Assembly (NCBI RefSeq): GCF_018279165.1
Contig: NZ_CP047289.1
Coordinates: 1,805,001-1,869,000, forward strand
Direction of reading: 5' to 3'
Length of the DNA: 64,000 bases
Origin: Falsirhodobacter algicola
Lineage (GTDB): Bacteria; Pseudomonadota; Alphaproteobacteria; Rhodobacterales; Rhodobacteraceae
Numbering within the stretch: the first letter of the stretch is position 1; every line of letters begins with the position of its first letter. A program made the position numbers and the translations under genes. The notes below the pieces were generated by a model. The model was not told the DNA's origin. It did no database searches and saw only the letters and a program-made list of their open reading frames with translations. Below, piece by piece: positions 1-64,000 of this stretch.

Positions 1-35
1 GGCCCAATATGTTGTGCATCCCGGGCCTGCATGCA

Positions 36-644
36 CTATTTCGCTGCGGGCGATGCGCGCCTTTGGCTATGAACCCGGCGGATGATCAGCAGAATCGCGA
101 CGATCCCGACATAGATCAGCGCCTCGCCGACCCAGACCTTGCCTACCAGAAGGAAATGCACCGCCGCCGCGGCCCCCGCGACATAGACAAGGCGGTGCAG
201 CTTCTGCCACCGCTTGCCCAGACGCCGGATGGACCATGTGTTCGAGGTCAGCGCCAGCGGCAGCATCATAAGGAGCGCCAGCATCCCCAGTGTGATGTAG
301 GGCCGGCGCAGGATGTCGCCCCAGATCTGCCCCCAGTGCAGCTGGATATCCAGAAACAGCCATGCCGACAGATGCAGCACCGCATAGAAGAACGCGACCA
401 GCCCCACCGCGCGGCGAAACTTCAGCAGGTTGATGCCCGTCAGCCACCGCAGCGGCGAAATCGCCAGCCCGAAGCAGATCCATTGCAGGGCGCGCAGCCC
501 AAGGTCATGTTCCACCGTCCGCACGGGATCGACGCCGAGCTGACCCATCACCCCCCGCAGCACCAGCCACGACAGCGGAACGAGCCCAAGGAGATACATG
601 CTCCAAGACGGGACGGGGCGCAGCGCCTGATTGACGATCTGCAC
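36..644 (-). CDS. msrQ: MsrQ, heme-binding membrane subunit of the periplasmic methionine sulfoxide reductase
   Basis: This 202-residue protein is the inner-membrane cytochrome b-type partner that passes electrons from the quinone pool or a flavin reductase to MsrP, which reduces methionine sulfoxide in periplasmic proteins. The sequence is a ferric-reductase-like six-helix protein with conserved histidines in the segments around HLSAWLF and KLHRLVY, as expected for MsrQ (YedZ). It starts with GTG at 644, directly after the msrP stop codon (TAG at 647-645), with no intergenic base, so the two genes are one transcriptional unit and probably translationally coupled. The length matches the family. 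I am confident of the family; the electron donor in this organism is not shown by the sequence. Confidence 0.95.
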   Translation of the reverse strand: MQIVNQALRPVPSWSMYLLGLVPLSWLVLRGVMGQLGVDPVRTVEHDLGLRALQWICFGLAISPLRWLTGINLLKFRRAVGLVAFFYAVLHLSAWLFLDIQLHWGQIWGDILRRPYITLGMLALLMMLPLALTSNTWSIRRLGKRWQKLHRLVYVAGAAAAVHFLLVGKVWVGEALIYVGIVAILLIIRRVHSQRRASPAAK

Positions 645-1535
645 CTAGAAGTCCCTCTTCAGGTCCTGCCCGGCATAGAGGCTCGCGACCTGATCGCCGT
701 AGCCGTTGAACATCACCGTATCCTGACGGCTGTTGAACAGCCCGCCCCCGATCCGCCGCTCGGTCGCCTGCGACCAGCGCGGATGGCTGACCTCGGGGTT
801 CACATTGGCATAGAAGCCGTATTCCCGAGGATTGGTGAGGTTCCACGTCGCCGGGGGCTGATCGGCGGTCAGGCTGATGCGCACGATGCTCTTGATTGAT
901 TTGAAGCCGTATTTCCACGGAACGACCAGCCGGATCGGCGCGCCGTTCTGTTTCGGCATCGATTCCCCGTACAGCCCCGTCGCCATCAGCGTCAGCGGAT
1001 TCATCGCCTCGTCCAGACGCAGCCCTTCGCGGTAGGGCCAGTCGAGGAAGCCCTGACGCTGGCCCGGCATCTCCTCGGGGCGCAGCAGCGTCTCGAAGGC
1101 GACATAGCGGGCCGAGGGCTGAACCCCGACCTTGTTCAGGATATGCGACAGTTGAATGCCGTTCCACGGGATGACCATCGACCACGCCTCGACGCAGCGG
1201 AAGCGGTAGATGCGCTCCTCCACCGGGCCCATGCGCATGACATCGGCCAGATCGTAGCTGCCGGGGCGGTCCACCAGCCCGTCGATCTGCACGGCCCACG
1301 GATCGATCGTCAGTTGGCCCGCATATTTCGCGGGATCCCCCTTATCGAGACCGAACTCGTAGTAGTTGTTGTAGTTGGTGATCTCCTCGAGGGTGTTCGC
1401 CGTCTCGGAGGTGGACAGGTTCTGCGCGACGGCGGGCGTCGCGAAGGCTGCAGCGGCGCCGGCCATGATCTGGCGGCGGTTCAGCCATGCGGCCTTCGGC
1501 GTCACGTCGGACCATTTCGGGTCGGTGCTGGGCAT
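645..1535 (-). CDS. msrP: MsrP, periplasmic molybdopterin-dependent methionine sulfoxide reductase catalytic subunit
   Basis: This 296-residue protein (YedY) reduces protein-bound methionine sulfoxide in the periplasm using a molybdenum cofactor. Residues 20-37 form a twin-arginine signal ([13 protein letters not shown]) ending near AVAQ, so it is exported folded. The molybdenum-ligating cysteine is expected in FRCVEAWSM, Cys114. The C-terminal half carries the family motif [13 protein letters not shown]. The ATG at 1535 is preceded by AAAGGAG at good spacing. It is the first gene of the msrPQ operon and is followed without a gap by msrQ. No regulator is adjacent. The assignment is firm. Confidence 0.96.
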
Positions 1536-1607
1536 GTGGCAATCTCCTTTTCCTTAACCTTGGCCAGAATCCGCCGAACACCAAGAAAAATTGCCTCACA
1601 AAAGCGT

Positions 1608-1628
1608 AGGGGGCGCGTCAGCGCCCCC
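1608..1628 (-). terminator. Probable intrinsic terminator downstream of clpB
   Basis: The arms GGGGGCGC and GCGCCCCC form an 8-bp GC stem around a four-base loop, just past the clpB stop codon. On the minus strand the stem is followed by TACGCTTTTG, a short T run. It separates clpB from msrP, which is transcribed in the same direction. Confidence 0.6.
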
Positions 1629-1636
1629 CTTGCCCG

Positions 1637-4243
1637 TCAGTGTACCACGGCATCCTGCGGCCTGTCGCGCCGCGAGGAGGAGATGCGATCCCCCACGATC
1701 AGCCCCTCGGCCCCGGCGCTGACATGGACGGTCGATCCGTCGGGCACGTCGCCCGCAAGGATCATTTCCGCCAGCGGGTCCTGAATATGGCGCTGGATCA
1801 CCCGTTTCAGCGGACGCGCCCCGAAGACGGGATCATACCCCTCCTCGGCCAGCCATGCCCGCGCCGGCGCATCGAGATCGAGCGCGATCTTGCGTTGCTC
1901 CAGCCGCCGTTCCAACCGGCCCAGCTGAATGTCCACGATCCCGGACATATCGGCGCGGCCAAGGCGGTCGAAGATGATCGTCTCGTCCAGACGGTTCAGG
2001 AATTCGGGGCGGAAATGCCCGCGCACCGCCTCCATCACCGCCGCACGCGCCGCCGCCGGATCGCCGCCATCGGGCAGAACGCTCAGCGCATGGGCCCCGA
2101 GGTTCGAGGTCAGGATGATCAGCGTCTGCTTGAAATCGACGGTGCGGCCCTGTCCGTCCGTCAGCACACCGTCGTCCAGAACCTGAAGCAGCACGTTGAA
2201 GACATCGGGATGCGCCTTCTCCACCTCGTCGAACAGCACGACCTGATAGGGGCGGCGGCGCACAGCCTCGGTCAGCACCCCGCCTTCGTCATAGCCGACA
2301 TAGCCGGGGGGCGCGCCGATCAGGCGGGCCACGGCGTGCTTCTCCATGAACTCGCTCATATCGATGCGCACCATGGCCTGATCGTCGTCGAAGAGGTATT
2401 CGGCGACGGCCTTGGTCAGTTCCGTCTTGCCGACGCCGGTCGGGCCGAGGAACAGGAAACTGCCAAGCGGGCGGTTTTCGTCGTTCAGACCGGCGCGGGC
2501 GCGGCGCACGGCATTCGCCACCGCCGTGACGGCCTGACGCTGGCCGATGACCCGGCGGCCCAGCTCATCCTCCATCTTCAGCAGCTTCTCGCGCTCCCCC
2601 TCCAGCATCTTGGAGGTGGGGATGCCCGTCCAGCGTTCGACGACCTCGGCGATCTGCTCGGGGCGGACGGCCTCTTCGACCATCACATCGCCCGCATCGC
2701 TTTCGGCCAGTTGCTTTTCCAGCGCCGGAATGGTGCCGTATTGCAACTCGCCCGCCTTGGCGAAATTGCCCTCGCGCTTGGCCACATCCAGTTCCGCGCG
2801 GGCGCGGTCCAGCCGCTCCTGCACATCGCGGGCGGCCTGCAGGCGGTCACGCTCGGCCTGCCATTTGGCGGTCATGGTCGCGGCGCGGTCGCGCAGATCG
2901 CCCAGATCCTTCTCCAGCCGTTCCAGCCGATCGTGCGACGGGGCGTCGTCCTCCTTGCGAAGGGCCTCCTGCTCGATCTGCATCTGCAGGATCAGACGGT
3001 CCAGCGCATCGAGTTCCTCGGGCTTGGAATCCACCTCCATCCGCAGGCGCGAGGCAGCCTCGTCCACGAGGTCGATCGCCTTGTCGGGCAGGAACCGGTC
3101 GGTGATGTAGCGATGCGACAGCGTCGCCGCCGCCACCAGCGCGGAATCGGAGATGCGCACCCCGTGGTGGAGTTCGTACTTCTCCTTGATGCCGCGCAGG
3201 ATGCTGACCGTATCGTCCACCGTCGGCTCGGACACCATGACAGGCTGGAAACGGCGGGCGAGGGCCGCGTCCTTCTCCACATACTTGCGGTATTCGTCCA
3301 GCGTGGTGGCCCCGACGCAGTGCAACTCTCCGCGCGCAAGGGCGGGTTTGATGAGGTTCGCGGCATCCATCGCGCCATCGGCCTTCCCGGCCCCGACCAG
3401 CGTGTGCATCTCGTCGATGAAGAGGATGATCTCGCCGGCGGCGGCCTCGATCTCCTTCAGGATGGCCTTCAGACGCTCTTCGAATTCGCCGCGATATTTC
3501 GCCCCGGCGATCAGCGCGCCCATGTCCAGCGCCATCAGACGCTTGTTGCGCAGGGATTCGGGCACATCGCCATCGACGATGCGCAGGGCAAGGCCCTCGG
3601 CGATCGCCGTCTTGCCGACGCCCGGCTCCCCGATCAGGACGGGGTTGTTCTTGGTCCGGCGGCTCAGCACCTGCATGGTGCGGCGGATCTCGTCGTCGCG
3701 GCCGATGATCGGATCGATCCGGCCCTGCTGGGCCGCCTCGGTCAGATCGCGGGCATATTTCTTCAGCGCCTCGAAGCTGTCTTCGGCCGAAGCGGAGTCG
3801 GCCGTCCGGCCCTTGCGGATATCGTTGATCGCGCTGTTCAGCGATTGCGCCGAAACGCCGCCCGCCGCCAGCGCATCCTTGGCCTTCGACGCCACCAGCA
3901 CCAGCGCCGTCAACACGCGTTCCACCGGAACGAAGCTGTCACCGGCCTTGGTCGCGACCTTCTCGGCCTCGTCCAGCACACGGACGAGGGCCGGGTCCAT
4001 GAAGGGCTGGGCATCGCCCGACACTTTCGGCAGCTTGCCCATCGCCGTCTCGACCGCCTCTTGCACGCGGCGCGCATCGCCGCCCGCGCGCGCGATCAAA
4101 TTGGCCGCCAGCCCCTGATCGTCGTCCATAAGTGCCTTCAGCAGATGTTCGGGTGCCAGCCGCTGATGGCTTTCGCGAATCGCGATGGTCTGCGCCGCTT
4201 GAATGAAGCCACGCGACCGCTCCGTGAACTTTTCCAAATTCAT
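1637..4243 (-). CDS. clpB: ClpB, ATP-dependent disaggregase
   Basis: This is the Hsp100 chaperone that works with DnaK to resolubilise aggregated proteins in the cytoplasm. At 868 residues it has the usual length. In order it shows the N-terminal Clp repeats, NBD1 with Walker [16 protein letters not shown] and pore loop [12 protein letters not shown], the coiled middle domain (about residues 400-520), NBD2 with Walker [11 protein letters not shown] and pore loop [11 protein letters not shown], and the C-terminal D2-small domain. The open frame extends 25 codons further upstream, but ATG at 4243 begins the family-typical [12 protein letters not shown] and has GGAGAG upstream. A sigma-32-type promoter lies about 80-105 bases upstream, so heat-shock control is likely. 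Confidence 0.98.
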
Positions 4244-4321
4244 CGGCTCTTCTCTCCTTTTGCCAAGCCCCCGGTCACCGGCGCCCGCATTCGGCACGCC
4301 ACATCCGGGTCTCTGCACGAA

Positions 4322-4350
4322 AGATGAGGAGCATCTCCGCCCCTTTCAAG
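4322..4350 (-). promoter_or_regulatory. Sigma-32 (RpoH) heat-shock promoter of clpB
   Basis: Reading the minus strand, CTTGAAA at 4350-4344 is followed after 14 bases by CCTCATCT at 4329-4322. This is very close to the enterobacterial and alphaproteobacterial RpoH consensus (CTTGAAA, then CCCCATNT). It lies 80 to 107 bases upstream of the clpB start codon, the expected place for a heat-shock chaperone gene. Confidence 0.8.
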
Positions 4351-4454
4351 CCTCGGGCATCCAATCACCGCGCTGTGACAGCGGCAGGATGGCCAGCCTT
4401 GGAACAAAAAGAAATATGCGGGGTTGACAGTCCGAGATGACGAAGGACACCGCC

Positions 4455-4688
4455 ATGCGTATTTTGTCTGCCCAGATCGAACATGCCCGCTATGCCCGTG
4501 ATTTCGGACAGGTTGAGGCGATGGTCACCCTCCTCGTGAAGGAAGAGGGGCGTCCCGTCCCGTTCGAGGTGCATATCCGCACCGCCGAACCCTCCGATGG
4601 CGAGAATCTGCGTCATCGACTGCTGGAAAGCGCCAAGTCGCTCTATGCCGCGCGGGTCGCACCGCCGCGCTTCGACACTGCGGCCTAA
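4455..4688 (+). CDS. Small conserved hypothetical protein (77 aa)
   Basis: I do not recognise a named family. The protein is soluble, has no signal peptide or membrane segment, and is rich in charged residues; it begins MRILSAQIEHAR. An in-frame ATG lies six codons upstream at 4437, but ATG at 4455 has AAGGA seven bases before it, so I prefer 4455. A TTGACA hexamer occurs at 4424-4429 but has no convincing partner. The stop codon overlaps by four bases the stop of the convergent gene on the other strand. The coding frame is short but its codon use and ribosome binding site look genuine. Confidence 0.7.
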   Translation: MRILSAQIEHARYARDFGQVEAMVTLLVKEEGRPVPFEVHIRTAEPSDGENLRHRLLESAKSLYAARVAPPRFDTAA

Positions 4689-5452
4689 CGCTTCTTCGGC
4701 ACCACGAGTTGGGCGGGGCGCACACGCTCCGCCGCCTTGAAGAGCGAGAAGGTCTGGTTGACGTAATTCACCACGCCCGAGATCTTCTCCAGATACTCCG
4801 TCAATTCCGCCGTCCGTTCGATCTCGGTCAGTTGCACCGGACGGTCCGGCCCCTCCCCCTCGAATTGAACATAGAAGAGCGGCTCACCCCGGCGCAGAAC
4901 GAGATCGCGCGCGGGGTCGTGCCATTCGAACGCCCACATCAGGGGGCGCGGCCATATGTCGATGGGGAACCGCCCGCCGAAGATGGTGCCGGGCAGCGGA
5001 TCGGCGCGGTAATGCGCGAAGGTGCCGACCTGCGTCATATAGACCGGCTCATCGGCGATGAAGCAGTAGGGCAGCGACAATTGGACCGTCGGGCGGTCCG
5101 GGAAACGCCATTCGCTTTCCGATACCAGCGTCAGGAGTTCGTTCAGCTTGTTGGGCCGCACCGGGCTGGCGGTGCCCGCGCGGTTGATGAGATGAGGCTT
5201 GCCCTTATCGTCGCGGCCAAAGCCCAGATGCAGATCGTAGGGGCAGCGCACGACGAAATAGCGGCTTTCCATCTGCACCACCGCCGGGCAGCGCGCGGCG
5301 GATTTGGCATGCCCGCGATTGGGCGGACGCTGCACCAGTCGTTCGGGCGCATCGAACATCACCGCGCCCTTGTCCGAGGCGAGGAACCAGCCGACGGTGA
5401 CAGGCCCCGAACGTGACCCCTCGGGCCGGTCATGGGTGATGGTGATCTGCAT
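4685..5452 (-). CDS. Conserved hypothetical protein (255 aa), unknown function
   Basis: I cannot assign this protein with certainty. It is a 255-residue soluble protein without signal peptide or membrane helix, starting MQITITHDRPEG and ending in a basic tail (VVPKKR). It contains aromatic-rich stretches such as LSLPYCFIADEPVYMTQV and an almost continuous mix of beta-like segments; it may belong to the DUF6065-type family, but that is a memory-based guess. The open frame continues 55 codons upstream, but ATG at 5452 follows AAAAGGC and the upstream stretch would run through the inverted repeat that carries the promoter. It is divergent from pyrF, 124 bases away. Confidence 0.75.
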   Translation of the reverse strand: MQITITHDRPEGSRSGPVTVGWFLASDKGAVMFDAPERLVQRPPNRGHAKSAARCPAVVQMESRYFVVRCPYDLHLGFGRDDKGKPHLINRAGTASPVRPNKLNELLTLVSESEWRFPDRPTVQLSLPYCFIADEPVYMTQVGTFAHYRADPLPGTIFGGRFPIDIWPRPLMWAFEWHDPARDLVLRRGEPLFYVQFEGEGPDRPVQLTEIERTAELTEYLEKISGVVNYVNQTFSLFKAAERVRPAQLVVPKKR

Positions 5453-5495
5453 GGACGGATGCCTTTTCGCTCCATGGATCACGCGGCCCGGCGGG

Positions 5496-5522
5496 CTGTC
5501 AACGCGCTTTCGGCGTTGACAG
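5496..5522. promoter_or_regulatory. Inverted repeat carrying back-to-back TTGACA hexamers between the hypothetical gene and pyrF
   Basis: The arms CTGTCAACGC and GCGTTGACAG are a perfect 10-bp inverted repeat with a seven-base centre. Each arm contains a consensus -35 hexamer TTGACA, one pointing to pyrF (5516-5521) and one to the divergent gene (5502-5497). The -10 elements at 17-bp spacing are weak. The element is in the only intergenic space between the two divergent genes, so it is either a shared operator or a shared promoter core. Confidence 0.5.
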
Positions 5523-5576
5523 GGGGCGGGCTGTCGGACCATCCCCGTCCCCGACCCCAACAGCCAGAGGTACCCC

Positions 5577-6272
5577 ATGACCGATGACCGCCTGATCGTG
5601 GCGCTCGATGTGCCCAATGTCGTTCAGGGGCTCGCCCTTGCCGACCGCATCGGCGATGCCGCGTCGTTCTACAAGATCGGCCTCGGGATGCTGACGGGCG
5701 GCGGCTTCGCCCTTGCCAACGAGCTGAAGCACGAACGCGGCAAACGCGTGTTCCTCGATATGAAGCTGTTCGACATCGGCGCGACCGTGGAGGCGGCGGT
5801 GCGGGGCATCGCGCAGCACGGCCTCGATTTCCTGACGGTGCATGGCGATCCGCAGGTGGTGCGCGCCGCGGCCGAGGGGCGCGCCGGTACGGACACGAAG
5901 ATCCTTGCGGTGACGATCCTCACATCGCTCGATCGGGCGGATCTGGATGCGAACCTGATCCGTCCGGGCGACATCGCCGAGATCACGGTGGAGCGGGCGG
6001 CCCGCGCGCTGGCGGCCGGGGCGGACGGCGTCATCGCCAGCCCGCAAGAAGCCGCCCTGATCCGCGCCCTGCCCGAGGCGGCGGGCAAACTGATCGTGAC
6101 GCCGGGCGTGCGCCCCGCGGGCGCGGCGGTGGGCGATCAGAAGCGCATCGCCACCCCGCAGCGCGCCATCGCGGACGGCGCCGATCACATCGTGGTCGGT
6201 CGCCCGATCTGGCAGGCGGACGATCCCGCTGCCGCTGCCCGCGCCGTGATCGCGGAACTGCCGCAGGCATGA
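5577..6272 (+). CDS. pyrF: PyrF, orotidine 5'-phosphate decarboxylase
   Basis: This enzyme converts OMP to UMP, the last step of de novo pyrimidine synthesis. The 231-residue TIM-barrel protein shows the catalytic motif DMKLFDI at residues 61-67, supplying the Asp-Lys-Asp charge network, and the phosphate-binding loops TPGVRP and VGRPIW near the C terminus. The ATG at 5577 is preceded by AGAGG. It is followed within two bases by a strong terminator, so it is probably transcribed alone. Length and motifs are standard. Confidence 0.97.
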   Translation: MTDDRLIVALDVPNVVQGLALADRIGDAASFYKIGLGMLTGGGFALANELKHERGKRVFLDMKLFDIGATVEAAVRGIAQHGLDFLTVHGDPQVVRAAAEGRAGTDTKILAVTILTSLDRADLDANLIRPGDIAEITVERAARALAAGADGVIASPQEAALIRALPEAAGKLIVTPGVRPAGAAVGDQKRIATPQRAIADGADHIVVGRPIWQADDPAAAARAVIAELPQA

Positions 6273-6273
6273 C

Positions 6274-6301
6274 AAAAGGGCGGCCGATGGGCCGCCCTTT
6301 T
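6274..6301 (+). terminator. Intrinsic terminator of pyrF
   Basis: AAAAGGGCGGCC and GGCCGCCCTTTT form a 12-bp stem with a short loop, ending in a T run on the plus strand and an A run on the other side. It lies directly after the pyrF stop codon. The symmetrical A/T flanks mean it can also serve the convergent small gene that ends at 6321. Confidence 0.9.
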
Positions 6302-6320
6302 CCGTTCGATCCGCAAATCC

Positions 6321-6608
6321 TCAGGGCGTCGTCGTGCCCGAGGTGCCGCCGGCGGTGCCGTTATCCGGTGCGATCGTCGTGTCCGGAACGGTCGGCGTCG
6401 CCTGCGGGGCGGTCGGCGTGGTTTCTTCCATGGCCGAGGGTGCCGTGGTCGTCGCGGCATCGTCCCCGCCCGAGAAGGCGAACCACAGGATCGCCAGCAA
6501 TGCGATCACCGCGGCCACGATCAGGAAGATGGAACTGCCCGAACGCTCGGCATGGACAGTCTTCGGTTGGGTCCGGTCAAGGTCCCGGTCATTACGATAG
6601 TCAGCCAT
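6321..6608 (-). CDS. Small single-pass membrane protein with a Thr/Pro/Ala-rich tail (95 aa)
   Basis: No family is recognised. The protein has a charged N-terminal segment (MADYRNDRDLDRTQ), one hydrophobic helix at about residues 26-45 (IFLIVAAVIALLAILWFAF), and a low-complexity tail of roughly 50 residues made mostly of Thr, Pro, Ala and Gly. The tail would be periplasmic if the N terminus stays inside. The ATG at 6608 follows GGGAGAGAAG and is preferred over an upstream in-frame ATG at 6665. Similar small membrane proteins with disordered tails are common in Rhodobacterales, but I cannot name a function. Confidence 0.75.
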   Translation of the reverse strand: MADYRNDRDLDRTQPKTVHAERSGSSIFLIVAAVIALLAILWFAFSGGDDAATTTAPSAMEETTPTAPQATPTVPDTTIAPDNGTAGGTSGTTTP

Positions 6609-6690
6609 CACTTCTCTCCCAAGTCTCTCTGATGGACGAACCTTGGGAGGAAGAGTTTGTTCCACTAGCCATCGCGCCGGGTGGCGGAGC

Positions 6691-7791
6691 CTAGCCGATG
6701 TGGCCGCGCGCCCCGCCCGTCTGGCCGCGGTCGCGCAGCAGATGATCCAGAAGCACGCAGGCCATCATCGCCTCGGCCACCGGCACGGCGCGAATCCCCA
6801 CGCAGGGATCGTGGCGGCCCTTGGTGACGAGGTCGATCTCCTCGCCGCCGGCCGTCACCGTCTGGCGCGGCGTCAGGATGGAACTGGTCGGCTTCACCGC
6901 GAAACGCACCACGACATCCTGCCCGGTGGAAATGCCGCCGAGGATGCCGCCCGCGTGGTTCGACAAGAAGGCCGGCCCATCTGCGCCCCGGCGCATCTCG
7001 TCGGCATTCTCGCGCCCCGTCAGCGCGGCGGCGGCCATGCCCTCGCCGATCTCCACGGCCTTGACCGCGTTGATCGACATCATCGCCGCCGCGAGATCGG
7101 CGTCGAGTTTGCCGTAGATCGGCGCGCCCAGCCCCGCCGGCACCCCCGAGGCGACGACCTCGATCACCGCGCCCACGGAATCATGCGCCTTGCGCAACGC
7201 GTCGAGATATCCCGCCCATTCCTCGGCCATCACCGGATCGGGGCACCAGAATGGGTTGCGATCCACCTCGGCCAGATCGGCGCGGGCGCGGTCGATGCCG
7301 TGCGGACCCATCTGCACCATCATCCCCGTGATCCGCAGATCCGGCACCAGCGCGGCCAGCGCGGCGCGCGCAACGCCCCCCGCCGCCACCCGCGCCGCCG
7401 TTTCCCGCGCCGAGGACCGACCGCCGCCGCGATAATCGCGCAGCCCGTATTTCAGATGATAGGTCAGGTCCGCATGGCCGGGGCGGAAGCTGGTGGCGAT
7501 GTCGCCGTAATCCTTGGACCGCTGATCCGTGTTCTCGATCATCAGCTGGATCGGCGTGCCGGTGGACAGCCCCTCGAACACGCCCGACAGGATGCGCACC
7601 TCATCGGCCTCGCGCCGCTGGGTGGTGAAGCGGCTGGTCCCCGGCTTGCGACGGTCGAGCCAGTGCTGGATCGCCTCGGCCTCGATAGGCACGCCCGGCG
7701 GGCAGCCATCCACCGTCGCGCCAAGCGCGGGTCCGTGGCTTTCGCCCCAGGTCGTGACGCGGAACAGGTGGCCGAAGGTGTTGAAGCTCAT
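6691..7791 (-). CDS. aroC: AroC, chorismate synthase
   Basis: Chorismate synthase makes chorismate from EPSP with reduced FMN, the end of the shikimate pathway. The 366-residue protein begins [20 protein letters not shown], containing the family signature [18 protein letters not shown] at about residues 16-33, and includes the [15 protein letters not shown] and FAVKPTSSI segments. The open frame extends 74 codons further upstream, into the TPP-riboswitch strand opposite, but ATG at 7791 follows AAGGAG and matches the family start. It is divergent from thiBPQ. Two other shikimate genes (aroQ at 28.3 kb and aroE at 62.1 kb) lie elsewhere in the window. Confidence 0.97.
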
Positions 7792-7892
7792 GGGCAGGGT
7801 CTCCTTGGATGCCAGCCATAGGGCAAAGCCCCGCGCCGGAAAACCCGTTTCGCGCTGGACAGGGGCCACCGCCGCCCCTAAATCCCCGGTGA

Positions 7893-7971
7893 ACCTCGGG
7901 GTGCCTTCGGGCTGAGATGCGATCCGCGAACCCGTCGAACCTGAACCGGCTGATACCGGCGGAGGGAAGGT
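7893..7971 (+). ncRNA. TPP riboswitch (THI element) upstream of thiBPQ
   Basis: The leader contains the diagnostic THI-box segments in the right order: CTCGGGGTGCC, GGCTGAGAT, then AACCTGAACCGGCTGATACC and GCGGAGGGAAGGT. ACCT at 7893-7896 can pair with AGGT at 7968-7971 as helix P1. It ends 40 bases before the thiB start codon, with a CCCCTTTTCT stretch in between. Thiamine pyrophosphate binding should shut down the thiamine transporter when the cell is replete. Confidence 0.95.
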
Positions 7972-8011
7972 GCAGCGCAAGCCCCTTTTCTGCCGAGACG
8001 AAGGAGGAACC

Positions 8012-8992
8012 ATGCGCCGCCCCGTGTCCCTATGTGCCGCCGCCCTGCTGCTTCCGCTTTCCGCCGCCGCGCAGGATCGGCCCGTTCTGAACGTGCTGAC
8101 CTATGACAGCTTCACCAGCGAATGGGGCCCCGGCCCGCAACTGACCGCCGCCTTCGAGCAAGAATGCGGCTGCGATCTGCGCTTCACCGCGCCGGGCGAT
8201 GCGGCTGCCGTTCTGGCGCGCCTGCGCCTCGAAGGGGCCCGCAGCACCGCCGATGTGGTGCTGGGCCTCGACACCAACCTGATGGCCGATGCCGCCGCAA
8301 CCGGCCTTTTCGCCCCGCATGGGGCGGTGCCGTCGGTCGATCTGCCGATCGCATGGACGGACGACACCTTCCTGCCCTTCGACTGGGGCTGGTTCGGTTT
8401 CGTGATGAACCGCGGCGCCGAACCGCCGCACAGCCTGTCGGAGCTGGCCGATTCGGACCTGCGCATCGTGATTCAGGATCCGCGATCCTCCACGCCGGGG
8501 CTCGGCCTCGTGATGTGGGTGCAGGCCGCCTATGGCGATGAGGCCCCGGCCCTGTGGGACCGGCTGGCCGACAACATCCTGACCGTCACGCCCGGCTGGT
8601 CCGAGGCGTATGGCCTCTTCACCGAGGGCGAGGCGGATGCGGTGCTGTCCTACACCACCTCCCCCGCCTATCACATCCTTGCCGAGGGCGATGACAGCAA
8701 GATCGCCCCCATCTTCGACGAGGGGCATTACCTTCAGGTCGAACTTGCGGCCAAGCTGGCCCATGCCGCAGAGCCGGAACTCGCCGACCGGTTCCTCGCC
8801 TTCCTTCTGTCGGACGAGGCGCAGACCATCATCGCCACCACGAACTGGATGTATCCGGCGCGCGACGTGCCCCTGCCCGAGGCCTTCGCTGCGCTGCCCC
8901 GCCCGGAGCGGACGCTGTTCCTGCCCCCGGACGAGGCCGCCGCCGCCCGTGATCCCGCGATCGCCGAATGGCAAGCCGCACTCTCCCGCTGA
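8012..8992 (+). CDS. thiB: ThiB, thiamine/TPP-binding periplasmic protein
   Basis: This is the solute-binding subunit of the ThiBPQ ABC importer for thiamine and its phosphates. The 326-residue protein has a Sec signal peptide of about 19 residues ([15 protein letters not shown]) and the mature motif [10 protein letters not shown]; further family segments are FDWGWFGFV and YTTSPAYHI. The ATG at 8012 has AAGGAGG upstream and is preferred over an in-frame start 14 codons earlier, which lies inside the riboswitch region. The 3' end overlaps thiP by 25 bases. The TPP riboswitch supports the substrate. Confidence 0.95.
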
Positions 8993-10479
8993 TCGTCGCG
9001 GGGGCGGTCCTCCTGCTGATTCTGGGTCCGCTGGCGCTGGTGGCGCTGCAGGCGCAGGGCGGATGGGGGGCGGACTGGCCGGTGTTGCGCTTCACGGTGC
9101 TGCAGGCGGCGCTGTCGGCCACCCTCTCGGCGGCGTTGGCGGTGCCGGTGGCGCGGGCGCTGGCGCGGCGGCGCTTTGCCGGGCGCGGGGCGCTGATCGC
9201 GCTCTTGGGTGCGCCGTTCCTGCTGCCGGTGATCGTCGCGGTGCTGGGCCTTCTGGCGGCCTTCGGGCGCAGCGGCATCGTCAATGACGCGCTGGCGCTG
9301 CTGGGCCTGCCGCGCCTGTCGATCTACGGGCTGCACGGGGTGGTGCTGGCCCATGTGTTCCTGAACATGCCGCTGGCCGTGCGCCTGATCCTTCAGGGGT
9401 GGCAGGGCATCCCGGCCGAGCGGATGCGCCTTGCCCTAACGCTGGGCTTCGGGCCGCGCGACATCTGCCGCCACCTCGAACGCCCGATGTTGCGCGAGGT
9501 GCTGCCCGGCACCGTGATCGTCATCTTCGCCATCTGCCTCACCAGCTTTGCCGTGGCGCTGACGCTGGGCGGCGGGCCGCGCGCCACCACGGTGGAACTC
9601 GCGATCTATCAGGCGCTGCGGTTCAGCTTCGATCCTGGCCGCGCCGCAAGCCTTGCCGCGCTGCAGCTTCTGCTCTGTGCGGGGGCGGTGGTGCTGGCGG
9701 GGCTGGTGGCCGTGCCGCCGGGGTTCGGGCGGGGGCTGGATCGGACGGTGCCCTTCGCGCCGGCGGGATGGCGGCGCGCGATGGACGCTGCGCTTCTGGC
9801 CGGGGCGACGCTGTTCCTGACCTGCCCGCTGGCGCTGATCGCCCTGCGGGGCGCGCCCGAACTTGCCTCTTTGCCCCCCGCCGTCTGGCAGGCGGCGGCG
9901 CGTTCGGTGGCGGTGGCGGCGGGATCGGCGGCGCTGACGATGACGGCCGCGCTGATCCTTGCGCTGTCGCCGCTGCGATGGGCCGGGCTGGTGGCGACGC
10001 TGCCGCTGGCGGCGTCCTCGCTGGTGATGGGAACGGGGTTGTTCCTCGCGCTCTGGCCGCTGACCTCGCCCGATGCGCTGGCCCTGCCGGTGACGCTTCT
10101 GGTGAACGCGGTGCTGGCGCTACCCTTCGCCTTCCGCATCCTGCATCCGCCCGCGCAGGCCGTTCGGCACGATTATGGCCCGCTTGCCGACACGCTGGGC
10201 CTGACCGGCGCGGCGCGGCTGCGCTGGGTGATCCTGCCGCGGCTGCGGCGGCCCTTGGGCTTTGCGGCGGGCGTGTCGGCGGCGCTGTCGATGGGGGATC
10301 TTGGCGTCATCGCGCTGTTCGCGGCGCCCGATGCGCCGACGCTGCCCCTCTTGGTGCAGCAATTGATGGGCGCCTACCGGATGGATCAGGCGGCGGGGGC
10401 GGCGCTGGTTCTGGTCGCGCTGTCCTTCGGCCTGTTCCTTTTGTGCGATTGGGGAGGGCGGCATGGCTCTGATCTTTGA
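8968..10479 (+). CDS. thiP: ThiP, thiamine ABC transporter permease
   Basis: The 503-residue protein has two homologous halves of about six membrane helices each, the fused-permease form typical of ThiP. Each half contains a permease loop with the conserved EAA-like pattern: TLGFGPRDICRHLERPML in the first half and TLGLTGAARLRWVILPRL in the second. It overlaps thiB at its start and thiQ at its end by short stretches, so the three subunits are co-translated. I see no clear ribosome binding site for the ATG at 8968, which fits coupling to thiB translation. Confidence 0.94.
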   Translation: MASRTLPLIVAGAVLLLILGPLALVALQAQGGWGADWPVLRFTVLQAALSATLSAALAVPVARALARRRFAGRGALIALLGAPFLLPVIVAVLGLLAAFGRSGIVNDALALLGLPRLSIYGLHGVVLAHVFLNMPLAVRLILQGWQGIPAERMRLALTLGFGPRDICRHLERPMLREVLPGTVIVIFAICLTSFAVALTLGGGPRATTVELAIYQALRFSFDPGRAASLAALQLLLCAGAVVLAGLVAVPPGFGRGLDRTVPFAPAGWRRAMDAALLAGATLFLTCPLALIALRGAPELASLPPAVWQAAARSVAVAAGSAALTMTAALILALSPLRWAGLVATLPLAASSLVMGTGLFLALWPLTSPDALALPVTLLVNAVLALPFAFRILHPPAQAVRHDYGPLADTLGLTGAARLRWVILPRLRRPLGFAAGVSAALSMGDLGVIALFAAPDAPTLPLLVQQLMGAYRMDQAAGAALVLVALSFGLFLLCDWGGRHGSDL

Positions 10480-11152
10480 CCGCGCGGCGATCCGCCTTGG
10501 GGATTTTGCCCTGTCGGCCGATTGGCAGGTGACGGCTGGCGAGCGTGTGGCCCTGATCGGCCCCTCCGGCGCGGGGAAATCGACGCTGCTGATGGCGCTG
10601 GCGGGGTTCGTGCCGCTCGCCTCGGGGCGGATATCGTGGGAGGGGCGCGATCTTGGCCCGCTGCCCCCGGCGCAGCGCCCGGTGGCGACGCTGTTTCAGG
10701 ATCAGAACCTGTTTCCGCATCTGACCGTGGCGCAGAATGTGGGCCTCGGCCTGTCGCCGCGCCTGCGCCTTGATGCCGAACAGACGGCGCGCGTGGCGGA
10801 GGTGCTGGACCGCGTCGGCCTGCGCGGGCTGGAGGGGCGCCGCGCCTCTCAGCTTTCGGGTGGGCAGCAGGGGCGGGCGGCGCTGGCGCGGGCGCTGTTG
10901 CAGGCGCGCCCGGTGCTGATGCTGGACGAACCCTTCGCCGCACTGGGGCCGCGCCTGAAGGCCGACATGTTGGATCTGGTGGCCGAGCTTGCGCACGGCG
11001 TCACGCTTTTGATGGTCACCCACGATCCGCGCGACGCCGGGCGCATCGCGGAGCGCACGGTGCTGGTGGCCGATGGGGTGGCCCATCCGCCGGAACCCAC
11101 GGGCCCGCTCTTGGATGCCCCGCCGCCGGCGCTACGCGATTATCTCGGCTGA
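10463..11152 (+). CDS. thiQ: ThiQ, thiamine ABC transporter ATP-binding protein
   Basis: The 229-residue protein is the ATPase of the thiamine importer. It shows Walker A GPSGAGKST (residues 33-41), the Q-loop LFQDQNLFPH, the signature QLSGGQQGRAALARAL, Walker B VLMLDEPFA and the switch histidine in MVTHDPRDA. The D-loop reads AALG where most ABC ATPases have SALD; this may be a lineage trait of ThiQ. The last 13 bases overlap the end of the convergent petC gene. Confidence 0.94.
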   Translation: MALIFDRAAIRLGDFALSADWQVTAGERVALIGPSGAGKSTLLMALAGFVPLASGRISWEGRDLGPLPPAQRPVATLFQDQNLFPHLTVAQNVGLGLSPRLRLDAEQTARVAEVLDRVGLRGLEGRRASQLSGGQQGRAALARALLQARPVLMLDEPFAALGPRLKADMLDLVAELAHGVTLLMVTHDPRDAGRIAERTVLVADGVAHPPEPTGPLLDAPPPALRDYLG

Positions 11153-11766
11153 CGGCGCCAGACCTCGCGATTGGTCAGCCACAAAAGACCCGCCAGCAGG
11201 ATCATCAAGCCGACCGCGACGAATCCCGACCGTTTGCGCGCCACCTTCTGCGGATCGGCCGCCCATGCCAAAAAGGCCGAAACGTCCTGCGACATCTGCT
11301 CCACCGTGGGGTCCGTGCCGTCCTCGTAGGTGACGATGCCGTCCACCAGCGGCGGCGGCATCGCGATCGGCCCGGCGGCGCGGTTGCCCCAAAGGCCATC
11401 CGCCTCGGTGCCGTCATAGCCGGTCAGGACCGCATGGATGAACGCGGCGCCGCCGGGATGCTGCTTTGCCATCAGGCTCAGATCCGGGGCCTCGGGCAGG
11501 GCAGAGGCGGGAAAGCGGTCGGTCGGTGCAAGATCCAGCGCCGCGGCGCGTTCGCGCATCGCGGCATCGTCCAGCGCGGGGCCATCCGGCTCTGCCAGAC
11601 TGCGGATCGTGACATGGCGCAGCCCATGGCAGGCCGAACAGACCTGTTCATAGACCTCGAGCCCGCGCCGCAATTGCGCCCCGTCGTAGATGTCGAAGGG
11701 GCCATCGGCCTCCAGCGCCGCCGCCGGGGCCGCCAGCATCAACCAGACGAGGAGGAGGCGGATCAT
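11140..11766 (-). CDS. petC: Cytochrome c1 of a compact bc1 complex
   Basis: This subunit accepts electrons from the Rieske protein and passes them to cytochrome c. It has a signal peptide (residues 1-18), the heme c motif CSACH at residues 43-47, the PDLS motif at 93-96, the axial methionine in PIAMPPPL (Met135) and a C-terminal anchor helix at about 179-198 followed by VWRRQPR. At 208 residues it is much shorter than the roughly 260-280 of typical Rhodobacter c1; the region between the heme motif and the Met loop is reduced. It starts with ATG in a four-base ATGA overlap with the petB stop. Confidence 0.93.
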
Positions 11767-13046
11767 CGCGCCTCCTCGATCGTGGGGGGCAGGGGGCGTG
11801 GGCGCTCCCACCGGGGCAACAGCGGCAGCGCGATCAGGAAGAAACCGAACCAGACCGCCGTCCCGATCAGCGACCAGAACGCCACCATGCCCGTCGGCGG
11901 CTGCGCCCCGCACCACATCAACAGCGCGAAATCAGCCAGAAGCACCACGAAACAGACCCGGAAGGCAGGCCGGTAGCGCCCCGAACGCACCGGCGAGCGA
12001 TCGAGCCACGGCGCCGCCACCAGCACGAGGATCGACCCGGCCAGCGCCGCCGCCCCGCACAGCGTCGCGCCCACATGGCCGAAGCTGATCACCTCCACGG
12101 CGCGGACCAGCCACAGATCGTCGGTGAAGGCGCGCAGGATGGCGTAGAAGGGCAGGAAGTACCATTCGGGCACGATATGCGGCGGCGTCACGAGGGGATC
12201 GGCCGGAATCGCGTTTTCCGGATGGCCCAAGAGGTCGGGCGCAAAGCCCGCCAGCGCGAAGAACACCGCCAGCACCACCGCCAGCGCCAGCAGATCCTTG
12301 ATCACGAAGAACGGCCAGAAGGGTAGGGTGTCGCGGGCGAACCCTTCGGGATCGGTGCGCGGCTCCACCCCCGACGGGTTGCTGTTGCCCGTGCTGTGGA
12401 ACGACCAGACATGCAGCCCGACGAGCGCCACCGCCACGAAGGGCAGGGCGTAATGCAGCACATAGAACCGCGTCAGCGTCGGATCGCCCACCGTTGGCCC
12501 GCCCAGCACCCACTGCTCCAGCGTGGGGCCGATCCCGGGGATTTCCCCGATGAGGTTCGTGATCACGGTCGCGCCCCAGAAGCTCATCTGCCCCCAAGGC
12601 AGGACATACCCCATGAAGGCCGTGGCCATCAGCAGCAGGAACAGCGTCATGCCGATCAGCCACGTCACCTCGCGCGGGGCCTTACCGCTGCCATAATAGA
12701 TGCCCCGGAAGATATGGGCATAGATCCCCAGAAAGAAGAGCGAGGCCCCGTTCGCATGCAGCGCCCGCAGAAAGGCCCCGCCGTTCACATCGCGCATGAT
12801 GCGCTGCACGCTGTCGAAGGCAAGCTCCGCCTGCGGGATGTAATGCATCGCAAGGGCAAGGCCGGTGGCGAGCTGAAGCAGCAGGCAGAACATCAGCACC
12901 ACCCCCCAGACCCACATCCAATTGAGGTTGCGCGGGACGGGCACGGTCAGCGCCCCATGCAACAGCCCGAGGATGGGCAGGCGCGCCTGAAGCCAGCGGG
13001 CGGCGGCGCTCTGGGGGCGATAGGGGGGATGGGGCGGGCGCGTCAC
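11763..13046 (-). CDS. petB: Cytochrome b of the bc1 complex
   Basis: The 427-residue protein is the quinol-oxidising, diheme membrane subunit. It shows [19 protein letters not shown], the Qo-site segment [19 protein letters not shown], the second pair of heme histidines in [10 protein letters not shown] and [12 protein letters not shown], and the PEWY motif ([17 protein letters not shown]). The start is GTG at 13046, overlapping the petA stop as GTGA; the far longer open frame upstream is petA in another frame. The length is typical for alphaproteobacterial cytochrome b. It sits centrally in the petABC operon. Confidence 0.96.
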
Positions 13047-13624
13047 GCCCCGACCCCGATCTGCAACGTAACGGGGTCCAGCAGCACGGCGCGCGGAACC
13101 GGCAGGTTGCGCGGCGCGGGGCCGCGCCGGATGCGCCCGGCGCTGTCGTAATGCGATCCGTGGCAGGGGCAGAACCAGCCGCCGAAATCCCCCGCGGCCC
13201 CGCCCAAGGGGACACAGCCCAGATGCGTGCACACCCCCATCATCACGAGCCATTCGCCCGCCGCATCCAGCGCGCGGTTGGCATCGGTGGCCGGAGCATC
13301 GGCGGGCAGGTTGGCGTTGTTGGCCAGCGGATCGGGAAGATCGGACAGCCGAACGGCGCGGGCGGCGGCGATATCCTCGGCGGTGCGGCGGCGGATGAAG
13401 ACCGGACGGCCCTGCCACTGCACCGTCAGCTGCGTGCCGGGCAGCACGGCCGACAGATCGACCCGCAGCTCGGCCGCGGCGCGGGTGTCGGCGGCGGGGT
13501 TCATCTGATCCACCAGCGGCAGGGCGGCCGCCCCGGCGGCCACACAGCCCGCACAGCCCGTCGCCTTGAAGAGGAACGCGCGCCGGCTTGCGGCAGGATC
13601 GGTTGTGTCGGACACGGAAAACAC
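13043..13624 (-). CDS. petA: Rieske iron-sulfur protein of the bc1 complex
   Basis: The 193-residue protein carries the 2Fe-2S cluster of the bc1 complex. It has an N-terminal twin-arginine-type anchor ([19 protein letters not shown]) and the two cluster motifs CTHLGC (residues 132-137) and CPCHGSHYD (152-160). The start codon is GTG at 13624, with AAAGGG just upstream; a second GTG three codons on is possible. It is the first gene of petABC and its stop overlaps petB by four bases. Confidence 0.95.
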
Positions 13625-13648
13625 AGGCCCTTTGCAGGAACGTCACCA

Positions 13649-13675
13649 CCCCGAGCCTTAGCGGAAGGCCCGGGG
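13649..13675 (-). terminator. Stem-loop between terC and petA
   Basis: CCCCGAGCCTT and AAGGCCCGGGG form an 11-bp stem (one G-U pair) with a five-base loop, between the terC stop and the petA start, both read on the minus strand. There is no clear T run after the stem, so it may be a weak terminator or a leader structure for petA. Confidence 0.45.
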
Positions 13676-13686
13676 CAGGTCCAGCT

Positions 13687-14415
13687 TCAGCGGCGCATGC
13701 GCCGGGTGCGGGCGGCCATGTTTAGCATCTCCACCGTGGCCGAGAAGGCCATCGCGGCGTAGATGTAGCCCTTGGGCACATGGAAGCCAAAGCCCTCGGC
13801 GATCAGGGTCGTGCCGATCAGCATCAGGAAGGACAGCGCCAGCATCACGATGGTCGGGTTATGCTCGATGAAGCGGGCCAGCGGATTCGCCGCCAGCAGC
13901 ATGACGCTGACCGCCACCAGAACCGCGATGACCATCACCGGCACATGCGGGGTCATCCCCACCGCCGTGATGATGCTGTCGATGGAAAAGACGAGATCCA
14001 GCACCAGAATCTGCGCGATCGCCCCGCCGAAGGTCAGCGTCGCCGCCCCCACCATGGTGTCCTTGTGATCGACCGGGTCCATGGAATGGTGGATTTCCTT
14101 CGTGGCCTTCCAGACGAGGAACAGACCGCCCGCGATCAGGATCATGTCCTTCCACGAGATTTCGTTGCCCAGCACGGTGAAGACCGGCTGCGTCAGCTGC
14201 ACGATCCACGACACCGTCGCCAGCAGCCCCAGCCGCAGCACGAGCGCGAGGCTGATGCCGATGCGCCGCGCCCGCTCCCGATGCTCGGCCGGCAGCTTGT
14301 TGGTCAGGATGGAGATGAAGAGGAGGTTGTCGATGCCCAGCACCACCTCCATGACGATCAGGGTGGCGAGGGCGATCCAGACGGTCGGATCCCCGAAAAG
14401 GGCTAGGAAGTCCAC
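13687..14415 (-). CDS. TerC family integral membrane protein
   Basis: The 242-residue protein has about seven membrane helices and the acidic intramembrane motifs of the TerC family: [13 protein letters not shown] near residue 20 and [16 protein letters not shown] near 130. Members of this family are implicated in metal (often manganese) export or metal loading of exported proteins; the substrate cannot be read from the sequence. The start is GTG at 14415 with AGGAG seven bases upstream. It is followed by petABC on the same strand after a stem-loop. There is no tellurite gene cluster around it. Confidence 0.9.
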
Positions 14416-14500
14416 GCGAAAGCTCCTGCGGTAAATCTCACGGAAATGTGGGGTCGGGGGCGGCGGGCTGCGCTGTGGCGCGGTGTCGCAGCGCGGCCCA

Positions 14501-15394
14501 TCAGTTCGCGGGCTGCGGCACGCGCGGTCGGCGCAGGAAGAACGCCCCGGGAGAGGCGGCGATCAGCGCCATCGCCCCGAAGGCCACGCTGGTGGCGATG
14601 GCGGCCTGCGGCCCGACGCCTGCCACCGGCAGGAACAGCACCGCCGCCCCCTCGCGAAAGCCCCATCCCGCGACGGAGGCCGGGATGAGCATCGCCGACA
14701 GGATCACCGGCACCAGCGCCGCCGCCGCCACCGGCGCAAGATCGGCCCCGATCGCATGGCCGCAAAAGGCGAAGGCCAGAATGTTGCAGGCCGCGATGGC
14801 AAGCCCCAGCACGCTTTGCCGGGGCCAGATATCGAGGATGCCCAGCCGGATCGTGTCGCGCATCCGCTGCGGCAGCAGCACATAGACCAGCGGCAGCGCC
14901 GCCGCGATGCCAAGGCCGATACCGAAGGGCGTGGCCCCGATTCGCCACGGCACGTCGCCATGCGCCATCGCAAGGGCAAGGCCCGTGACCATGATCGCAA
15001 GCATCCCGACCTGCCCGCTGATCCGTTCGATCGCAACGCCCGCGCCCGAGGTGCGCATGCTGTCGCCCCGCACCCGCACCGCCCGCGCGACATCGCCCGC
15101 AACCCCGCCCGGCATCGTCTGGTTCACGAATTGCGCAAGGTAGTATTCGGTGATCGCGATGCGCAGCGGCAGGATCTGCCCCAGCCGGTTCGCCGTCATC
15201 TTCCACCGCCATGCGCAGAGCATGGTCTGAAGATTCACGATCAACACGGCCCCGATCAGCCAGAACGGATCGGCATTGCGCAGCTGGTGCAGGATCTGCT
15301 CGCCATCGGCGAAGATCCACAATGCCCCCAGAATCAGAAGCGGCACGGCAAGGCGTGCCACGCGCCAGATGGGGGCCTGCTTGTCGAACCTCAC
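14501..15394 (-). CDS. Flippase-like membrane protein (UPF0104 / lysylphosphatidylglycerol synthase TM family)
   Basis: The 297-residue protein is almost entirely hydrophobic, with about eight membrane helices. It carries the family motifs [10 protein letters not shown] and [22 protein letters not shown] typical of the MprF/AglD flippase-like domain. It begins with GTG at 15394, three bases after the stop of the sulfatase-like gene upstream, so the two are co-transcribed and probably act together. A role in moving or modifying a lipid-linked substrate is an inference from family and pairing. The substrate is unknown. Confidence 0.85.
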
Positions 15395-15397
15395 GTC

Positions 15398-16915
15398 TCA
15401 CCCTCCCGTGTCGGCGGCGCCGAACGCATTCAGGAACCGGTCCCGGAACCCATCCATCGGCAAAGCGGGAAGATCCGCCGCCGGGACGAGGCCGGGGGTC
15501 CAGCCCCACCCGTCGATGCGCCGGATCAGGTCCGGCGGACCGATCATGTGGACCGGAACGTCGCGATTGTCCATCTGCGCCACGAATCCCGCGGGCTGAT
15601 GATCGCCGAGGATCACCGCCAGCATCCCGCTTCCGGCCTGCCGCTCGACGAATTCGGTGACCGCCTGCAGCGAATAGAGGATCGCCGCCGAATACTGCGC
15701 CCGCACGGTGTCCGGATCGGCCCAGACCTCGCGCGGGGTGCGGCGGTCCCAACCGGTGCCGTCGAAACCGCGTCCATCGCCGATCGTATCCCAATCCCGC
15801 ATCCCGATCACCGGAACCCATGGCGCATGGGAGGAGGCGAGATCCACCTCGGCAAAGAGCGGCGGGCCGAGGACGCGCATCCGCCGCTCCAGCACCGACA
15901 GGACATACTGATCCGGCATCGTGACCCAGTTCAGCGCCCGGCCGGCATAGCCCAGATGCGCCGCGTCCCGAATCTCCCGAAAGCCGAGCATGGTCCCCTC
16001 GGGCCACGCCTCGGTGGTCTGGGGGGTGAAGGCGGCCGTGTGCAGGCCCGCCTCGGATGCGAGGTGGAACAACGTGCGCCGGGGGCTGGCCAGCAGCGCA
16101 CCATAGCGCCCCTGATCGGTGATCGGCAGCCCCGCCGACAGCGTCGCATGCGCAAGCCAGCTCTGCCCGCCCATCACCGGCGAGGTCAGCCAGCCCGACC
16201 GCATGGCAAGGCCCGCCCCTGCCAGCCGCGCCTCCGCCCGATGCAGAAGCTGCGGATGGGCGGCATTGTCCGGCACGGCGAAACTGGTGCGGCCATAGCT
16301 CTCGACGAAGATGATCGCGGTGTCGCGCCCGCGCAGCGCCGCCAGAAGGCCATCCTGTCCGGCAAAGGGATCGGTGGCGGCCGCGCGGCGGAACGCGGCC
16401 AGATCGGCCAGCGTGGCGCGGGTGGTCAGTGCCTTGTCCGCCAGCATCCGCGTGGTTGCCGCCTGCGGGGGCAGGATGGCAAAGACGGCCAGAATCGCCA
16501 GCCCCGCCCATCCGCCGCGCCGCTGGCGCAGCGACCAACGGATGCCCAACGTCAGCACCCCCAGCAGCAGGATCGCCGCCCCGACGCCCAGCATCATCCG
16601 CCACAGGCCAAGCGATCCGCGCCCCAACTGCCACGCGGCCCCCAGAAGCTGCCAATCGGTCACCAGATTGAACGGACGCCCGAACGCCCCCTGCAGGCCC
16701 GCATCCCCCGCCTTCAAAAGCAGCGTCAGCACGAGGATGCCCAGCAGCGGCAGGCGCAGCGGGGGCAGGGCCGCCAGAAGCAGCACCGCCGGAAGCTCGG
16801 CCGGGATGGCCCGGCCATTCCCCGGCAGCCAGAGCACGAAGCCCAGCATCAGCGCGGCCATCGCCGGCCGCCAGACATCCGTGCGCGAGGAGGTTGTCAT
16901 CACCATGCGGGGCAT
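15398..16915 (-). CDS. Membrane-anchored sulfatase-like (alkaline phosphatase superfamily) protein
   Basis: The 505-residue protein has four or five N-terminal membrane helices (up to about residue 155) and a large C-terminal domain that should be periplasmic. The domain shows IIFVESYGRTSF, ASSHAPWVP and VILGDHQPAG, patterns of the metal-dependent sulfatase/phosphoethanolamine-transferase superfamily. This suggests a transferase or hydrolase acting on an envelope lipid or glycan. The start is uncertain: ATG codons at 16915, 16906 and 16900 are all in frame and none has a strong ribosome site. It is paired with the flippase-like gene that follows three bases later. Confidence 0.8.
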   Translation of the reverse strand: MPRMVMTTSSRTDVWRPAMAALMLGFVLWLPGNGRAIPAELPAVLLLAALPPLRLPLLGILVLTLLLKAGDAGLQGAFGRPFNLVTDWQLLGAAWQLGRGSLGLWRMMLGVGAAILLLGVLTLGIRWSLRQRRGGWAGLAILAVFAILPPQAATTRMLADKALTTRATLADLAAFRRAAATDPFAGQDGLLAALRGRDTAIIFVESYGRTSFAVPDNAAHPQLLHRAEARLAGAGLAMRSGWLTSPVMGGQSWLAHATLSAGLPITDQGRYGALLASPRRTLFHLASEAGLHTAAFTPQTTEAWPEGTMLGFREIRDAAHLGYAGRALNWVTMPDQYVLSVLERRMRVLGPPLFAEVDLASSHAPWVPVIGMRDWDTIGDGRGFDGTGWDRRTPREVWADPDTVRAQYSAAILYSLQAVTEFVERQAGSGMLAVILGDHQPAGFVAQMDNRDVPVHMIGPPDLIRRIDGWGWTPGLVPAADLPALPMDGFRDRFLNAFGAADTGG

Positions 16916-16956
16916 CTGGATCGGCGCGCCCCCGGATCAAGCAGCCCGGACATGTG

Positions 16957-16990
16957 AAAAAGGCCGCGCGGGCGATCCCGGCGGCCTTTC
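16957..16990 (-). terminator. Intrinsic terminator of rpmJ
   Basis: On the minus strand AAAGGCCGC and GCGGCCTTT form a 9-bp stem around a loop that itself contains a small CGGG/CCCG pairing, and the 3' arm ends in TTTTTC. It lies 20 bases after the rpmJ stop codon. Confidence 0.85.
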
Positions 16991-17010
16991 GAAAACAGTC
17001 TGGGCGGATC

Positions 17011-17136
17011 TCAGCCTTGGCGGGCTTTGAAGCGCTTTTGCGTCTTGTTGATCACATAGACGCGGCCCTTGCGGCGCACGACTTGGCAGTCGCGGTGGCG
17101 CAGCTTGAGCGAGCGGAGCGAGTTCGCAACCTTCAT
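17011..17136 (-). CDS. rpmJ: Ribosomal protein L36 (bL36)
   Basis: The 41-residue basic protein begins [18 protein letters not shown] and ends [11 protein letters not shown], the alphaproteobacterial form of bL36. It keeps only one of the four zinc-ligand cysteines (Cys17), so it is the zinc-independent type. The ATG at 17136 follows GGGAGAAGAG. It stands alone, away from ribosomal operons, with its own terminator, as is usual in this order. It lies just downstream of tRNA-Val on the same strand. Confidence 0.95.
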
Positions 17137-17182
17137 CTCTCTTCTCCCATTCGCGGCGCGCGTGCGCCTTGAAAACAAACAT

Positions 17183-17198
17183 GCCCCCGAACGGGGGC
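17183..17198 (-). terminator. Terminator between tRNA-Val and rpmJ
   Basis: GCCCCC and GGGGGC form a 6-bp stem with a GAAC (GTTC on the transcribed strand) loop. On the minus strand it is followed by ATGTTTGTTTTC. It lies 12 bases beyond the 3' end of tRNA-Val. Confidence 0.75.
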
Positions 17199-17209
17199 GG
17201 TGATATGAA

Positions 17210-17284
17210 TGGTGGGCGGTACTGGGATCGAACCAGTGGCCACTACGATGTCAACGTAGTGCTCTACCGCTGAGCTAACCGCCC
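17210..17284 (-). tRNA. tRNA-Val (anticodon GAC)
   Basis: The minus strand folds into a full cloverleaf: acceptor GGGCGGT/ACCGCCC, D-arm GCTC/GAGC, anticodon stem CTACG/CGTAG with loop TTGACAT (anticodon GAC), and T-arm ACTGG/CCAGT with loop TTCGATC. The CCA end is encoded. It reads GUC and GUU valine codons. A terminator follows. Confidence 0.98.
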
Positions 17285-17406
17285 ACGCTCCGTGACTAAA
17301 AGTCTCGGTGTGGCGCGTCTATAAAGAGAGTCGCAGCCATGATCAAGGGGTTTCCGCACGGGGCAAGCGCGCTTAATATCAGGAACGCAACAGGAGCCGC
17401 CCCGGC

Positions 17407-18258
17407 ATGACGGGATACCCCCCTTTCGATCTGCATCTGCCGGACCGCCCGGACACCGCCATGGTGTTCTCCTCGCCGCATGGCGGATGCGAATATCCCC
17501 AAGATTTCTTGGCTGCGTCGCGGTTGGACGGGCAGATGATCCGCTCGTCCGAGGATGCGTTCGTCCATGATCTCTTCCGGGGGGTGCCGGCCCAAGGCGC
17601 GCCGCTGATCGCGGCCCGCGCCCCGCGCGCCTTCGTCGATCTGAACCGCGCGGCCGACGAGCTGGACCCTGCCCTCATCGAAGGGCTGGTGCGGATGCCG
17701 CACAATCCGCGCGTCGCCTCGGGCCTTGGGGTGATTCCCCGCGTCGTGGCGAATGGGCGGCCGATCTATTCGGGCAAGATCACCCGCGCGGAGGCCGAAT
17801 TGCGGCTGGTGACGCATTGGCGCCCCTATCACGCCGCCCTGCGCGGCCTGATGCAGGAGGCGCGGGCGCGCCACGGCTCGGCCATCCTGATCGACTGCCA
17901 TTCGATGCCCCATGATGCCATCGCCGGGCGCGGACCTGCCGCCGATGTGGTGCTGGGCGACAGGTTCGGCGCCGCCTGCGCCCCCGCCGTGATGGAGCGG
18001 GTGGAAGCGGCCTTTCGCGCCGCAGGGCTGCGTACCAGCCGCAACGCCCCCTTTGCGGGCGCCTACATCACCCAATCCTATGGCCGCCCCGCACGGGGGC
18101 AGCATGCGATTCAGGTGGAGATCGACCGCGCCCTCTACATGGACGAAGCGCGAATCGAGCGGCGCGCCGATTTCGATGCGTTCGTCGGGCTGATCGACGG
18201 CATCACCGCCGAGCTGTGCGCCATCGGCCGCGAGGGGCAGGCGCTGGCCGCCGAATGA
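17407..18258 (+). CDS. N-formylglutamate amidohydrolase family protein
   Basis: The 283-residue cytoplasmic protein belongs to the N-formylglutamate amidohydrolase (HutG/FGase) family, which hydrolyses N-formyl amino acids such as N-formylglutamate from histidine breakdown. Family motifs are FSSPHGGCEYP, RAFVDLNRAADELD, HWRPYHAALR, DCHSMPH and QVEIDRALYMDE. The ATG at 17407 follows CAGGAG at somewhat long spacing. No other hut genes are nearby, so the true substrate here is open. Its end is three bases from the convergent dinB stop. Confidence 0.88.
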   Translation: MTGYPPFDLHLPDRPDTAMVFSSPHGGCEYPQDFLAASRLDGQMIRSSEDAFVHDLFRGVPAQGAPLIAARAPRAFVDLNRAADELDPALIEGLVRMPHNPRVASGLGVIPRVVANGRPIYSGKITRAEAELRLVTHWRPYHAALRGLMQEARARHGSAILIDCHSMPHDAIAGRGPAADVVLGDRFGAACAPAVMERVEAAFRAAGLRTSRNAPFAGAYITQSYGRPARGQHAIQVEIDRALYMDEARIERRADFDAFVGLIDGITAELCAIGREGQALAAE

Positions 18259-18261
18259 TCC

Positions 18262-19515
18262 CTAGCGCAGCGCGCGGCCCTTGATGATCGCATCCGCGCC
18301 GAACCGGGCCCGGATCGCATCCGTGGCCGCTTCGGCCCGGCGGCGTCGGCCCGCGCCGGGATCGAGGAGATCGACCGAGAGATCCGCCCGCTCCCCGGCG
18401 CAGAGATCCGCAAGGCCGATGCCGATCAGCCGCACCGGCCCCGTGGGCTGCGCCATATCTAGAAGGCGCCGCCCCTCGTCATAGAGCCGGTCCGCCGACT
18501 GCGTGGGATCGGTCAGCGCATGGCGGCGCGAGATTTGCGTGAAATCGGCGCGTTTCAGCTTCAGCACCACCGTGCGCCCGGCCAGATCCTTGGCCTTGGC
18601 GCGGTCGGCCACCTGCACCGCCAGCCGCCACAGATGCCCGTCCAGAAGGTCCGGATCGGCCGTATCCTCGTTGAAGGTCGTCTCCTTGGAGATGGATTTC
18701 ACCTTGTGATCGGGGGCGACGGGGCGCGTATCCTCGCCGCGCGCAAGGCGCCACAGCCGATCGCCCATGCTGCCGAAACGGGCCGACAGATCCCGCCGAT
18801 CCCATCGCAGCAGATCGCTGACCTGCCGGATGCCCGCCGCCTCCAGCGCGGCCTGCGTGGCGGTGCCGACGCCCCAGATGATGCGGACGGGCTGTCGGGA
18901 CAGGAATTCCGCCGTTTCGGCCCGGCCGATCACGGAAAAGCCCCGCGGCTTGTCGAGGTCCGAGGCGATCTTGGCGAGGAACTTGTTGTGCGACAGCCCG
19001 ACCGAGCCGGAGATGCCCAGCTCCTCCTCCATCCGGCGGACCAGCCGCGCCATCAGGACGGCGGGCGGCGCACCGTGCAGGCGCGCGGTGCCCGTCAGAT
19101 CGAGGAACGCCTCGTCCAGCGACAGCGGTTCAATCGCGGGGGTCAGATCGGCCATCATGGCGCGGATCGCGCGGCTGATCCCGGCATAGACCTCGAATCG
19201 CGGCTTCACCACCACCGCGCCGGGGCACAGGCGCAGCGCTTGGAACATCGGCATGGCCGACCGCACCCCCGAGATGCGCGCGATGTAGCAGCAGGTCGCC
19301 ACCACCCCGCGCGTGCCGCCGCCCACGATCACGGGGCGGTCGCGCAGGGATGGATCGTCCCGCTTCTCGACGCTGGCATAGAAAGCGTCGCAATCCATAT
19401 GCGCGATCGACAGATCCGCAAGCTCGGGGTGGGAAATGATGCGCGGGCTGCGGCAGGCGGGGCAGCGCGCGCCGGCATCGAACAGGGTCAGACAGGCGCG
19501 GCACAGGCTGGGCAT
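18262..19515 (-). CDS. dinB: DinB, DNA polymerase IV with N-terminal zinc-ribbon extension
   Basis: The 417-residue Y-family polymerase performs error-prone translesion synthesis. The catalytic core shows HMDCDAFYASVEKRDDP and PLSLDEAFLDLTG (metal-binding acidic residues), and the little-finger domain follows after VKSISKETTF. The core starts only at about residue 37; before it lies CRACLTLFDAGARCPAC, a CxxC-N9-CxxC pattern that looks like a zinc ribbon and is absent from E. coli DinB. The ATG at 19515 is chosen because it starts this domain; the open frame runs 23 codons further up. It precedes the end of the DMT transporter gene by 16 bases on the same strand. Confidence 0.94.
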   Translation of the reverse strand: MPSLCRACLTLFDAGARCPACRSPRIISHPELADLSIAHMDCDAFYASVEKRDDPSLRDRPVIVGGGTRGVVATCCYIARISGVRSAMPMFQALRLCPGAVVVKPRFEVYAGISRAIRAMMADLTPAIEPLSLDEAFLDLTGTARLHGAPPAVLMARLVRRMEEELGISGSVGLSHNKFLAKIASDLDKPRGFSVIGRAETAEFLSRQPVRIIWGVGTATQAALEAAGIRQVSDLLRWDRRDLSARFGSMGDRLWRLARGEDTRPVAPDHKVKSISKETTFNEDTADPDLLDGHLWRLAVQVADRAKAKDLAGRTVVLKLKRADFTQISRRHALTDPTQSADRLYDEGRRLLDMAQPTGPVRLIGIGLADLCAGERADLSVDLLDPGAGRRRRAEAATDAIRARFGADAIIKGRALR

Positions 19516-19531
19516 GATGCGCGCCAGCGTA

Positions 19532-20419
19532 TCATGTTCGCGCCCCGTTCTCAATCTGCCGCGCCTTCGACAGCTGCACGGCAAGGATGCCCAGCGTCAC
19601 GATGCCGACGCCGACGATGTCCCAGATGCCGATCGGCTCCCCCAGAAGGAGGGCGGCGATCAGCACCCCGAAGAACGGGTTGAGGAAATGGAAGGTGGAG
19701 GCCCGGACCGCGCCGATCCGCCCCACCAGCCCGAACCACACCCATGTGGCCATCAGGCTGGCGACCAGCACCGTGTAGACGAAGGCCCCGATCAGCCGCG
19801 GGGTCAGCGTCAGGCGCCACGGCTCGAACAGGACCGCCAGCAGGCCCAGAACCACCGCCCCGACCAGCATCTGCAGCCCGACCACCATCAGCAGGTTCCC
19901 CGACCCCGAGGCCCCCTTCACCGTCAGCGCCGCGAAGGCCAGCGCCAGCACCGCCACGAGGCACAAAAGCACCGGCAGCACCGGCACCCCGCCCGTCAGG
20001 CGGTGCCCCATGATGACGCAGACGCCGACCAGCCCCGCCGCCAGCCCCGCGATGCCCAAGGGGCGCATCTTCTCCCCGAAGGCCAACCAGCCCGCCAGCG
20101 CCACCACCAGCGGCATCGCCGAGGCGATGATGGAGGCGAGGCTGGCCGGCACCCATTGCATCGCAAAGAAGTTGCAGCCGAGATAGACGACGTTCTGCAA
20201 AAGCCCGAACAGGATCGTGGCCCGCCATTGCGGCCGCGTCAGCCGGGCCGTCTGGCCCATGGCGGCGGCGATCGCCACCCCGATGATCCCCGCCACCAGA
20301 AAGCGCAGCGCAAGCGCATGCAAAGGCGGGGCGTCCAGCACGATCATCCGCCCCGTGGTGAAGGCCGACGACCACATCACCGCAAAGCCGATGCCCATCA
20401 CGAGCGAGCGCAGATCCAT
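19532..20419 (-). CDS. DMT-superfamily (EamA) transporter
   Basis: The 295-residue protein has about ten membrane helices arranged as two EamA repeats; the first starts GIGFAVMWSSAFTTGRM and the second ends in the characteristic LNPFFGVLIAALLLGEPI motif. Members export amino acids or other metabolites, but the substrate is not shown. The ATG at 20419 is preceded by GAGG. It is downstream of the HU gene on the same strand, behind that gene's terminator. Confidence 0.9.
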   Translation of the reverse strand: MDLRSLVMGIGFAVMWSSAFTTGRMIVLDAPPLHALALRFLVAGIIGVAIAAAMGQTARLTRPQWRATILFGLLQNVVYLGCNFFAMQWVPASLASIIASAMPLVVALAGWLAFGEKMRPLGIAGLAAGLVGVCVIMGHRLTGGVPVLPVLLCLVAVLALAFAALTVKGASGSGNLLMVVGLQMLVGAVVLGLLAVLFEPWRLTLTPRLIGAFVYTVLVASLMATWVWFGLVGRIGAVRASTFHFLNPFFGVLIAALLLGEPIGIWDIVGVGIVTLGILAVQLSKARQIENGART

Positions 20420-20436
20420 TCCGATACCTCAAAGAA

Positions 20437-20462
20437 AAAGGGCCGCCCGGAGGCAGCCCTTG
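20437..20462 (-). terminator. Intrinsic terminator of the HU gene
   Basis: On the minus strand AAGGGC and GCCCTT close a stem, with further CC/GG pairing inside, and the stem is followed by TTTCTTTG. It lies 18 bases after the HU-family stop codon. Confidence 0.75.
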
Positions 20463-20479
20463 GTTCGATCCGATGGGGA

Positions 20480-20770
20480 TCAGCCGTTGACGCTGTCTTT
20501 CAGCGCCTTGGCGATCGTGACCTTCACCTGCTTGTCGGCCGGCTTGGTCATGGTCTCGCCCGTGGCGGGGTTGCGGACCTGACGCTCGGGACGCTCGCGG
20601 CACATGACCTTGCCGATGCCCGGAAGGGTGACGGCACCGCCGGCAGCGACTTCGCGCGTCACGACCGCGGCGATCGCGTCCAGCGCGGCGGTTGCGGTCT
20701 TCTTGTCGCCGCCCATTTCCTCGGCCAGCGTTGCGACCAGTTGGGTCTTGGTCATCGGTTTCGTGGACAT
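20480..20770 (-). CDS. HU-family DNA-binding protein
   Basis: The 96-residue protein is a nucleoid-associated HU subunit. It shows the helical N-terminal half (MTKTQLVATLAEEMG), the beta-arm region GAVTLPGIGKVMCRERPER and the tip RNPATGETMTKPA, where the usual RNPxTG motif is intact. ATG at 20770 has AGGAG eight bases upstream; a longer open frame upstream is rejected because it crosses a poorly coding AT-richer stretch. The carboxyl end KVTIAKALKDSVNG is typical of the alphaproteobacterial HU variant. Confidence 0.95.
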   Translation of the reverse strand: MSTKPMTKTQLVATLAEEMGGDKKTATAALDAIAAVVTREVAAGGAVTLPGIGKVMCRERPERQVRNPATGETMTKPADKQVKVTIAKALKDSVNG

Positions 20771-20885
20771 CTGGTGTCTCCTGATCAACTCAAATATTTT
20801 CAGCCCGAGAAAGGCCCCGGAGCCGCTACACCCGTTTTTTGCCCGGCTGGCAAGCCCCGAGAAAGGAAAAAAGGGCGCGGGCGGC

Positions 20886-22346
20886 TCAGAGGAAGGCCGT
20901 CTCGTCGAAACTGCGCAATTTCCTGCTGTGTATGCGCTCGATCGGCATGTCGCGCAGCTTCTCCATCGCACGGATTCCGATCATCAGGTGGCGCGAGACC
21001 TGCGTGCGGTAGAAGTCCGACGCCATGCCCGGCAGCTTCAACTCTCCGTGCAGCGGCTTGTCGGACACGCACAGAAGCGTGCCGTAGGGCACGCGGAAGC
21101 GGAAGCCATTGGCCGCGATCGTCGCGCTTTCCATATCCAGCGCGATGGCCCGCGACAGCGACAGCCGGTGCACCGGGCCGGACTGATCGCGCAGTTCCCA
21201 GTTGCGGTTGTCGATGGTGGCGACGGTGCCGGTGCGCATGATGCGCTTCAGCTCATAGCCCTGAAGCTGGGTCACCTCCTCCACGGCCTGTTCGAGCGAG
21301 GTCTGGATCTCGGCCAGCGCGGGGATCGGCACCCAGACGGGCAGATCGTCGTCCAGAACGTGATCCTCGCGCAGATAGGCATGGGCCAGCACGAAATCGC
21401 CGAGGTTCTGGCTGTTGCGCAGGCCCGCGCAATGGCCGACCATCAGCCATGCATGCGGGCGCAGGACGGCGATATGGTCGGTCGCGGTCTTGGCGTTCGA
21501 CGGGCCGACGCCGATGTTCACCAGCGTGATGCCCTGACCATCGGCGCGCTTCAGGTGATAGGCGGGCATCTGGGGTAGGCGCGCCAGCGGGGTGATCGGC
21601 TGATCGGCGGCGGTGATCTCTTGGTTGCCGGGGGCGACGAAGGCGGTGTAGCCGTCGCGACCCAGCATCTGACGGGCGAAGGATTCGAACTCGTCCACAT
21701 AGAACTGGTAGTTCGTGAAGAGGACGTGGTTCTGGAAATGCCCGGCATTCGTCGCCGTGTAATGGGCAAGCCGCGCGAGCGAGTAATCCACCCGCTGCGC
21801 CGTGAACGGGGCCAGCGGCGCCTCTCCGCCCGGAAGGGTGCGCGCGCCGTTCACGATGTCGTCGCCCGTGGTGTTCAGATCCGGCACGTCGAACATGTCG
21901 CGCAGCGCGAAATCCAGAACGCCTTCTTGCGGGATCAGCACGGACGGATTGCCCGCCAGCGCGAAATGCAGCGGCATGGGCGTCGTGGACACCCCGATCC
22001 GCACCGGCACGCCGTGATTCTGGATCAGCAATTCGATCTGCTGGATCAGGTAATTCTCGAACAGGTCGGGGCGGGTGATGGTCGCGACATAGGTGCCGGG
22101 ATCGGCGACGTAACCGAAGGCGAGGCGGCTGTCCACGCGGGTGAAGCTGTTCGTCGTCATGCGCACTTCGGGATAGAAGGCGCGGATCCGCCCCTCGCTC
22201 CGCCGCCCTTGGATCACCTCGGCGAATTGCTGGGCAAGGAATTCGGCGGAAAGATCGTACAGTTCCCGCAGACGGGCCACGGCCTCCCGCGCATCCATGA
22301 AGTTGGTCGGAGCAGGAACGTCGGGGGTGTGGATCGTCTCGTGCAT
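20886..22346 (-). CDS. amn: AMP nucleosidase
   Basis: The 486-residue enzyme splits AMP into adenine and ribose 5-phosphate, helping control the adenylate pool. The N-terminal AMP-nucleosidase domain is followed by a nucleoside-phosphorylase-like domain; recognisable segments are TRPDLFENYLIQQIELL, MPAYHLKRADGQGITLVN, IGVGPSNAKTATDHIAVL and DMESATIAANGFRFRVPYG. Length is close to E. coli Amn. The ATG at 22346 follows AAAAGG, and the 46-codon upstream extension is rejected because it runs through the inverted repeat at 22397-22432. Confidence 0.96.
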   Translation of the reverse strand: MHETIHTPDVPAPTNFMDAREAVARLRELYDLSAEFLAQQFAEVIQGRRSEGRIRAFYPEVRMTTNSFTRVDSRLAFGYVADPGTYVATITRPDLFENYLIQQIELLIQNHGVPVRIGVSTTPMPLHFALAGNPSVLIPQEGVLDFALRDMFDVPDLNTTGDDIVNGARTLPGGEAPLAPFTAQRVDYSLARLAHYTATNAGHFQNHVLFTNYQFYVDEFESFARQMLGRDGYTAFVAPGNQEITAADQPITPLARLPQMPAYHLKRADGQGITLVNIGVGPSNAKTATDHIAVLRPHAWLMVGHCAGLRNSQNLGDFVLAHAYLREDHVLDDDLPVWVPIPALAEIQTSLEQAVEEVTQLQGYELKRIMRTGTVATIDNRNWELRDQSGPVHRLSLSRAIALDMESATIAANGFRFRVPYGTLLCVSDKPLHGELKLPGMASDFYRTQVSRHLMIGIRAMEKLRDMPIERIHSRKLRSFDETAFL

Positions 22347-22396
22347 ATCAGGTCCTTTTCGGTCGAAGATAACGACAACCGCGGCCCAGACAAGCT

Positions 22397-22432
22397 GCCG
22401 CCTGCAGGAGAGGGAAAGATCCTGCAGGCGGC
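22397..22432. repeat. Perfect 13-bp inverted repeat in the amn/SDR divergent intergenic region
   Basis: GCCGCCTGCAGGA at 22397-22409 and TCCTGCAGGCGGC at 22420-22432 are exact reverse complements separated by a purine-only ten-base loop (GAGGGAAAGA). Neither flank has a T run, so it is not a standard terminator. It lies 50 bases upstream of the amn start and 174 upstream of the divergent SDR start. The rest of this 259-base gap holds no open frame I would call. Confidence 0.85.
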
Positions 22433-22605
22433 TGGGGACAAGCCTGTGACGGGAACGACATGCGATGGGGACGCAAGCGGTCACTGGCTTCGGGGGATGA
22501 ACCTACGGAAACGCCCCCGGTTCCACGTTTTGTTTTCACGGATGCGTGATCGGAACAAAAGGTGCGGCCGACGACTTCCAGAAGGGATTTCTTGCGGAGG
22601 ATCCC

Positions 22606-23460
22606 ATGGACTATCCCAAACCCCCATTCCCGAAACAGAGCCAGACGCTTCCCGGTGACAGCCGCCAGATGCAGCCCGTCCCCGATTGCGGCGAGACGAG
22701 CTACAAGGGCAGCGGACGGCTGAAGGGCAAGGTCGCCCTGATCACCGGCGGCGACAGCGGCATCGGCCGCGCCGTCGCCATCGCCTATGCCCGCGAGGGC
22801 GCGGATGTGGCGATCTGCTATCTGTCCGAAACCGAAGAGGCCAAGGACACCGTCCGCCTGATCGAGGCCGAGGGCCGCCGGGCGCTGGCGATCGAGGCCG
22901 ATATCGGCACGCCCAGCACCTGCCGCGACGTGATCCAGCGCATGGTGGATCATTTCGGCTGGATCGACATCCTCGTGAACAACGCCGCCCATCAGATGAT
23001 GTTCGACGACATCCTCGACATCCGCGATGCCGAATGGGATCTGACCTTCCGGGTCAACATCCATGCGATGTTCTGGCTGATCAAGGCCTCGCTGCCGCAT
23101 ATGAAACCGGGGGCGTCGATCATCAACACCGCCTCCATCAATTCGGACAAGCCGAAGCCGGGGCTGCTGGCCTATGCCACGACGAAGGGCGCGATCCAGA
23201 ACTTCACCAACGGTCTGGCGCAGATGCTGGCCCCGCGCGGCATCCGGGTGAACTGCGTGGCGCCGGGCCCGGTCTGGACGCCGTTCATCCCGTCCTCCAT
23301 GCCCGCCGACAAGGTGGCCGATTTCGGAAAGGAAACGCCGATGGGCCGCCCGGGCCAACCGGCCGAACTGGCGACCGCCTATGTCATGCTGGCGGAATCG
23401 GGGTCGAGCTTCACCACCGCCGCGACCGTGGCCGTCACCGGCGGCATGCCGATGATGTGA
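22606..23460 (+). CDS. SDR family oxidoreductase (YghA-like, with N-terminal extension)
   Basis: The 284-residue NAD(P)-dependent short-chain dehydrogenase starts with a roughly 40-residue extension rich in Pro and Gln (MDYPKPPFPKQSQTLPG) before the Rossmann fold. The cofactor motif TGGDSGIGRAVA, the NNAA element and the catalytic Tyr/Lys in AYATTKGA are all present. This form is common among general-stress or osmotic-stress dehydrogenases (YghA, YdaD, GsiB-context). The ATG at 22606 has GGAGG at ideal spacing. Its paralogue lies at 25208-26005, and treZ, otsB and otsA are next to it. The substrate is unknown. Confidence 0.92.
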   Translation: MDYPKPPFPKQSQTLPGDSRQMQPVPDCGETSYKGSGRLKGKVALITGGDSGIGRAVAIAYAREGADVAICYLSETEEAKDTVRLIEAEGRRALAIEADIGTPSTCRDVIQRMVDHFGWIDILVNNAAHQMMFDDILDIRDAEWDLTFRVNIHAMFWLIKASLPHMKPGASIINTASINSDKPKPGLLAYATTKGAIQNFTNGLAQMLAPRGIRVNCVAPGPVWTPFIPSSMPADKVADFGKETPMGRPGQPAELATAYVMLAESGSSFTTAATVAVTGGMPMM

Positions 23461-23466
23461 TGGGCC

Positions 23467-25152
23467 TTACGCCTCGATGATGCAGGAAAGGCGGCAGGTG
23501 CCTTCCTCGATCCGGATATCGCCGGCATCGGGGAAGGGACCGCCATCGCCGAAATCGAGCGCGATGCGGAGCGTTCCCGCCGCAAAGGGCCACCGCGCCA
23601 CGAGCGAGCGCGGCCCCGCGCGCGTGATCTCCGGATCGCCCGCCCGCCCCGAGGTCATCAGCGGCACGATCCGGTCCTGCCGGAAGGCGAGCAGGCGGCG
23701 CGTCAGATCGCGCCATGCGGCCATCGCCCCCGGATCGCCGCGATAGGGACGGCTTCGTTCATACGTTTCCTCGGACATGGGATCGGGAAACTCCTTCACG
23801 CCCGGAAACTCGGCATGGCGGCCCTTGCGCGTCGCCTCGGCCAGATCGCCCGTGAAATCGGCGAAGAATTGGAACGGCGCGGTTTCGCCCGCCTCTTCGC
23901 CCATGAACAGCATCGGCACGAAGGGGCCGAGCAGCAGCAGCGCATGCGCCACCTTCACCGCATCGGGGTCCGCCAGCGCCAGAAGCCGTTCGCCCTTGGC
24001 GCGGTTGCCGGTCTGGTCGTGGTTCTGGTTGAAATTGACGAAGGCGTGCCACGGCAGATCGCAGGACCGCTCGCCCCGGCCCGTCTTTTGCGGCGGGCGC
24101 GGCTGCCCCTGTTCCACGAAGCCGCATTCGAGCGAGAGGCACAGATCCTCGAACGGGGCCGGGCCGAAGCTGGAATAGTAATCCTGCGTCTCGCCGGTCA
24201 GCAGGACGTGGATGCAATGGTGATAATCGTCGTTCCATTCGCCGTCATAGGGGCCGTTCTCATCGTGCAGGCGCGTGATGTTGCGGTTGTCCTCGGTCGT
24301 CAGGTGGATGGGGCGGTCGAAGCCCCCGTCGCGGATCGCTTGGCCGAGTTCCACCATAAACTCCGGCTCGCCCTGATCGCGGATCTGGTCGATCGCATCG
24401 AAGCGGAACCCATCGAGGTTGTATTCCCGCAGCCAGTGCAGCGCATTGCCGATGAAGAAGCGGCGAACGGCGGGTTCGTCGAAGGCGATGGCCGCGCCCC
24501 AGGGGGTCGCGATTTCGGGATGGAAGAAGCTGGGCGCAACCTGCCCGATCCACGCCCCGTCCGGCCCGAAATGGTTGTAGACGACATCGAGGATCACGCT
24601 GATCCCGGCCCGGTGCGCCGCATCGACGAAGGCGCGCATATCGGCGGGCGTTCCATAGGACGGATGCGGCGCCCAAGGCAGCACACCGTCATAGCCCCAG
24701 CCCCGCGCGCCGGGGAACTGGCCCACGGGCATCAGCTCCACCATCGTCACGCCCAGCGCGGCCAGTTCCTCCATCCGCGCGGCGGCAGCGGCAAAGGTGC
24801 CTTCGGGGGTGAACAGGCCGACATGGATTTCGAGGATGACCGTCTCCTCCCACGGGCGTCCGTCCCATGGGTGGAAATCATGGGCGGGATCGACCAGCAC
24901 GGAATCGGCATGCACGTCGCCGGCCTGCGCCCGCGATGCCGGATCGGGGATCGCGACATCGCCGATCCGCAGGCGGTAGGTGTCGCCGGCCTTCGCCTCG
25001 GCCTCGGCCCGGTGCCAGCCATCGGCCTCGGCGCTCATCGGAACGACGCGGCCGCCGATCTCCACCGCCACATCGGCGGCATCGGGCGACCAGAGCGCGA
25101 AGCTCCACCGGCCTGGTTCCACCTGTTCCGCACCCCACTCGTACTGCCGCAT
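23467..25152 (-). CDS. treZ: Malto-oligosyltrehalose trehalohydrolase
   Basis: The 561-residue GH13 enzyme releases trehalose from maltooligosyl-trehalose. It has an N-terminal carbohydrate-binding-like domain (SFALWSPDAADVAVEI), then the barrel with VVYNHFGPDG, GFRFDAIDQI (nucleophile Asp), TEDNRNIT (acid region of TreZ) and FVNFNQNHDQTGN. The ATG at 25152 begins MRQYEWGAE; the 27-codon upstream extension is not needed. TreY, which makes the substrate, and the usual glycogen genes are not in the window, but the otsBA trehalose genes are 1 kb away. It is convergent with the first SDR gene and downstream of the second. Confidence 0.9.
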   Translation of the reverse strand: MRQYEWGAEQVEPGRWSFALWSPDAADVAVEIGGRVVPMSAEADGWHRAEAEAKAGDTYRLRIGDVAIPDPASRAQAGDVHADSVLVDPAHDFHPWDGRPWEETVILEIHVGLFTPEGTFAAAAARMEELAALGVTMVELMPVGQFPGARGWGYDGVLPWAPHPSYGTPADMRAFVDAAHRAGISVILDVVYNHFGPDGAWIGQVAPSFFHPEIATPWGAAIAFDEPAVRRFFIGNALHWLREYNLDGFRFDAIDQIRDQGEPEFMVELGQAIRDGGFDRPIHLTTEDNRNITRLHDENGPYDGEWNDDYHHCIHVLLTGETQDYYSSFGPAPFEDLCLSLECGFVEQGQPRPPQKTGRGERSCDLPWHAFVNFNQNHDQTGNRAKGERLLALADPDAVKVAHALLLLGPFVPMLFMGEEAGETAPFQFFADFTGDLAEATRKGRHAEFPGVKEFPDPMSEETYERSRPYRGDPGAMAAWRDLTRRLLAFRQDRIVPLMTSGRAGDPEITRAGPRSLVARWPFAAGTLRIALDFGDGGPFPDAGDIRIEEGTCRLSCIIEA

Positions 25153-25207
25153 CGCTGTCTCCGCCTGAACCGAAGGAACAAGCGCGGTGCGGCCCGTAGG
25201 TTCCCGA

Positions 25208-26005
<798 letters not shown>

Positions 26006-26123
26006 GGCGAGCGTCCTTTGTGCTGTTGCCGGATCAGCGCCCAGCGCGGCGGAAGGTTCCCCCATGGAAGTCACGCCAGCGAGAGCCATATGAGAGCACG
26101 ACGCAACAACCATACGCAGCCCC

Positions 26124-26870
26124 ATGACCGACCCGCTCGCCCCACTGGCCGCATCCCCCGATCATTACGCGCTTTTCCTCGATATCGACGGATGCCTGAT
26201 CGACCTTGCCCCCACCCCCGACGGGATCGTGGTGCCGGACGGTTTGCCCGAGACATTGGCGCGGCTGTCCGGCCGGATGGGCGGCGCGCTGGCGCTGGTC
26301 ACGGGCCGTAAGACGGAGTGGGTGGACGCCACCTTCGGGCGTGCCTTCCCCATGGCCGGACTGCACGGTTTCGAACGGCGGCGCGCCGACGGCTCGGTGC
26401 AGGAGGTTCCGGTGCCCCCCGGCCTCGATCTGGCGCGGGACCGGCTGGCGCGGTTCGCGCACGAGCCCGGCCTCGTGCTGGAGGATAAGGGCATCGCCGT
26501 CGCCGTCCATTACCGTCAGGCCCCCGCCCGCCGCGCCGAGGTGGAACAGGCCATGGCCGCCCTCGCCGCCGAGATCGGCCCGGCATGGGAACTGCAATCG
26601 GGCAAGAGCGTCGTCGAACTGCGCCCCGCCGGGGCCAGCAAGGGTGCCGCCGTCCGCGCCTTTCTTCAGGAAGAGCCGTTCCGCGGCCGCATCCCCGTCA
26701 CCATCGGCGATGACGTGACCGACGAGACGATGTTCCCCGTCGCCAACGCCATGGGGGGCCTGTCCATCCGCATCGCCGATCCCTCCGAACCCACCGAAGC
26801 GCGGGCGCATCTTCCTTCGCCCGCCGCGCTTCGGGCCTGCCTTGAAAGGATCGCCGCATGGGCCGCATGA
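26124..26870 (+). CDS. otsB: Trehalose-6-phosphate phosphatase
   Basis: This 248-residue HAD-family enzyme dephosphorylates trehalose 6-phosphate to trehalose, a compatible solute. The nucleophile motif is LFLDIDGCLIDL (Asp20 and Asp22); a Cys stands where many members have Thr. Other motifs are VTGRKTEW, a KGIAVAVHYRQAP substrate-cap segment and IGDDVTDETMF for magnesium binding. The 3' end overlaps otsA by 13 bases. It is divergent from the SDR/treZ pair, so the region makes a trehalose-centred cluster. Confidence 0.95.
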   Translation: MTDPLAPLAASPDHYALFLDIDGCLIDLAPTPDGIVVPDGLPETLARLSGRMGGALALVTGRKTEWVDATFGRAFPMAGLHGFERRRADGSVQEVPVPPGLDLARDRLARFAHEPGLVLEDKGIAVAVHYRQAPARRAEVEQAMAALAAEIGPAWELQSGKSVVELRPAGASKGAAVRAFLQEEPFRGRIPVTIGDDVTDETMFPVANAMGGLSIRIADPSEPTEARAHLPSPAALRACLERIAAWAA

Positions 26871-28279
26871 TCGTCGTCTCCAACCGTGTGCCACTGCCGG
26901 ACAAGGAGGGGCGCATGCCGGCGGGCGGGCTTGCCGTGGCCGTGCATGCCGCCTTGCAGGACAGCGGAGGCATCTGGTTCGGCTGGTCCGGCCAATCGGT
27001 GCCCGAAGGCGACCCCGGCCCCGTATCGCGCCGCAGTCACGGGACCATCGACTATGTCCTGACCGACCTGTCGGACCGCGACATGGACGAATATTACAGC
27101 GGCTTCGCCAATCGGGTGCTCTGGCCGCTGTTCCACTGCCGGATCGACCTTGCCGAATACTCCCGCCGCGACAAGGAGGGGTATTTCCGGGTGAACCGCA
27201 TGTTCGCCGACCGCCTGATGCCCCTGATCGAACCCGATGACATCATCTGGGTGCACGACTATCACCTGATCCCGCTGGCCGAGGAGTTGCGCCGCCGCGG
27301 CGTGACCAACCGCATCGGCTTCTTCCTGCATATCCCATGGCCGCCCGCCGACATCCTGTTCGCGATGCCGATCTACGATCAGATCCTGAAGGGGCTGTCG
27401 GCCTACGATCTGGTGGGCTTCCAGACAGACCACGATCTCGACAACTACATCTCCTGCCTGATCCGCGAGGGCGTGGGCGACCGGGTGGAGGAGGGCACGC
27501 GGCCCGACCCGTCGCGCGCAACGCTGTCGGCCTATGGGCGCACCTTCCGGGCGCGCACCTTCGGCATCGGGATCGAAACGCGCGATTTCGCCGAACTCGC
27601 CGCCGCATCCACCGAAACGGAGGCGGTGACGGATATGCGCCGCTCGCTGGCCGGGCGCGATCTGATCATCGGGGTGGACCGGCTGGATTATTCCAAGGGC
27701 ATCCCCCAGCGCATCCTCGGGTTCGAACGCTTCCTCGATCTGAACCCGGACCGCGCGGGCCATGTCACGCTGCTGCAGATCGCGCCCTCCTCGCGGTCCG
27801 AGGTTCCCGAGTACCGGGACATGCAATCCGAGGTGGAGGCGCTGGCGGGGCATGTGAACGGCACCCGCGGCCGGATCGACTGGACGCCGATCCGCTATGT
27901 GAACCAGTCGGTCGAGCGTGGCGCGCTGGCGGGCCTTTACCGCGAGGCGCGGGTCGGGCTGGTGACGCCGCTGCGCGACGGCATGAACCTCGTGGCCAAG
28001 GAATACGTGGCGGCGCAGAACCCCGACGATCCGGGCGTTCTGGTGCTCTCGCGCTTTGCCGGGGCTGCGCGCGAATTGAAGGGCGCGGTCCTCTGCAACC
28101 CCTATGACAGCGAGCAGACGGCCCGCGCCATCGAATGGGCCTTGTCCATGACGCTGGAGGAACGGCGCGACCGTTGGCGCGGCATGATGGATTACCTGCT
28201 GGCCAACGACATCCAGACGTGGTGCAGATCCTATCTGCAGGCGCTGGCGGATACGGCGCCGGACAGGGGGACGCGATGA
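26858..28279 (+). CDS. otsA: Trehalose-6-phosphate synthase
   Basis: The 473-residue GT20 enzyme joins UDP-glucose and glucose 6-phosphate. It shows VVSNRVPLP and [13 protein letters not shown] at the N terminus, [38 protein letters not shown] and [15 protein letters not shown], all diagnostic. The length is standard. It overlaps otsB upstream and shares an ATGA overlap with aroQ downstream, so otsB-otsA-aroQ form one coupled operon, an unusual companion for a shikimate gene. Confidence 0.97.
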
Positions 28280-28725
28280 CCATCTACATCCTGAACGGGC
28301 CGAACCTGAACCTGCTGGGCCAGCGCCAGCCCGAGATCTACGGCCACGACACCTTGGCCGATGTGGAGCGGCGCTGCACGGATCTGGCGGCGCGCCTCGG
28401 GCTGACGGTGCGGATGCTGCAATCGAACCACGAGGGCCAGTTGATCGATTGGATCCACGAGGCGCGGGCCGCAGCGCAGGGCATCGTCATCAATGCCGGG
28501 GCCTATACCCACACGTCGATCGCGATCCTCGATGCGCTCAAGGCCTTCGACGGCCCGGTGATCGAACTGCACATCTCCAACGTCCATGCGCGCGAGAGCT
28601 TCCGCCACCACTCCTATATCAGCGCCCGCGCCGATGGGGTGATGGCGGGATTCGGCACGCAGGGCTATGAGCTGGCGCTGCTGCGCATGCAGCGCATTCT
28701 GGGCGATGCCGTGACCACGACATGA
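28276..28725 (+). CDS. aroQ: Type II 3-dehydroquinate dehydratase
   Basis: The 149-residue protein is the dodecameric type II dehydroquinase of the shikimate pathway. It begins [15 protein letters not shown], has the catalytic tyrosine region in [10 protein letters not shown], the [12 protein letters not shown] loop and the catalytic histidine region [17 protein letters not shown]. The ATG at 28276 overlaps the otsA stop by four bases; the longer open frame is inside otsA. The assignment is firm. Confidence 0.97.
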
Positions 28726-28769
28726 TGTCGCGCCCCCGGGCTTTTTGGGCCCGCGGGGGGACATCGCGC

Positions 28770-28811
28770 TTGACCCGGTGGCAGGCGCACCATATCCGAA
28801 CGTTCGTATGG
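28770..28811 (+). promoter_or_regulatory. Promoter with overlapping TetR-type operator upstream of the tetR-RND operon
   Basis: TTGACC at 28770-28775 and TATCCG at 28793-28798 are spaced 17 bases, a good vegetative promoter. Over the -10 lies a palindrome: CCATA (28790-28794), two bases, CGAACGTTCG (28797-28806, perfect), then TATGG (28807-28811). Such a site is what a TetR repressor would bind, and the TetR gene starts 26 bases later, which points to autoregulation. Confidence 0.7.
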
Positions 28812-28836
28812 CTATTTTTCGGCCGGGGGAACGGAT

Positions 28837-29397
28837 TTGGGACGCAAGCGCACGATCGACCGGAACGTGACGATGGAAGCGATCGAAACCGTCGTGCGCG
28901 AGCAGGGCGTGGCGGGCCTGTCGATCGAGGCGGTGGCCCGGGCGGCGGGGATCAGCAAATCCAGCGTCGTCTATGATTTCGCATCCAAGGATGCGCTTCT
29001 GGCCGCCTTCGTGCGCCAGCGGCTGGAGCGCAAGCGCGCCGAACTCGACGATGCCGCCAAGGCCCATGCGGGCCGTCCCAATGCCTATCTGCACGGCATC
29101 CTCGACCGGTGCACCCAAACCCCTTCGGACGAAGATATCTCCTGCGCCATGGCGATCACCGCCAGCCTTTCGGGCAACAGCGCCTGCCGCGAGATGATGG
29201 GCGAGCGTTTCGCCGAAGATCTGGGCCGCGTTCTGAGCGAGGCCGACGATCCCGGCCGCGCACGATTGGCCTGGGTGGCGCTGCATGGCATCATGTCGCT
29301 CGAATATCTCGGTTTCCATACCTTCCCGCCGGACGAACGCGGGCAGCTTCTGGCCGACATCTCCGCCTTCCTGTCGGCCCCGACGACCAAGACCTGA
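28837..29397 (+). CDS. TetR family transcriptional regulator of the adjacent RND pump
   Basis: The 186-residue protein has an N-terminal TetR helix-turn-helix (GLSIEAVARAAGISKSSVVYDFASKDALLAAF, about residues 27-58, with the usual aromatic and Lys anchors) and a variable ligand-binding C-terminal domain. It begins with TTG at 28837, supported by GGGGGA six bases upstream; a downstream GTG would remove the first helix. It precedes the RND membrane-fusion gene by 39 bases, on the same strand, so it is probably the local repressor acting at the palindrome upstream. The inducer is unknown. Confidence 0.9.
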   Translation: MGRKRTIDRNVTMEAIETVVREQGVAGLSIEAVARAAGISKSSVVYDFASKDALLAAFVRQRLERKRAELDDAAKAHAGRPNAYLHGILDRCTQTPSDEDISCAMAITASLSGNSACREMMGERFAEDLGRVLSEADDPGRARLAWVALHGIMSLEYLGFHTFPPDERGQLLADISAFLSAPTTKT

Positions 29398-29436
29398 TCC
29401 TCCCCCTCCTCACCTTCCCCCAACAGGTTCCTCCCC

Positions 29437-30597
29437 ATGACACGTCTTCGCATCGCCGCATTGGCAGTCCTGGCCCTCGCCACTACCGCCGAGGCGCAAC
29501 AGGGCGGCCAGATGCCGCCCACCCCCGTCTCCTATGTCGAGGTTCAGCCCGAAGCGCTGCCGGTCGTGAACGACCTGCCCGGCCGCATCGCCGCCACCCG
29601 CACCGCCGAGGTCCGCCCCCGCGTCGGCGGCATCGTCATCGAACGCGTCTTCGAACAGGGCGGCATGGTGGAGGCGGGGGACGTGCTCTTCCGCCTCGAT
29701 CCCGCGCCCTTCCGCGTGCAGGTCGCAAGCGCCCAAGGCACGTTGGCCCGCGCCAAGGCGGCCCAGCAGAACGCGCGCAGCGAAGCCGACCGCCAGCAGG
29801 AATTGCGCCAGCGCAACGCCTCGTCGGGGCAGGCCTACGACACCGCGGTCAGCGCGCTGGCGCAGGCCGATGCCGATGTCGCCGTCGCCGAAGCCCAGCT
29901 TCAGGAAGCGCAACTGAACCTCGATTACACCGAGGTGCGGGCGCCCATCTCCGGCCGGATCGGCCGCGCCACCCTGACCGAAGGCGCGCTGGTGGCGGCG
30001 CAGGCGGATGTGATGGCGACGATCCAGCAACTCGATCCCGTCTATGCCGACTTCACGCAATCCACCTCGGAGGTGCTGTCGCTGCGCCGCGCGATGGCTG
30101 CGGGCCGTCTGGCCGCCACCGCTCCCGGCGAGGCGCAGGTGAAGCTGCTCTTCGACGATGGCAGCGCCTACGATCAGACAGGCCGTCTTCTGTTCTCCGA
30201 AGCGACGGTCGATCCGCTGACGGGTCAGGTCACGCTTCGGGCCGAGTTTCCCAATCCCGACGGCTATCTGCTGCCCGGCCTCTATGTCCGCGTTCAGGTG
30301 GAACAGGCCCTGCGCGACAATGCGCTTGCCGTGCCGCAGATGGCCGTGCAGCGCGCCCAAAGCGGCGAGACCAGCGTCTTCGTCATCGCCGACGGCGATG
30401 TGGCCGAGGCCCGGCCCGTCACACTGGGCGATGTCGTCGATGGCCGCTGGATCGTGACGGACGGGCTGCAACCCGGCGACCGCGTGGTGGTGGAAGGGGC
30501 GCAGAAGCTGCGACCCGACGCCCCCGTGGCCCCCGAACCCTATGATCCCGGCGGTGCGGATGCGGATGACGCCCCCGCGCCGCAATCGGCGGACTGA
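29437..30597 (+). CDS. RND efflux pump periplasmic adaptor (AcrA-like)
   Basis: The 386-residue membrane-fusion protein links an RND pump to an outer-membrane channel. It has a signal peptide ending around TAEAQ, the lipoyl-like segments RPRVGGIVIERVFEQGGMVEAGDVLFRLD and YTEVRAPISGRIGRA (given here in part), and a coiled-coil hairpin between them. Unlike AcrA of E. coli it has no lipobox cysteine at the signal cleavage site, so it should be a soluble periplasmic protein. It is followed eight bases later by the pump gene. No TolC-type gene is in the window. Confidence 0.93.
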   Translation: MTRLRIAALAVLALATTAEAQQGGQMPPTPVSYVEVQPEALPVVNDLPGRIAATRTAEVRPRVGGIVIERVFEQGGMVEAGDVLFRLDPAPFRVQVASAQGTLARAKAAQQNARSEADRQQELRQRNASSGQAYDTAVSALAQADADVAVAEAQLQEAQLNLDYTEVRAPISGRIGRATLTEGALVAAQADVMATIQQLDPVYADFTQSTSEVLSLRRAMAAGRLAATAPGEAQVKLLFDDGSAYDQTGRLLFSEATVDPLTGQVTLRAEFPNPDGYLLPGLYVRVQVEQALRDNALAVPQMAVQRAQSGETSVFVIADGDVAEARPVTLGDVVDGRWIVTDGLQPGDRVVVEGAQKLRPDAPVAPEPYDPGGADADDAPAPQSAD

Positions 30598-30605
30598 GGC
30601 CGGTC

Positions 30606-33600
30606 ATGTCGCAATTCTTCATCAATCGCCCGATCCTAGCTTGGGTCATCTCGATCTTCATCGTCATCGCGGGGCTTCTCAGCTTGCAGGTGCTGCCCGT
30701 GGCGCAGTACCCGGCCGTGGCCCCGCCCCAGATCTCCATCACCGCGGTCTATACCGGCTCCTCCCCCGAGGAGATGTATGCCGCCGTCGCCCAGCCGATC
30801 GAAGAGGAGCTGAACAGCGTCGATGGGATTCAGTACTTCGAATCCACTTCGGACAGTTCGGGCGCGATCTCCATCACCGCCACCTTCGAACCGGGCACCG
30901 ATACGGGGCAGGCGCAGGTCGACGTGCAGAACGCCGTCGCCCGGGTGGAGCCGATCCTGCCGCAGACCGTGACCGATCAGGGCGTCGTCGTCGAAGAGGC
31001 GAGCCAAGGCTTCCTCATGGTCGTCGCGCTGACCTCTTCGGACGGATCGCTGAGCGATGTCGCCCTCGGCGACTATCTCAGCCGCAACGTCGTCAACGAA
31101 ATCCAGCGGACGCCCGGCGTCGGCCGCGCCCAGATCTTCGCCTCCGAAGAGGCGATGCGCATCTGGCTCGATCCCGACAAGCTCACCGGCTACAACCTCT
31201 CCACGGCGGATGTCGTCTCGGCGATCTCGGCGCAGAACGCGCGGGTGGCGGCGGGGCGCATCGGCTCGGACCCCAACCCCGAAGGTCAGCAACTGACCGC
31301 CACGGTCCTCGTGCGCGGCCAGCTTCAGACCCCCGAGGAGTTCGGCACCATCGTGCTGCGCGCCAATTCCGACGGCTCCACCGTGCGCCTGTCGGATGTG
31401 GCCCGGATCGAGATCGGGGCCGACAGCTACAACTTCAACTCGCGGCTGAACGCCCAACCGGCGGCCGCCCTCGGGGTGCAGCTCTCCTCGGACGGGAACG
31501 CGCTGCAAACCTCCGAGGCGATCCGCGCCAAGATGGACGAGTTGAAGCAGTATTTCCCCGACAGCGTGGAATACAGCATTCCCTACGACACGACGCCCTT
31601 CGTCGCCGCCTCGATCGAGAAGGTGCTGCACACGCTGGTGGAGGCGGTGCTTCTCGTCTTCGTCGTGATGTTCATCTTCTTGCAGAACATCCGCTACACG
31701 CTGATCCCGACCATCGTGGTGCCGATCGCGCTGTCGGGGGCGCTGATGGTGATGTTCGTGCTGGGCCTGTCGATCAACGTGCTGACCATGTTCGCCATGG
31801 TGCTGGCGATCGGCATCCTCGTCGACGACGCCATCGTCGTGATCGAGAACGTCGAGCGCATCATGGCGCAGGAGGGCCTTGGCCCGAAGGAGGCGACCCG
31901 CAAGGCCATGGGCCAGATTCAGGGCGCGATCATCGGCATCACCCTCGTGCTGACGGCGGTGTTCATCCCGATGGCCTTCTTCCCCGGATCGACCGGGATC
32001 ATCTATCGGCAATTCTCGCTGACGATGGTGTCCTCGATCCTGTTCTCGGCCTTCCTTGCGTTGTCGCTGACGCCGGCGCTCTGCGCCAGCTTCCTCAAGC
32101 CGATCAAGGGCCACCATGAGAAGCGGGGCTTCTTCGGCTGGTTCAACCGCCGCTTCGATGCGGGCACCGAACGCTATGGGCGCGGGGTCCGCATGGTGGC
32201 GCGCAAATCGCTGCTGATGATGGCGCTGTATCTGGTCATCCTCGGGGTCACGGGCTGGGGCTTCGTGTCGCTGCCCACGTCGTTCCTGCCGAACGAGGAT
32301 CAGGGCTTCGTCGTCACCGATGTGCAGACCCCGCCCACCGCCAGTTCGCAGCGCACCGATGCCGCGCTGCGTCAGATCGAGCAGTACTATCTGGGCCAAG
32401 AGGCCGTCACGAACACGGTGGCGATCCGCGGGTTCTCGTTCTCGGGGCAGGGGGCGACGGCGGGTCTGATGTTCACCACCTTCGCCGATTGGGCCGAACG
32501 CGACCAATCCGCCGAGGAGATCGCAAACGCCGCCAACATGGCGCTGTTCGGGATGAAGGACGCGCAGGCCTATTCGCTGTCGCCGCCGCCCATTCCGGGC
32601 TTCGGCACCACGGGGGGCTTCTCCTTCCGGCTGGAGGATCGGGGCAGCCGCGGGCAGCAGGCGCTTCAGGCCGCCACGCAGCAGCTGATGCAGGCCGCGC
32701 AGGCCAGCGGGCAGGTCGTCGGCCTGCGGGTGGAGGGGCTGCCCGCTGCGGCGCAGCTCTCCGTCACCATCGACCGCGACAAGGCCCAGACCTTCGGGCT
32801 GACCTTCGCCGCGATCAACCAGACCATCGCGACCGCCCTCGGATCGTCCTATGTCAACGACTTCCCCAACGGGGGGCGGCAACAGCGGGTGATCGTGCAG
32901 GCCGACGCCCCCGCCCGGATGCAGCCCGACGACATCCTCGATCTGACGGTGCAGAACGCCAATGGCGGGATGGTGCCCTTCTCGTCCTTCGCGACGGTGG
33001 ATTGGAATGTCGGGCCGAGCCAGGTCGTCGGGTATAACGGCTATCCGTCCACCCGCATCGCGGGGCAGGCGGCGCCGGGCGTATCCTCCGGCGCGGCGAT
33101 TCAGGTGATGCAGGACGCGGCGGCCGATCTGCCGCAGGGCTTCGCCTACGAATGGACCGGCCAGACCGCCGAGGAGATCTCCTCGGGGAACACGATGGTG
33201 CTGCTCTTCGGCATGTCGATCCTGTTCGTGTTCCTGCTTCTGGCGGGCCTTTACGAAAGCTGGTCGATCCCGATCGCGGTGATGCTGGTCACGCCGCTCG
33301 GCATCATCGGCTGCATCGCGGCGGTGATGCTGCGCGATCTGCCCAACGACATCTACTTCAAGGTGGGTCTGATCGCGATCATCGGTCTGTCGGCGAAAAA
33401 CGCGATCCTGATCGTGGAATTCGCCAAGGACCTGCGCGCCGAGGGCATGGGCCTGATCGACGCGGCGGTGGAGGCGGCGAAGCTGCGCTTCCGTCCGATC
33501 CTGATGACCTCGCTCGCCTTCACCATGGGGGTGGTCCCGCTGGCCATCGCATCGGGCGCCTCGGCCGCCAGCCAGAACGCGATCGGCACCGGCGTGATCG

Positions 33601-33740
33601 GCGGGATGATCAGCGCGACGATCCTTGCGATCTTCTTCGTGCCGGTCTTCTTCGTCTTCGTTCTGGGCGCGGTGCTGCGCATCCGCGGCCGGGATCACGA
33701 TCCCACCCGCCAGCACCCGGACGAGAGCGCCGGAACCTGA
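30606..33740 (+). CDS. RND efflux transporter (AcrB-like, HAE1 family)
   Basis: The 1044-residue inner-membrane proton antiporter exports hydrophobic or amphiphilic drugs. It has the usual 12 helices and two large periplasmic loops, the proton-relay motif GILVDDAIVVIENVERI in helix 4 (adjacent Asp pair), GSTGIIYRQFSLTM, and the second-half motif GLSAKNAILIVEFAKDL with its Lys. Length matches HAE1 pumps. It is the last gene of tetR-MFP-RND and is followed by a GC-rich hairpin. Substrates cannot be read from sequence. Confidence 0.96.
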   Translation: MSQFFINRPILAWVISIFIVIAGLLSLQVLPVAQYPAVAPPQISITAVYTGSSPEEMYAAVAQPIEEELNSVDGIQYFESTSDSSGAISITATFEPGTDTGQAQVDVQNAVARVEPILPQTVTDQGVVVEEASQGFLMVVALTSSDGSLSDVALGDYLSRNVVNEIQRTPGVGRAQIFASEEAMRIWLDPDKLTGYNLSTADVVSAISAQNARVAAGRIGSDPNPEGQQLTATVLVRGQLQTPEEFGTIVLRANSDGSTVRLSDVARIEIGADSYNFNSRLNAQPAAALGVQLSSDGNALQTSEAIRAKMDELKQYFPDSVEYSIPYDTTPFVAASIEKVLHTLVEAVLLVFVVMFIFLQNIRYTLIPTIVVPIALSGALMVMFVLGLSINVLTMFAMVLAIGILVDDAIVVIENVERIMAQEGLGPKEATRKAMGQIQGAIIGITLVLTAVFIPMAFFPGSTGIIYRQFSLTMVSSILFSAFLALSLTPALCASFLKPIKGHHEKRGFFGWFNRRFDAGTERYGRGVRMVARKSLLMMALYLVILGVTGWGFVSLPTSFLPNEDQGFVVTDVQTPPTASSQRTDAALRQIEQYYLGQEAVTNTVAIRGFSFSGQGATAGLMFTTFADWAERDQSAEEIANAANMALFGMKDAQAYSLSPPPIPGFGTTGGFSFRLEDRGSRGQQALQAATQQLMQAAQASGQVVGLRVEGLPAAAQLSVTIDRDKAQTFGLTFAAINQTIATALGSSYVNDFPNGGRQQRVIVQADAPARMQPDDILDLTVQNANGGMVPFSSFATVDWNVGPSQVVGYNGYPSTRIAGQAAPGVSSGAAIQVMQDAAADLPQGFAYEWTGQTAEEISSGNTMVLLFGMSILFVFLLLAGLYESWSIPIAVMLVTPLGIIGCIAAVMLRDLPNDIYFKVGLIAIIGLSAKNAILIVEFAKDLRAEGMGLIDAAVEAAKLRFRPILMTSLAFTMGVVPLAIASGASAASQNAIGTGVIGGMISATILAIFFVPVFFVFVLGAVLRIRGRDHDPTRQHPDESAGT

Positions 33741-33747
33741 TGCGGCA

Positions 33748-33767
33748 GGGGCGCCTTCGGGCGCCCC
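33748..33767 (+). terminator. Stem-loop after the RND pump gene
   Basis: GGGGCGC and GCGCCCC pair around a C(TTCG)G tetraloop just seven bases after the RND stop codon, followed by GCCCTTGC. The stable UUCG loop supports a terminator although the T run is poor. Confidence 0.65.
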
Positions 33768-33822
33768 GCCCTTGCGCTGCGGCGCGGGATCGGTCTATCC
33801 GCAGGCAAACGGCAGGATGGGA

Positions 33823-34887
33823 ATGCAAATGACCGATCGGCAGAACACGGGCGCGGCCATTGCCTTCGACGGGGTGGGCAAGTCCTTCCCGAAGAAGGGC
33901 GGTGTCGTCACGGCGGTGCAGGACGTGTCGCTGACCGTCCCGCCCGGCACGATCACCGGCATCATCGGACGGTCCGGCGCGGGCAAATCCACGCTGCTGC
34001 GCATGGTCAACGGCCTCGAACGCCCCACCGCGGGCACCGTGACGGTGGCAGGCCGGGATGTCGGCCGCGCCCGCGGCGCCGCCCTGCGCGAGATCCGGCG
34101 CGAGGTCGGCATGATCTTTCAGCATTTCAACCTTCTGGCGTCGCGGACGGTGGCCGGCAACATCGCCCTGCCGATGGAGATCGCGGGCCTTCCCGCCGAT
34201 CGCATCCGCCGCCGCACCGCCGACCTGATCGACCGCGTCGGCCTCTCGGCGCTGGCCGAACGTTATCCGGCGGAACTCTCGGGCGGGCAGAAGCAGCGCG
34301 TCGGCATCGCGCGGGCGCTGGCGACCGAACCCAAGGTGCTGCTGTCGGACGAGGCGACCTCGGCCCTCGACCCCGAAACCACGCAGACGGTGCTGCGCCT
34401 TCTGGCGGACATCAACCGCGACCTCGGGCTGACGATCCTGCTCATCACCCACGAGATGGCCGTGGTGCGCGACATCGCAAGCCATGTCGCCGTGATCGAG
34501 GGCGGCCGCATCGTCGAGGCCGGGGAGACCTACGACATCTTCGTGCGCCCGGCGCATCCCACCACCCGCAGCTTCCTGTCGGGGGTGACGGGGGTGGGCC
34601 TGCCCGCCTTCGTCGCGGACCGCCTGTCGCCCACCCGCCCGGACGGCCCCGCGCAGGAGGTGTTCCGCATCACCTTCGCCGGCACCCATGCCACCGATCC
34701 GATGCTGGCCCGCCTGACCGCCGATCTGAACATCCCGGTCAACATCCTTGCCGGCGCGGTGGAGGAGATCGGCACCCGACCCTTCGGCAATCTCCTCGTA
34801 TCGGTCGATGCCCCGCGCGGGGCCGAGGCGCGGGATTATCTGCAGCGCCACCACCTCATAACGGAGGTTCTCGGCTATGTCCGCTAA
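33823..34887 (+). CDS. metN: MetN, methionine ABC transporter ATP-binding protein
   Basis: The protein (354 residues from ATG 33823) powers uptake of methionine. It shows Walker A GRSGAGKST, the Q-loop MIFQHFNLLASRTV, signature ELSGGQKQRVGIARALA, Walker B VLLSDEATSALDPETT and LITHEMAVVRDI, followed by a C-terminal NIL regulatory domain (about residues 270-354) that senses internal methionine. ATGs at 33817, 33823 and 33829 are all in frame; AGG lies best for 33823. It overlaps metI by 11 bases. The ABC class, operon and the adjacent ahcY make methionine the probable substrate. Confidence 0.95.
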   Translation: MQMTDRQNTGAAIAFDGVGKSFPKKGGVVTAVQDVSLTVPPGTITGIIGRSGAGKSTLLRMVNGLERPTAGTVTVAGRDVGRARGAALREIRREVGMIFQHFNLLASRTVAGNIALPMEIAGLPADRIRRRTADLIDRVGLSALAERYPAELSGGQKQRVGIARALATEPKVLLSDEATSALDPETTQTVLRLLADINRDLGLTILLITHEMAVVRDIASHVAVIEGGRIVEAGETYDIFVRPAHPTTRSFLSGVTGVGLPAFVADRLSPTRPDGPAQEVFRITFAGTHATDPMLARLTADLNIPVNILAGAVEEIGTRPFGNLLVSVDAPRGAEARDYLQRHHLITEVLGYVR

Positions 34888-35551
34888 CCTGATCCACCTG
34901 CTGATCGATGCCACGCTCCAGACGCTCTATATGGTCGCCGTTTCGGCGGTGCTGGGGGCGGTGCTGGGCCTGCCGCTGGGCGTGTTCCTTGCCACCTCGC
35001 GCCGGGGGGAGCTGCTGTCGGCGCCCCTCGTGAACCGCGTGCTGGGGCTGGTGGTGAACGCCACCCGCTCGGTGCCGTTCATCATCCTCGTCGTGGCGAT
35101 CATCCCCTTCACGCGGATGCTGGCGGGCACCTCCATCGGCACGACGGCGGCCATCGTGCCGCTGACCATCGCCGCCATCCCCTTCATTGCCCGCCTGATG
35201 GAGAACGCCGTCCGCGAGGTCGATGCCGGCCTGATCGAGGCCGCGCGCGCCATGGGCGCCACCCCCTTCCAGATCATCCGCAAGGTGTTGGTGCCCGAAG
35301 CGATGTCCGGCATCCTGCTGGGCCTGACCCTCGCGGTGGTCAGCCTGATCGGTTATTCGGCGATGGTCGGCGCGGTCGGCGGCGAAGGGCTGGGCGATCT
35401 CGGGATCCGCTACGGCTATCAGCGGTTCATGCCGGAGGTGATGCTGGCCGTGGTGGTCATTCTGATCGTCATGGTTCAACTCGTACAATCGGCGGGCGAA
35501 TGGCTTGCCCGCCGCGTCGATCGCCGCGCGCCGCGCGATCGCGGCCACTGA
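34877..35551 (+). CDS. metI: MetI, methionine ABC transporter permease
   Basis: The 224-residue protein has five or six membrane helices and the permease loop EVDAGLIEAARAMGATP with the EAA motif. The segment NATRSVPFIILVVAIIPF and ending GYSAMVGAVGGEGLGDLG are typical of MetI. It starts inside the end of metN and is followed 19 bases later by metQ. Role: the membrane channel of the D/L-methionine importer. Confidence 0.95.
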   Translation: MSANLIHLLIDATLQTLYMVAVSAVLGAVLGLPLGVFLATSRRGELLSAPLVNRVLGLVVNATRSVPFIILVVAIIPFTRMLAGTSIGTTAAIVPLTIAAIPFIARLMENAVREVDAGLIEAARAMGATPFQIIRKVLVPEAMSGILLGLTLAVVSLIGYSAMVGAVGGEGLGDLGIRYGYQRFMPEVMLAVVVILIVMVQLVQSAGEWLARRVDRRAPRDRGH

Positions 35552-35570
35552 AACCCGAACGGAGGACATC

Positions 35571-36344
35571 ATGCGTCTATTCCCCCTCACCCTGTCGCTG
35601 AGCCTGATGGCCGGCGCCGCCATGGCCGAGGATATCAAGGTCGGCGTCTCCCCCGGCGAGCATGCCGAGATCATGGAAGAGGTCGCCAAGATCGCGGCCC
35701 CCGCTGGTCTGAACATCGATGTGGTCGAATTCTCCGACTATGTGGTGCCGAACCAGGCGCTGGCCGATGGCGACATTCAGGCCAACTCGTTCCAGCACGT
35801 CCCCTATCTCGACAATCAGGTGAAGGATCGCGGCTTCGATCTGGTGCCGGTCGCCACGACGATCACGACGCCGATGGGGCTCTATTCCGACGATCTCTCC
35901 TCGGTGGAGGATCTGCCGGACGGGGCGACGATCGGCATCCCGAACGATCCGACCAATGGCGGCCGTGCGCTTCTGGTGCTGCAGCAGCTGGGCCTGATCA
36001 CGCTGGCCGAAGGCACGGGCCTGACGCCGACGGTGCTGGATCTGGCCGAGAACCCCAAGAACCTGCGCTTCCGCGAACTGGACGCGGCGCAGCTGCCCCG
36101 CTCGCTTCCCGATGTGGACGCGGCGCTCATCAACACGAACTACGCCATCGCATCGGGCCTGAACCCCCGCACCGATTCCATCGCGATGGAAAGCGCCGAC
36201 AACCCCTATGTGAACGTGATCGTGGTGCGGAACGGCGATCAGGATGCCCCTTGGGTGCAGCAACTGATCGACGCCTATCACAGCGACGAGGTGAAAGCCT
36301 TCATCGAAGAGAAGTATGACGGCACGGTCCTGACCTCGTGGTAA
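35571..36344 (+). CDS. metQ: MetQ, methionine-binding protein
   Basis: The 257-residue substrate-binding protein belongs to the NlpA family. It has a signal peptide cleaved near MAGAAMAED and the mature family motif KVGVSPGEHAEIMEE; further hallmarks are FSDYVVPNQALADGDIQANSFQH (in part), GLYSDD-like segments and INTNYAIASGLNP. There is no lipobox Cys at the cleavage point, so the mature protein should be free in the periplasm rather than a lipoprotein. The ATG at 35571 has GGAGG upstream. It closes the metNIQ operon, followed by a strong terminator. Confidence 0.95.
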   Translation: MRLFPLTLSLSLMAGAAMAEDIKVGVSPGEHAEIMEEVAKIAAPAGLNIDVVEFSDYVVPNQALADGDIQANSFQHVPYLDNQVKDRGFDLVPVATTITTPMGLYSDDLSSVEDLPDGATIGIPNDPTNGGRALLVLQQLGLITLAEGTGLTPTVLDLAENPKNLRFRELDAAQLPRSLPDVDAALINTNYAIASGLNPRTDSIAMESADNPYVNVIVVRNGDQDAPWVQQLIDAYHSDEVKAFIEEKYDGTVLTSW

Positions 36345-36349
36345 GGACG

Positions 36350-36376
36350 AAGGGCGCGCCGATGGCGCGCCCTTTT
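36350..36376. terminator. Bidirectional terminator between metQ and ahcY
   Basis: AAGGGCGCGCC and GGCGCGCCCTT form an 11-bp stem with a three-base loop, flanked by T runs on both strands. It lies six bases after metQ and three bases before the end of the convergent ahcY gene, serving both. Confidence 0.9.
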
Positions 36377-36378
36377 CA

Positions 36379-37767
36379 TTAGTAGCGGTAGTGCTCGGGC
36401 TTGTAGGGCCCGTCCACCGTGACGCCGATGTAATCGGCCTGCTCTTTGCGCAGTTCGGTCAGCTTCACGCCAATCTTGGCAAGATGCAGACGCGCCACCT
36501 TTTCATCGAGCGCTTTCGGCAGGATGTAGACGCCGGGGGCGTAATCCTCGCCGCGGGTCCACAGTTCGATCTGCGCCAGCGTCTGATTGGTGAAGCTGGC
36601 CGACATCACGAAGGACGGGTGCCCCGTCGCGTTGCCGAGGTTCAGCAGACGCCCTTCGGACAGCAGGATGATCCGGCTGCCCGAGGGCATCTCGATCATG
36701 TCCACCTGATCCTTGATGTTCGTCCATTTGTGATTCTTCAGGCTGGCCACCTGGATCTCGTTGTCGAAATGGCCGATATTGCCGACGATCGCCATGTCCT
36801 TCATCGCGCGCATATGCTCGATGCGGATGACGTCCTTGTTGCCGGTGGTGGTGATGAAGATGTCGGCGGTGGCGACCTCATCCTCCAGCAGCGTCACTTC
36901 GAAACCGTCCATGGCCGCCTGAAGGGCGCAGATCGGATCGACCTCGGTCACCTTCACGCGCGCGCCCGCGCCGCGCAACGACGCGGCCGACCCCTTGCCC
37001 ACGTCGCCATAGCCGCAGACGACGGCGACCTTGCCAGCCATCATCACATCCGTGGCGCGGCGGATGCCGTCCACCAGCGATTCCTTGCAGCCGTATTTGT
37101 TATCGAATTTCGACTTGGTGACGCTGTCGTTGACGTTGATCGCGGGGAAGGGCAGCAGGCCCTTCTTGTGCAGATCGTAAAGACGGTGCACGCCGGTCGT
37201 CGTCTCTTCGGACACGCCTTGGATCGCCTCGCGTTGGCGGCTGAACCAGCCGGGGCTCGCCTCAAGGCGCTTGCGGATCTGTGCGAAGAGGAAGCTCTCT
37301 TCCTCGCTCGTCGGGACTTCGATCAGGCTCGTCTCGCCGTCTTCGACGCGCGCACCCATCAGGATGTACATCGTGGCATCGCCGCCATCGTCGAGGATGA
37401 GGTTCGCGCCGCCTTCGAATTGGAAGATCTGATCGGTGTAGGACCAGTATTCCTCCAGCGTCTCGCCCTTCACGGCAAAAACCGGAACACCCGCTTCGGC
37501 GATCGCCGCCGCCGCATGATCCTGCGTGGAGAAGATGTTGCAGGACGCCCAACGCACTTCGGCGCCCAAGGCGACCAGCGTTTCGATCAGCACCCCGGTC
37601 TGGATCGTCATATGCAGGCTGCCGGCGATGCGCGCGCCTTTCAGCGGCTGCGCGGCGCCGTATTCCTCGCGCAGTGCCATCAGCCCCGGCATTTCGGTTT
37701 CGGCGATGGTCAGTTCCTTGCGGCCATAGGCGGCAAGGGCCATGTCCTTGACGAGGTAATCGGGCAT
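36379..37767 (-). CDS. ahcY: Adenosylhomocysteinase (SAH hydrolase)
   Basis: The 462-residue NAD-dependent enzyme splits S-adenosylhomocysteine into homocysteine and adenosine, keeping methylation reactions going. It begins with the typical [18 protein letters not shown], has [20 protein letters not shown] in the substrate domain (quoted in part), [16 protein letters not shown], the NAD site [18 protein letters not shown] and the C-terminal KPEHYRY. The ATG at 37767 follows CGGAG. The neighbouring regA/hvrA genes are the classical company of ahcY in Rhodobacter. A compact structured leader lies just upstream. Confidence 0.97.
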
Positions 37768-37785
37768 GAAACGCTCCGTTGTTTC

Positions 37786-37818
37786 TGGGTCGGGGAAAGG
37801 CATACCACCCGTTCCCCG
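37786..37818 (-). promoter_or_regulatory. Candidate pseudoknot leader upstream of ahcY
   Basis: On the minus strand CGGGGAA (37818-37812) pairs with TTCCCCG (37797-37791), a perfect 7-bp stem. The loop contains GGGT (37810-37807), which can pair with ACCC immediately after the stem (37790-37787), giving an H-type pseudoknot. It ends 19 bases before the ahcY start codon. It may instead be a simple hairpin ending the upstream gene. It does not match any riboswitch consensus I know. Confidence 0.35.
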
Positions 37819-37827
37819 GCGGAGCAA

Positions 37828-38238
37828 TCAGAGCGGCAGGCCCACATCCGTCAGCCGGGCCGAAGCGTCATCGCCCGTGGACCAATCGGTGCCCGAACCG
37901 ATGACGCAGGCGATCCCGTCGGCGCGGGTGTAGCTGACGGTCCACGTTCCCGCAGCGCCCGAAGCCCAGACGTCGAATTGCGTGCCATCGGGGTTCATCG
38001 CCGTCAGGACGATGTCCTCCTGATACGCTTCGCCAAGATCGGCCGCGAGCATGTCGGGGGCGGCGCAATAGGGATCGGTCGGAAGCTGATCGGTCCCGGT
38101 GCGGGAGATGCTGTCGTAATAGGCCAGATCCACCGTCTCGCCCTTCATGGCCGGCGGCATCGCGGCATGGACGGGCAGTGCGGCGAGTGTCAGGGCGGCC
38201 CCTGCCAGGGCCAGACGGCGTGTCGTTGCGCGGAACAT
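37828..38238 (-). CDS. Small exported protein of unknown function (136 aa)
   Basis: No named family is recognised. The protein has a signal peptide (MFRATTRRLALAGAALTLAA, cleavage near VHAA) and a mature part of about 112 residues. Two cysteines (in DPYCAAPD and GIACVIGSG) could form a disulfide in the periplasm. The pattern of aromatic and Gly residues near WTVSYTRADG suggests a small beta-rich fold. The ATG at 38238 follows AAAGGAG. It lies 60 bases upstream of ahcY on the same strand and may share a transcript with it. Confidence 0.78.
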   Translation of the reverse strand: MFRATTRRLALAGAALTLAALPVHAAMPPAMKGETVDLAYYDSISRTGTDQLPTDPYCAAPDMLAADLGEAYQEDIVLTAMNPDGTQFDVWASGAAGTWTVSYTRADGIACVIGSGTDWSTGDDASARLTDVGLPL

Positions 38239-38359
38239 GATCAGTTCTCCTTTCCCCTACAACAGCCGGGACGCGCCGATGTTCCCCCGTTGCGGCCGGA
38301 CGGGTCCCTGCGTAAGCAGAAGCCGGACAATCGCATCCGGAAAAAATGGGGGGCCACCC

Positions 38360-38974
38360 GTGAAACGTGCATGGCAAAGAATGCTGTCGGGCCGCCGGCT
38401 CGACCTTCTGGATCCGACGCCGGTGGATGTCGAGATCGGCGACATCGCCCATGGATTGTCCTTCGTCGCCCGGTGGAATGGCCAGACGCATGGCGATTAC
38501 GCCTATTCGGTGGCGGAACATTCGCTGCTGGTGGAAACGATCTTCGGGCGGATCGCGCCGGAGGCGTCCGAAAACGAACGGCTGGCGGCGCTGCTGCACG
38601 ATGCCCCGGAATATGTGATCGGCGACATGATCAGCCCGGTGAAGGCCGCCATCGGCGACGAATACGGGCGGCTCGATGCGCGGCTGACGGCGGCGATCCA
38701 TATCCGGTTCGGCCTGCCGGCGGTGCTGCCCGTGGCGCTGAAACGGCGGATCAAACAGGCCGACCGCATTTCGGCGTGGATGGAGGCGACCACGATCGCC
38801 AGGTTCACCGAGGCCGAGGCCAACCGCTTCTTCGGTCGCCCCGATCCTCGATTGGGCGAGGGGCTGGAGATCTGCCTCCGCCCCCCGGTCACGGTGCGCC
38901 GGGCATTCATTCGGCGCTATGCCGAACTGTCCGGCGATCAGATTTCCATGTCTTCGGGCGACGTACCGGCCTGA
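38360..38974 (+). CDS. HD-domain hydrolase (YfbR-like family)
   Basis: The 204-residue protein has an HD metal-dependent phosphohydrolase fold. The metal ligands are in AYSVAEHSLLVETIF (His), LLHDAPEYVIGDM (His-Asp) and RIKQADRISAWMEA (Asp). Enzymes of this type act on nucleotides or other phosphoesters; the substrate is unknown. GTG at 38360 is chosen because the related proteins I recall begin KRAWQRMLSGRRLDLLDP and GGGGGG precedes it; ATG at 38381 is the alternative. Its 3' end overlaps the convergent H-NS-like gene by 37 bases. Confidence 0.85.
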   Translation: MKRAWQRMLSGRRLDLLDPTPVDVEIGDIAHGLSFVARWNGQTHGDYAYSVAEHSLLVETIFGRIAPEASENERLAALLHDAPEYVIGDMISPVKAAIGDEYGRLDARLTAAIHIRFGLPAVLPVALKRRIKQADRISAWMEATTIARFTEAEANRFFGRPDPRLGEGLEICLRPPVTVRRAFIRRYAELSGDQISMSSGDVPA

Positions 38975-39246
38975 AGCGCATCGAGATACCAGCGCGGCTT
39001 GCGGCCCCGACCGGTCCATGTCTGGGAGGAATCCTGCGGATTGACGTATTTCGGCGTGGCTGCCCCGCGTTTGCGCGTCTGGCTCGCCGCCGTCAGTTCA
39101 CCCAACGAGAACCCCAACTCGCGCGCCTGCGCCTCGAGGGCGGCGACGGCTTCGCGTTTGCGGCGATCCTCGAAGGACTCGATCGCGCGATCAACTTTCG
39201 CGCGCAGATCCTTCAGTTCCTTGAGCGTCAGCTCGTCCAGGTTCAT
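38938..39246 (-). CDS. hvrA: HvrA-type H-NS family DNA-binding protein
   Basis: The 102-residue protein has an N-terminal coiled-coil oligomerisation part (LDELTLKELKDLRAKVDRA) and the C-terminal H-NS DNA-binding motif TWTGRGRKPRWYLDAL at about residues 77-92. In Rhodobacter capsulatus HvrA is encoded beside regA and ahcY and acts as a trans-acting regulator of photosynthesis and nitrogen genes; the location here is the same. The ATG at 39246 follows GGTGGAG. The upstream gap is AT-rich and contains CCGCC and GGCGG arms flanking GTGATATACAATAA on the minus strand, possibly its promoter or operator. Confidence 0.88.
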   Translation of the reverse strand: MNLDELTLKELKDLRAKVDRAIESFEDRRKREAVAALEAQARELGFSLGELTAASQTRKRGAATPKYVNPQDSSQTWTGRGRKPRWYLDALQAGTSPEDMEI

Positions 39247-39340
39247 GCGACTCCACCTTTGGTTGTGTTTCAATATCCGCCTTATTGTATATCACGGCGG
39301 AAATGACACGAGGGGCGCAATCAAATAAAAGTGCAATCCC

Positions 39341-39895
39341 CTATTTAGGACTGCGCTTGGCCAGAATTCTTTGAAGCGTGCGGCGGTGCATGTTCAAACG
39401 GCGGGCCGTTTCGGAAACGTTCCGGTCGCACATTTCGAAAACGCGCTGGATATGTTCCCAGCGTACGCGGTCTGCAGACATTGGGTTGTCAGGCAAATCG
39501 GGCACCGCTTCGAGATGGCCCAAAAGTGCGCGCGTCACTTCATTCGCATCCGCCGGTTTCGAAAGATAATCCGTCGCGCCGATTTTAACGGCCGCCACGG
39601 CGGTCGCAATTGCGCCATATCCCGTCAAAACCACGATGCGGCAATTCGGGCGCGCCTCGCGCAAAAGCTCCACGATCTCGAGGCCGTTTCCATCCTCCAG
39701 CCGCAGGTCGATCACGGCATAGGCGGGCGGCGCCTGGAGCGCCAAGGCCTTGCCCTCGGCCACGCTGCTTGCCGTCTGCGGGGCGAAGCCGCGCTTTTCC
39801 ATCGCCTTGGCAAGGCGCTTCACGAAGGGTTCGTCATCATCGACCAGAAGCAGGCTGGGATCCGGGCCCGGCCCGGTAGCGACGTCGTCGGACAT
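39341..39895 (-). CDS. regA: RegA (PrrA/ActR) redox response regulator
   Basis: The 184-residue protein is the response regulator of the RegBA redox system, which controls respiration, photosynthesis, carbon and nitrogen fixation. The receiver domain has the acidic pocket LLLVDDDEPF, phospho-acceptor Asp63 in VIDLRLEDG and Lys in YLSKPAD. The C-terminal Fis-type helix-turn-helix is VSETARRLNMHRRTLQRILAKR. The ATG at 39895 follows GGGGGAGG. It is transcribed away from regB, 145 bases apart, and the senC/prrC gene that normally lies in this cluster is absent. Confidence 0.96.
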   Translation of the reverse strand: MSDDVATGPGPDPSLLLVDDDEPFVKRLAKAMEKRGFAPQTASSVAEGKALALQAPPAYAVIDLRLEDGNGLEIVELLREARPNCRIVVLTGYGAIATAVAAVKIGATDYLSKPADANEVTRALLGHLEAVPDLPDNPMSADRVRWEHIQRVFEMCDRNVSETARRLNMHRRTLQRILAKRSPK

Positions 39896-40040
39896 GGAAA
39901 AGGCGCCTCCCCCGTTGTGATACCGATGGTTAGGGCAAAGGCGCGCGGGCGTCAAATACGCGGCGCGTGGATTGATCGGGAACGATGCGCGGCGTATCAC
40001 GGATATCCGCCCGCCCCCCGCACCGATGAAAGGTGGTACG

Positions 40041-41414
40041 ATGACTTCCACGATGGATCCGATGCTGCCGCGGGGCGACTGGCTGCGCCTGCACACGCTG
40101 GTCAACCTGCGCTGGATCTCCATCTGCGGGCAGCTGTCGGCGGTGGCGGTCTGCGACCGGGTGCTGAACATCCATCTGCCGCTCGGGGCCTGCTATCTGA
40201 CGGTGATCCTGCTGCTGGGGGCGAACATCATCTTCGCCATGGGCAATCCCGGCAACCGCCGCCTGACCGAGACGGAGGCCCTGCTGACGCTGCTGTTCGA
40301 CATGTCGCAGCTGTCGATGCTGATCTTCCTGACGGGCGGGCTGTCGAACCCGTTCGTGCTGCTGATCCTTGCGCCAGTGGTGATCGCGGCCTCGGCGCTC
40401 AGCCTCTACACCACGATCGCGCTGTCGCTGGCGGCGGCGGTCTGGGTGACGGTGGTGACGGTCTGGCACCTGCCGATGGTCTTGGCCGACGGCACGCCGC
40501 TTCAATCGCCCGACCTGTTCCGCTTCGGCTTCTGGCTCTCCATGGTGACGGGCATCGCCTTCACCTCGATCTATGCGCACCGCGTCTCGGCCGAGGCGCG
40601 GCGCATGTCCGAGGCGCTTTTGGCCACGCAGATGGCCCTTGCGCGCGAACAGAAGCTGACCGACCTCGGCGGTGTGGTCGCGGCGGCGGCGCATGAACTG
40701 GGCACCCCCCTCGCCACGATCAAGCTCGTCAGCACCGAACTGATGGAGGAGCTGCGCGGCACGCCCGATCTGCACGACGATGCCGGACTGATCCGCGATC
40801 AGGCCGAACGCTGCCGCGACATCCTGCGCGCCATGGGACAAAGCGGCAAGGATGACAGCCATATGCGTCAGGCCCCGCTGGAGACGCTGCTGCGCGATGC
40901 GGCCGAACCGCATCTGTCGCGCGGGCGGCAGGTGCATTTCCGCGTCGCCCCCGCCTCCGATGGCGCCGGCCCCATGCCCAGCGTCCTGCGTCGGCCCGAA
41001 ATCCTGCACGGTCTGCGCAACCTCGTGCAGAACGCCGTCGATTTCTCCCGCGCCGAGGTGTGGGTGGACGCCACATGGACCGAGGGCGAGATCCGCATCC
41101 GCATCAGCGATGACGGTGCCGGTTTCCCGCCGCAGATCCTGAACCGCATCGGCGAGCCGTTCGTGCGCACCCGCCGCCCCGCCGAACGGCCGGGCTATGA
41201 CGGGATGGGCCTTGGGCTGTTCATCGCCAAGACGCTGCTGGAACGTTCGGGTGCGCGGCTGCGCTTCGGCAATGCCGTCGCGGCCCCGCCGGGCCGTCGC
41301 CGCCCCGCCCGCACCCCCCGCGGCACCGGCGCCGTCGTCGATGTGACATGGCGGCGCGAGCTGGTGGAAAGCGAGCCCGGCCCCCTGCGGCAGAACAGCC
41401 CGCTGCTGCCCTAA
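40041..41414 (+). CDS. regB: RegB (PrrB/ActS) redox sensor histidine kinase
   Basis: The 457-residue kinase senses the quinone pool. It has six membrane helices (about residues 25-180), the quinone-binding heptapeptide GGLSNPF at 99-105, the phosphorylated His218 in the H-box AAHELGTPLATIKL, and the redox-active cysteine exactly 40 residues later (Cys258 in AERCRDIL), matching Cys265 of R. capsulatus. The ATPase domain shows NLVQNAVDFSR and GMGLGLFIAKTLLERSG. ATG at 40041 follows GGTGG. A GTGATAC/GTATCAC inverted repeat (39917-39923 and 39994-40000) lies in the shared regA/regB promoter region. Confidence 0.96.
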   Translation: MTSTMDPMLPRGDWLRLHTLVNLRWISICGQLSAVAVCDRVLNIHLPLGACYLTVILLLGANIIFAMGNPGNRRLTETEALLTLLFDMSQLSMLIFLTGGLSNPFVLLILAPVVIAASALSLYTTIALSLAAAVWVTVVTVWHLPMVLADGTPLQSPDLFRFGFWLSMVTGIAFTSIYAHRVSAEARRMSEALLATQMALAREQKLTDLGGVVAAAAHELGTPLATIKLVSTELMEELRGTPDLHDDAGLIRDQAERCRDILRAMGQSGKDDSHMRQAPLETLLRDAAEPHLSRGRQVHFRVAPASDGAGPMPSVLRRPEILHGLRNLVQNAVDFSRAEVWVDATWTEGEIRIRISDDGAGFPPQILNRIGEPFVRTRRPAERPGYDGMGLGLFIAKTLLERSGARLRFGNAVAAPPGRRRPARTPRGTGAVVDVTWRRELVESEPGPLRQNSPLLP

Positions 41415-41424
41415 GGGGCGGAGA

Positions 41425-41457
41425 ATTAAGGCTTCGTTAACTAAAGACCGCCTTAAT
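41425..41457. promoter_or_regulatory. CtrA-type binding site upstream of the DivL-like gene
   Basis: TTAA at 41426-41429, seven bases, then TTAA at 41437-41440 is an exact full CtrA consensus. A third TTAA is at 41453-41456. The outer sequence ATTAAGGC (41425-41432) and GCCTTAAT (41450-41457) is a perfect 8-bp inverted repeat. The element lies 29-61 bases before the start codon of the PAS-domain gene. Confidence 0.6.
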
Positions 41458-41485
41458 GGTCCGGTAACCTTTCGTCGGATCGCGC

Positions 41486-42943
41486 ATGTTCAACCTCAAC
41501 CTGCTGGGCCAGGCCTCGGGCGCCGCGGCGATGGCCGTGGCCGCATCGCTGCTTCTTCTGCGGGCCGGGGCGTTGCGCCTGTTGCAGCCCGCCCCCCGCC
41601 ATGACGAGGTGGACCAGACCGTGTTCCTGCTGGATGGGGCGCGCCTGCTCGATGCCTGCTATCGCGGTCGGCAGTTCCTGAGCGCGGCACCGCGGCACGG
41701 CATGACGGAATGCGGCTGGCTGCTGACGCATCTGGAACGGATGTTCCCCGGCCTCGGGGCGGAACTCGCCGCGCTCGGCCCCGGTCAGTCGCTGGAACGG
41801 CAGGGCGAAGACGGGATGCTGATGCTGGCCGAACGCCATACCAGCACGACGCGAATCATCCTGATGGCCCAGAACGGCGACATGGACCGCCTGACCCGTC
41901 AGGCCGAGCGGGAGGAGCTGTGCCATCTGCGGGCCGCCGCCCTCGCCGCGCCCGCGCCCACTTGGTACGAAACCGAGGACGGCGCGGTGATCTGGGCCAA
42001 CCGCGCCTATCTCGAACTGGCCGGGCGCGAGCGGCCCGTCTGGCCCTTTCCGCGCCTCTTCGAACCGGGGGGCAGCGGGCGCATCCAGTGCGGCACCGAA
42101 TGGTACGACGTGCATGCCGAGGCCGATGACGGGGGCCGGCACTGCTTCGCCCTTCCCGCCGGGCCCGCCGTCCGGGCCGAGGCGCAGTTGCGCGATTTCC
42201 GTCAGACCCTCAGCCGCACCTTCGCCGATCTGCCCATCGGCCTTGCCGTCTTCGACAACAAGCGCAAGCTGCAGATGTTCAACCCGGCGCTGTTGGAACT
42301 GACGCGGCTGGCCTCGGGGTTCCTGTCGGATCAGCCGTCGCTGTTCGCGATGCTCGATGCGATGCGCGATGCGCGCACCATTCCCGAACCGCGCGATTAC
42401 CGCAGCTGGCGGCGCAACATGCTCGCGCTGGAGGAGGCCGCCGCCCGCGGCGATTACGAAGAGACATGGATGCTGCCCGGCGGGCGCACCCACCGCGTGA
42501 TCGGGCGTCCCCATTCCAGCGGCGGCCTTGCCCTGATGTTCGAGGACATCTCCTCCGAGATGACGCGCCTGCGCAATCACCGCGCCGAGATGGAGCTGGG
42601 GCAGGCGGTGCTGGACGGGATCGACGATGCGGTGGCGGTCTTTTCGGCGTCCGGGGCGCTGCTGCTGTCGAACACGCCCTATGCCGCGCTTTGGGGGCAC
42701 GATCCGCTTGCGGTGCTGGATGACCGCACGCTGGAGGAACTGCTGCCTGGCTGGCGCGCCCGCACGGTCAGCGATCCGTTCTGGGATGCGGTGGTGGCCG
42801 GGGCCACCGCGCCGCGGCAGGCCGACCTGCGGCTGACCGATGGCCGTCCGCTGCGCGCCAGCCTGCAACCGCTTCCCGGCGGGTCGGTGATGATCCGCTT
42901 TCAACTGAGGCCGGCGGCCAAGGTCGCCCTCGCGGCGGGCTGA
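41486..42943 (+). CDS. PAS-domain protein lacking a kinase domain, DivL-like
   Basis: The 485-residue protein has an N-terminal membrane helix (about residues 8-28), then PAS-like segments: TWYETEDGAVIWANRAYLEL near 160 (in part), LPIGLAVFDNKRKLQMFNPAL near 255, and GIDDAVAVFSASGALLLSNTPY near 385. No H-box, N-box or G-box follows, so it cannot be a histidine kinase. In Caulobacter the CtrA-pathway protein DivL sits next to tsaE, and in Rhodobacter capsulatus a PAS protein called DivL controls CtrA phosphorylation; position and architecture fit that protein. It is followed 43 bases later by tsaE. The DivL identity is an inference. Confidence 0.8.
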   Translation: MFNLNLLGQASGAAAMAVAASLLLLRAGALRLLQPAPRHDEVDQTVFLLDGARLLDACYRGRQFLSAAPRHGMTECGWLLTHLERMFPGLGAELAALGPGQSLERQGEDGMLMLAERHTSTTRIILMAQNGDMDRLTRQAEREELCHLRAAALAAPAPTWYETEDGAVIWANRAYLELAGRERPVWPFPRLFEPGGSGRIQCGTEWYDVHAEADDGGRHCFALPAGPAVRAEAQLRDFRQTLSRTFADLPIGLAVFDNKRKLQMFNPALLELTRLASGFLSDQPSLFAMLDAMRDARTIPEPRDYRSWRRNMLALEEAAARGDYEETWMLPGGRTHRVIGRPHSSGGLALMFEDISSEMTRLRNHRAEMELGQAVLDGIDDAVAVFSASGALLLSNTPYAALWGHDPLAVLDDRTLEELLPGWRARTVSDPFWDAVVAGATAPRQADLRLTDGRPLRASLQPLPGGSVMIRFQLRPAAKVALAAG

Positions 42944-42986
42944 TCCCCCTTGCGCCGAGGGCCGCGCCCCGTCATCTTCCGGGCCG

Positions 42987-44369
42987 ATGACGCTGATCCT
43001 GCCCCTTGCCGACGATGATGCCACGGCCCGCCTTGGCACCGACCTTGCCGCCATCCTGCGCGCGGGCGATACCGTGCTGCTGTCGGGGGGCATCGGCGCG
43101 GGCAAGACCCATCTGGCGCGCGCCCTGATCCGCGCCCGCACGGGGGAAACGGACATTCCCTCTCCCACGTTCACGCTGGTGCAGACCTATGAGGGCGATC
43201 CCGCGATCTGGCATGCCGACCTCTACCGCCTGTCCCACCCCGACGAGGTGATCGAGCTGGGCCTCGATGCCGCGATGGAGGAGGCGATCTGCCTGATCGA
43301 ATGGCCCGACCGTCTGGGCGATCTGGCCCCGGACACCGCCCTGCGCATCGCGTTGGAGGTGGAGGGCGAGGGGCGTCTGGCCCGCCTCGACGGCCCGGCG
43401 GCGCTTCTGGCGCGGCTGCGCGCCCGGCAGGCTGATGCCCTGCTGCGCGCGGGCGGCTGGGACGAGGCCCTGCGCGCGCCACTGGCGGGCGATGCCTCGG
43501 CGCGCGGCTATCAGCGGCTGACGGGTGCGGCGGGCCGCGCCATCCTGATGGACGCGCCCCCCCGCTCGGGCGACGATCCGGCCGATTTCGTCGCGGTTGC
43601 GGCGCATCTGCGCGGCATCGGCCTGTCGGCGCCGCAGGTGCTGGGCGCCGATATCGCGCAGGGCTTCCTGCTGCTGGAGGATCTGGGCGATGCCCTGTTC
43701 GCGCGGCTCTTGGAGGGCGATCCCACACGCGAAGCCGCGCTCTATGCCGCCGCCACCGATGTGCTGATCCACCTCCAAGCGGCCCCGCCGATGCCCGGCC
43801 TTCCCGACCTCTCCGCCCGCGACTGGGCCGAGGCCGTGGCCCCGGCCTTCGACAGCTATGGCGGGCGCGGCGCGGAGGCCGCGATCCCCGCGCTTGCCGA
43901 GGCCATCCGCCACCATGCCGATGGCCCGCGCGTGATGATCCTGCGCGATTATCACGCGGAGAACCTGCTGTGGTTGCCCGATCGCGCGGGCCTTGCCGCG
44001 GTGGGGCTGCTGGATTTCCAACTCGCGCAAATGGGCCAGCCCGCCTATGACCTCGTATCGCTGCTGCAGGATGCGCGGCGCGACGTGTCCCCGGCGGTGG
44101 AGGAGGCGATGATCGCCCGCTTCGATCCGTCTGCGGCCTTCCGCGCGCAATATGCGGTGATGGGGGCCCAGCGCGCGCTGCGCATCCTCGGTATCTTCGC
44201 GCGGTTGGCGGTACGGGGAAAACCGGCCTATCTGCGGCTGATCCCGCGCGTCTGGGATCAGTTGCACCGCAACCTCGCGCATCCGGCCCTGACCGAGGTC
44301 GCGGGCCATCTCGATCTTCCCGCACCCACGCCCGCCCATCTCGACAGGATCGCCCGATGCCGCCCCTGA
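42987..44369 (+). CDS. Fusion of TsaE ATPase and AmgK-like sugar kinase
   Basis: The 460-residue protein joins two enzymes. Residues 1-150 are TsaE, the ATPase needed for threonylcarbamoyl-adenosine tRNA modification, with Walker A SGGIGAGKTHLARAL (residue 33 on), SPTFTLVQ and HADLYRL. Residues 155-460 are an aminoglycoside-phosphotransferase-fold kinase of the AmgK type with ILRDYHAENLLWLP (catalytic loop) and GLLDFQLAQMGQPAYDLVSLLQD (metal motif, in part). AmgK phosphorylates the anomeric position of MurNAc in cell-wall recycling. The following gene is murU, the next step, which supports this. Such fusions occur in Rhodobacterales. Confidence 0.93.
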   Translation: MTLILPLADDDATARLGTDLAAILRAGDTVLLSGGIGAGKTHLARALIRARTGETDIPSPTFTLVQTYEGDPAIWHADLYRLSHPDEVIELGLDAAMEEAICLIEWPDRLGDLAPDTALRIALEVEGEGRLARLDGPAALLARLRARQADALLRAGGWDEALRAPLAGDASARGYQRLTGAAGRAILMDAPPRSGDDPADFVAVAAHLRGIGLSAPQVLGADIAQGFLLLEDLGDALFARLLEGDPTREAALYAAATDVLIHLQAAPPMPGLPDLSARDWAEAVAPAFDSYGGRGAEAAIPALAEAIRHHADGPRVMILRDYHAENLLWLPDRAGLAAVGLLDFQLAQMGQPAYDLVSLLQDARRDVSPAVEEAMIARFDPSAAFRAQYAVMGAQRALRILGIFARLAVRGKPAYLRLIPRVWDQLHRNLAHPALTEVAGHLDLPAPTPAHLDRIARCRP

Positions 44370-45010
44370 TGCTGTTCGCCGCTGGCCTTGGCACCCGCAT
44401 GGGCGCGCTGACGGCCGACCGACCCAAACCGATGATCCCCGTCGCGGGCCGCCCACTGATCGATCACGCGCTGGCGCTGGCCCGGCAGGCCGAGGTGACG
44501 CGCATCGTCGCCAACACCCACTATCTGCCGGACCGCCTGCGCCTGCCGCCCGATGTGATCGTCAGCCATGAGCCGGAGCTGCTGGAAACCGGGGGCGGGC
44601 TGCGTGCCGCGCTGCCGCTTCTGGGCGAAGGGCCGGTGATGACGCTGAACACCGATGCCGTCTGGACCGGGGCGAACCCGCTGCGCCAATTGAGGCAGGC
44701 ATGGGACCCGGCCCGCATGGACGCGCTGCTGCTGCTGCTGCCCGCGCGGCAGGCCACCGGCTATCGCGGGGCGGGCGATTTCACGGGGGGGCCGGTGCTC
44801 GCCCGCGGGGGGGATCACGCCTATCTCGGGGCGCAGATCCTCGATCCGTCGGGGCTGGCGGATATCCCGGACACCGCGTTTTCGCTCAATCTGCTGTGGG
44901 ACCGGTTCATCGCGCGGGGGCGGCTTTACGGCATCGTCCACGATGGCGGCTGGTGCGACGTGGGCCGCCCCGAAAGCTTGCCCTTGGCGGAGGGGCTGCT
45001 TCATGGGTGA
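44357..45010 (+). CDS. murU: MurU-like nucleotidyltransferase
   Basis: The 217-residue enzyme probably converts MurNAc-1-phosphate to UDP-MurNAc in the peptidoglycan-recycling route. It has the nucleotidyltransferase N terminus LFAAGLGTRMGALTADRPKPM, LETGGGLRAALPLLG and MTLNTDAVW (metal-binding Asp). It overlaps the TsaE-AmgK gene by 13 bases upstream and addB by eight downstream, so it is in the same coupled operon. Relatives acting on other sugar phosphates exist, but the AmgK neighbour favours MurU. Confidence 0.9.
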   Translation: MPPLMLFAAGLGTRMGALTADRPKPMIPVAGRPLIDHALALARQAEVTRIVANTHYLPDRLRLPPDVIVSHEPELLETGGGLRAALPLLGEGPVMTLNTDAVWTGANPLRQLRQAWDPARMDALLLLLPARQATGYRGAGDFTGGPVLARGGDHAYLGAQILDPSGLADIPDTAFSLNLLWDRFIARGRLYGIVHDGGWCDVGRPESLPLAEGLLHG

Positions 45011-47891
45011 GGTATCGGCCATTCCCTTGGGCGTCGATTTCCCCTCGGCGCTGGTGCGCGGGCTGCTGGCCCGCATGGAGGGTCAGCCCCCCGAAGCGAT
45101 GGCGCGGGTACAACTGTTCCTCAACACCGCGCGGATGCGCCGCCGCGTGGTGGAGATCCTGACGGCCAGCGGCGCACGCCTCCTGCCGCGCATCCACCTT
45201 CTGGGCGATGTGGCGGCGCTGGTGCCGGACCTGCCCGCCGCCGTGCCGCCGCTGCGCCTGCGGCTGGAACTGGCGCGGCTGATCACGGCGCTGCTGAACG
45301 CGCAGCCCGATCTGGCCCCGCGGGCCGCCACCTTCGATCTGGCCGAAAGCCTCGCCACGCTGCTGGGAGAGATGGGGCAGGAGGATGTCCCCCCCGAGGC
45401 GATCGGCGCGCTGGACGTGTCGCACCATTCGGCGCATTGGGCGCGGACGCAGGCCTTCCTTGCCATCGTCGCGCCCATCTTCGCAGGCCAGCCCGACGGC
45501 GACCGCCGCGCGCGTCTGGCCGTGGAGGCGCTGGCCGCGCGTTGGCAGACCCGCCCGCCCGAAGGCCCGGTGATCGTCGCAGGCTCCACCGGGTCGCGGG
45601 GGACGACCGCGCTCTTCATGCGGGCGGTGGCGGCGCTGCCGCAGGGCGCGCTGGTGCTGCCCGGCTTCGACCGCGATCTGCCGCTGCCGGTCTGGGAGGC
45701 GCTGTCGGATGCCCTCACCGCCGAGGATCATCCCCAATACCGCTTTCACCGGCTGCTGCGCGATCTGGATCTCGGCCCCGGCGATGTGACCGACTGGACG
45801 GACGACATTCCCGTCGCCCCGGCCCGCAACCGCCTCGTCTCGCTCTCGCTGCGCCCCGCGCCCGTCACGGATCAATGGCTGTCGGAGGGGCGCGATCTGG
45901 GATGTCTGCGGGCGGCGGGGCAGGGGCTGACCCTGATCGAAGCGCCGCGCCCCCGGATCGAGGCGCAGGCCATCGCCCTGATCCTGCGCAAGGCCGCCGA
46001 GGACGGACGCCGCGCCGCGCTCATTTCTCCCGACCGGGGACTGACGCGGATGGTCGCGGCGGCGCTGGACCGCTGGGGCATCGTGCCCGACGATTCCGCC
46101 GGCGAGCCGTTGCAACAGACCGCCGCCGGGCGCCTTCTGCGACTGATCGGGCACCTTCCCGGCCGACGACTGACCCCTGAAACGCTGCTGACGCTGCTGA
46201 AGCATCCGCTGACCGCGACCGGTGCGGACCGGGGCAACCATCTGCGCTGGACCCGCGATCTGGAACTGCATCTGCGCCGCAACGGCCCGCCCTTTCCGGT
46301 GGCGGCCGATCTTGCGGCTTGGGCCGCGACGCGGCCCGCCGATGGCGTCGCCGATTGGGCGGAGTGGGTCGGCGCCACGCTGGACGGCTTGGAGGGCATC
46401 GGCACGCGCAGCCTCTCTGCGCATCTGGAGCATCACCTTCGGGTGGCCGAGCGTCTGGCCGCGGGGCCGGGGGCCACGGGATCGGGCGCGCTCTGGTCCG
46501 CTGCGGCGGGCGAGGCCGCCTGCGCCCTCGTATCCGATCTGCGGGCCGAGGCCGAACATGGCGGCGACATGTCCCCCGCCGATTACGCCGAACTGTTCGA
46601 CAGCGTGCTGAGCCGGGGCGAGGTGCGCGAAACCGTCACCGCCCATCCCGGCATCATGATCTGGGGCACGCTGGAGGCGCGGGTGCAGGGCGCGGACCTC
46701 GTGGTGCTGGGGGGGCTGAACGACGGCACATGGCCCTCGTTGCCGGACCCGGACCCGTGGCTGAACCGGCAGATGCGCCTAGCGGCGGGGCTGCTGCTGC
46801 CCGAACGTCAGATCGGGCTTTCGGCCCATGATTACCAACAGGCCGTGGCCATGCCCGAGGTGGTCCTGTCGCGCGCCGTGCGCGATGCCGAGGCGGAGAC
46901 CGTGCCCTCGCGCTGGCTGAACCGGCTGCAGAACCTGATGGCGGGCCTGCCCGCGCAGTCCGGCCCCGAGGCGCTGGAGGAGATGCGCGCGCGCGGCCGC
47001 CGCTGGCTGACGCGTGCCGTCCAGCTGGAGGCGCCGGAGGGCATCCAGCCGCTGGCCCGCCGCCCCGCGCCGCGCCCGCCCGTGGAGGTGCGCCCCCGCC
47101 AGCTTCCGGTGACGGGCATCCGAACGCTGATCCGCGATCCCTATGCGGTCTATGCCAGCACCATCCTGCGCCTGAAGCCGCTTGCGCCGCTGCGCCAGAC
47201 GCCCGATGCGCGGCTGCGCGGATCGGTGCTGCACCGCGTCCTCGAAACCTTCGTGCGCGAAGGCGGGCCGCCCGAACATGCCCGCCTGATGACCGTCGCC
47301 GCCCGCATCCTCGCCGAGGATGTGCCATGGCCCGCCGCCCGCGCCCTCTGGCTTGCGCGGATGGAACGCGCCGCCGATTTCTTCCTTGATCTCGAAGCCG
47401 GATCGGAGGCCGAGCCGGTCTGGCTGGAGGAATCGGGCGGCGTCCGGGTCGATCCGCTCGATTTCCGGCTGACGGCGCGGCCCGACCGCATCGACCGCCT
47501 GCCCGACGGCACGCTGCACATCGTCGATTACAAGACGGGCATACCGCCCACCCCCAAACAGCAGAAGGCGTTCGAAAAGCAATTGCTGCTGGAGGCGGCG
47601 ATGGCCGAACGGGGCGGCTTCCGCGCGCTCGGGCCGACGCCGGTCAGCCGCGTCAGCTATATCGGCCTCGGGCTTACCCCGAAGGTCGAGGCGACGGACA
47701 TCACCGAAGAGCTTCTCGGCGAGGTCTGGGAGCAGCTTCACGCGCTGATCGGACGCTACGGGCTGCGCGAACAGGGCTATGCCGCCCGCCGCGCCGTGTT
47801 CGAGGATCGGATGGCCGGGGATTACGACCATCTCGCCCGCTATGGCGAATGGGAGATGCAGGACCCTTCGCACCCGGAGGATGTGGGATGA
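45003..47891 (+). CDS. addB: AddB, subunit of the AddAB helicase-nuclease
   Basis: The 962-residue protein is the alphaproteobacterial AddB subunit, which with AddA processes DNA double-strand breaks for RecA. The N-terminal half is a degenerate helicase lacking a clear Walker A motif; the C terminus has a RecB-type nuclease with HIVDYKTGIPPTPKQQ and a later YIGL segment. ATG at 45003 overlaps the murU stop. The last base overlaps addA as ATGA. No iron-sulfur cysteines of the Bacillus AddB kind are apparent. Confidence 0.94.
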   Translation: MGEVSAIPLGVDFPSALVRGLLARMEGQPPEAMARVQLFLNTARMRRRVVEILTASGARLLPRIHLLGDVAALVPDLPAAVPPLRLRLELARLITALLNAQPDLAPRAATFDLAESLATLLGEMGQEDVPPEAIGALDVSHHSAHWARTQAFLAIVAPIFAGQPDGDRRARLAVEALAARWQTRPPEGPVIVAGSTGSRGTTALFMRAVAALPQGALVLPGFDRDLPLPVWEALSDALTAEDHPQYRFHRLLRDLDLGPGDVTDWTDDIPVAPARNRLVSLSLRPAPVTDQWLSEGRDLGCLRAAGQGLTLIEAPRPRIEAQAIALILRKAAEDGRRAALISPDRGLTRMVAAALDRWGIVPDDSAGEPLQQTAAGRLLRLIGHLPGRRLTPETLLTLLKHPLTATGADRGNHLRWTRDLELHLRRNGPPFPVAADLAAWAATRPADGVADWAEWVGATLDGLEGIGTRSLSAHLEHHLRVAERLAAGPGATGSGALWSAAAGEAACALVSDLRAEAEHGGDMSPADYAELFDSVLSRGEVRETVTAHPGIMIWGTLEARVQGADLVVLGGLNDGTWPSLPDPDPWLNRQMRLAAGLLLPERQIGLSAHDYQQAVAMPEVVLSRAVRDAEAETVPSRWLNRLQNLMAGLPAQSGPEALEEMRARGRRWLTRAVQLEAPEGIQPLARRPAPRPPVEVRPRQLPVTGIRTLIRDPYAVYASTILRLKPLAPLRQTPDARLRGSVLHRVLETFVREGGPPEHARLMTVAARILAEDVPWPAARALWLARMERAADFFLDLEAGSEAEPVWLEESGGVRVDPLDFRLTARPDRIDRLPDGTLHIVDYKTGIPPTPKQQKAFEKQLLLEAAMAERGGFRALGPTPVSRVSYIGLGLTPKVEATDITEELLGEVWEQLHALIGRYGLREQGYAARRAVFEDRMAGDYDHLARYGEWEMQDPSHPEDVG

Positions 47892-50800
47892 CGATGGATG
47901 ATGCAACGCTGCGGCAGGTGACGGCGGCGCGCCCCGATGCCTCCACATGGCTTTCGGCCAATGCCGGTTCGGGCAAGACGCGGGTGCTGACGGACCGGGT
48001 GGCGCGGCTCTTGCTGGCCGATGTCTCGCCCCAGCGGATCCTGTGCCTGACCTATACCAAGGCCGCCGCGACCGAGATGCAGAACCGCCTGTTCCGCCGC
48101 CTTGGCGAATGGGCGATGCTGGAGGATGCGGCCTTGATCGCGCAGCTGGCCCAGCTGGGCGTGGGGGAGCTTGCGCCCGACACGCTGGCCAAGGCCCGCC
48201 GCCTGTTCGCCCGCGCGATCGAAACGCCGGGCGGGCTGCGCATCCAGACGATTCACTCGTTCTGTGCCACGCTGCTGCGCCGCTTCCCGCTGGAGGCCGG
48301 CGTCTCCCCCAGCTTCACCGAGATGGACGACCGCGCCGCCGCCCTGATGCGCGAGGACATCATGGAAGAGCTGGCCGACCGCCGGCCCGAGATCGTCGAA
48401 CGCCTTGCCCGCAACTTCTCGGGGGCCGATTTCTCCAGCCTGTCGGGGCAGGTCGCGGCCCGCCGCGCCGCCCTGATGCCCCCTATGAGCGAAGAGGCGA
48501 TCTGCGCCGCCTGCGGCCTCGAACCCGGCATGACAACCGAGGCGCTGCTCGCGCGCGTCTTCCTCGGCGGCGAGGAGGAATGGCTGGCCGAGGTCGCGGC
48601 CATCCTCGCCGCCGGCAGCACCACCGACATGAACGCCGCGCCCCATCTGCGCATCCAACCCGACCTCGAGGGGCTGAGCGCGCTGGAGAAGGTCTTTCTG
48701 ACGAAGACCGGCGCCGCGCCCTTCACCGCCAAGATCGGCAAGTTCCCGACCAAGGCGACGCGCACGGCCCTTGGCCCGCTTTTGGACCGGCTGGAGGATC
48801 TGATGCGCCGGGTGGAGGATGCCCGGCCCCAGCGCCTTGCCCTGCGCGCGGCCACGCGCAGCAGCGCGTTGCACGCCTTCGCCGGGGCCTTCCTGCCCGA
48901 ATACGACAGCCGCAAGGCCCAGCGCGGCTGGCTCGATTTCGACGATCTGATCCGGCGCACGGTGCATCTGCTGACCGATCCGTCGGTGGCGCAATGGGTG
49001 CTGTTCCGTCTGGACGGCGGCATCGACCACATCCTCGTGGACGAGGCGCAGGACACCAGCCCCGAACAATGGCGCGTGATCGAACTTCTGGCGCAGGAAT
49101 TTTCCTCCGGGATCGGCGCGCGGGACGTGGAGCGGACGATCTTCGTCGTCGGCGACAAGAAACAGTCGATCTATTCGTTCCAAGGGGCCGATGTCGCGGC
49201 CTTCGACCGCATGAAGGCGCATTTCGCCGAACGTCTGGCCGAGGCGCGGCAGGGCCTTCAGGATCTGCAACTGGAACATTCGTTCCGCTCCTCCTCCACG
49301 ATCCTGCGGCTCGTGGACCGGACCTTCGACGAGGTGCCGCCCGAGGCCTTGGGCGGTCCGATGCGCCACATCGCGTTTCGCGACATGCCGGGCCGGGCCG
49401 AGATCTGGCCCGTCATCGAACCCACGAAGCCCCCCGAGGACGAGGATTGGGCCAGCCCCGTGGACCTCATCTCGGACGAACATCACAACGCGCGGCTGGC
49501 GGCCGAGATCGCGGACCGCATCGACGGGATGATCCGGCAGGGCGTGCAGATCCCCGATGGCGGCGGCTTCCGCCCCTGCCATGCGGGCGATTTCCTGATT
49601 CTGGTGCGGGGCCGGGGCGGGGTGTTCAACCCGCTGATCCGCGCCTGCAAAGTGAAGGGGCTGCCGATTGCGGGGGCCGACCGTCTGAAGCTGGGCGCGG
49701 AACTGGCGGTGCGGGACCTGACGGCGCTGCTCTCCTTCCTCTCGACCCCCGAGGACGATCTGTCGCTTGCTGCCGTGCTCCGCTCGCCGCTCTTGGGCTG
49801 GAGCGAGGACGCGCTCTACCGGCTGGCCCAACCGCGGGAGGGCTATCTCTGGGCCGCGCTGCGCCACGAGGAGTGCGAGGCGACACGCATCCTGCGGGAT
49901 CTGCGCAATCAGGCCGATTATCTGCGCCCCTACGATCTGATCGAACGGATGCTGACGCGCCATGACGGACGGCGGCGGCTTCTGGCGCGCCTCGGCACCG
50001 AGGCGGAGGACGGCATCGACGAGCTTCTGTCCCAAGCCCTCGCCTATGAGCAGACCGACGTGCCGAGCCTGACCGGCTTTCTCAGCTGGCTGACCACCGA
50101 CGAGGTGGAGGTGAAGCGCCGCATGGACAGCGCCGGGCGCATGATCCGGGTGATGACGGTGCATGGGGCCAAGGGCCTCGAGGCGCCGATCGTCATCCTG
50201 CCCGACACGACCAATCCGAGGGCGCGGGACCGGGACGAGCTGGTATCCGTGGAGGGCGGCATGCTGTGGAAGGTCGCCGCCGCCGAAGCGCCGCCGCCCA
50301 TGGCCGCCGCGCTGGAGGCAAGCCGCGCCGCACGCGAAGCGGAATCGCTCCGCCTGCTCTATGTCGCGCTGACGCGGGCGCAATGCTGGCTGATCGCGGC
50401 CGCCGCCGGCGAGGTCAATCAAGAGGCGAGCTGGTACAGCCTGATCCACAAGGGCATGGAACGTGCGGGTGCCGTGCCCCACCAAGGTGGGCTGTTGCTG
50501 CAAGACGGCACATGGCCGGACCCGGCCCCCGAGGCGGACATCGCGCCGCCGCCGCCCGAACCCTTGCCCGACTGGACGCGCCGCCCGGCGGCCGATCCGC
50601 CCGCGCTGGCCCGCAGGCTGTCACCGTCCGATCTGGGCGGGGCGAAGGCGCTGCCCGGCGAAGGTCTGCCCGAAGAGGATGCCAAAGCCCGCGGCACCGC
50701 CCTGCATCTCTTGCTGGAGCATCTGCCGCTCGGCACCATCCCCGAGGCCGATCCCGCCCTTCTGGCCGAAGCGGAGGCGGTGCTGGCGGCGCATCCGGCG

Positions 50801-51121
50801 CTCTTCGCGCCCGAAACGCTGGCCGAGGTGCCGGTGACGGCCGATCTCGACGGTGCGCGGCTGGTCGGCACGATCGACCGGCTGGTGGTGGCGCAGGACC
50901 GCATCCTCGCCGTCGATTTCAAATCGAACGCCACGGTCCCGGCCTCTCCCTCGGCGGTGCCGGAGGGGATTTTGCGCCAGATGGGGGCCTATGCCCATGC
51001 GCTGGCGCAGATCTGGCCGGACCGGCGGGTGGAGACGGCGATCCTTTGGACGAGGCATGCCACGCTGATGCCGCTGCCGCCCGACGCGGTCGCGGCGGCG
51101 CTTCAGCGCAGCAGATCCTGA
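47888..51121 (+). CDS. addA: AddA, UvrD-type helicase-nuclease subunit
   Basis: The 1077-residue protein is the motor and nuclease subunit of AddAB. It shows Walker A ANAGSGKTRVLTDRVARLL, motif Ia TYTKAAATEM, motif II HILVDEAQDTSPEQW, motif III VGDKKQSIYSFQGA, motif V/VI VHGAKGLEAPIV and LYVALTRAQ, and the C-terminal nuclease motif ILAVDFKSNAT. ATG at 47888 overlaps the addB stop. Its 3' end overlaps the convergent rfbA by 19 bases. In related genomes I recall trxA directly downstream; here the rfb genes lie between. Confidence 0.96.
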   Translation: MTMDDATLRQVTAARPDASTWLSANAGSGKTRVLTDRVARLLLADVSPQRILCLTYTKAAATEMQNRLFRRLGEWAMLEDAALIAQLAQLGVGELAPDTLAKARRLFARAIETPGGLRIQTIHSFCATLLRRFPLEAGVSPSFTEMDDRAAALMREDIMEELADRRPEIVERLARNFSGADFSSLSGQVAARRAALMPPMSEEAICAACGLEPGMTTEALLARVFLGGEEEWLAEVAAILAAGSTTDMNAAPHLRIQPDLEGLSALEKVFLTKTGAAPFTAKIGKFPTKATRTALGPLLDRLEDLMRRVEDARPQRLALRAATRSSALHAFAGAFLPEYDSRKAQRGWLDFDDLIRRTVHLLTDPSVAQWVLFRLDGGIDHILVDEAQDTSPEQWRVIELLAQEFSSGIGARDVERTIFVVGDKKQSIYSFQGADVAAFDRMKAHFAERLAEARQGLQDLQLEHSFRSSSTILRLVDRTFDEVPPEALGGPMRHIAFRDMPGRAEIWPVIEPTKPPEDEDWASPVDLISDEHHNARLAAEIADRIDGMIRQGVQIPDGGGFRPCHAGDFLILVRGRGGVFNPLIRACKVKGLPIAGADRLKLGAELAVRDLTALLSFLSTPEDDLSLAAVLRSPLLGWSEDALYRLAQPREGYLWAALRHEECEATRILRDLRNQADYLRPYDLIERMLTRHDGRRRLLARLGTEAEDGIDELLSQALAYEQTDVPSLTGFLSWLTTDEVEVKRRMDSAGRMIRVMTVHGAKGLEAPIVILPDTTNPRARDRDELVSVEGGMLWKVAAAEAPPPMAAALEASRAAREAESLRLLYVALTRAQCWLIAAAAGEVNQEASWYSLIHKGMERAGAVPHQGGLLLQDGTWPDPAPEADIAPPPPEPLPDWTRRPAADPPALARRLSPSDLGGAKALPGEGLPEEDAKARGTALHLLLEHLPLGTIPEADPALLAEAEAVLAAHPALFAPETLAEVPVTADLDGARLVGTIDRLVVAQDRILAVDFKSNATVPASPSAVPEGILRQMGAYAHALAQIWPDRRVETAILWTRHATLMPLPPDAVAAALQRSRS

Positions 51122-51972
51122 AGCGCGCGGCCGTAATCGGTCTTGCGGAAGATCTCGATCCGGGCGCGCAGTTGCCCAGCGTCGATCCAGCCTTGGGTGA
51201 ACGCGATCTCATCGGGGCTGCCGGTCTGAAGGCCCTGCCGGTCCTGCAAGGTGCGCACGAAATTGCCCGCATCCAGCAGGCTGCCATGCGTGCCGGTATC
51301 GAGCCATGCATAGCCGCGCCCCATCAGCTGCACATCCAGCCGCCCGTCGCGCAGATACATCTCCAGCAGGGAGGTGATCTCCAGCTCTCCCCGAGCCGAA
51401 GGGCGCACATCCCGCGCCCGCGCCGGCGCCGTCCCGTCGAGGAAGTAAAGCCCCGTGACGGCATAGGGCGAGGGCGGAACGGCCGGTTTCTCGACGATCG
51501 CCGCGGCGCGGCCATCCGCCCCGAAATCCAGCACGCCGTAGCGTTCGGGATCGGCGACGTGATAGCCGAAGACGGTGCCCCCGTCATGCGCGTCGGCGGC
51601 GCGCAGCAGGTCCGGCAGCCCGTGCCCGAAGAACAGGTTGTCCCCGAGGATCATCGCCGAAGGCGCGCCATCGAGGAAATCCTCGGCGATGCGATAGGCC
51701 TGCGCCAGCCCCTCGGGGGCGGGCTGGACCAGCCATGTCAGCGCGATGCCCCATGCGCTTCCATCGCCCATCAGGCGCTGGAACTGCGGTTGATCCTGCG
51801 GGGTGGTGATGATCGCGATCTCCCGGATGCCGGCCAGCATCAGCACCGACAACGGGTAGTAGATCATCGGCTTGTCATAGAGCGGCAGAAGCTGCTTCGA
51901 CAGCCCGAGCGTGATCGGGTAGAGCCGAGAGCCGCTGCCCCCCGCAAGGATGATGCCTTTGCGTGCGGTCAT
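51103..51972 (-). CDS. rfbA: Glucose-1-phosphate thymidylyltransferase
   Basis: RfbA (RmlA) makes dTDP-glucose from dTTP and glucose 1-phosphate, the first step to dTDP-L-rhamnose. The 289-residue protein begins with the nucleotide-binding KGIILAGGSGSRLYPIT and contains KQLLPLYDKPMIYYPLS, ILGDNLFFGHGL and GYAWLDTGTHGSLLDAG. ATG at 51972 overlaps the rfbD stop by four bases. It is the last gene of the rfbCBDA operon. Confidence 0.97.
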   Translation of the reverse strand: MTARKGIILAGGSGSRLYPITLGLSKQLLPLYDKPMIYYPLSVLMLAGIREIAIITTPQDQPQFQRLMGDGSAWGIALTWLVQPAPEGLAQAYRIAEDFLDGAPSAMILGDNLFFGHGLPDLLRAADAHDGGTVFGYHVADPERYGVLDFGADGRAAAIVEKPAVPPSPYAVTGLYFLDGTAPARARDVRPSARGELEITSLLEMYLRDGRLDVQLMGRGYAWLDTGTHGSLLDAGNFVRTLQDRQGLQTGSPDEIAFTQGWIDAGQLRARIEIFRKTDYGRALQDLLR

Positions 51973-52820
51973 GGTGCCTCCTTCAGATCGTCCAGCATGG
52001 CCCGCAGGCCGCGCCGCCAGTCGGGGCGCGTCAGCCCGAACTGTGCAAGCGTGCCGCATTCGAGCCGCGAATTCAGCGGCCGTGCCGCCGGGGTCGGCCA
52101 ATCGGCGGTGGCGATCCCCTTCACCGTCACGTCCTTTTGGCCCGCTGCGGCAAAGATCGCCCGCGCGAAATCGGCCCAACTGACATCCGGCGCGCCGGAC
52201 AGATGGTGGATGCCGCCGAGGCCGGGATCGAGGGTCAGCCCCTCGGCCATGGCAAGGCAGGCGCGGGCGATGTCGGATGCCGGGGTGGGGCCGCCGATCT
52301 GATCCTCCACCACGCGTAGATGCGCGCCGGGCGTGCCGATGCGCAGCATGGTGCGCACGAAATTCGCCCCCTGCGCCCCGAACACCCACGAGGTGCGCAG
52401 GATCGCATGACGCCCGCCCGCTGCGGCCACGCCCACCTCTCCGGCCCGTTTGGACCGGCCATAGGCGTTGATCGGGCAGGGCGCATCGCCCGGTCGCCAC
52501 GCCCGCGTTCCCGACCCGTCAAAGACGTAATCGGAGGAGATCTGGATCATCGGCACATCCCGTTCGGCCGCCGCCTCCGCCATCGCGGCGGGCGCAGCGC
52601 CGTTGATGACCGTCGCCTCCGCCTCATGGGTTTCGGCCAGATCGACCGCCGTCCATGCGGCGGCATTGATCACCGCCAAAGGGCGCAGCGCGCGGATCGC
52701 GGCGGCGCAGGCGGCGGGATCGGCCAGATCGGCCTCGGCGCGGGACAGGAAGCGGGCCTTCGGCGCAAGGCGGGCCAATTCGCGCGCCACCTGACCGTTT
52801 CGCCCAAAGACGAGGATCAC
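51969..52820 (-). CDS. rfbD: dTDP-4-dehydrorhamnose reductase
   Basis: RfbD (RmlD) carries out the final reduction to dTDP-L-rhamnose. The 283-residue SDR has the Rossmann motif [27 protein letters not shown], and the catalytic Tyr/Lys in [12 protein letters not shown]. It starts with GTG at 52820, overlapping the rfbB stop as GTGA, and ends in an ATGA overlap with rfbA. Length and motifs are standard. Confidence 0.96.
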
Positions 52821-53857
52821 GCCCCCACCCCCAGCCGCTGCCCCGCGTCACGGCGTTGCAGCAGCGGACGCCACCAATCCTCGTTCGCAAGGAACCAGTC
52901 CACCGTCCGCTCCAACCCCGTGCGGAGCGGCGTTGCGGCGCGCCAGCCCAGTTCGTCACGGATGCGCGCGGGATCGATCGCATAGCGGCGATCATGTCCG
53001 GGCCGGTCCGCAACGAAGGTGATCAGCCGCGCATGGGGCCCCGCCATTGGCCTGCGGTCATCGAGGATGGCGCAGATCATGCGCACGAGGTCGATATTGC
53101 TCGCTTCGCTTTCCCCGCCGATGTTGTAGCTGCGCCCGACGGTCCCCGCCTCCAGCACCCGCAGCAGCGCCTCGGCGTGATCCTCGACGAAGAGCCAGTC
53201 GCGGATATTGGCCCCGTCGCCATAGACGGGGATCGGCTGACCGGACAGCGCCTTCAGGATCACCACAGGGATCAGCTTCTCCGGGTAATGATAGGGGCCG
53301 TAATTGTTGGAACAGTTGCTCATCACGATGGGCAGGCCGAACGTCTCGTGCCATGCGCGCACCAGATGGTCCGACGCCGCCTTGGACGCGGCATAGGGGG
53401 AATTGGGCGCATAGGGCGAGGTTTCGGTAAAACGCCCCTCCGCGCCGAGGGAGCCGAACACCTCGTCGGTAGAGACGTGATGGAAGCGGAACCCCTCGGG
53501 CCGCCCGGCGCCCGCCCAATAGGCGCGGGCGGCTTCGAGCAGGGTGAAGGTGCCAGTCACGTTGGTGTCGATGAACGAGGCCGGTCCGTCGATCGACCGG
53601 TCCACATGGCTTTCGGCGGCCAGATGCATCACCGCCGTCGGGCGATGCGCGGCAAGGATGCGGTCCAGCGCGGCGCGGTCGCGGATATCGGCCTTTTCGA
53701 AGACGTGGCGCGGATCCTTCGCCACCGGATCGAGATTGGCAAGGCACCCGGCATAGGTCAGCGCGTCCAGCGTCACGACGCGGCGCCCGTCTGCGATGGC
53801 GCGGCGCACCACGGCCGAGCCGATGAACCCCGCGCCGCCGGTGATGAGCAGCGTCAT
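52817..53857 (-). CDS. rfbB: dTDP-glucose 4,6-dehydratase
   Basis: RfbB (RmlB) converts dTDP-glucose to the 4-keto-6-deoxy sugar. The 346-residue extended SDR has [31 protein letters not shown], the catalytic [10 protein letters not shown] and [14 protein letters not shown], and [21 protein letters not shown] at 53857 overlaps the rfbC stop by four bases; the longer open frame upstream is rfbC in a different frame. It is the second gene of the operon. Confidence 0.97.
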
Positions 53858-54420
53858 GCGTCCCCTCCGTCGAAGGGGCTGTCGAACCCGGCCAGCGGCG
53901 GGGCAAGGGCGTCCCGCTCCGACAGCAGGGGGCGGGTGCCGGGGGCAAGCGGCCAATCGATGCCGGCGCTGTCCCAATGGACGGCGATCTCCGTCTCGGG
54001 GGCATAGGGGGCGGTGCATTTGTAGAGGATCTCGGTATCGTCCTCCAAGGTGACGAAGCCGTGCAGAAAGCCCGGCGGGATCCAGATCTGGCGGCCATTC
54101 TGGAACGACAGCTCCACGCCCGTCCATCGGCCATAGGTCGGGCTGCCCCGGCGGACATCGAGCGCCACATCGAAGAGCGCCCCGCGCCCGCAGCGCACCA
54201 GCTTGCCCTGCGCCGCCGGGGGGGCCTGTCCATGAAGACCCCGCAGCGTGCCCGCACGCGCCGAAAAGGAATGGTTGTCCTGCACGAAATCCGGCAGGTC
54301 CAACCCCGCCTGCCGCAGGGTCTGCCGGTTCCATGTCTCGGCGAAGAAGCCGCGCGCATCGCCGAAGCGCCGGGGCGTCAGCACCCGGACCCCCGGAAGG
54401 GCGGTGTCCTCGATCTGCAT
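53854..54420 (-). CDS. rfbC: dTDP-4-dehydrorhamnose 3,5-epimerase
   Basis: RfbC (RmlC) epimerises the keto sugar at C3 and C5. The 188-residue cupin shows [44 protein letters not shown] and APYAPETE. In the catalytic loop the usual LRGLHYQ or LRGLHFQ reads LRGLHGQ; the active His is kept but the aromatic residue is lost. It is the first gene of rfbCBDA. The start ATG is at 54420. Glycosyltransferases that would use the rhamnose are not in the window. Confidence 0.94.
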
Positions 54421-54523
54421 CCTATCTGTCCTTCCTTGGCGGCCCGCGGCGCGGCAGGGCGGCTCCCTTGACGGGCACGGGTCGCATCCTTACCTCTTTT
54501 GCCAACCTGAACCGGAGCATGTC

Positions 54524-54844
54524 ATGGCCACCCTTCCCGTTACCGACGCAACATTCGACGCCGAAGTGCGCCAATCCGACCTTCCCGTCATCGTGGACTT
54601 CTGGGCCGAATGGTGCGGGCCCTGCCGCCAGATCGGCCCCGCACTGGAAGAGCTTGCCGCAGAATATGCCGGCAAGGTCAAGATCGTGAAGGTGAACGTG
54701 GATGAAAATCCCGTCAGCCCAAGCGAACTCGGCGTGCGCGGCATTCCGGCGCTTTTCATGTTCAAGAACGGCGAGGTGGTGTCCAACAAGATCGGTGCCG
54801 CGCCCAAGGCCGCATTGGCCAACTGGATCCAGAGCGGTATCTGA
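54524..54844 (+). CDS. trxA: Thioredoxin
   Basis: The 106-residue thioredoxin is the cytoplasmic disulfide reductant. The active site is [10 protein letters not shown] with Cys31 and Cys34, and the cis-proline motif is [13 protein letters not shown]. The ATG at 54524 follows CGGAG; an out-of-frame ATG lies five bases earlier. It is divergent from rfbCBDA, 103 bases away, and followed by a strong terminator. Confidence 0.97.
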
Positions 54845-54848
54845 GACG

Positions 54849-54872
54849 AGGGCGCCCAAGCGGCGCCCTTTT
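54849..54872. terminator. Bidirectional terminator between trxA and the epimerase gene
   Basis: AGGGCGCC and GGCGCCCT form an 8-bp stem with a five-base loop, ending TTTTC on the plus strand. It lies four bases after the trxA stop and touches the stop codon of the convergent epimerase gene. Confidence 0.88.
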
Positions 54873-55861
54873 CACATCTCGGCCCGGTACCACGCGACGA
54901 ACCGCGCCACGCCTTCGGCCAGCGGCGTCTGCGGCAGCGGGCCGATCAGACGCTCCAACAAGGCGGTATCGGCCCATGTCGCGGGCACGTCGCCGGGCTG
55001 CATCGGCAGCATGTTGCGCTGCGCCGGGCGGCCCACCGCCGCCTCCACCGCATCCACGAAATCCAAGAGCCGCGACGGGGCACCGTTGCCGATATTGACG
55101 ACGCGGAACGGCGCGACGGGCGACAGGCTGTCGCCCTCCACCGGGGCATCGCGGCGCGGCGGCGTGTCCATCAGGCGGCGCAGCCCTTCCACCAGATCGT
55201 CGATATAGGTGAAATCCCGGCTCATATCGCCGTTGTTGTAGATGTCGATGGGCCGGTCCTTCAGGATGGCATCGGTGAACTTGAACAGCGCCATGTCCGG
55301 CCGCCCCCACGGGCCATAGACGGTGAAGAACCGGAACATCGTGACCGGGATGTCGTAGAGATGCGCATAGGAATGGGCCATCGCCTCCGTCGCCTTCTTG
55401 GTGGCGGCGTAGAAGCTCATCTGATGGTCGGCCTTGTCGGTTTCGGCATAGGGCATCTTCACATTCGCGCCATAGGCCGAAGATGTGGAGGCGATCATCA
55501 GATGCGCGGTACCGGCGGCGCGCGCGGCCTCCAGCACCTCGAAGGTGCCGATCAGGTTCGCCTCCACATAGGAGCGGGGCGCGTCGATCGAATAGCGCAC
55601 ACCCGCCTGCGCCGCGAGGTGGACGATGACATCGGCCTCGGCGGCAAGGCGCTTCATGAGGCCCGGCTCTTCGATGCGAGCCTCATGGGCGGTGAAGGCC
55701 GCATGTTCGGCCAGAAGGGCGTGGCGGCGGCGCTTCAGGCCGGTGTCGTAGTAATCGGTGATGGCATCGATGCCGATGACTTCGGCCCCTTCGTCCAGCA
55801 GGCGCCGGGCCAGATGGAAGCCGATGAAGCCGGCCGTGCCGGTGATCAGGATCTTGCGCAA
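54872..55861 (-). CDS. NAD-dependent nucleotide-sugar epimerase (UDP-glucuronate 4-epimerase-like)
   Basis: The 329-residue extended SDR has [45 protein letters not shown], the catalytic [11 protein letters not shown] and [18 protein letters not shown] (in part), the set typical of UDP-glucuronate 4-epimerases (LspL/Gla type). It likely supplies UDP-galacturonate or a similar sugar for the envelope. The start is TTG at 55861: GGAG lies seven bases upstream and the Rossmann fold begins at once. Substrate specificity is inferred from motifs only. Confidence 0.88.
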
Positions 55862-55980
55862 TTCCGTTCTCCGCCAACGCCGCCCATGGATGCTAGCAGG
55901 CGGACCCCCTCCACTCAACCCGGGGGTTGAGGCGCGGGGAACGCGCCGCCATATACAAGCGCAGGACGGAAGGAGATTTC

Positions 55981-56541
55981 ATGGCGCAGACGGATTTTCC
56001 CGGCTGGCACGGCACGACCATCATCGGCGTGCGGCGCGGGGACGAGGTGGTGATCGCCGGTGACGGACAGGTCAGCTTGGGGCAGACGGTCATCAAGGGC
56101 ACGGCGCGCAAGGTGCGCCGCCTGTCGCCCGGTGGCCGCGACGTGGTGGCGGGCTTTGCCGGGTCCACGGCGGATGCCTTTACGCTTCTGGAGCGGCTGG
56201 AGACGAAGCTGGAGAGCTTTCCCGGCCAACTGGCCCGCGCCAGCGTGGAACTGGCCAAGGACTGGCGCACAGACAAGTATCTTCAGAAACTCGAAGCGAT
56301 GCTGATCGTGACCGATGGGACCGATCTTCTGGTCATCACCGGCGCCGGCGATGTGCTGGAGCCGGAGCATGACGTGGCCGCGATCGGTTCGGGCGGCAAT
56401 TTCGCCCTAGCGGCGGCGCGGGGGCTGATGGAGACCGAGCTTCCGGCCGAAGACATCGCCCGCCGCGCCATGGCGATCGCCGCGGACATCTGCGTCTACA
56501 CCAACGGCAAGCTGACGGTGGAACGCATTGCCCGCGGCTGA
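55981..56541 (+). CDS. hslV: HslV, protease subunit of the HslUV complex
   Basis: HslV is the threonine peptidase of the two-component HslUV protease. The 186-residue precursor starts [11 protein letters not shown] and the new N terminus after processing should be Thr12 ([19 protein letters not shown]), with [14 protein letters not shown] near the end. ATG at 55981 has GAAGGAG upstream; an 18-codon extension is rejected. Normally hslU follows directly in the same operon, but here a gene on the opposite strand lies between. Confidence 0.96.
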
Positions 56542-56545
56542 GGCC

Positions 56546-57028
56546 TCAGAGATCGACGCTGGCCTTCTTGCCCTGCGCATCGGCCTTGGGATCGGCAAGG
56601 CCGAGCGCCGTCTTGACCCCAGCCACGACCGAGGAGCTGTCTTCCCAGATCTCGGCGTGGTTCGGCTCGAAGCGGATGACCGCGATCTTGGGATCGTCCT
56701 TGCCGTCGTACCATGCGGCGACATGGCTGTTCCACAGCCGGTCGATCAGGGCGCGATCCTCGGTCACCGTGACGGTGCCGTGGATGCAGGCCCAGAGGTC
56801 GTGGCCCTTGGAGACGTAATGGGCGAAGGCGGCGCTGCCGATCCGCGCCCGTTCCACCATGTCATTGTCCTTGGTGGTGAAGACATAGAACGGGCCGTCC
56901 CGGCCTTCGGTGATGATCGTCATCGGGCGGGCATGTCCGTGCTCCCGCTCCGAAAGGCCAAGGAAGACGGTGGCGTGATCGTCCAGCGACTTCCAGAGTT
57001 TCGTTTCGAGTTCTGCCGGTGTCGGCAT
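56546..57028 (-). CDS. Pyridoxamine 5'-phosphate oxidase-fold (general stress protein 26-like) protein
   Basis: The 160-residue protein has the split-barrel flavin-binding fold of the PNPOx-like family (DHATVFLGLS, ARPMTIITEGRDGPFYVFTTK, AFAHYVSKGHDLWACIHG in order). Such proteins bind FMN, F420 or heme and are often stress-induced. The ATG at 57028 follows GGAGG. It sits between hslV and hslU but in the opposite direction, five bases after hslV and 77 bases before hslU. Function unknown beyond the fold. Confidence 0.85.
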   Translation of the reverse strand: MPTPAELETKLWKSLDDHATVFLGLSEREHGHARPMTIITEGRDGPFYVFTTKDNDMVERARIGSAAFAHYVSKGHDLWACIHGTVTVTEDRALIDRLWNSHVAAWYDGKDDPKIAVIRFEPNHAEIWEDSSSVVAGVKTALGLADPKADAQGKKASVDL

Positions 57029-57105
57029 GACACATCCTCCATATCTTTTCCCGACAACGAAGGGCGCGCGCCCATTGTTCCGCGCGCAGCCTGAAGGAGA
57101 CGCGA

Positions 57106-58404
57106 ATGACTGACCTGACCCCGCGCGAGATCGTAAGCGAACTCGACCGCTTCATCATCGGGCAGGCGGGTGCCAAGCGCGCCGTCGCCGTGGCGCTGCG
57201 CAACCGCTGGCGGCGCAAGCAGCTGGGCGATGACCTGCGCGACGAGGTGTATCCCAAGAACATCCTGATGATCGGCCCGACCGGCGTCGGCAAGACCGAG
57301 ATCAGCCGCCGGCTAGCCCGTCTGGCCCGTGCGCCCTTCCTCAAGATCGAGGCGACGAAGTTCACCGAGGTCGGCTATGTCGGCCGCGATGTGGAAAGCA
57401 TCATCCGCGATCTGGTGGATGCCGCGATGATCGAAACGCGCGAATGGATGCGCGAGGATGTGAAGGCCCGCGCCGCCAAGGCCGCCGAGGATCGCGTGAT
57501 CGAAGCCATCGCCGGCACCGACGCGCGCGAGCAGACGCGCGAGATGTTCCGCCAGAAGCTGAAGGCGGGCGAGCTCGACGGCAAGGTGATCGAACTGGAG
57601 GTGCGCGACACCTCCAACCCGCTTGGCAATATGGAAATCCCAGGCCAGCAGCCGGGAATGATGAACATCGGTGACATCTTCGGCAAAGCCTTCGGCGGGC
57701 GCACCACGCGCAAGAAGGTGACGGTCGCCGATAGCCACGAGCTTCTGATGAACGAAGAGGCCGACAAGCTTCTGGACGACGAGGCGGTGAAGGCCGCTGC
57801 GCTGGAGGCCGTGCAGCAGAACGGCATCGTCTTCATCGACGAGATCGACAAGGTCTGTGCCCGCACCGATGCCCGCTCGGGCGATGTCTCGCGCGAGGGG
57901 GTTCAGCGCGATCTGCTGCCGCTGATCGAAGGGACGACCGTGTCGACCAAGCACGGGCCGGTGAAGACGGACCACATCCTCTTCATCGCGTCGGGCGCGT
58001 TCCATGTGGCCAAACCCTCGGACCTGCTGCCCGAACTTCAAGGGCGTCTGCCGATCCGGGTGGAGCTTCAGGCCCTGACGGAGGATGATTTCATCCGCAT
58101 CCTGACCGACACCGACAACGCCCTGACGCGCCAGTACACGGCGCTGATGGCGACCGAGGGGCTCGAGGTCAGCTTCAGCCCCGATGGGATCGCGGCGCTG
58201 GCGCGGATCGCGGCCGAGGTGAACGGCTCGGTCGAGAATATCGGCGCGCGGCGGCTCTATACCGTGATCGAGCGGGTGTTCGAGGAGCTGTCCTTCACCG
58301 CCCCCGACAAGGGCGGCGAGCGCGTGGTGGTCGATGCCGCCTATGTGGAGGCCAATCTCGGCACGCTGGCGCGCAGCACGGATGTCTCGCGCTATATGCT
58401 GTGA
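57106..58404 (+). CDS. hslU: HslU, ATPase subunit of the HslUV protease
   Basis: The 432-residue AAA+ unfoldase shows [17 protein letters not shown] at the N terminus, Walker [16 protein letters not shown], Walker [12 protein letters not shown], the inserted I-domain (about residues 110-225) and the C-terminal peptide [11 protein letters not shown] that docks into HslV. The ATG at 57106 follows AAGGAG. Because of the reversed gene upstream it must have its own promoter in the 77-base gap or depend on read-through from hslV. Confidence 0.97.
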
Positions 58405-58409
58405 CGGAT

Positions 58410-58431
58410 GGAGGGCGCTGCGGCGCCCTCC
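58410..58431. terminator. Terminator between hslU and smr
   Basis: GGAGGGCGC and GCGCCCTCC form a perfect 9-bp stem with a TGCG loop, directly between the two convergent genes. T runs are poor on both sides. Confidence 0.7.
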
Positions 58432-59019
58432 TCAACCTCGGCGCAGATAGACGTAATAGGCGCCCATGCCGCCATGCTTCAGATGCGCTTCGGCCACCTG
58501 CTGCACCAGCGGGCCCAGCGGCGGCAGGCGCAGCCATTGGGGCACCTGATGGCGCAGGACGCCCGTGCGCGTCGGGATGGGGCCGCCTTCGTCGCGCACC
58601 TTGCCCTTGCCGGTGATGACCAACACCAGACGCATCCCCTGCCGATGGGCATCGAGGATGAAATGCATCAGTTCGGGATGCGCCTCGGCCAAGGTCATGC
58701 CGTGAAGGTCGATCCGGGCCTGCGGGGCGATGCGGCCGCGCGACATGCGGGCGAATTGCTTGGCGTCCATCTTCAGGGGATGGGCGGCGATCTGTTCGCG
58801 CAGGGTCGGGGCCAGATCATGCGGACGCGTGGAGGTCTGCGTGCCCAGCCGCAACGGCGGCAGAGGCTTGGGCTCGGCGCGCGGCGGCGAGGAGGCGGGC
58901 GCGGCCGGTTCGGGGGGAACCGGGGCCGGCGCGGGGCGGGCATGCAGCGGCTGGGCGGTCCGGGCGACGGCCTGCCACAGCTCTTCTTCGTCGGGGCGCA
59001 GGGTACGGCGGCGGCGCAT
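58432..59019 (-). CDS. Smr/MutS2-family domain protein
   Basis: The 195-residue protein has a Pro/Ala-rich linker (about residues 25-65) followed by an Smr nuclease-type domain with IDLHGMTLAEAH and LVLVITGKGKVRDEGGP and the end HGGMGAYYVYLRRG. Smr domains nick or cleave DNA or RNA. ATG at 59019 has GGAGG five bases upstream and is preferred to ATG at 59034. In relatives I recall mltA between this gene and the tim44-like gene; that gene is missing here. Confidence 0.92.
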   Translation of the reverse strand: MRRRRTLRPDEEELWQAVARTAQPLHARPAPAPVPPEPAAPASSPPRAEPKPLPPLRLGTQTSTRPHDLAPTLREQIAAHPLKMDAKQFARMSRGRIAPQARIDLHGMTLAEAHPELMHFILDAHRQGMRLVLVITGKGKVRDEGGPIPTRTGVLRHQVPQWLRLPPLGPLVQQVAEAHLKHGGMGAYYVYLRRG

Positions 59020-59083
59020 CAGCCCCTCCGCCATGGCAAAACCGCCGGGACTGCCCCGGCGGCCGATATGACGGAGGCCTGGA

Positions 59084-59746
59084 TCACTCGTCCGTCGCGA
59101 CGAGGCGCCAGTTCGGATCCTGCGCGCCCATGGCCCGCTGGAAGGTCCACAGATCGCGCTGACGGATCAGCTCGGTCTCGCTGCCCTCCACGATCTCGCC
59201 TTCGGTGTTGCGCACGACGACCGTCTTTTCCGCAAGGAAGCGCACGGTGATCTCGGCGATCTGGCTGGTGGCGGAGAAGGTCGCTTCGTTCACCGCAAGC
59301 TCGCGGATGCCGATGATGTTCGACGTGACGGTCAGGCCCTGCGCCGTGCGGGCGGCCAGCGCCTCGGAAAAGGCGTCGAACACTTCGGGCGCGATGAAAT
59401 CGCGCACGCTGTCCAGATCGCCGCGGTCGAAGGCCTGCAGGATCATCTCATAGGCGCCGCGGGCGCCCGACAGGAATTCGGCCACCGAGAAGGACGGCTC
59501 CACCCGCTTCATGGATGCCAGCGCGGCGGCGCTGTCGGAGCCCTCGGGCACATGTTCGGCGATGTCATGATCCGGCCCGCCTTCGATCACCTCGAAGCGG
59601 TTGGTGGCCGGGGTCTGTGCCGTTCCCGGCTGCACGGGCGGCTTTTCATATCCCGTGCGCGTGCCAAGGACGGACCGCAGCTTCAGGATCAGGAAGACTG
59701 CGATGGCCGCAAGGACAAGAAGCTGGATCACGGTCGAAGAGCTCAT
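59084..59746 (-). CDS. Tim44-domain membrane protein (TimA-like)
   Basis: The 220-residue protein has one N-terminal membrane helix (VIQLLVLAAIAVFLILKL, residues 6-23) and a C-terminal Tim44-like domain from about residue 85 (FLSGARGAYEMILQAFDRGD). Alphaproteobacterial Tim44 homologues are thought to bind membranes or assist protein handling, related to the mitochondrial import factor. The ATG at 59746 follows GAGG. It is divergent from fxsA and precedes smr. Confidence 0.9.
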   Translation of the reverse strand: MSSSTVIQLLVLAAIAVFLILKLRSVLGTRTGYEKPPVQPGTAQTPATNRFEVIEGGPDHDIAEHVPEGSDSAAALASMKRVEPSFSVAEFLSGARGAYEMILQAFDRGDLDSVRDFIAPEVFDAFSEALAARTAQGLTVTSNIIGIRELAVNEATFSATSQIAEITVRFLAEKTVVVRNTEGEIVEGSETELIRQRDLWTFQRAMGAQDPNWRLVATDE

Positions 59747-59847
59747 AGTTTACCTCGGTCAGGGGTTTGGGATCGACCCCGCATATCCTATGTAGGGACG
59801 GCGCGCGGCCGAGTCCACAGCCGCGACCCAGCCGAAAGGAGCCTTGC

Positions 59848-60291
59848 ATGTGGCCTTTTGCCCTGTTGATCGGCCTGCCCCTGATCGAGATCAGCCTGTT
59901 CGTGACCATCGGTGCCGCGATCGGCCTTGGTGCCACCCTTCTGATCATCCTCGGAACGGCGGCGGGCGGGATGGCGCTGATCCGTGCGCAGGGGGGGCCA
60001 TCCTCCATGCGGGATTTCCAGCGCAACGCCGATCCCCTGTCGCCCTTGGCGCATAAGGCCATGCTGGTCGCGGCCGGGATCATGTTGATCCTGCCGGGCT
60101 TTCTGACCGACACGCTGGGCCTTTTGCTGATGCTGCCGCCGGTGCGCGGGCTGGTGATGCGGCGGATCGCCGCAAAGGTGCGCGTGGTGCGTCCGCAGCC
60201 GCCGCGCGATGCGACGATCGACGGCGAGTTCATCGACCTCGATGCGGAAAAGGCCACGCATCGGCCGCCTTCGGCGTGGACCCGGCACTGA
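59848..60291 (+). CDS. fxsA: FxsA family membrane protein
   Basis: The 147-residue protein has two or three membrane helices (FALLIGLPLIEISLFVTIG, ATLLIILGTAAGG, AMLVAAGIMLILPGF) and a basic cytoplasmic tail, the FxsA pattern; E. coli FxsA suppresses F-plasmid exclusion of phage T7. The ATG at 59848 follows AAAGGAG. It is followed by secB on the same strand after 40 bases. Confidence 0.92.
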   Translation: MWPFALLIGLPLIEISLFVTIGAAIGLGATLLIILGTAAGGMALIRAQGGPSSMRDFQRNADPLSPLAHKAMLVAAGIMLILPGFLTDTLGLLLMLPPVRGLVMRRIAAKVRVVRPQPPRDATIDGEFIDLDAEKATHRPPSAWTRH

Positions 60292-60331
60292 AGGACCGGT
60301 TAAGGTGCGCGCGGACAACAGGGAGTTTTCC

Positions 60332-60838
60332 ATGACCGAGACGAACGGCAACGCGCAACCCGCCCAGCCGCAGGTGAAGATGCAGGCGCTGGCGCAGTAT
60401 GTGCGCGACCTCTCCTTCGAGAACATGGTGGCACAGAAGGGAATCGGCGGCGCCGATGTGCAGCCCGACATTCAGGTGCAGGTCAGCCTTGATGCCCGCA
60501 AGCGGCAGGCGCCGAACCATTACGAGGTCATCACGAAGTTCAAGGTGACGTCCAAGAACAAGACCGGCGGCGAAACGCTGTTCCTGCTGGAACTCGATTA
60601 CGGCGGGTTGTTCCAGATCGAGGGCGTGAACGAGGAGCAGCTTCACCCGTTCCTCCTGATCGAATGCCCGCGCCTTCTGTTCCCGTTCATCCGCCGCATC
60701 ATCTCGGATGTGACGCGCGATGGCGGCTTCCCGCCCCTGAACGTGGACAATGTCGATTTCCTCGCCCTCTACCGGGCCGAGTTGCAGCGCCGCGCGGCCG
60801 CGCAGCAGAACGCGCCCTCGACGGACGCGGTGTCCTAA
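60332..60838 (+). CDS. secB: SecB, protein-export chaperone
   Basis: The 168-residue tetrameric chaperone keeps preproteins unfolded for SecA. It contains [16 protein letters not shown], a [13 protein letters not shown] strand, [13 protein letters not shown] and [16 protein letters not shown], all typical of SecB. The ATG at 60332 follows AGGGAG. Its stop overlaps the convergent dnaQ stop by four bases. Confidence 0.96.
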
Positions 60839-61521
60839 CCGCGTTTCAGCCAGATGGCTCCGTCGCCCAGCTTTGCGATGAACGCAGCATGGGCGGCGGC
60901 CTCCGCCTCGGTGATCCGGGGCGCAAGGGGGGCCGGGCGCGGCTGCGGACGCCAATCGCTGACGGCGCCATCCCGCCGGGCGGGGCCGGTCGTCAGGACA
61001 AGGTCGGGCTGACGCCCGCCGATCAATTCCAGATACACCTCGGCGAGGATTTCGCTGTCCAGAAGCGCGCCGTGCTTGGTACGGGCCGAGTTGTCGATCC
61101 CGAACCGGCGGCACAGCGCATCGAGCGACGCCGGAGAGCCCGGAAACCGCCGCCGCGCGATGGCCAACGTGTCGATCGCCTGCGCATTGGGAAGCTGCGG
61201 CAGACCCATGCGCGACAATTCATGGTTCAGGAACTTCATATCGAAGCTGGCATTGTGGATGACCAGCTTCGCATCCCCCACGAAATCGAGGAAGTCCTGC
61301 CCGATCCGGGCAAAGACCGGCTTGTCGCGCAGAAACTCCTCCGACAGGCCGTGCACGTCGAAGGCCTCGGTCGGGACATCCCGTTCGGGGTTGATGTACT
61401 GATGATAGGTGCGGCCCGTGGGCATGTGGTTCAGCAGCTCCACGCCGCCGATTTCCACGATGCGGTCGCCCGTGAACGGGTCTAGGCCGGTGGTTTCGGT
61501 ATCGAGGACGATCTCACGCAT
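60835..61521 (-). CDS. dnaQ: DNA polymerase III epsilon subunit (proofreading exonuclease)
   Basis: The 228-residue 3'-5' exonuclease has the ExoI motif [12 protein letters not shown] (Asp7, Glu9), Exo[19 protein letters not shown] and Exo[20 protein letters not shown]. The C-terminal segment that binds the alpha subunit follows. It starts at ATG 61521, overlapping the end of coaE by eight bases, so it is the last gene of maf-aroE-coaE-dnaQ. Confidence 0.97.
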
Positions 61522-62086
61522 GGGATGTCAGATAGCGGATCAGGGCCTCGACCTGCAAGCGGGTCGCCTCCCGCTCCAACGTTTCGATGATGTGATCGGC
61601 GCGGGCGCGCTTGTCGGCATCCGGGAGCTGGCGGGACAGAAGCGTTGCGAACATCGCCTCGGTCATGCCGGGACGGGCAAGGACACGGGCGCGCTGGAGC
61701 GCCGGGGGCGCAGTGACGAGCAGGACCGCATCCATGCCCGCATCGGCCCCCGTTTCATACAGCAGCGGCACATCGAAAACCGCCAGATCGGCCTTGGGGC
61801 GAAAGGCGGCACGGTCGGCGGCGACCAGCGGATGCACGATCCCTTCCAGCCGCGTCAGTGCCGTGGGATCGGCGGCGATGGCAGCCTTCAGGGCGGCGCG
61901 GTCCACCCCATCCGTCACCGCATCGGGGAATGCCGCGCGCAGCGGCCCCACCGCAGCCCCGCCGGGCGCATACAGGCGGTGAACGGCGGCATCCGCATCC
62001 CAGACCGGCACGCCCGCCGCCGCGAACATCGCCGCCGTGGTGGATTTCCCCATACCGATGGAGCCGGTGAGCCCAAGGCGGATCAT
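61514..62086 (-). CDS. coaE: Dephospho-CoA kinase
   Basis: CoaE phosphorylates dephospho-CoA, the last step of coenzyme A synthesis. The 190-residue P-loop kinase shows [30 protein letters not shown] and [13 protein letters not shown] at 62086 overlaps the aroE stop as ATGA; an 18-codon extension lies inside aroE. The assignment is firm. Confidence 0.96.
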
Positions 62087-62913
62087 CCGAGAACGAAATC
62101 CCGCGTCGCGGCATCGACCTCGGGGGCATGGCCGAACCACCGCTCAAAGCCGGGCGCGGCCTGATGCAGCAGCATTCCAAGGCCGTCCACCGTGGTGCAG
62201 CCCATCTGCCGCGCCTCGGCCAGAAGCGCGGTTTCCAGCGGGGTATAGACGATATCCGTCACCGTGGCCTTCGGCGACAGCGCATCGAGCGGCACACGGA
62301 AGGCCGATTTTCCGGTCATGCCAAGCGAGGAGGTGTTCACCACCGTCATCGCATCCTCCAGCATGTTGGCGGCCTGTATCCAGTCATGGACGATCACGCG
62401 GGGGCCGAAATCGGCACGCAGCCCTTCGGCCCGGGCGCGGGTACGGTTGGCGATGCGGATCTCGGGAACGCCGGCCTCGATCAGCGCGGCGATCACCGCG
62501 CGGGCCGCACCTCCGGCTCCGATCAGCGCGGCGGGGCCAGCCTTGGCATCCCAGTCCGGCGCGCCATGGCGCAGGTTCGCCAGAAAACCGGTGCCGTCGG
62601 TGTTGTCGGCATAGATCCGGCCATCGGGCAGGAAGGTCACGGTGTTGGCCGCCCCGATCAGGGCCGCACGGTCGGTGACGACATCGGCAATGCCGAGAAT
62701 CGCCTCCTTATGCGGGATCGTGACGTTCACCCCGACGAAACCGGCCTTGGGCAGGGTGCGGATGACCTCTTCCAGATCCAGCCCCCCGACATCCATCGGG
62801 ATGTAATGGCCCCGCAGGCCATAGCGCGACAGCCAATAGCCGTGAAGCCGCGGCGAAAGGCTGTGCGCGATGGGGTGCCCGATGACCCCTGCGAGCGGAA
62901 TGGATTCAGCCAT
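62083..62913 (-). CDS. aroE: Shikimate dehydrogenase
   Basis: The 276-residue NADP-dependent enzyme reduces dehydroshikimate. It shows GVIGHPIAHSLSPRLHGYWL, NVTIPHKE with the catalytic Lys, NTVTFLPDGRIYADNTDG and the Rossmann loop LIGAGGAARAVIAAL plus ANRTRARAE for NADP. It overlaps maf by eight bases and coaE by four. Third shikimate gene of the window. Confidence 0.96.
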   Translation of the reverse strand: MAESIPLAGVIGHPIAHSLSPRLHGYWLSRYGLRGHYIPMDVGGLDLEEVIRTLPKAGFVGVNVTIPHKEAILGIADVVTDRAALIGAANTVTFLPDGRIYADNTDGTGFLANLRHGAPDWDAKAGPAALIGAGGAARAVIAALIEAGVPEIRIANRTRARAEGLRADFGPRVIVHDWIQAANMLEDAMTVVNTSSLGMTGKSAFRVPLDALSPKATVTDIVYTPLETALLAEARQMGCTTVDGLGMLLHQAAPGFERWFGHAPEVDAATRDFVLG

Positions 62914-63502
62914 CCAAAAATCCCCGATTCGTCATCCAATTCAGCAGCGGCAGCAGCGGCAGGCCCATGATGGTGAACCAATCGCCGCGAATCTCGGTGA
63001 AGAGACGCACGCCCTCCTCCTCCAGCTTGTAGCCGCCGACCGTATCTAGAAGGCCGGCGCCGTTCCGGGCCAGATATCCGTCCAGCCACGCATCCGAAAA
63101 CGGGCGCATCACCATCCGGGCGGTGGCGACATGACGCCAGACGGGCCGGGCATCCTCATAGACCACCACGGCCGAGACGAGATCGTGCGCGCGCCCCCGA
63201 AGGCGGCAGAGCTGATCGCGGGCGGCGGCGGAATCTTCGGGCTTGCCCAGAACCTGCCCGTCCATGACAAGGACCTGGTCACTCCCGATCACCAGTGATT
63301 CCGGATGACGCTCGGCGATTTTGCGCGCTTTCATCTCGGCCAGCGTGTCGGCGATGTCGCGTGGCTTGGCCTGCTCATGCTCCAGCGAGGCGCGGATCGC
63401 GGCCTCGTCGATCCGGGCGGGAATCGCTTCGGCATCCAGCCCTGATTTTGCCATCATCTGGCGACGGGCTTCCGAAGATGTGGCGAGAATAAGGCGTTTC
63501 AT
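62906..63502 (-). CDS. maf: Maf family nucleotide pyrophosphatase
   Basis: The 198-residue protein hydrolyses non-canonical or excess nucleoside triphosphates. It begins LILATSSEARRQMM (family LASxSxxR motif with Thr), then MKARKIAERH, VIGSDQVLVMDGQVLGKP and DTVGGYKLEEEGVRLF. It is the first gene of maf-aroE-coaE-dnaQ, so the operon reads away from the adjacent oriC candidate. Confidence 0.94.
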   Translation of the reverse strand: MKRLILATSSEARRQMMAKSGLDAEAIPARIDEAAIRASLEHEQAKPRDIADTLAEMKARKIAERHPESLVIGSDQVLVMDGQVLGKPEDSAAARDQLCRLRGRAHDLVSAVVVYEDARPVWRHVATARMVMRPFSDAWLDGYLARNGAGLLDTVGGYKLEEEGVRLFTEIRGDWFTIMGLPLLPLLNWMTNRGFLDG

Positions 63503-63915
63503 CTTTGGGCGAATCTGTGGAGGAATCGGGGTCGAATCGGGCGCATGGCTAAGTGGGAAATTTTCCCGGCTGGTCAGGGTTGGGACGACTCATGCAGAAA
63601 GTCAAGATTCGGCCCGAGGTTATCCACCTGTGGACGTCCGTTACCCCCGCCTGTGGACATCTGGAAAAGCCCTGAGTCGCCACCACCCTTCCCACAGAAT
63701 TATCCACAGCTTTCGGACCTGCGAGATATTCCTTATTTGCATGGCTTAAAATGGAAAAATGGTACAATCTGCCGGGATCCGTCCCACATGAACATCCACA
63801 GGCGAAAGGGGGGCGGAAAAGCCTGTGCAAGGGCGCAGGGATTCACTTATCCACCCCCCTTACATCATCTTCTACTTTCTTCTTATAAATCCTTTTTAAG
63901 AGAGAAGGAGCGCAC
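63503..63915. other. Putative chromosomal replication origin (oriC)
   Basis: This 413-base gene-free stretch between maf and hemJ has a cluster of DnaA-box sequences: TTATCCACA exactly at 63700-63708, TTATCCACC at 63620-63628 and 63847-63855, and weaker sites at 63629-63637 and 63652-63660 (minus strand) and 63792-63800. Two AT-rich tracts follow boxes, at about 63728-63770 and 63857-63906; the latter could be the unwinding element. Short open frames here are not believable genes. In alphaproteobacteria the origin commonly lies near hem genes, which supports the call. Confidence 0.75.
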
Positions 63916-64000
63916 ATGTCCGACCTGTTGATCGGGGCCTATCCGTGGATCAAGGCGTTTCACATCATCGCGGTCATCGCGTGGATGGCGGGCTTGTTCT
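63916..64000 (+). CDS. hemJ: HemJ, protoporphyrinogen IX oxidase (5' part only)
   Basis: Only the first 28 codons are inside the window. They read MSDLLIGAYPWIKAFHIIAV and continue IAWMAGLF, matching the start of the HemJ family, including the heme-binding histidine in KAFHII and the first membrane helix. HemJ oxidises protoporphyrinogen IX in haem synthesis. The ATG at 63916 follows AGAGAAGGAG. It reads away from the oriC candidate. Confidence 0.85.
   Translation, partial: MSDLLIGAYPWIKAFHIIAVIAWMAGLF

Follow-up and report, generated by a model that had tools for sequence, protein, structure and literature searches.

The 413-bp intergenic gap between maf and hemJ is very probably the replication origin (oriC) of the 2.28-Mb main circular chromosome of Falsirhodobacter algicola. 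This reading is based on a cluster of DnaA boxes within the gap, a switch in GC skew in its neighbourhood, the order of the flanking genes, the nearby parS sites and parB, and conservation among relatives. It fixes the likely origin, and hence both replication arms, of this chromosome. The window, that is, the whole 64-kb stretch of DNA that was analysed, corresponds to G000:C1:1805001-1869000; contig C1 comprises 2,279,458 bases in an assembly of six contigs and 2,779,574 bases. We regard C1 as a closed circle because an 836-aa frame crosses its joined ends with its Pfam domains split between them: a Na/H exchanger domain lies before the join and, after it, a cyclic-nucleotide-binding domain runs from profile position 21 at the first residue. 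A long frame on the opposite strand crosses the join as well; such frames are common in GC-rich DNA.

The start codons of maf (63502, minus strand) and hemJ (63916, plus strand) border the region directly, so 63503-63915 is the entire intergenic gap. The two genes diverge from it, maf closing the gap on the left and hemJ on the right, which agrees with the earlier description of genes reading outward on both sides. The features of the gap and its flanks are as follows.

62906 to 63502, minus strand: maf (Maf-like nucleotide pyrophosphatase), left neighbour, from NCBIfam matches below their cut-offs and gene order.
63503 to 63915, no strand: oriC candidate, the 413-bp maf/hemJ intergenic gap, from its boxes, the nearby skew switch and the relatives kept.
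63516 to 63524, minus strand: weak DnaA-box-like site TCCTCCACA, two mismatches, beside maf; 9/9 columns invariant in the window and three Falsirhodobacter sequences.
63620 to 63628, plus strand: DnaA box TTATCCACC, one mismatch; 8/9 columns invariant in the four sequences.
63652 to 63668, minus strand: two weak box-like sites starting at 63652 and 63660, two mismatches each; 2/9 columns invariant at 63652.
63700 to 63708, plus strand: DnaA box TTATCCACA, exact; 9/9 columns invariant in the four sequences.
63721 to 63770, no strand: AT-rich tract (0.66 AT) past the exact box, a putative unwinding or spacer region, from AT content.
63792 to 63800, plus strand: weak DnaA-box-like site ACATCCACA, two mismatches; 6/9 columns invariant.
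63847 to 63855, plus strand: DnaA box TTATCCACC, one mismatch, the final box ahead of an AT-rich tract; 6/9 columns invariant.
63861 to 63915, no strand: AT- and pyrimidine-rich tract (0.65 AT) from the final box to hemJ, from AT content.
63916 to 64000, plus strand: 5' end of hemJ, right neighbour, running past the window end, from TIGR00701.

HemJ (L003:1916-2353) scored 140.4 bits against TIGR00701, above the cut-off of 138.05. Both matches of the left neighbour fell short of theirs (NF002690, 210.7 bits against 269; TIGR00172, 112.2 bits against 117.15), and the name maf therefore rests on these sub-cut-off matches together with gene order. The curated NCBIfam cut-offs were exceeded by hemJ, aroE, coaE, dnaQ, rho, mnmE, mnmG, and rsmG, and ParB passed its NCBIfam domain cut-off. 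Within 9 kb beyond the gap lie rho, mnmE, mnmG, rsmG, a parA-like gene, and parB; the parA-like gene, between rsmG and parB, matched the ParA-type ATPase families AAA_31 and CbiA (Pfam).

We scanned for 9-mers differing from TTATCCACA at no more than two positions, using 2000 dinucleotide shuffles of the gap as the null. The gap contains one exact copy (shuffle mean 0.001; equalled in 2 of 2000 shuffles), three sites within one mismatch (mean 0.07; equalled in none), and seven within two (mean 1.03; equalled in none). The sequence-only reading had reported six box-like 9-mers within 240 bases, one exact at 63700 and two with a single terminal change; the scan confirmed these, placing six of the seven sites in 236 bp (63620-63855) and identifying the singly changed boxes as those at 63620 and 63847. 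No denser box cluster occurs in the window, which in total holds 6 sites within one mismatch and 64 within two. The octamer TTATCCAC has 12 exact copies on C1, three of which fall within 235 bases of each other in the gap; elsewhere no two copies lie close together. The three good boxes hold their positions in the four-sequence Falsirhodobacter alignment, with base changes in some. Over the whole genome (2.78 Mb) the octamer is found 19 times, compared with 44 times for its letters reversed; strong DnaA boxes may possibly be avoided outside the origin.

GC skew was sampled rather than computed over the whole chromosome, in 50 pieces covering 340,000 of the 2,279,458 bases and lying more densely near the gap; one 4-kb piece overlapping another was left out before fitting. 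A free two-breakpoint fit gave C1 1,855,001 as the origin and 896,501 as the terminus (R2 0.455), and none of 300 permutations fitted as well, albeit narrowly (best permutation 0.450 versus 0.455). Bootstrap origins fell between -29 and +39 kb of the gap (5-95%) and within 50 kb in 290 of 300 resamples, while the antipode of the gap, at 0.729 Mb, lies inside the 5-95% bootstrap range of the terminus (0.640-0.925 Mb). A search for a dif-like pattern (at most two mismatches) gave no match, so that the terminus is placed by skew. Because the 50-piece sample was denser near the gap, we reran the analysis with 40 roughly even pieces (240,000 bases), the origin and terminus being set opposite each other. 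The skew contrast was 0.0336 at the gap and 0.0340 at the best place (1,785,000), compared with -0.0039 at hemE and 0.0121 at dnaA; none of 2000 permutations reached the score of the gap, and the bootstrap range was -139 to +141 kb (5-95%). Within the window, the cumulative skew minimum fell at 53-55 kb, approximately 9-11 kb off the gap. The dense sample thus narrows the origin to tens of kb and the even sample to about +-140 kb, and neither has its best point at the gap itself. A skew minimum elsewhere on the chromosome had been named as evidence against an origin here; the sampled switch lies in the neighbourhood of the gap, on a scale coarser than the gap. Skew accordingly indicates an origin in this neighbourhood, and the boxes and gene order indicate which gap. 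Codon-position skew by gene strand was noisy and was set aside.

Only two exact parS sites were found in the entire genome, at C1 1,872,054 and 1,873,929 (3 and 5 kb from the gap); a further match with two mismatches lies at C1 1,878,044, and the best ParB match at C1 1,875,409. Both exact sites overlap the first codons of genes, mnmG and rsmG, respectively (L003:5053 and L003:6924; C1 1,872,053 and 1,873,924), so that these partition sites form part of coding sequence. On the chromosome, a second match to ParB_N (32.6 bits) was observed at G000:C1:1796400-1796600, 8.4 kb before the window, and each of C2-C6 carries one or more ParB_N matches.

A search of named genomes with HemJ returned at least 583 confirmed places, and we kept the best 80. 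Among these 80 relatives, maf and hemJ face outward in all, and the gap between them measures 390-449 bases in 79; the exception, a Rhodobacteraceae MAG (L128), has hemE between them (L128:2975-4024) and is the only one of the 80 loci with HemE. Every one of the 80 gaps has a box within one mismatch (two or more in 70, one only in 10), and an exact box is present in 37 and absent from 43. The mean number of sites within one mismatch was 2.9 per gap, compared with 0.09 expected from the flank rate. A search of the genus Falsirhodobacter matched the region in seven of seven genomes, although in G001, G002, and G006 only in parts; HemJ identity to Falsirhodobacter is 88%. Together with the skew neighbourhood, the gene order, and parS/parB, the 80 of 80 relatives kept uphold the original suggestion that this is the chromosomal origin.

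Could the gap instead be a DnaA-regulated divergent promoter of maf and hemJ, with the true origin elsewhere within some tens of kb? Skew alone is too coarse to settle position, and the AT-rich tract, directly next to hemJ, could contain the promoter of that gene. No other exact-octamer cluster was found on C1, however, and a maf-adjacent oriC has been described for the family (PMC4793288). Moreover, in L128 the boxes and a similar AT tract sit between maf and hemE, so that in this one genome they go with maf and not with hemJ. We consider this alternative, with the origin outside the gap, very improbable. L128 alone suggests that hemE can move away from an origin that remains beside maf, and its maf-hemE-hemJ order is perhaps the older arrangement.

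In many bacteria oriC lies at dnaA, and in Caulobacter the classical marker is hemE. An origin at either gene can be given very little credence here, although hemE borders the Caulobacter origin that was identified by experiment (PMC1914354): both genes lie at distant positions (hemE match at C1 58,216, 469 kb from the gap; dnaA match at C1 1,291,118), the surrounding 9 and 10 kb hold one and no site within one mismatch, respectively, and the skew contrast is near zero or weak (-0.004 and 0.012 versus 0.034 for the gap). The expectation of a hem gene beside the origin held for hemJ, but not for hemE. That box-like words merely clustered by chance is hardly credible either; the four sites with two mismatches, of seven in all, hold little information, yet none of the 2000 shuffles matched the counts at one or two mismatches, and 40 of 54 columns are invariant in six sites (63660 omitted), compared with 94 of 359 elsewhere in the gap, across the window and three Falsirhodobacter records.

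It is established that DnaA opens bacterial origins in general, and for this oriC we infer DnaA binding, the opening site, helicase loading, segregation, and firing from such known biology. DnaA would occupy the three good boxes, one exact and two near-exact, and accumulate over the weaker sites; the AT-rich tract between the final box (63847) and hemJ would open, followed by helicase loading and two outgoing forks, and ParB, bound to the pair of parS sites 3 and 5 kb off, would help to separate the copied origins. The AT-rich tracts noted from the letters alone were recovered: AT content is 0.64 at both 63726-63775 and 63851-63900, compared with 0.32 in the window. In all 80 sequences compared (the window and 79 relatives), the bases 60 to 10 before hemJ are AT-richer than their own gap. 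L128 was omitted from this count, from the alignment, and from the trio counts since its gap contains hemE; there, a similar AT tract, judged by eye, precedes hemE. The tract at 63861-63915 is most likely the unwinding element, and is possibly also the promoter or leader of hemJ.

This oriC opens no long-standing question; of some interest is the manner in which the tract next to its final box opens. We applied the DnaA-trio rule of PMC8287927, as a box with at most two mismatches followed by at least three NAN trios beginning within 16 bases. The gap formally conforms, with three trios at a spacer of 8, but a fraction of 0.77 of shuffles equal that. Among gaps with a box (78 of the 80 examined), 21 had at least three trios and six reached a shuffle p of 0.05 or less. 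A trio reading (box, C-rich spacer, then CTT CTA CTT) looks good by eye and did no better than shuffles. It is rather unlikely that the pyrimidine-rich tract (CTTACATCATCTTC...), from the final box to the first gene of the operon, is a lineage-specific, non-trio unwinding element; if it were, the basal mechanism would act in a variant form at the origins of Rhodobacteraceae. The tract often reads CCTAC...ATCATC in relatives, and a loose pattern, derived from the same sequences in which it was counted, matched 34 of 81 gaps (47 lacked it, including L128) as against 3 places in 1.88 million flank bases on both strands. Equally, the tract may be a promoter. Among the papers listed by a literature search, none concerns an unwinding element of Rhodobacteraceae origins, judging from titles and abstract openings.

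The oriC is an ordinary one, with the same gene neighbourhood as its relatives, and belongs to a maf-adjacent kind that is already known. Based on DoriC, an oriC adjoining maf is described as conserved in Rhodobacteraceae, and that of Ketogulonicigenium vulgare Hbe602, in the same family, was predicted with Ori-Finder and DnaA boxes and is likewise maf-adjacent (PMC4793288). No substantive difference from this kind was apparent at the level of overall arrangement, as distinct from a base-by-base comparison with K. vulgare, and box number and sequence vary by species. With Ori-Finder and curation, oriC has been placed in 101 Rhodobacteraceae, which was impossible in eight strains; the curation drew on the GC-disparity minimum, a local GC minimum, and a position close to parAB (PMC6699656). 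As expected from these accounts (PMC6699656; PMC4793288), the gap adjoins maf, has a local GC minimum, and lies near parAB; it also sits at a skew switch, at a sampled resolution of between tens of kb and +-140 kb, and has an above-chance cluster of DnaA boxes (0/2000 shuffles at one and two mismatches). The main-chromosome origin oriC1 of Rhodobacter sphaeroides was similarly identified via cumulative skew and partition loci (parABS), a likeness in means of identification rather than base by base (PMC6315104). Among the papers listed in a search on Falsirhodobacter genomes, none concerns the origin, judging from titles and abstract openings.

The gap resembles Cori of Caulobacter crescentus in its length (approximately 400 bp), its several DnaA boxes, its raised AT content, and a heme-synthesis gene as neighbour (PMC1914354). 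Unlike Cori, for which hemE and COG1806 serve as markers (PMC1914354), it is flanked by hemJ and maf and by neither of those genes; this genome (99.9% complete) gave no match to PF03618 (COG1806), while the Caulobacter control was positive. Again unlike Cori, the gap has no match to IHF (WATCAN5WTR) or strict CtrA (TTAA-N7-TTAA) motifs, and these absences, together with the single exact box and a best skew point outside the gap, are among the weak points of the oriC reading. Two overlapping matches to a loose CtrA motif (TTWW-N7-TTWW) are present at 63883-63897 (plus strand) and 63885-63899 (minus strand). Elsewhere in the window, a TPP riboswitch was detected at 7887-7984 on the plus strand (Rfam RF00059, 66.3 bits).
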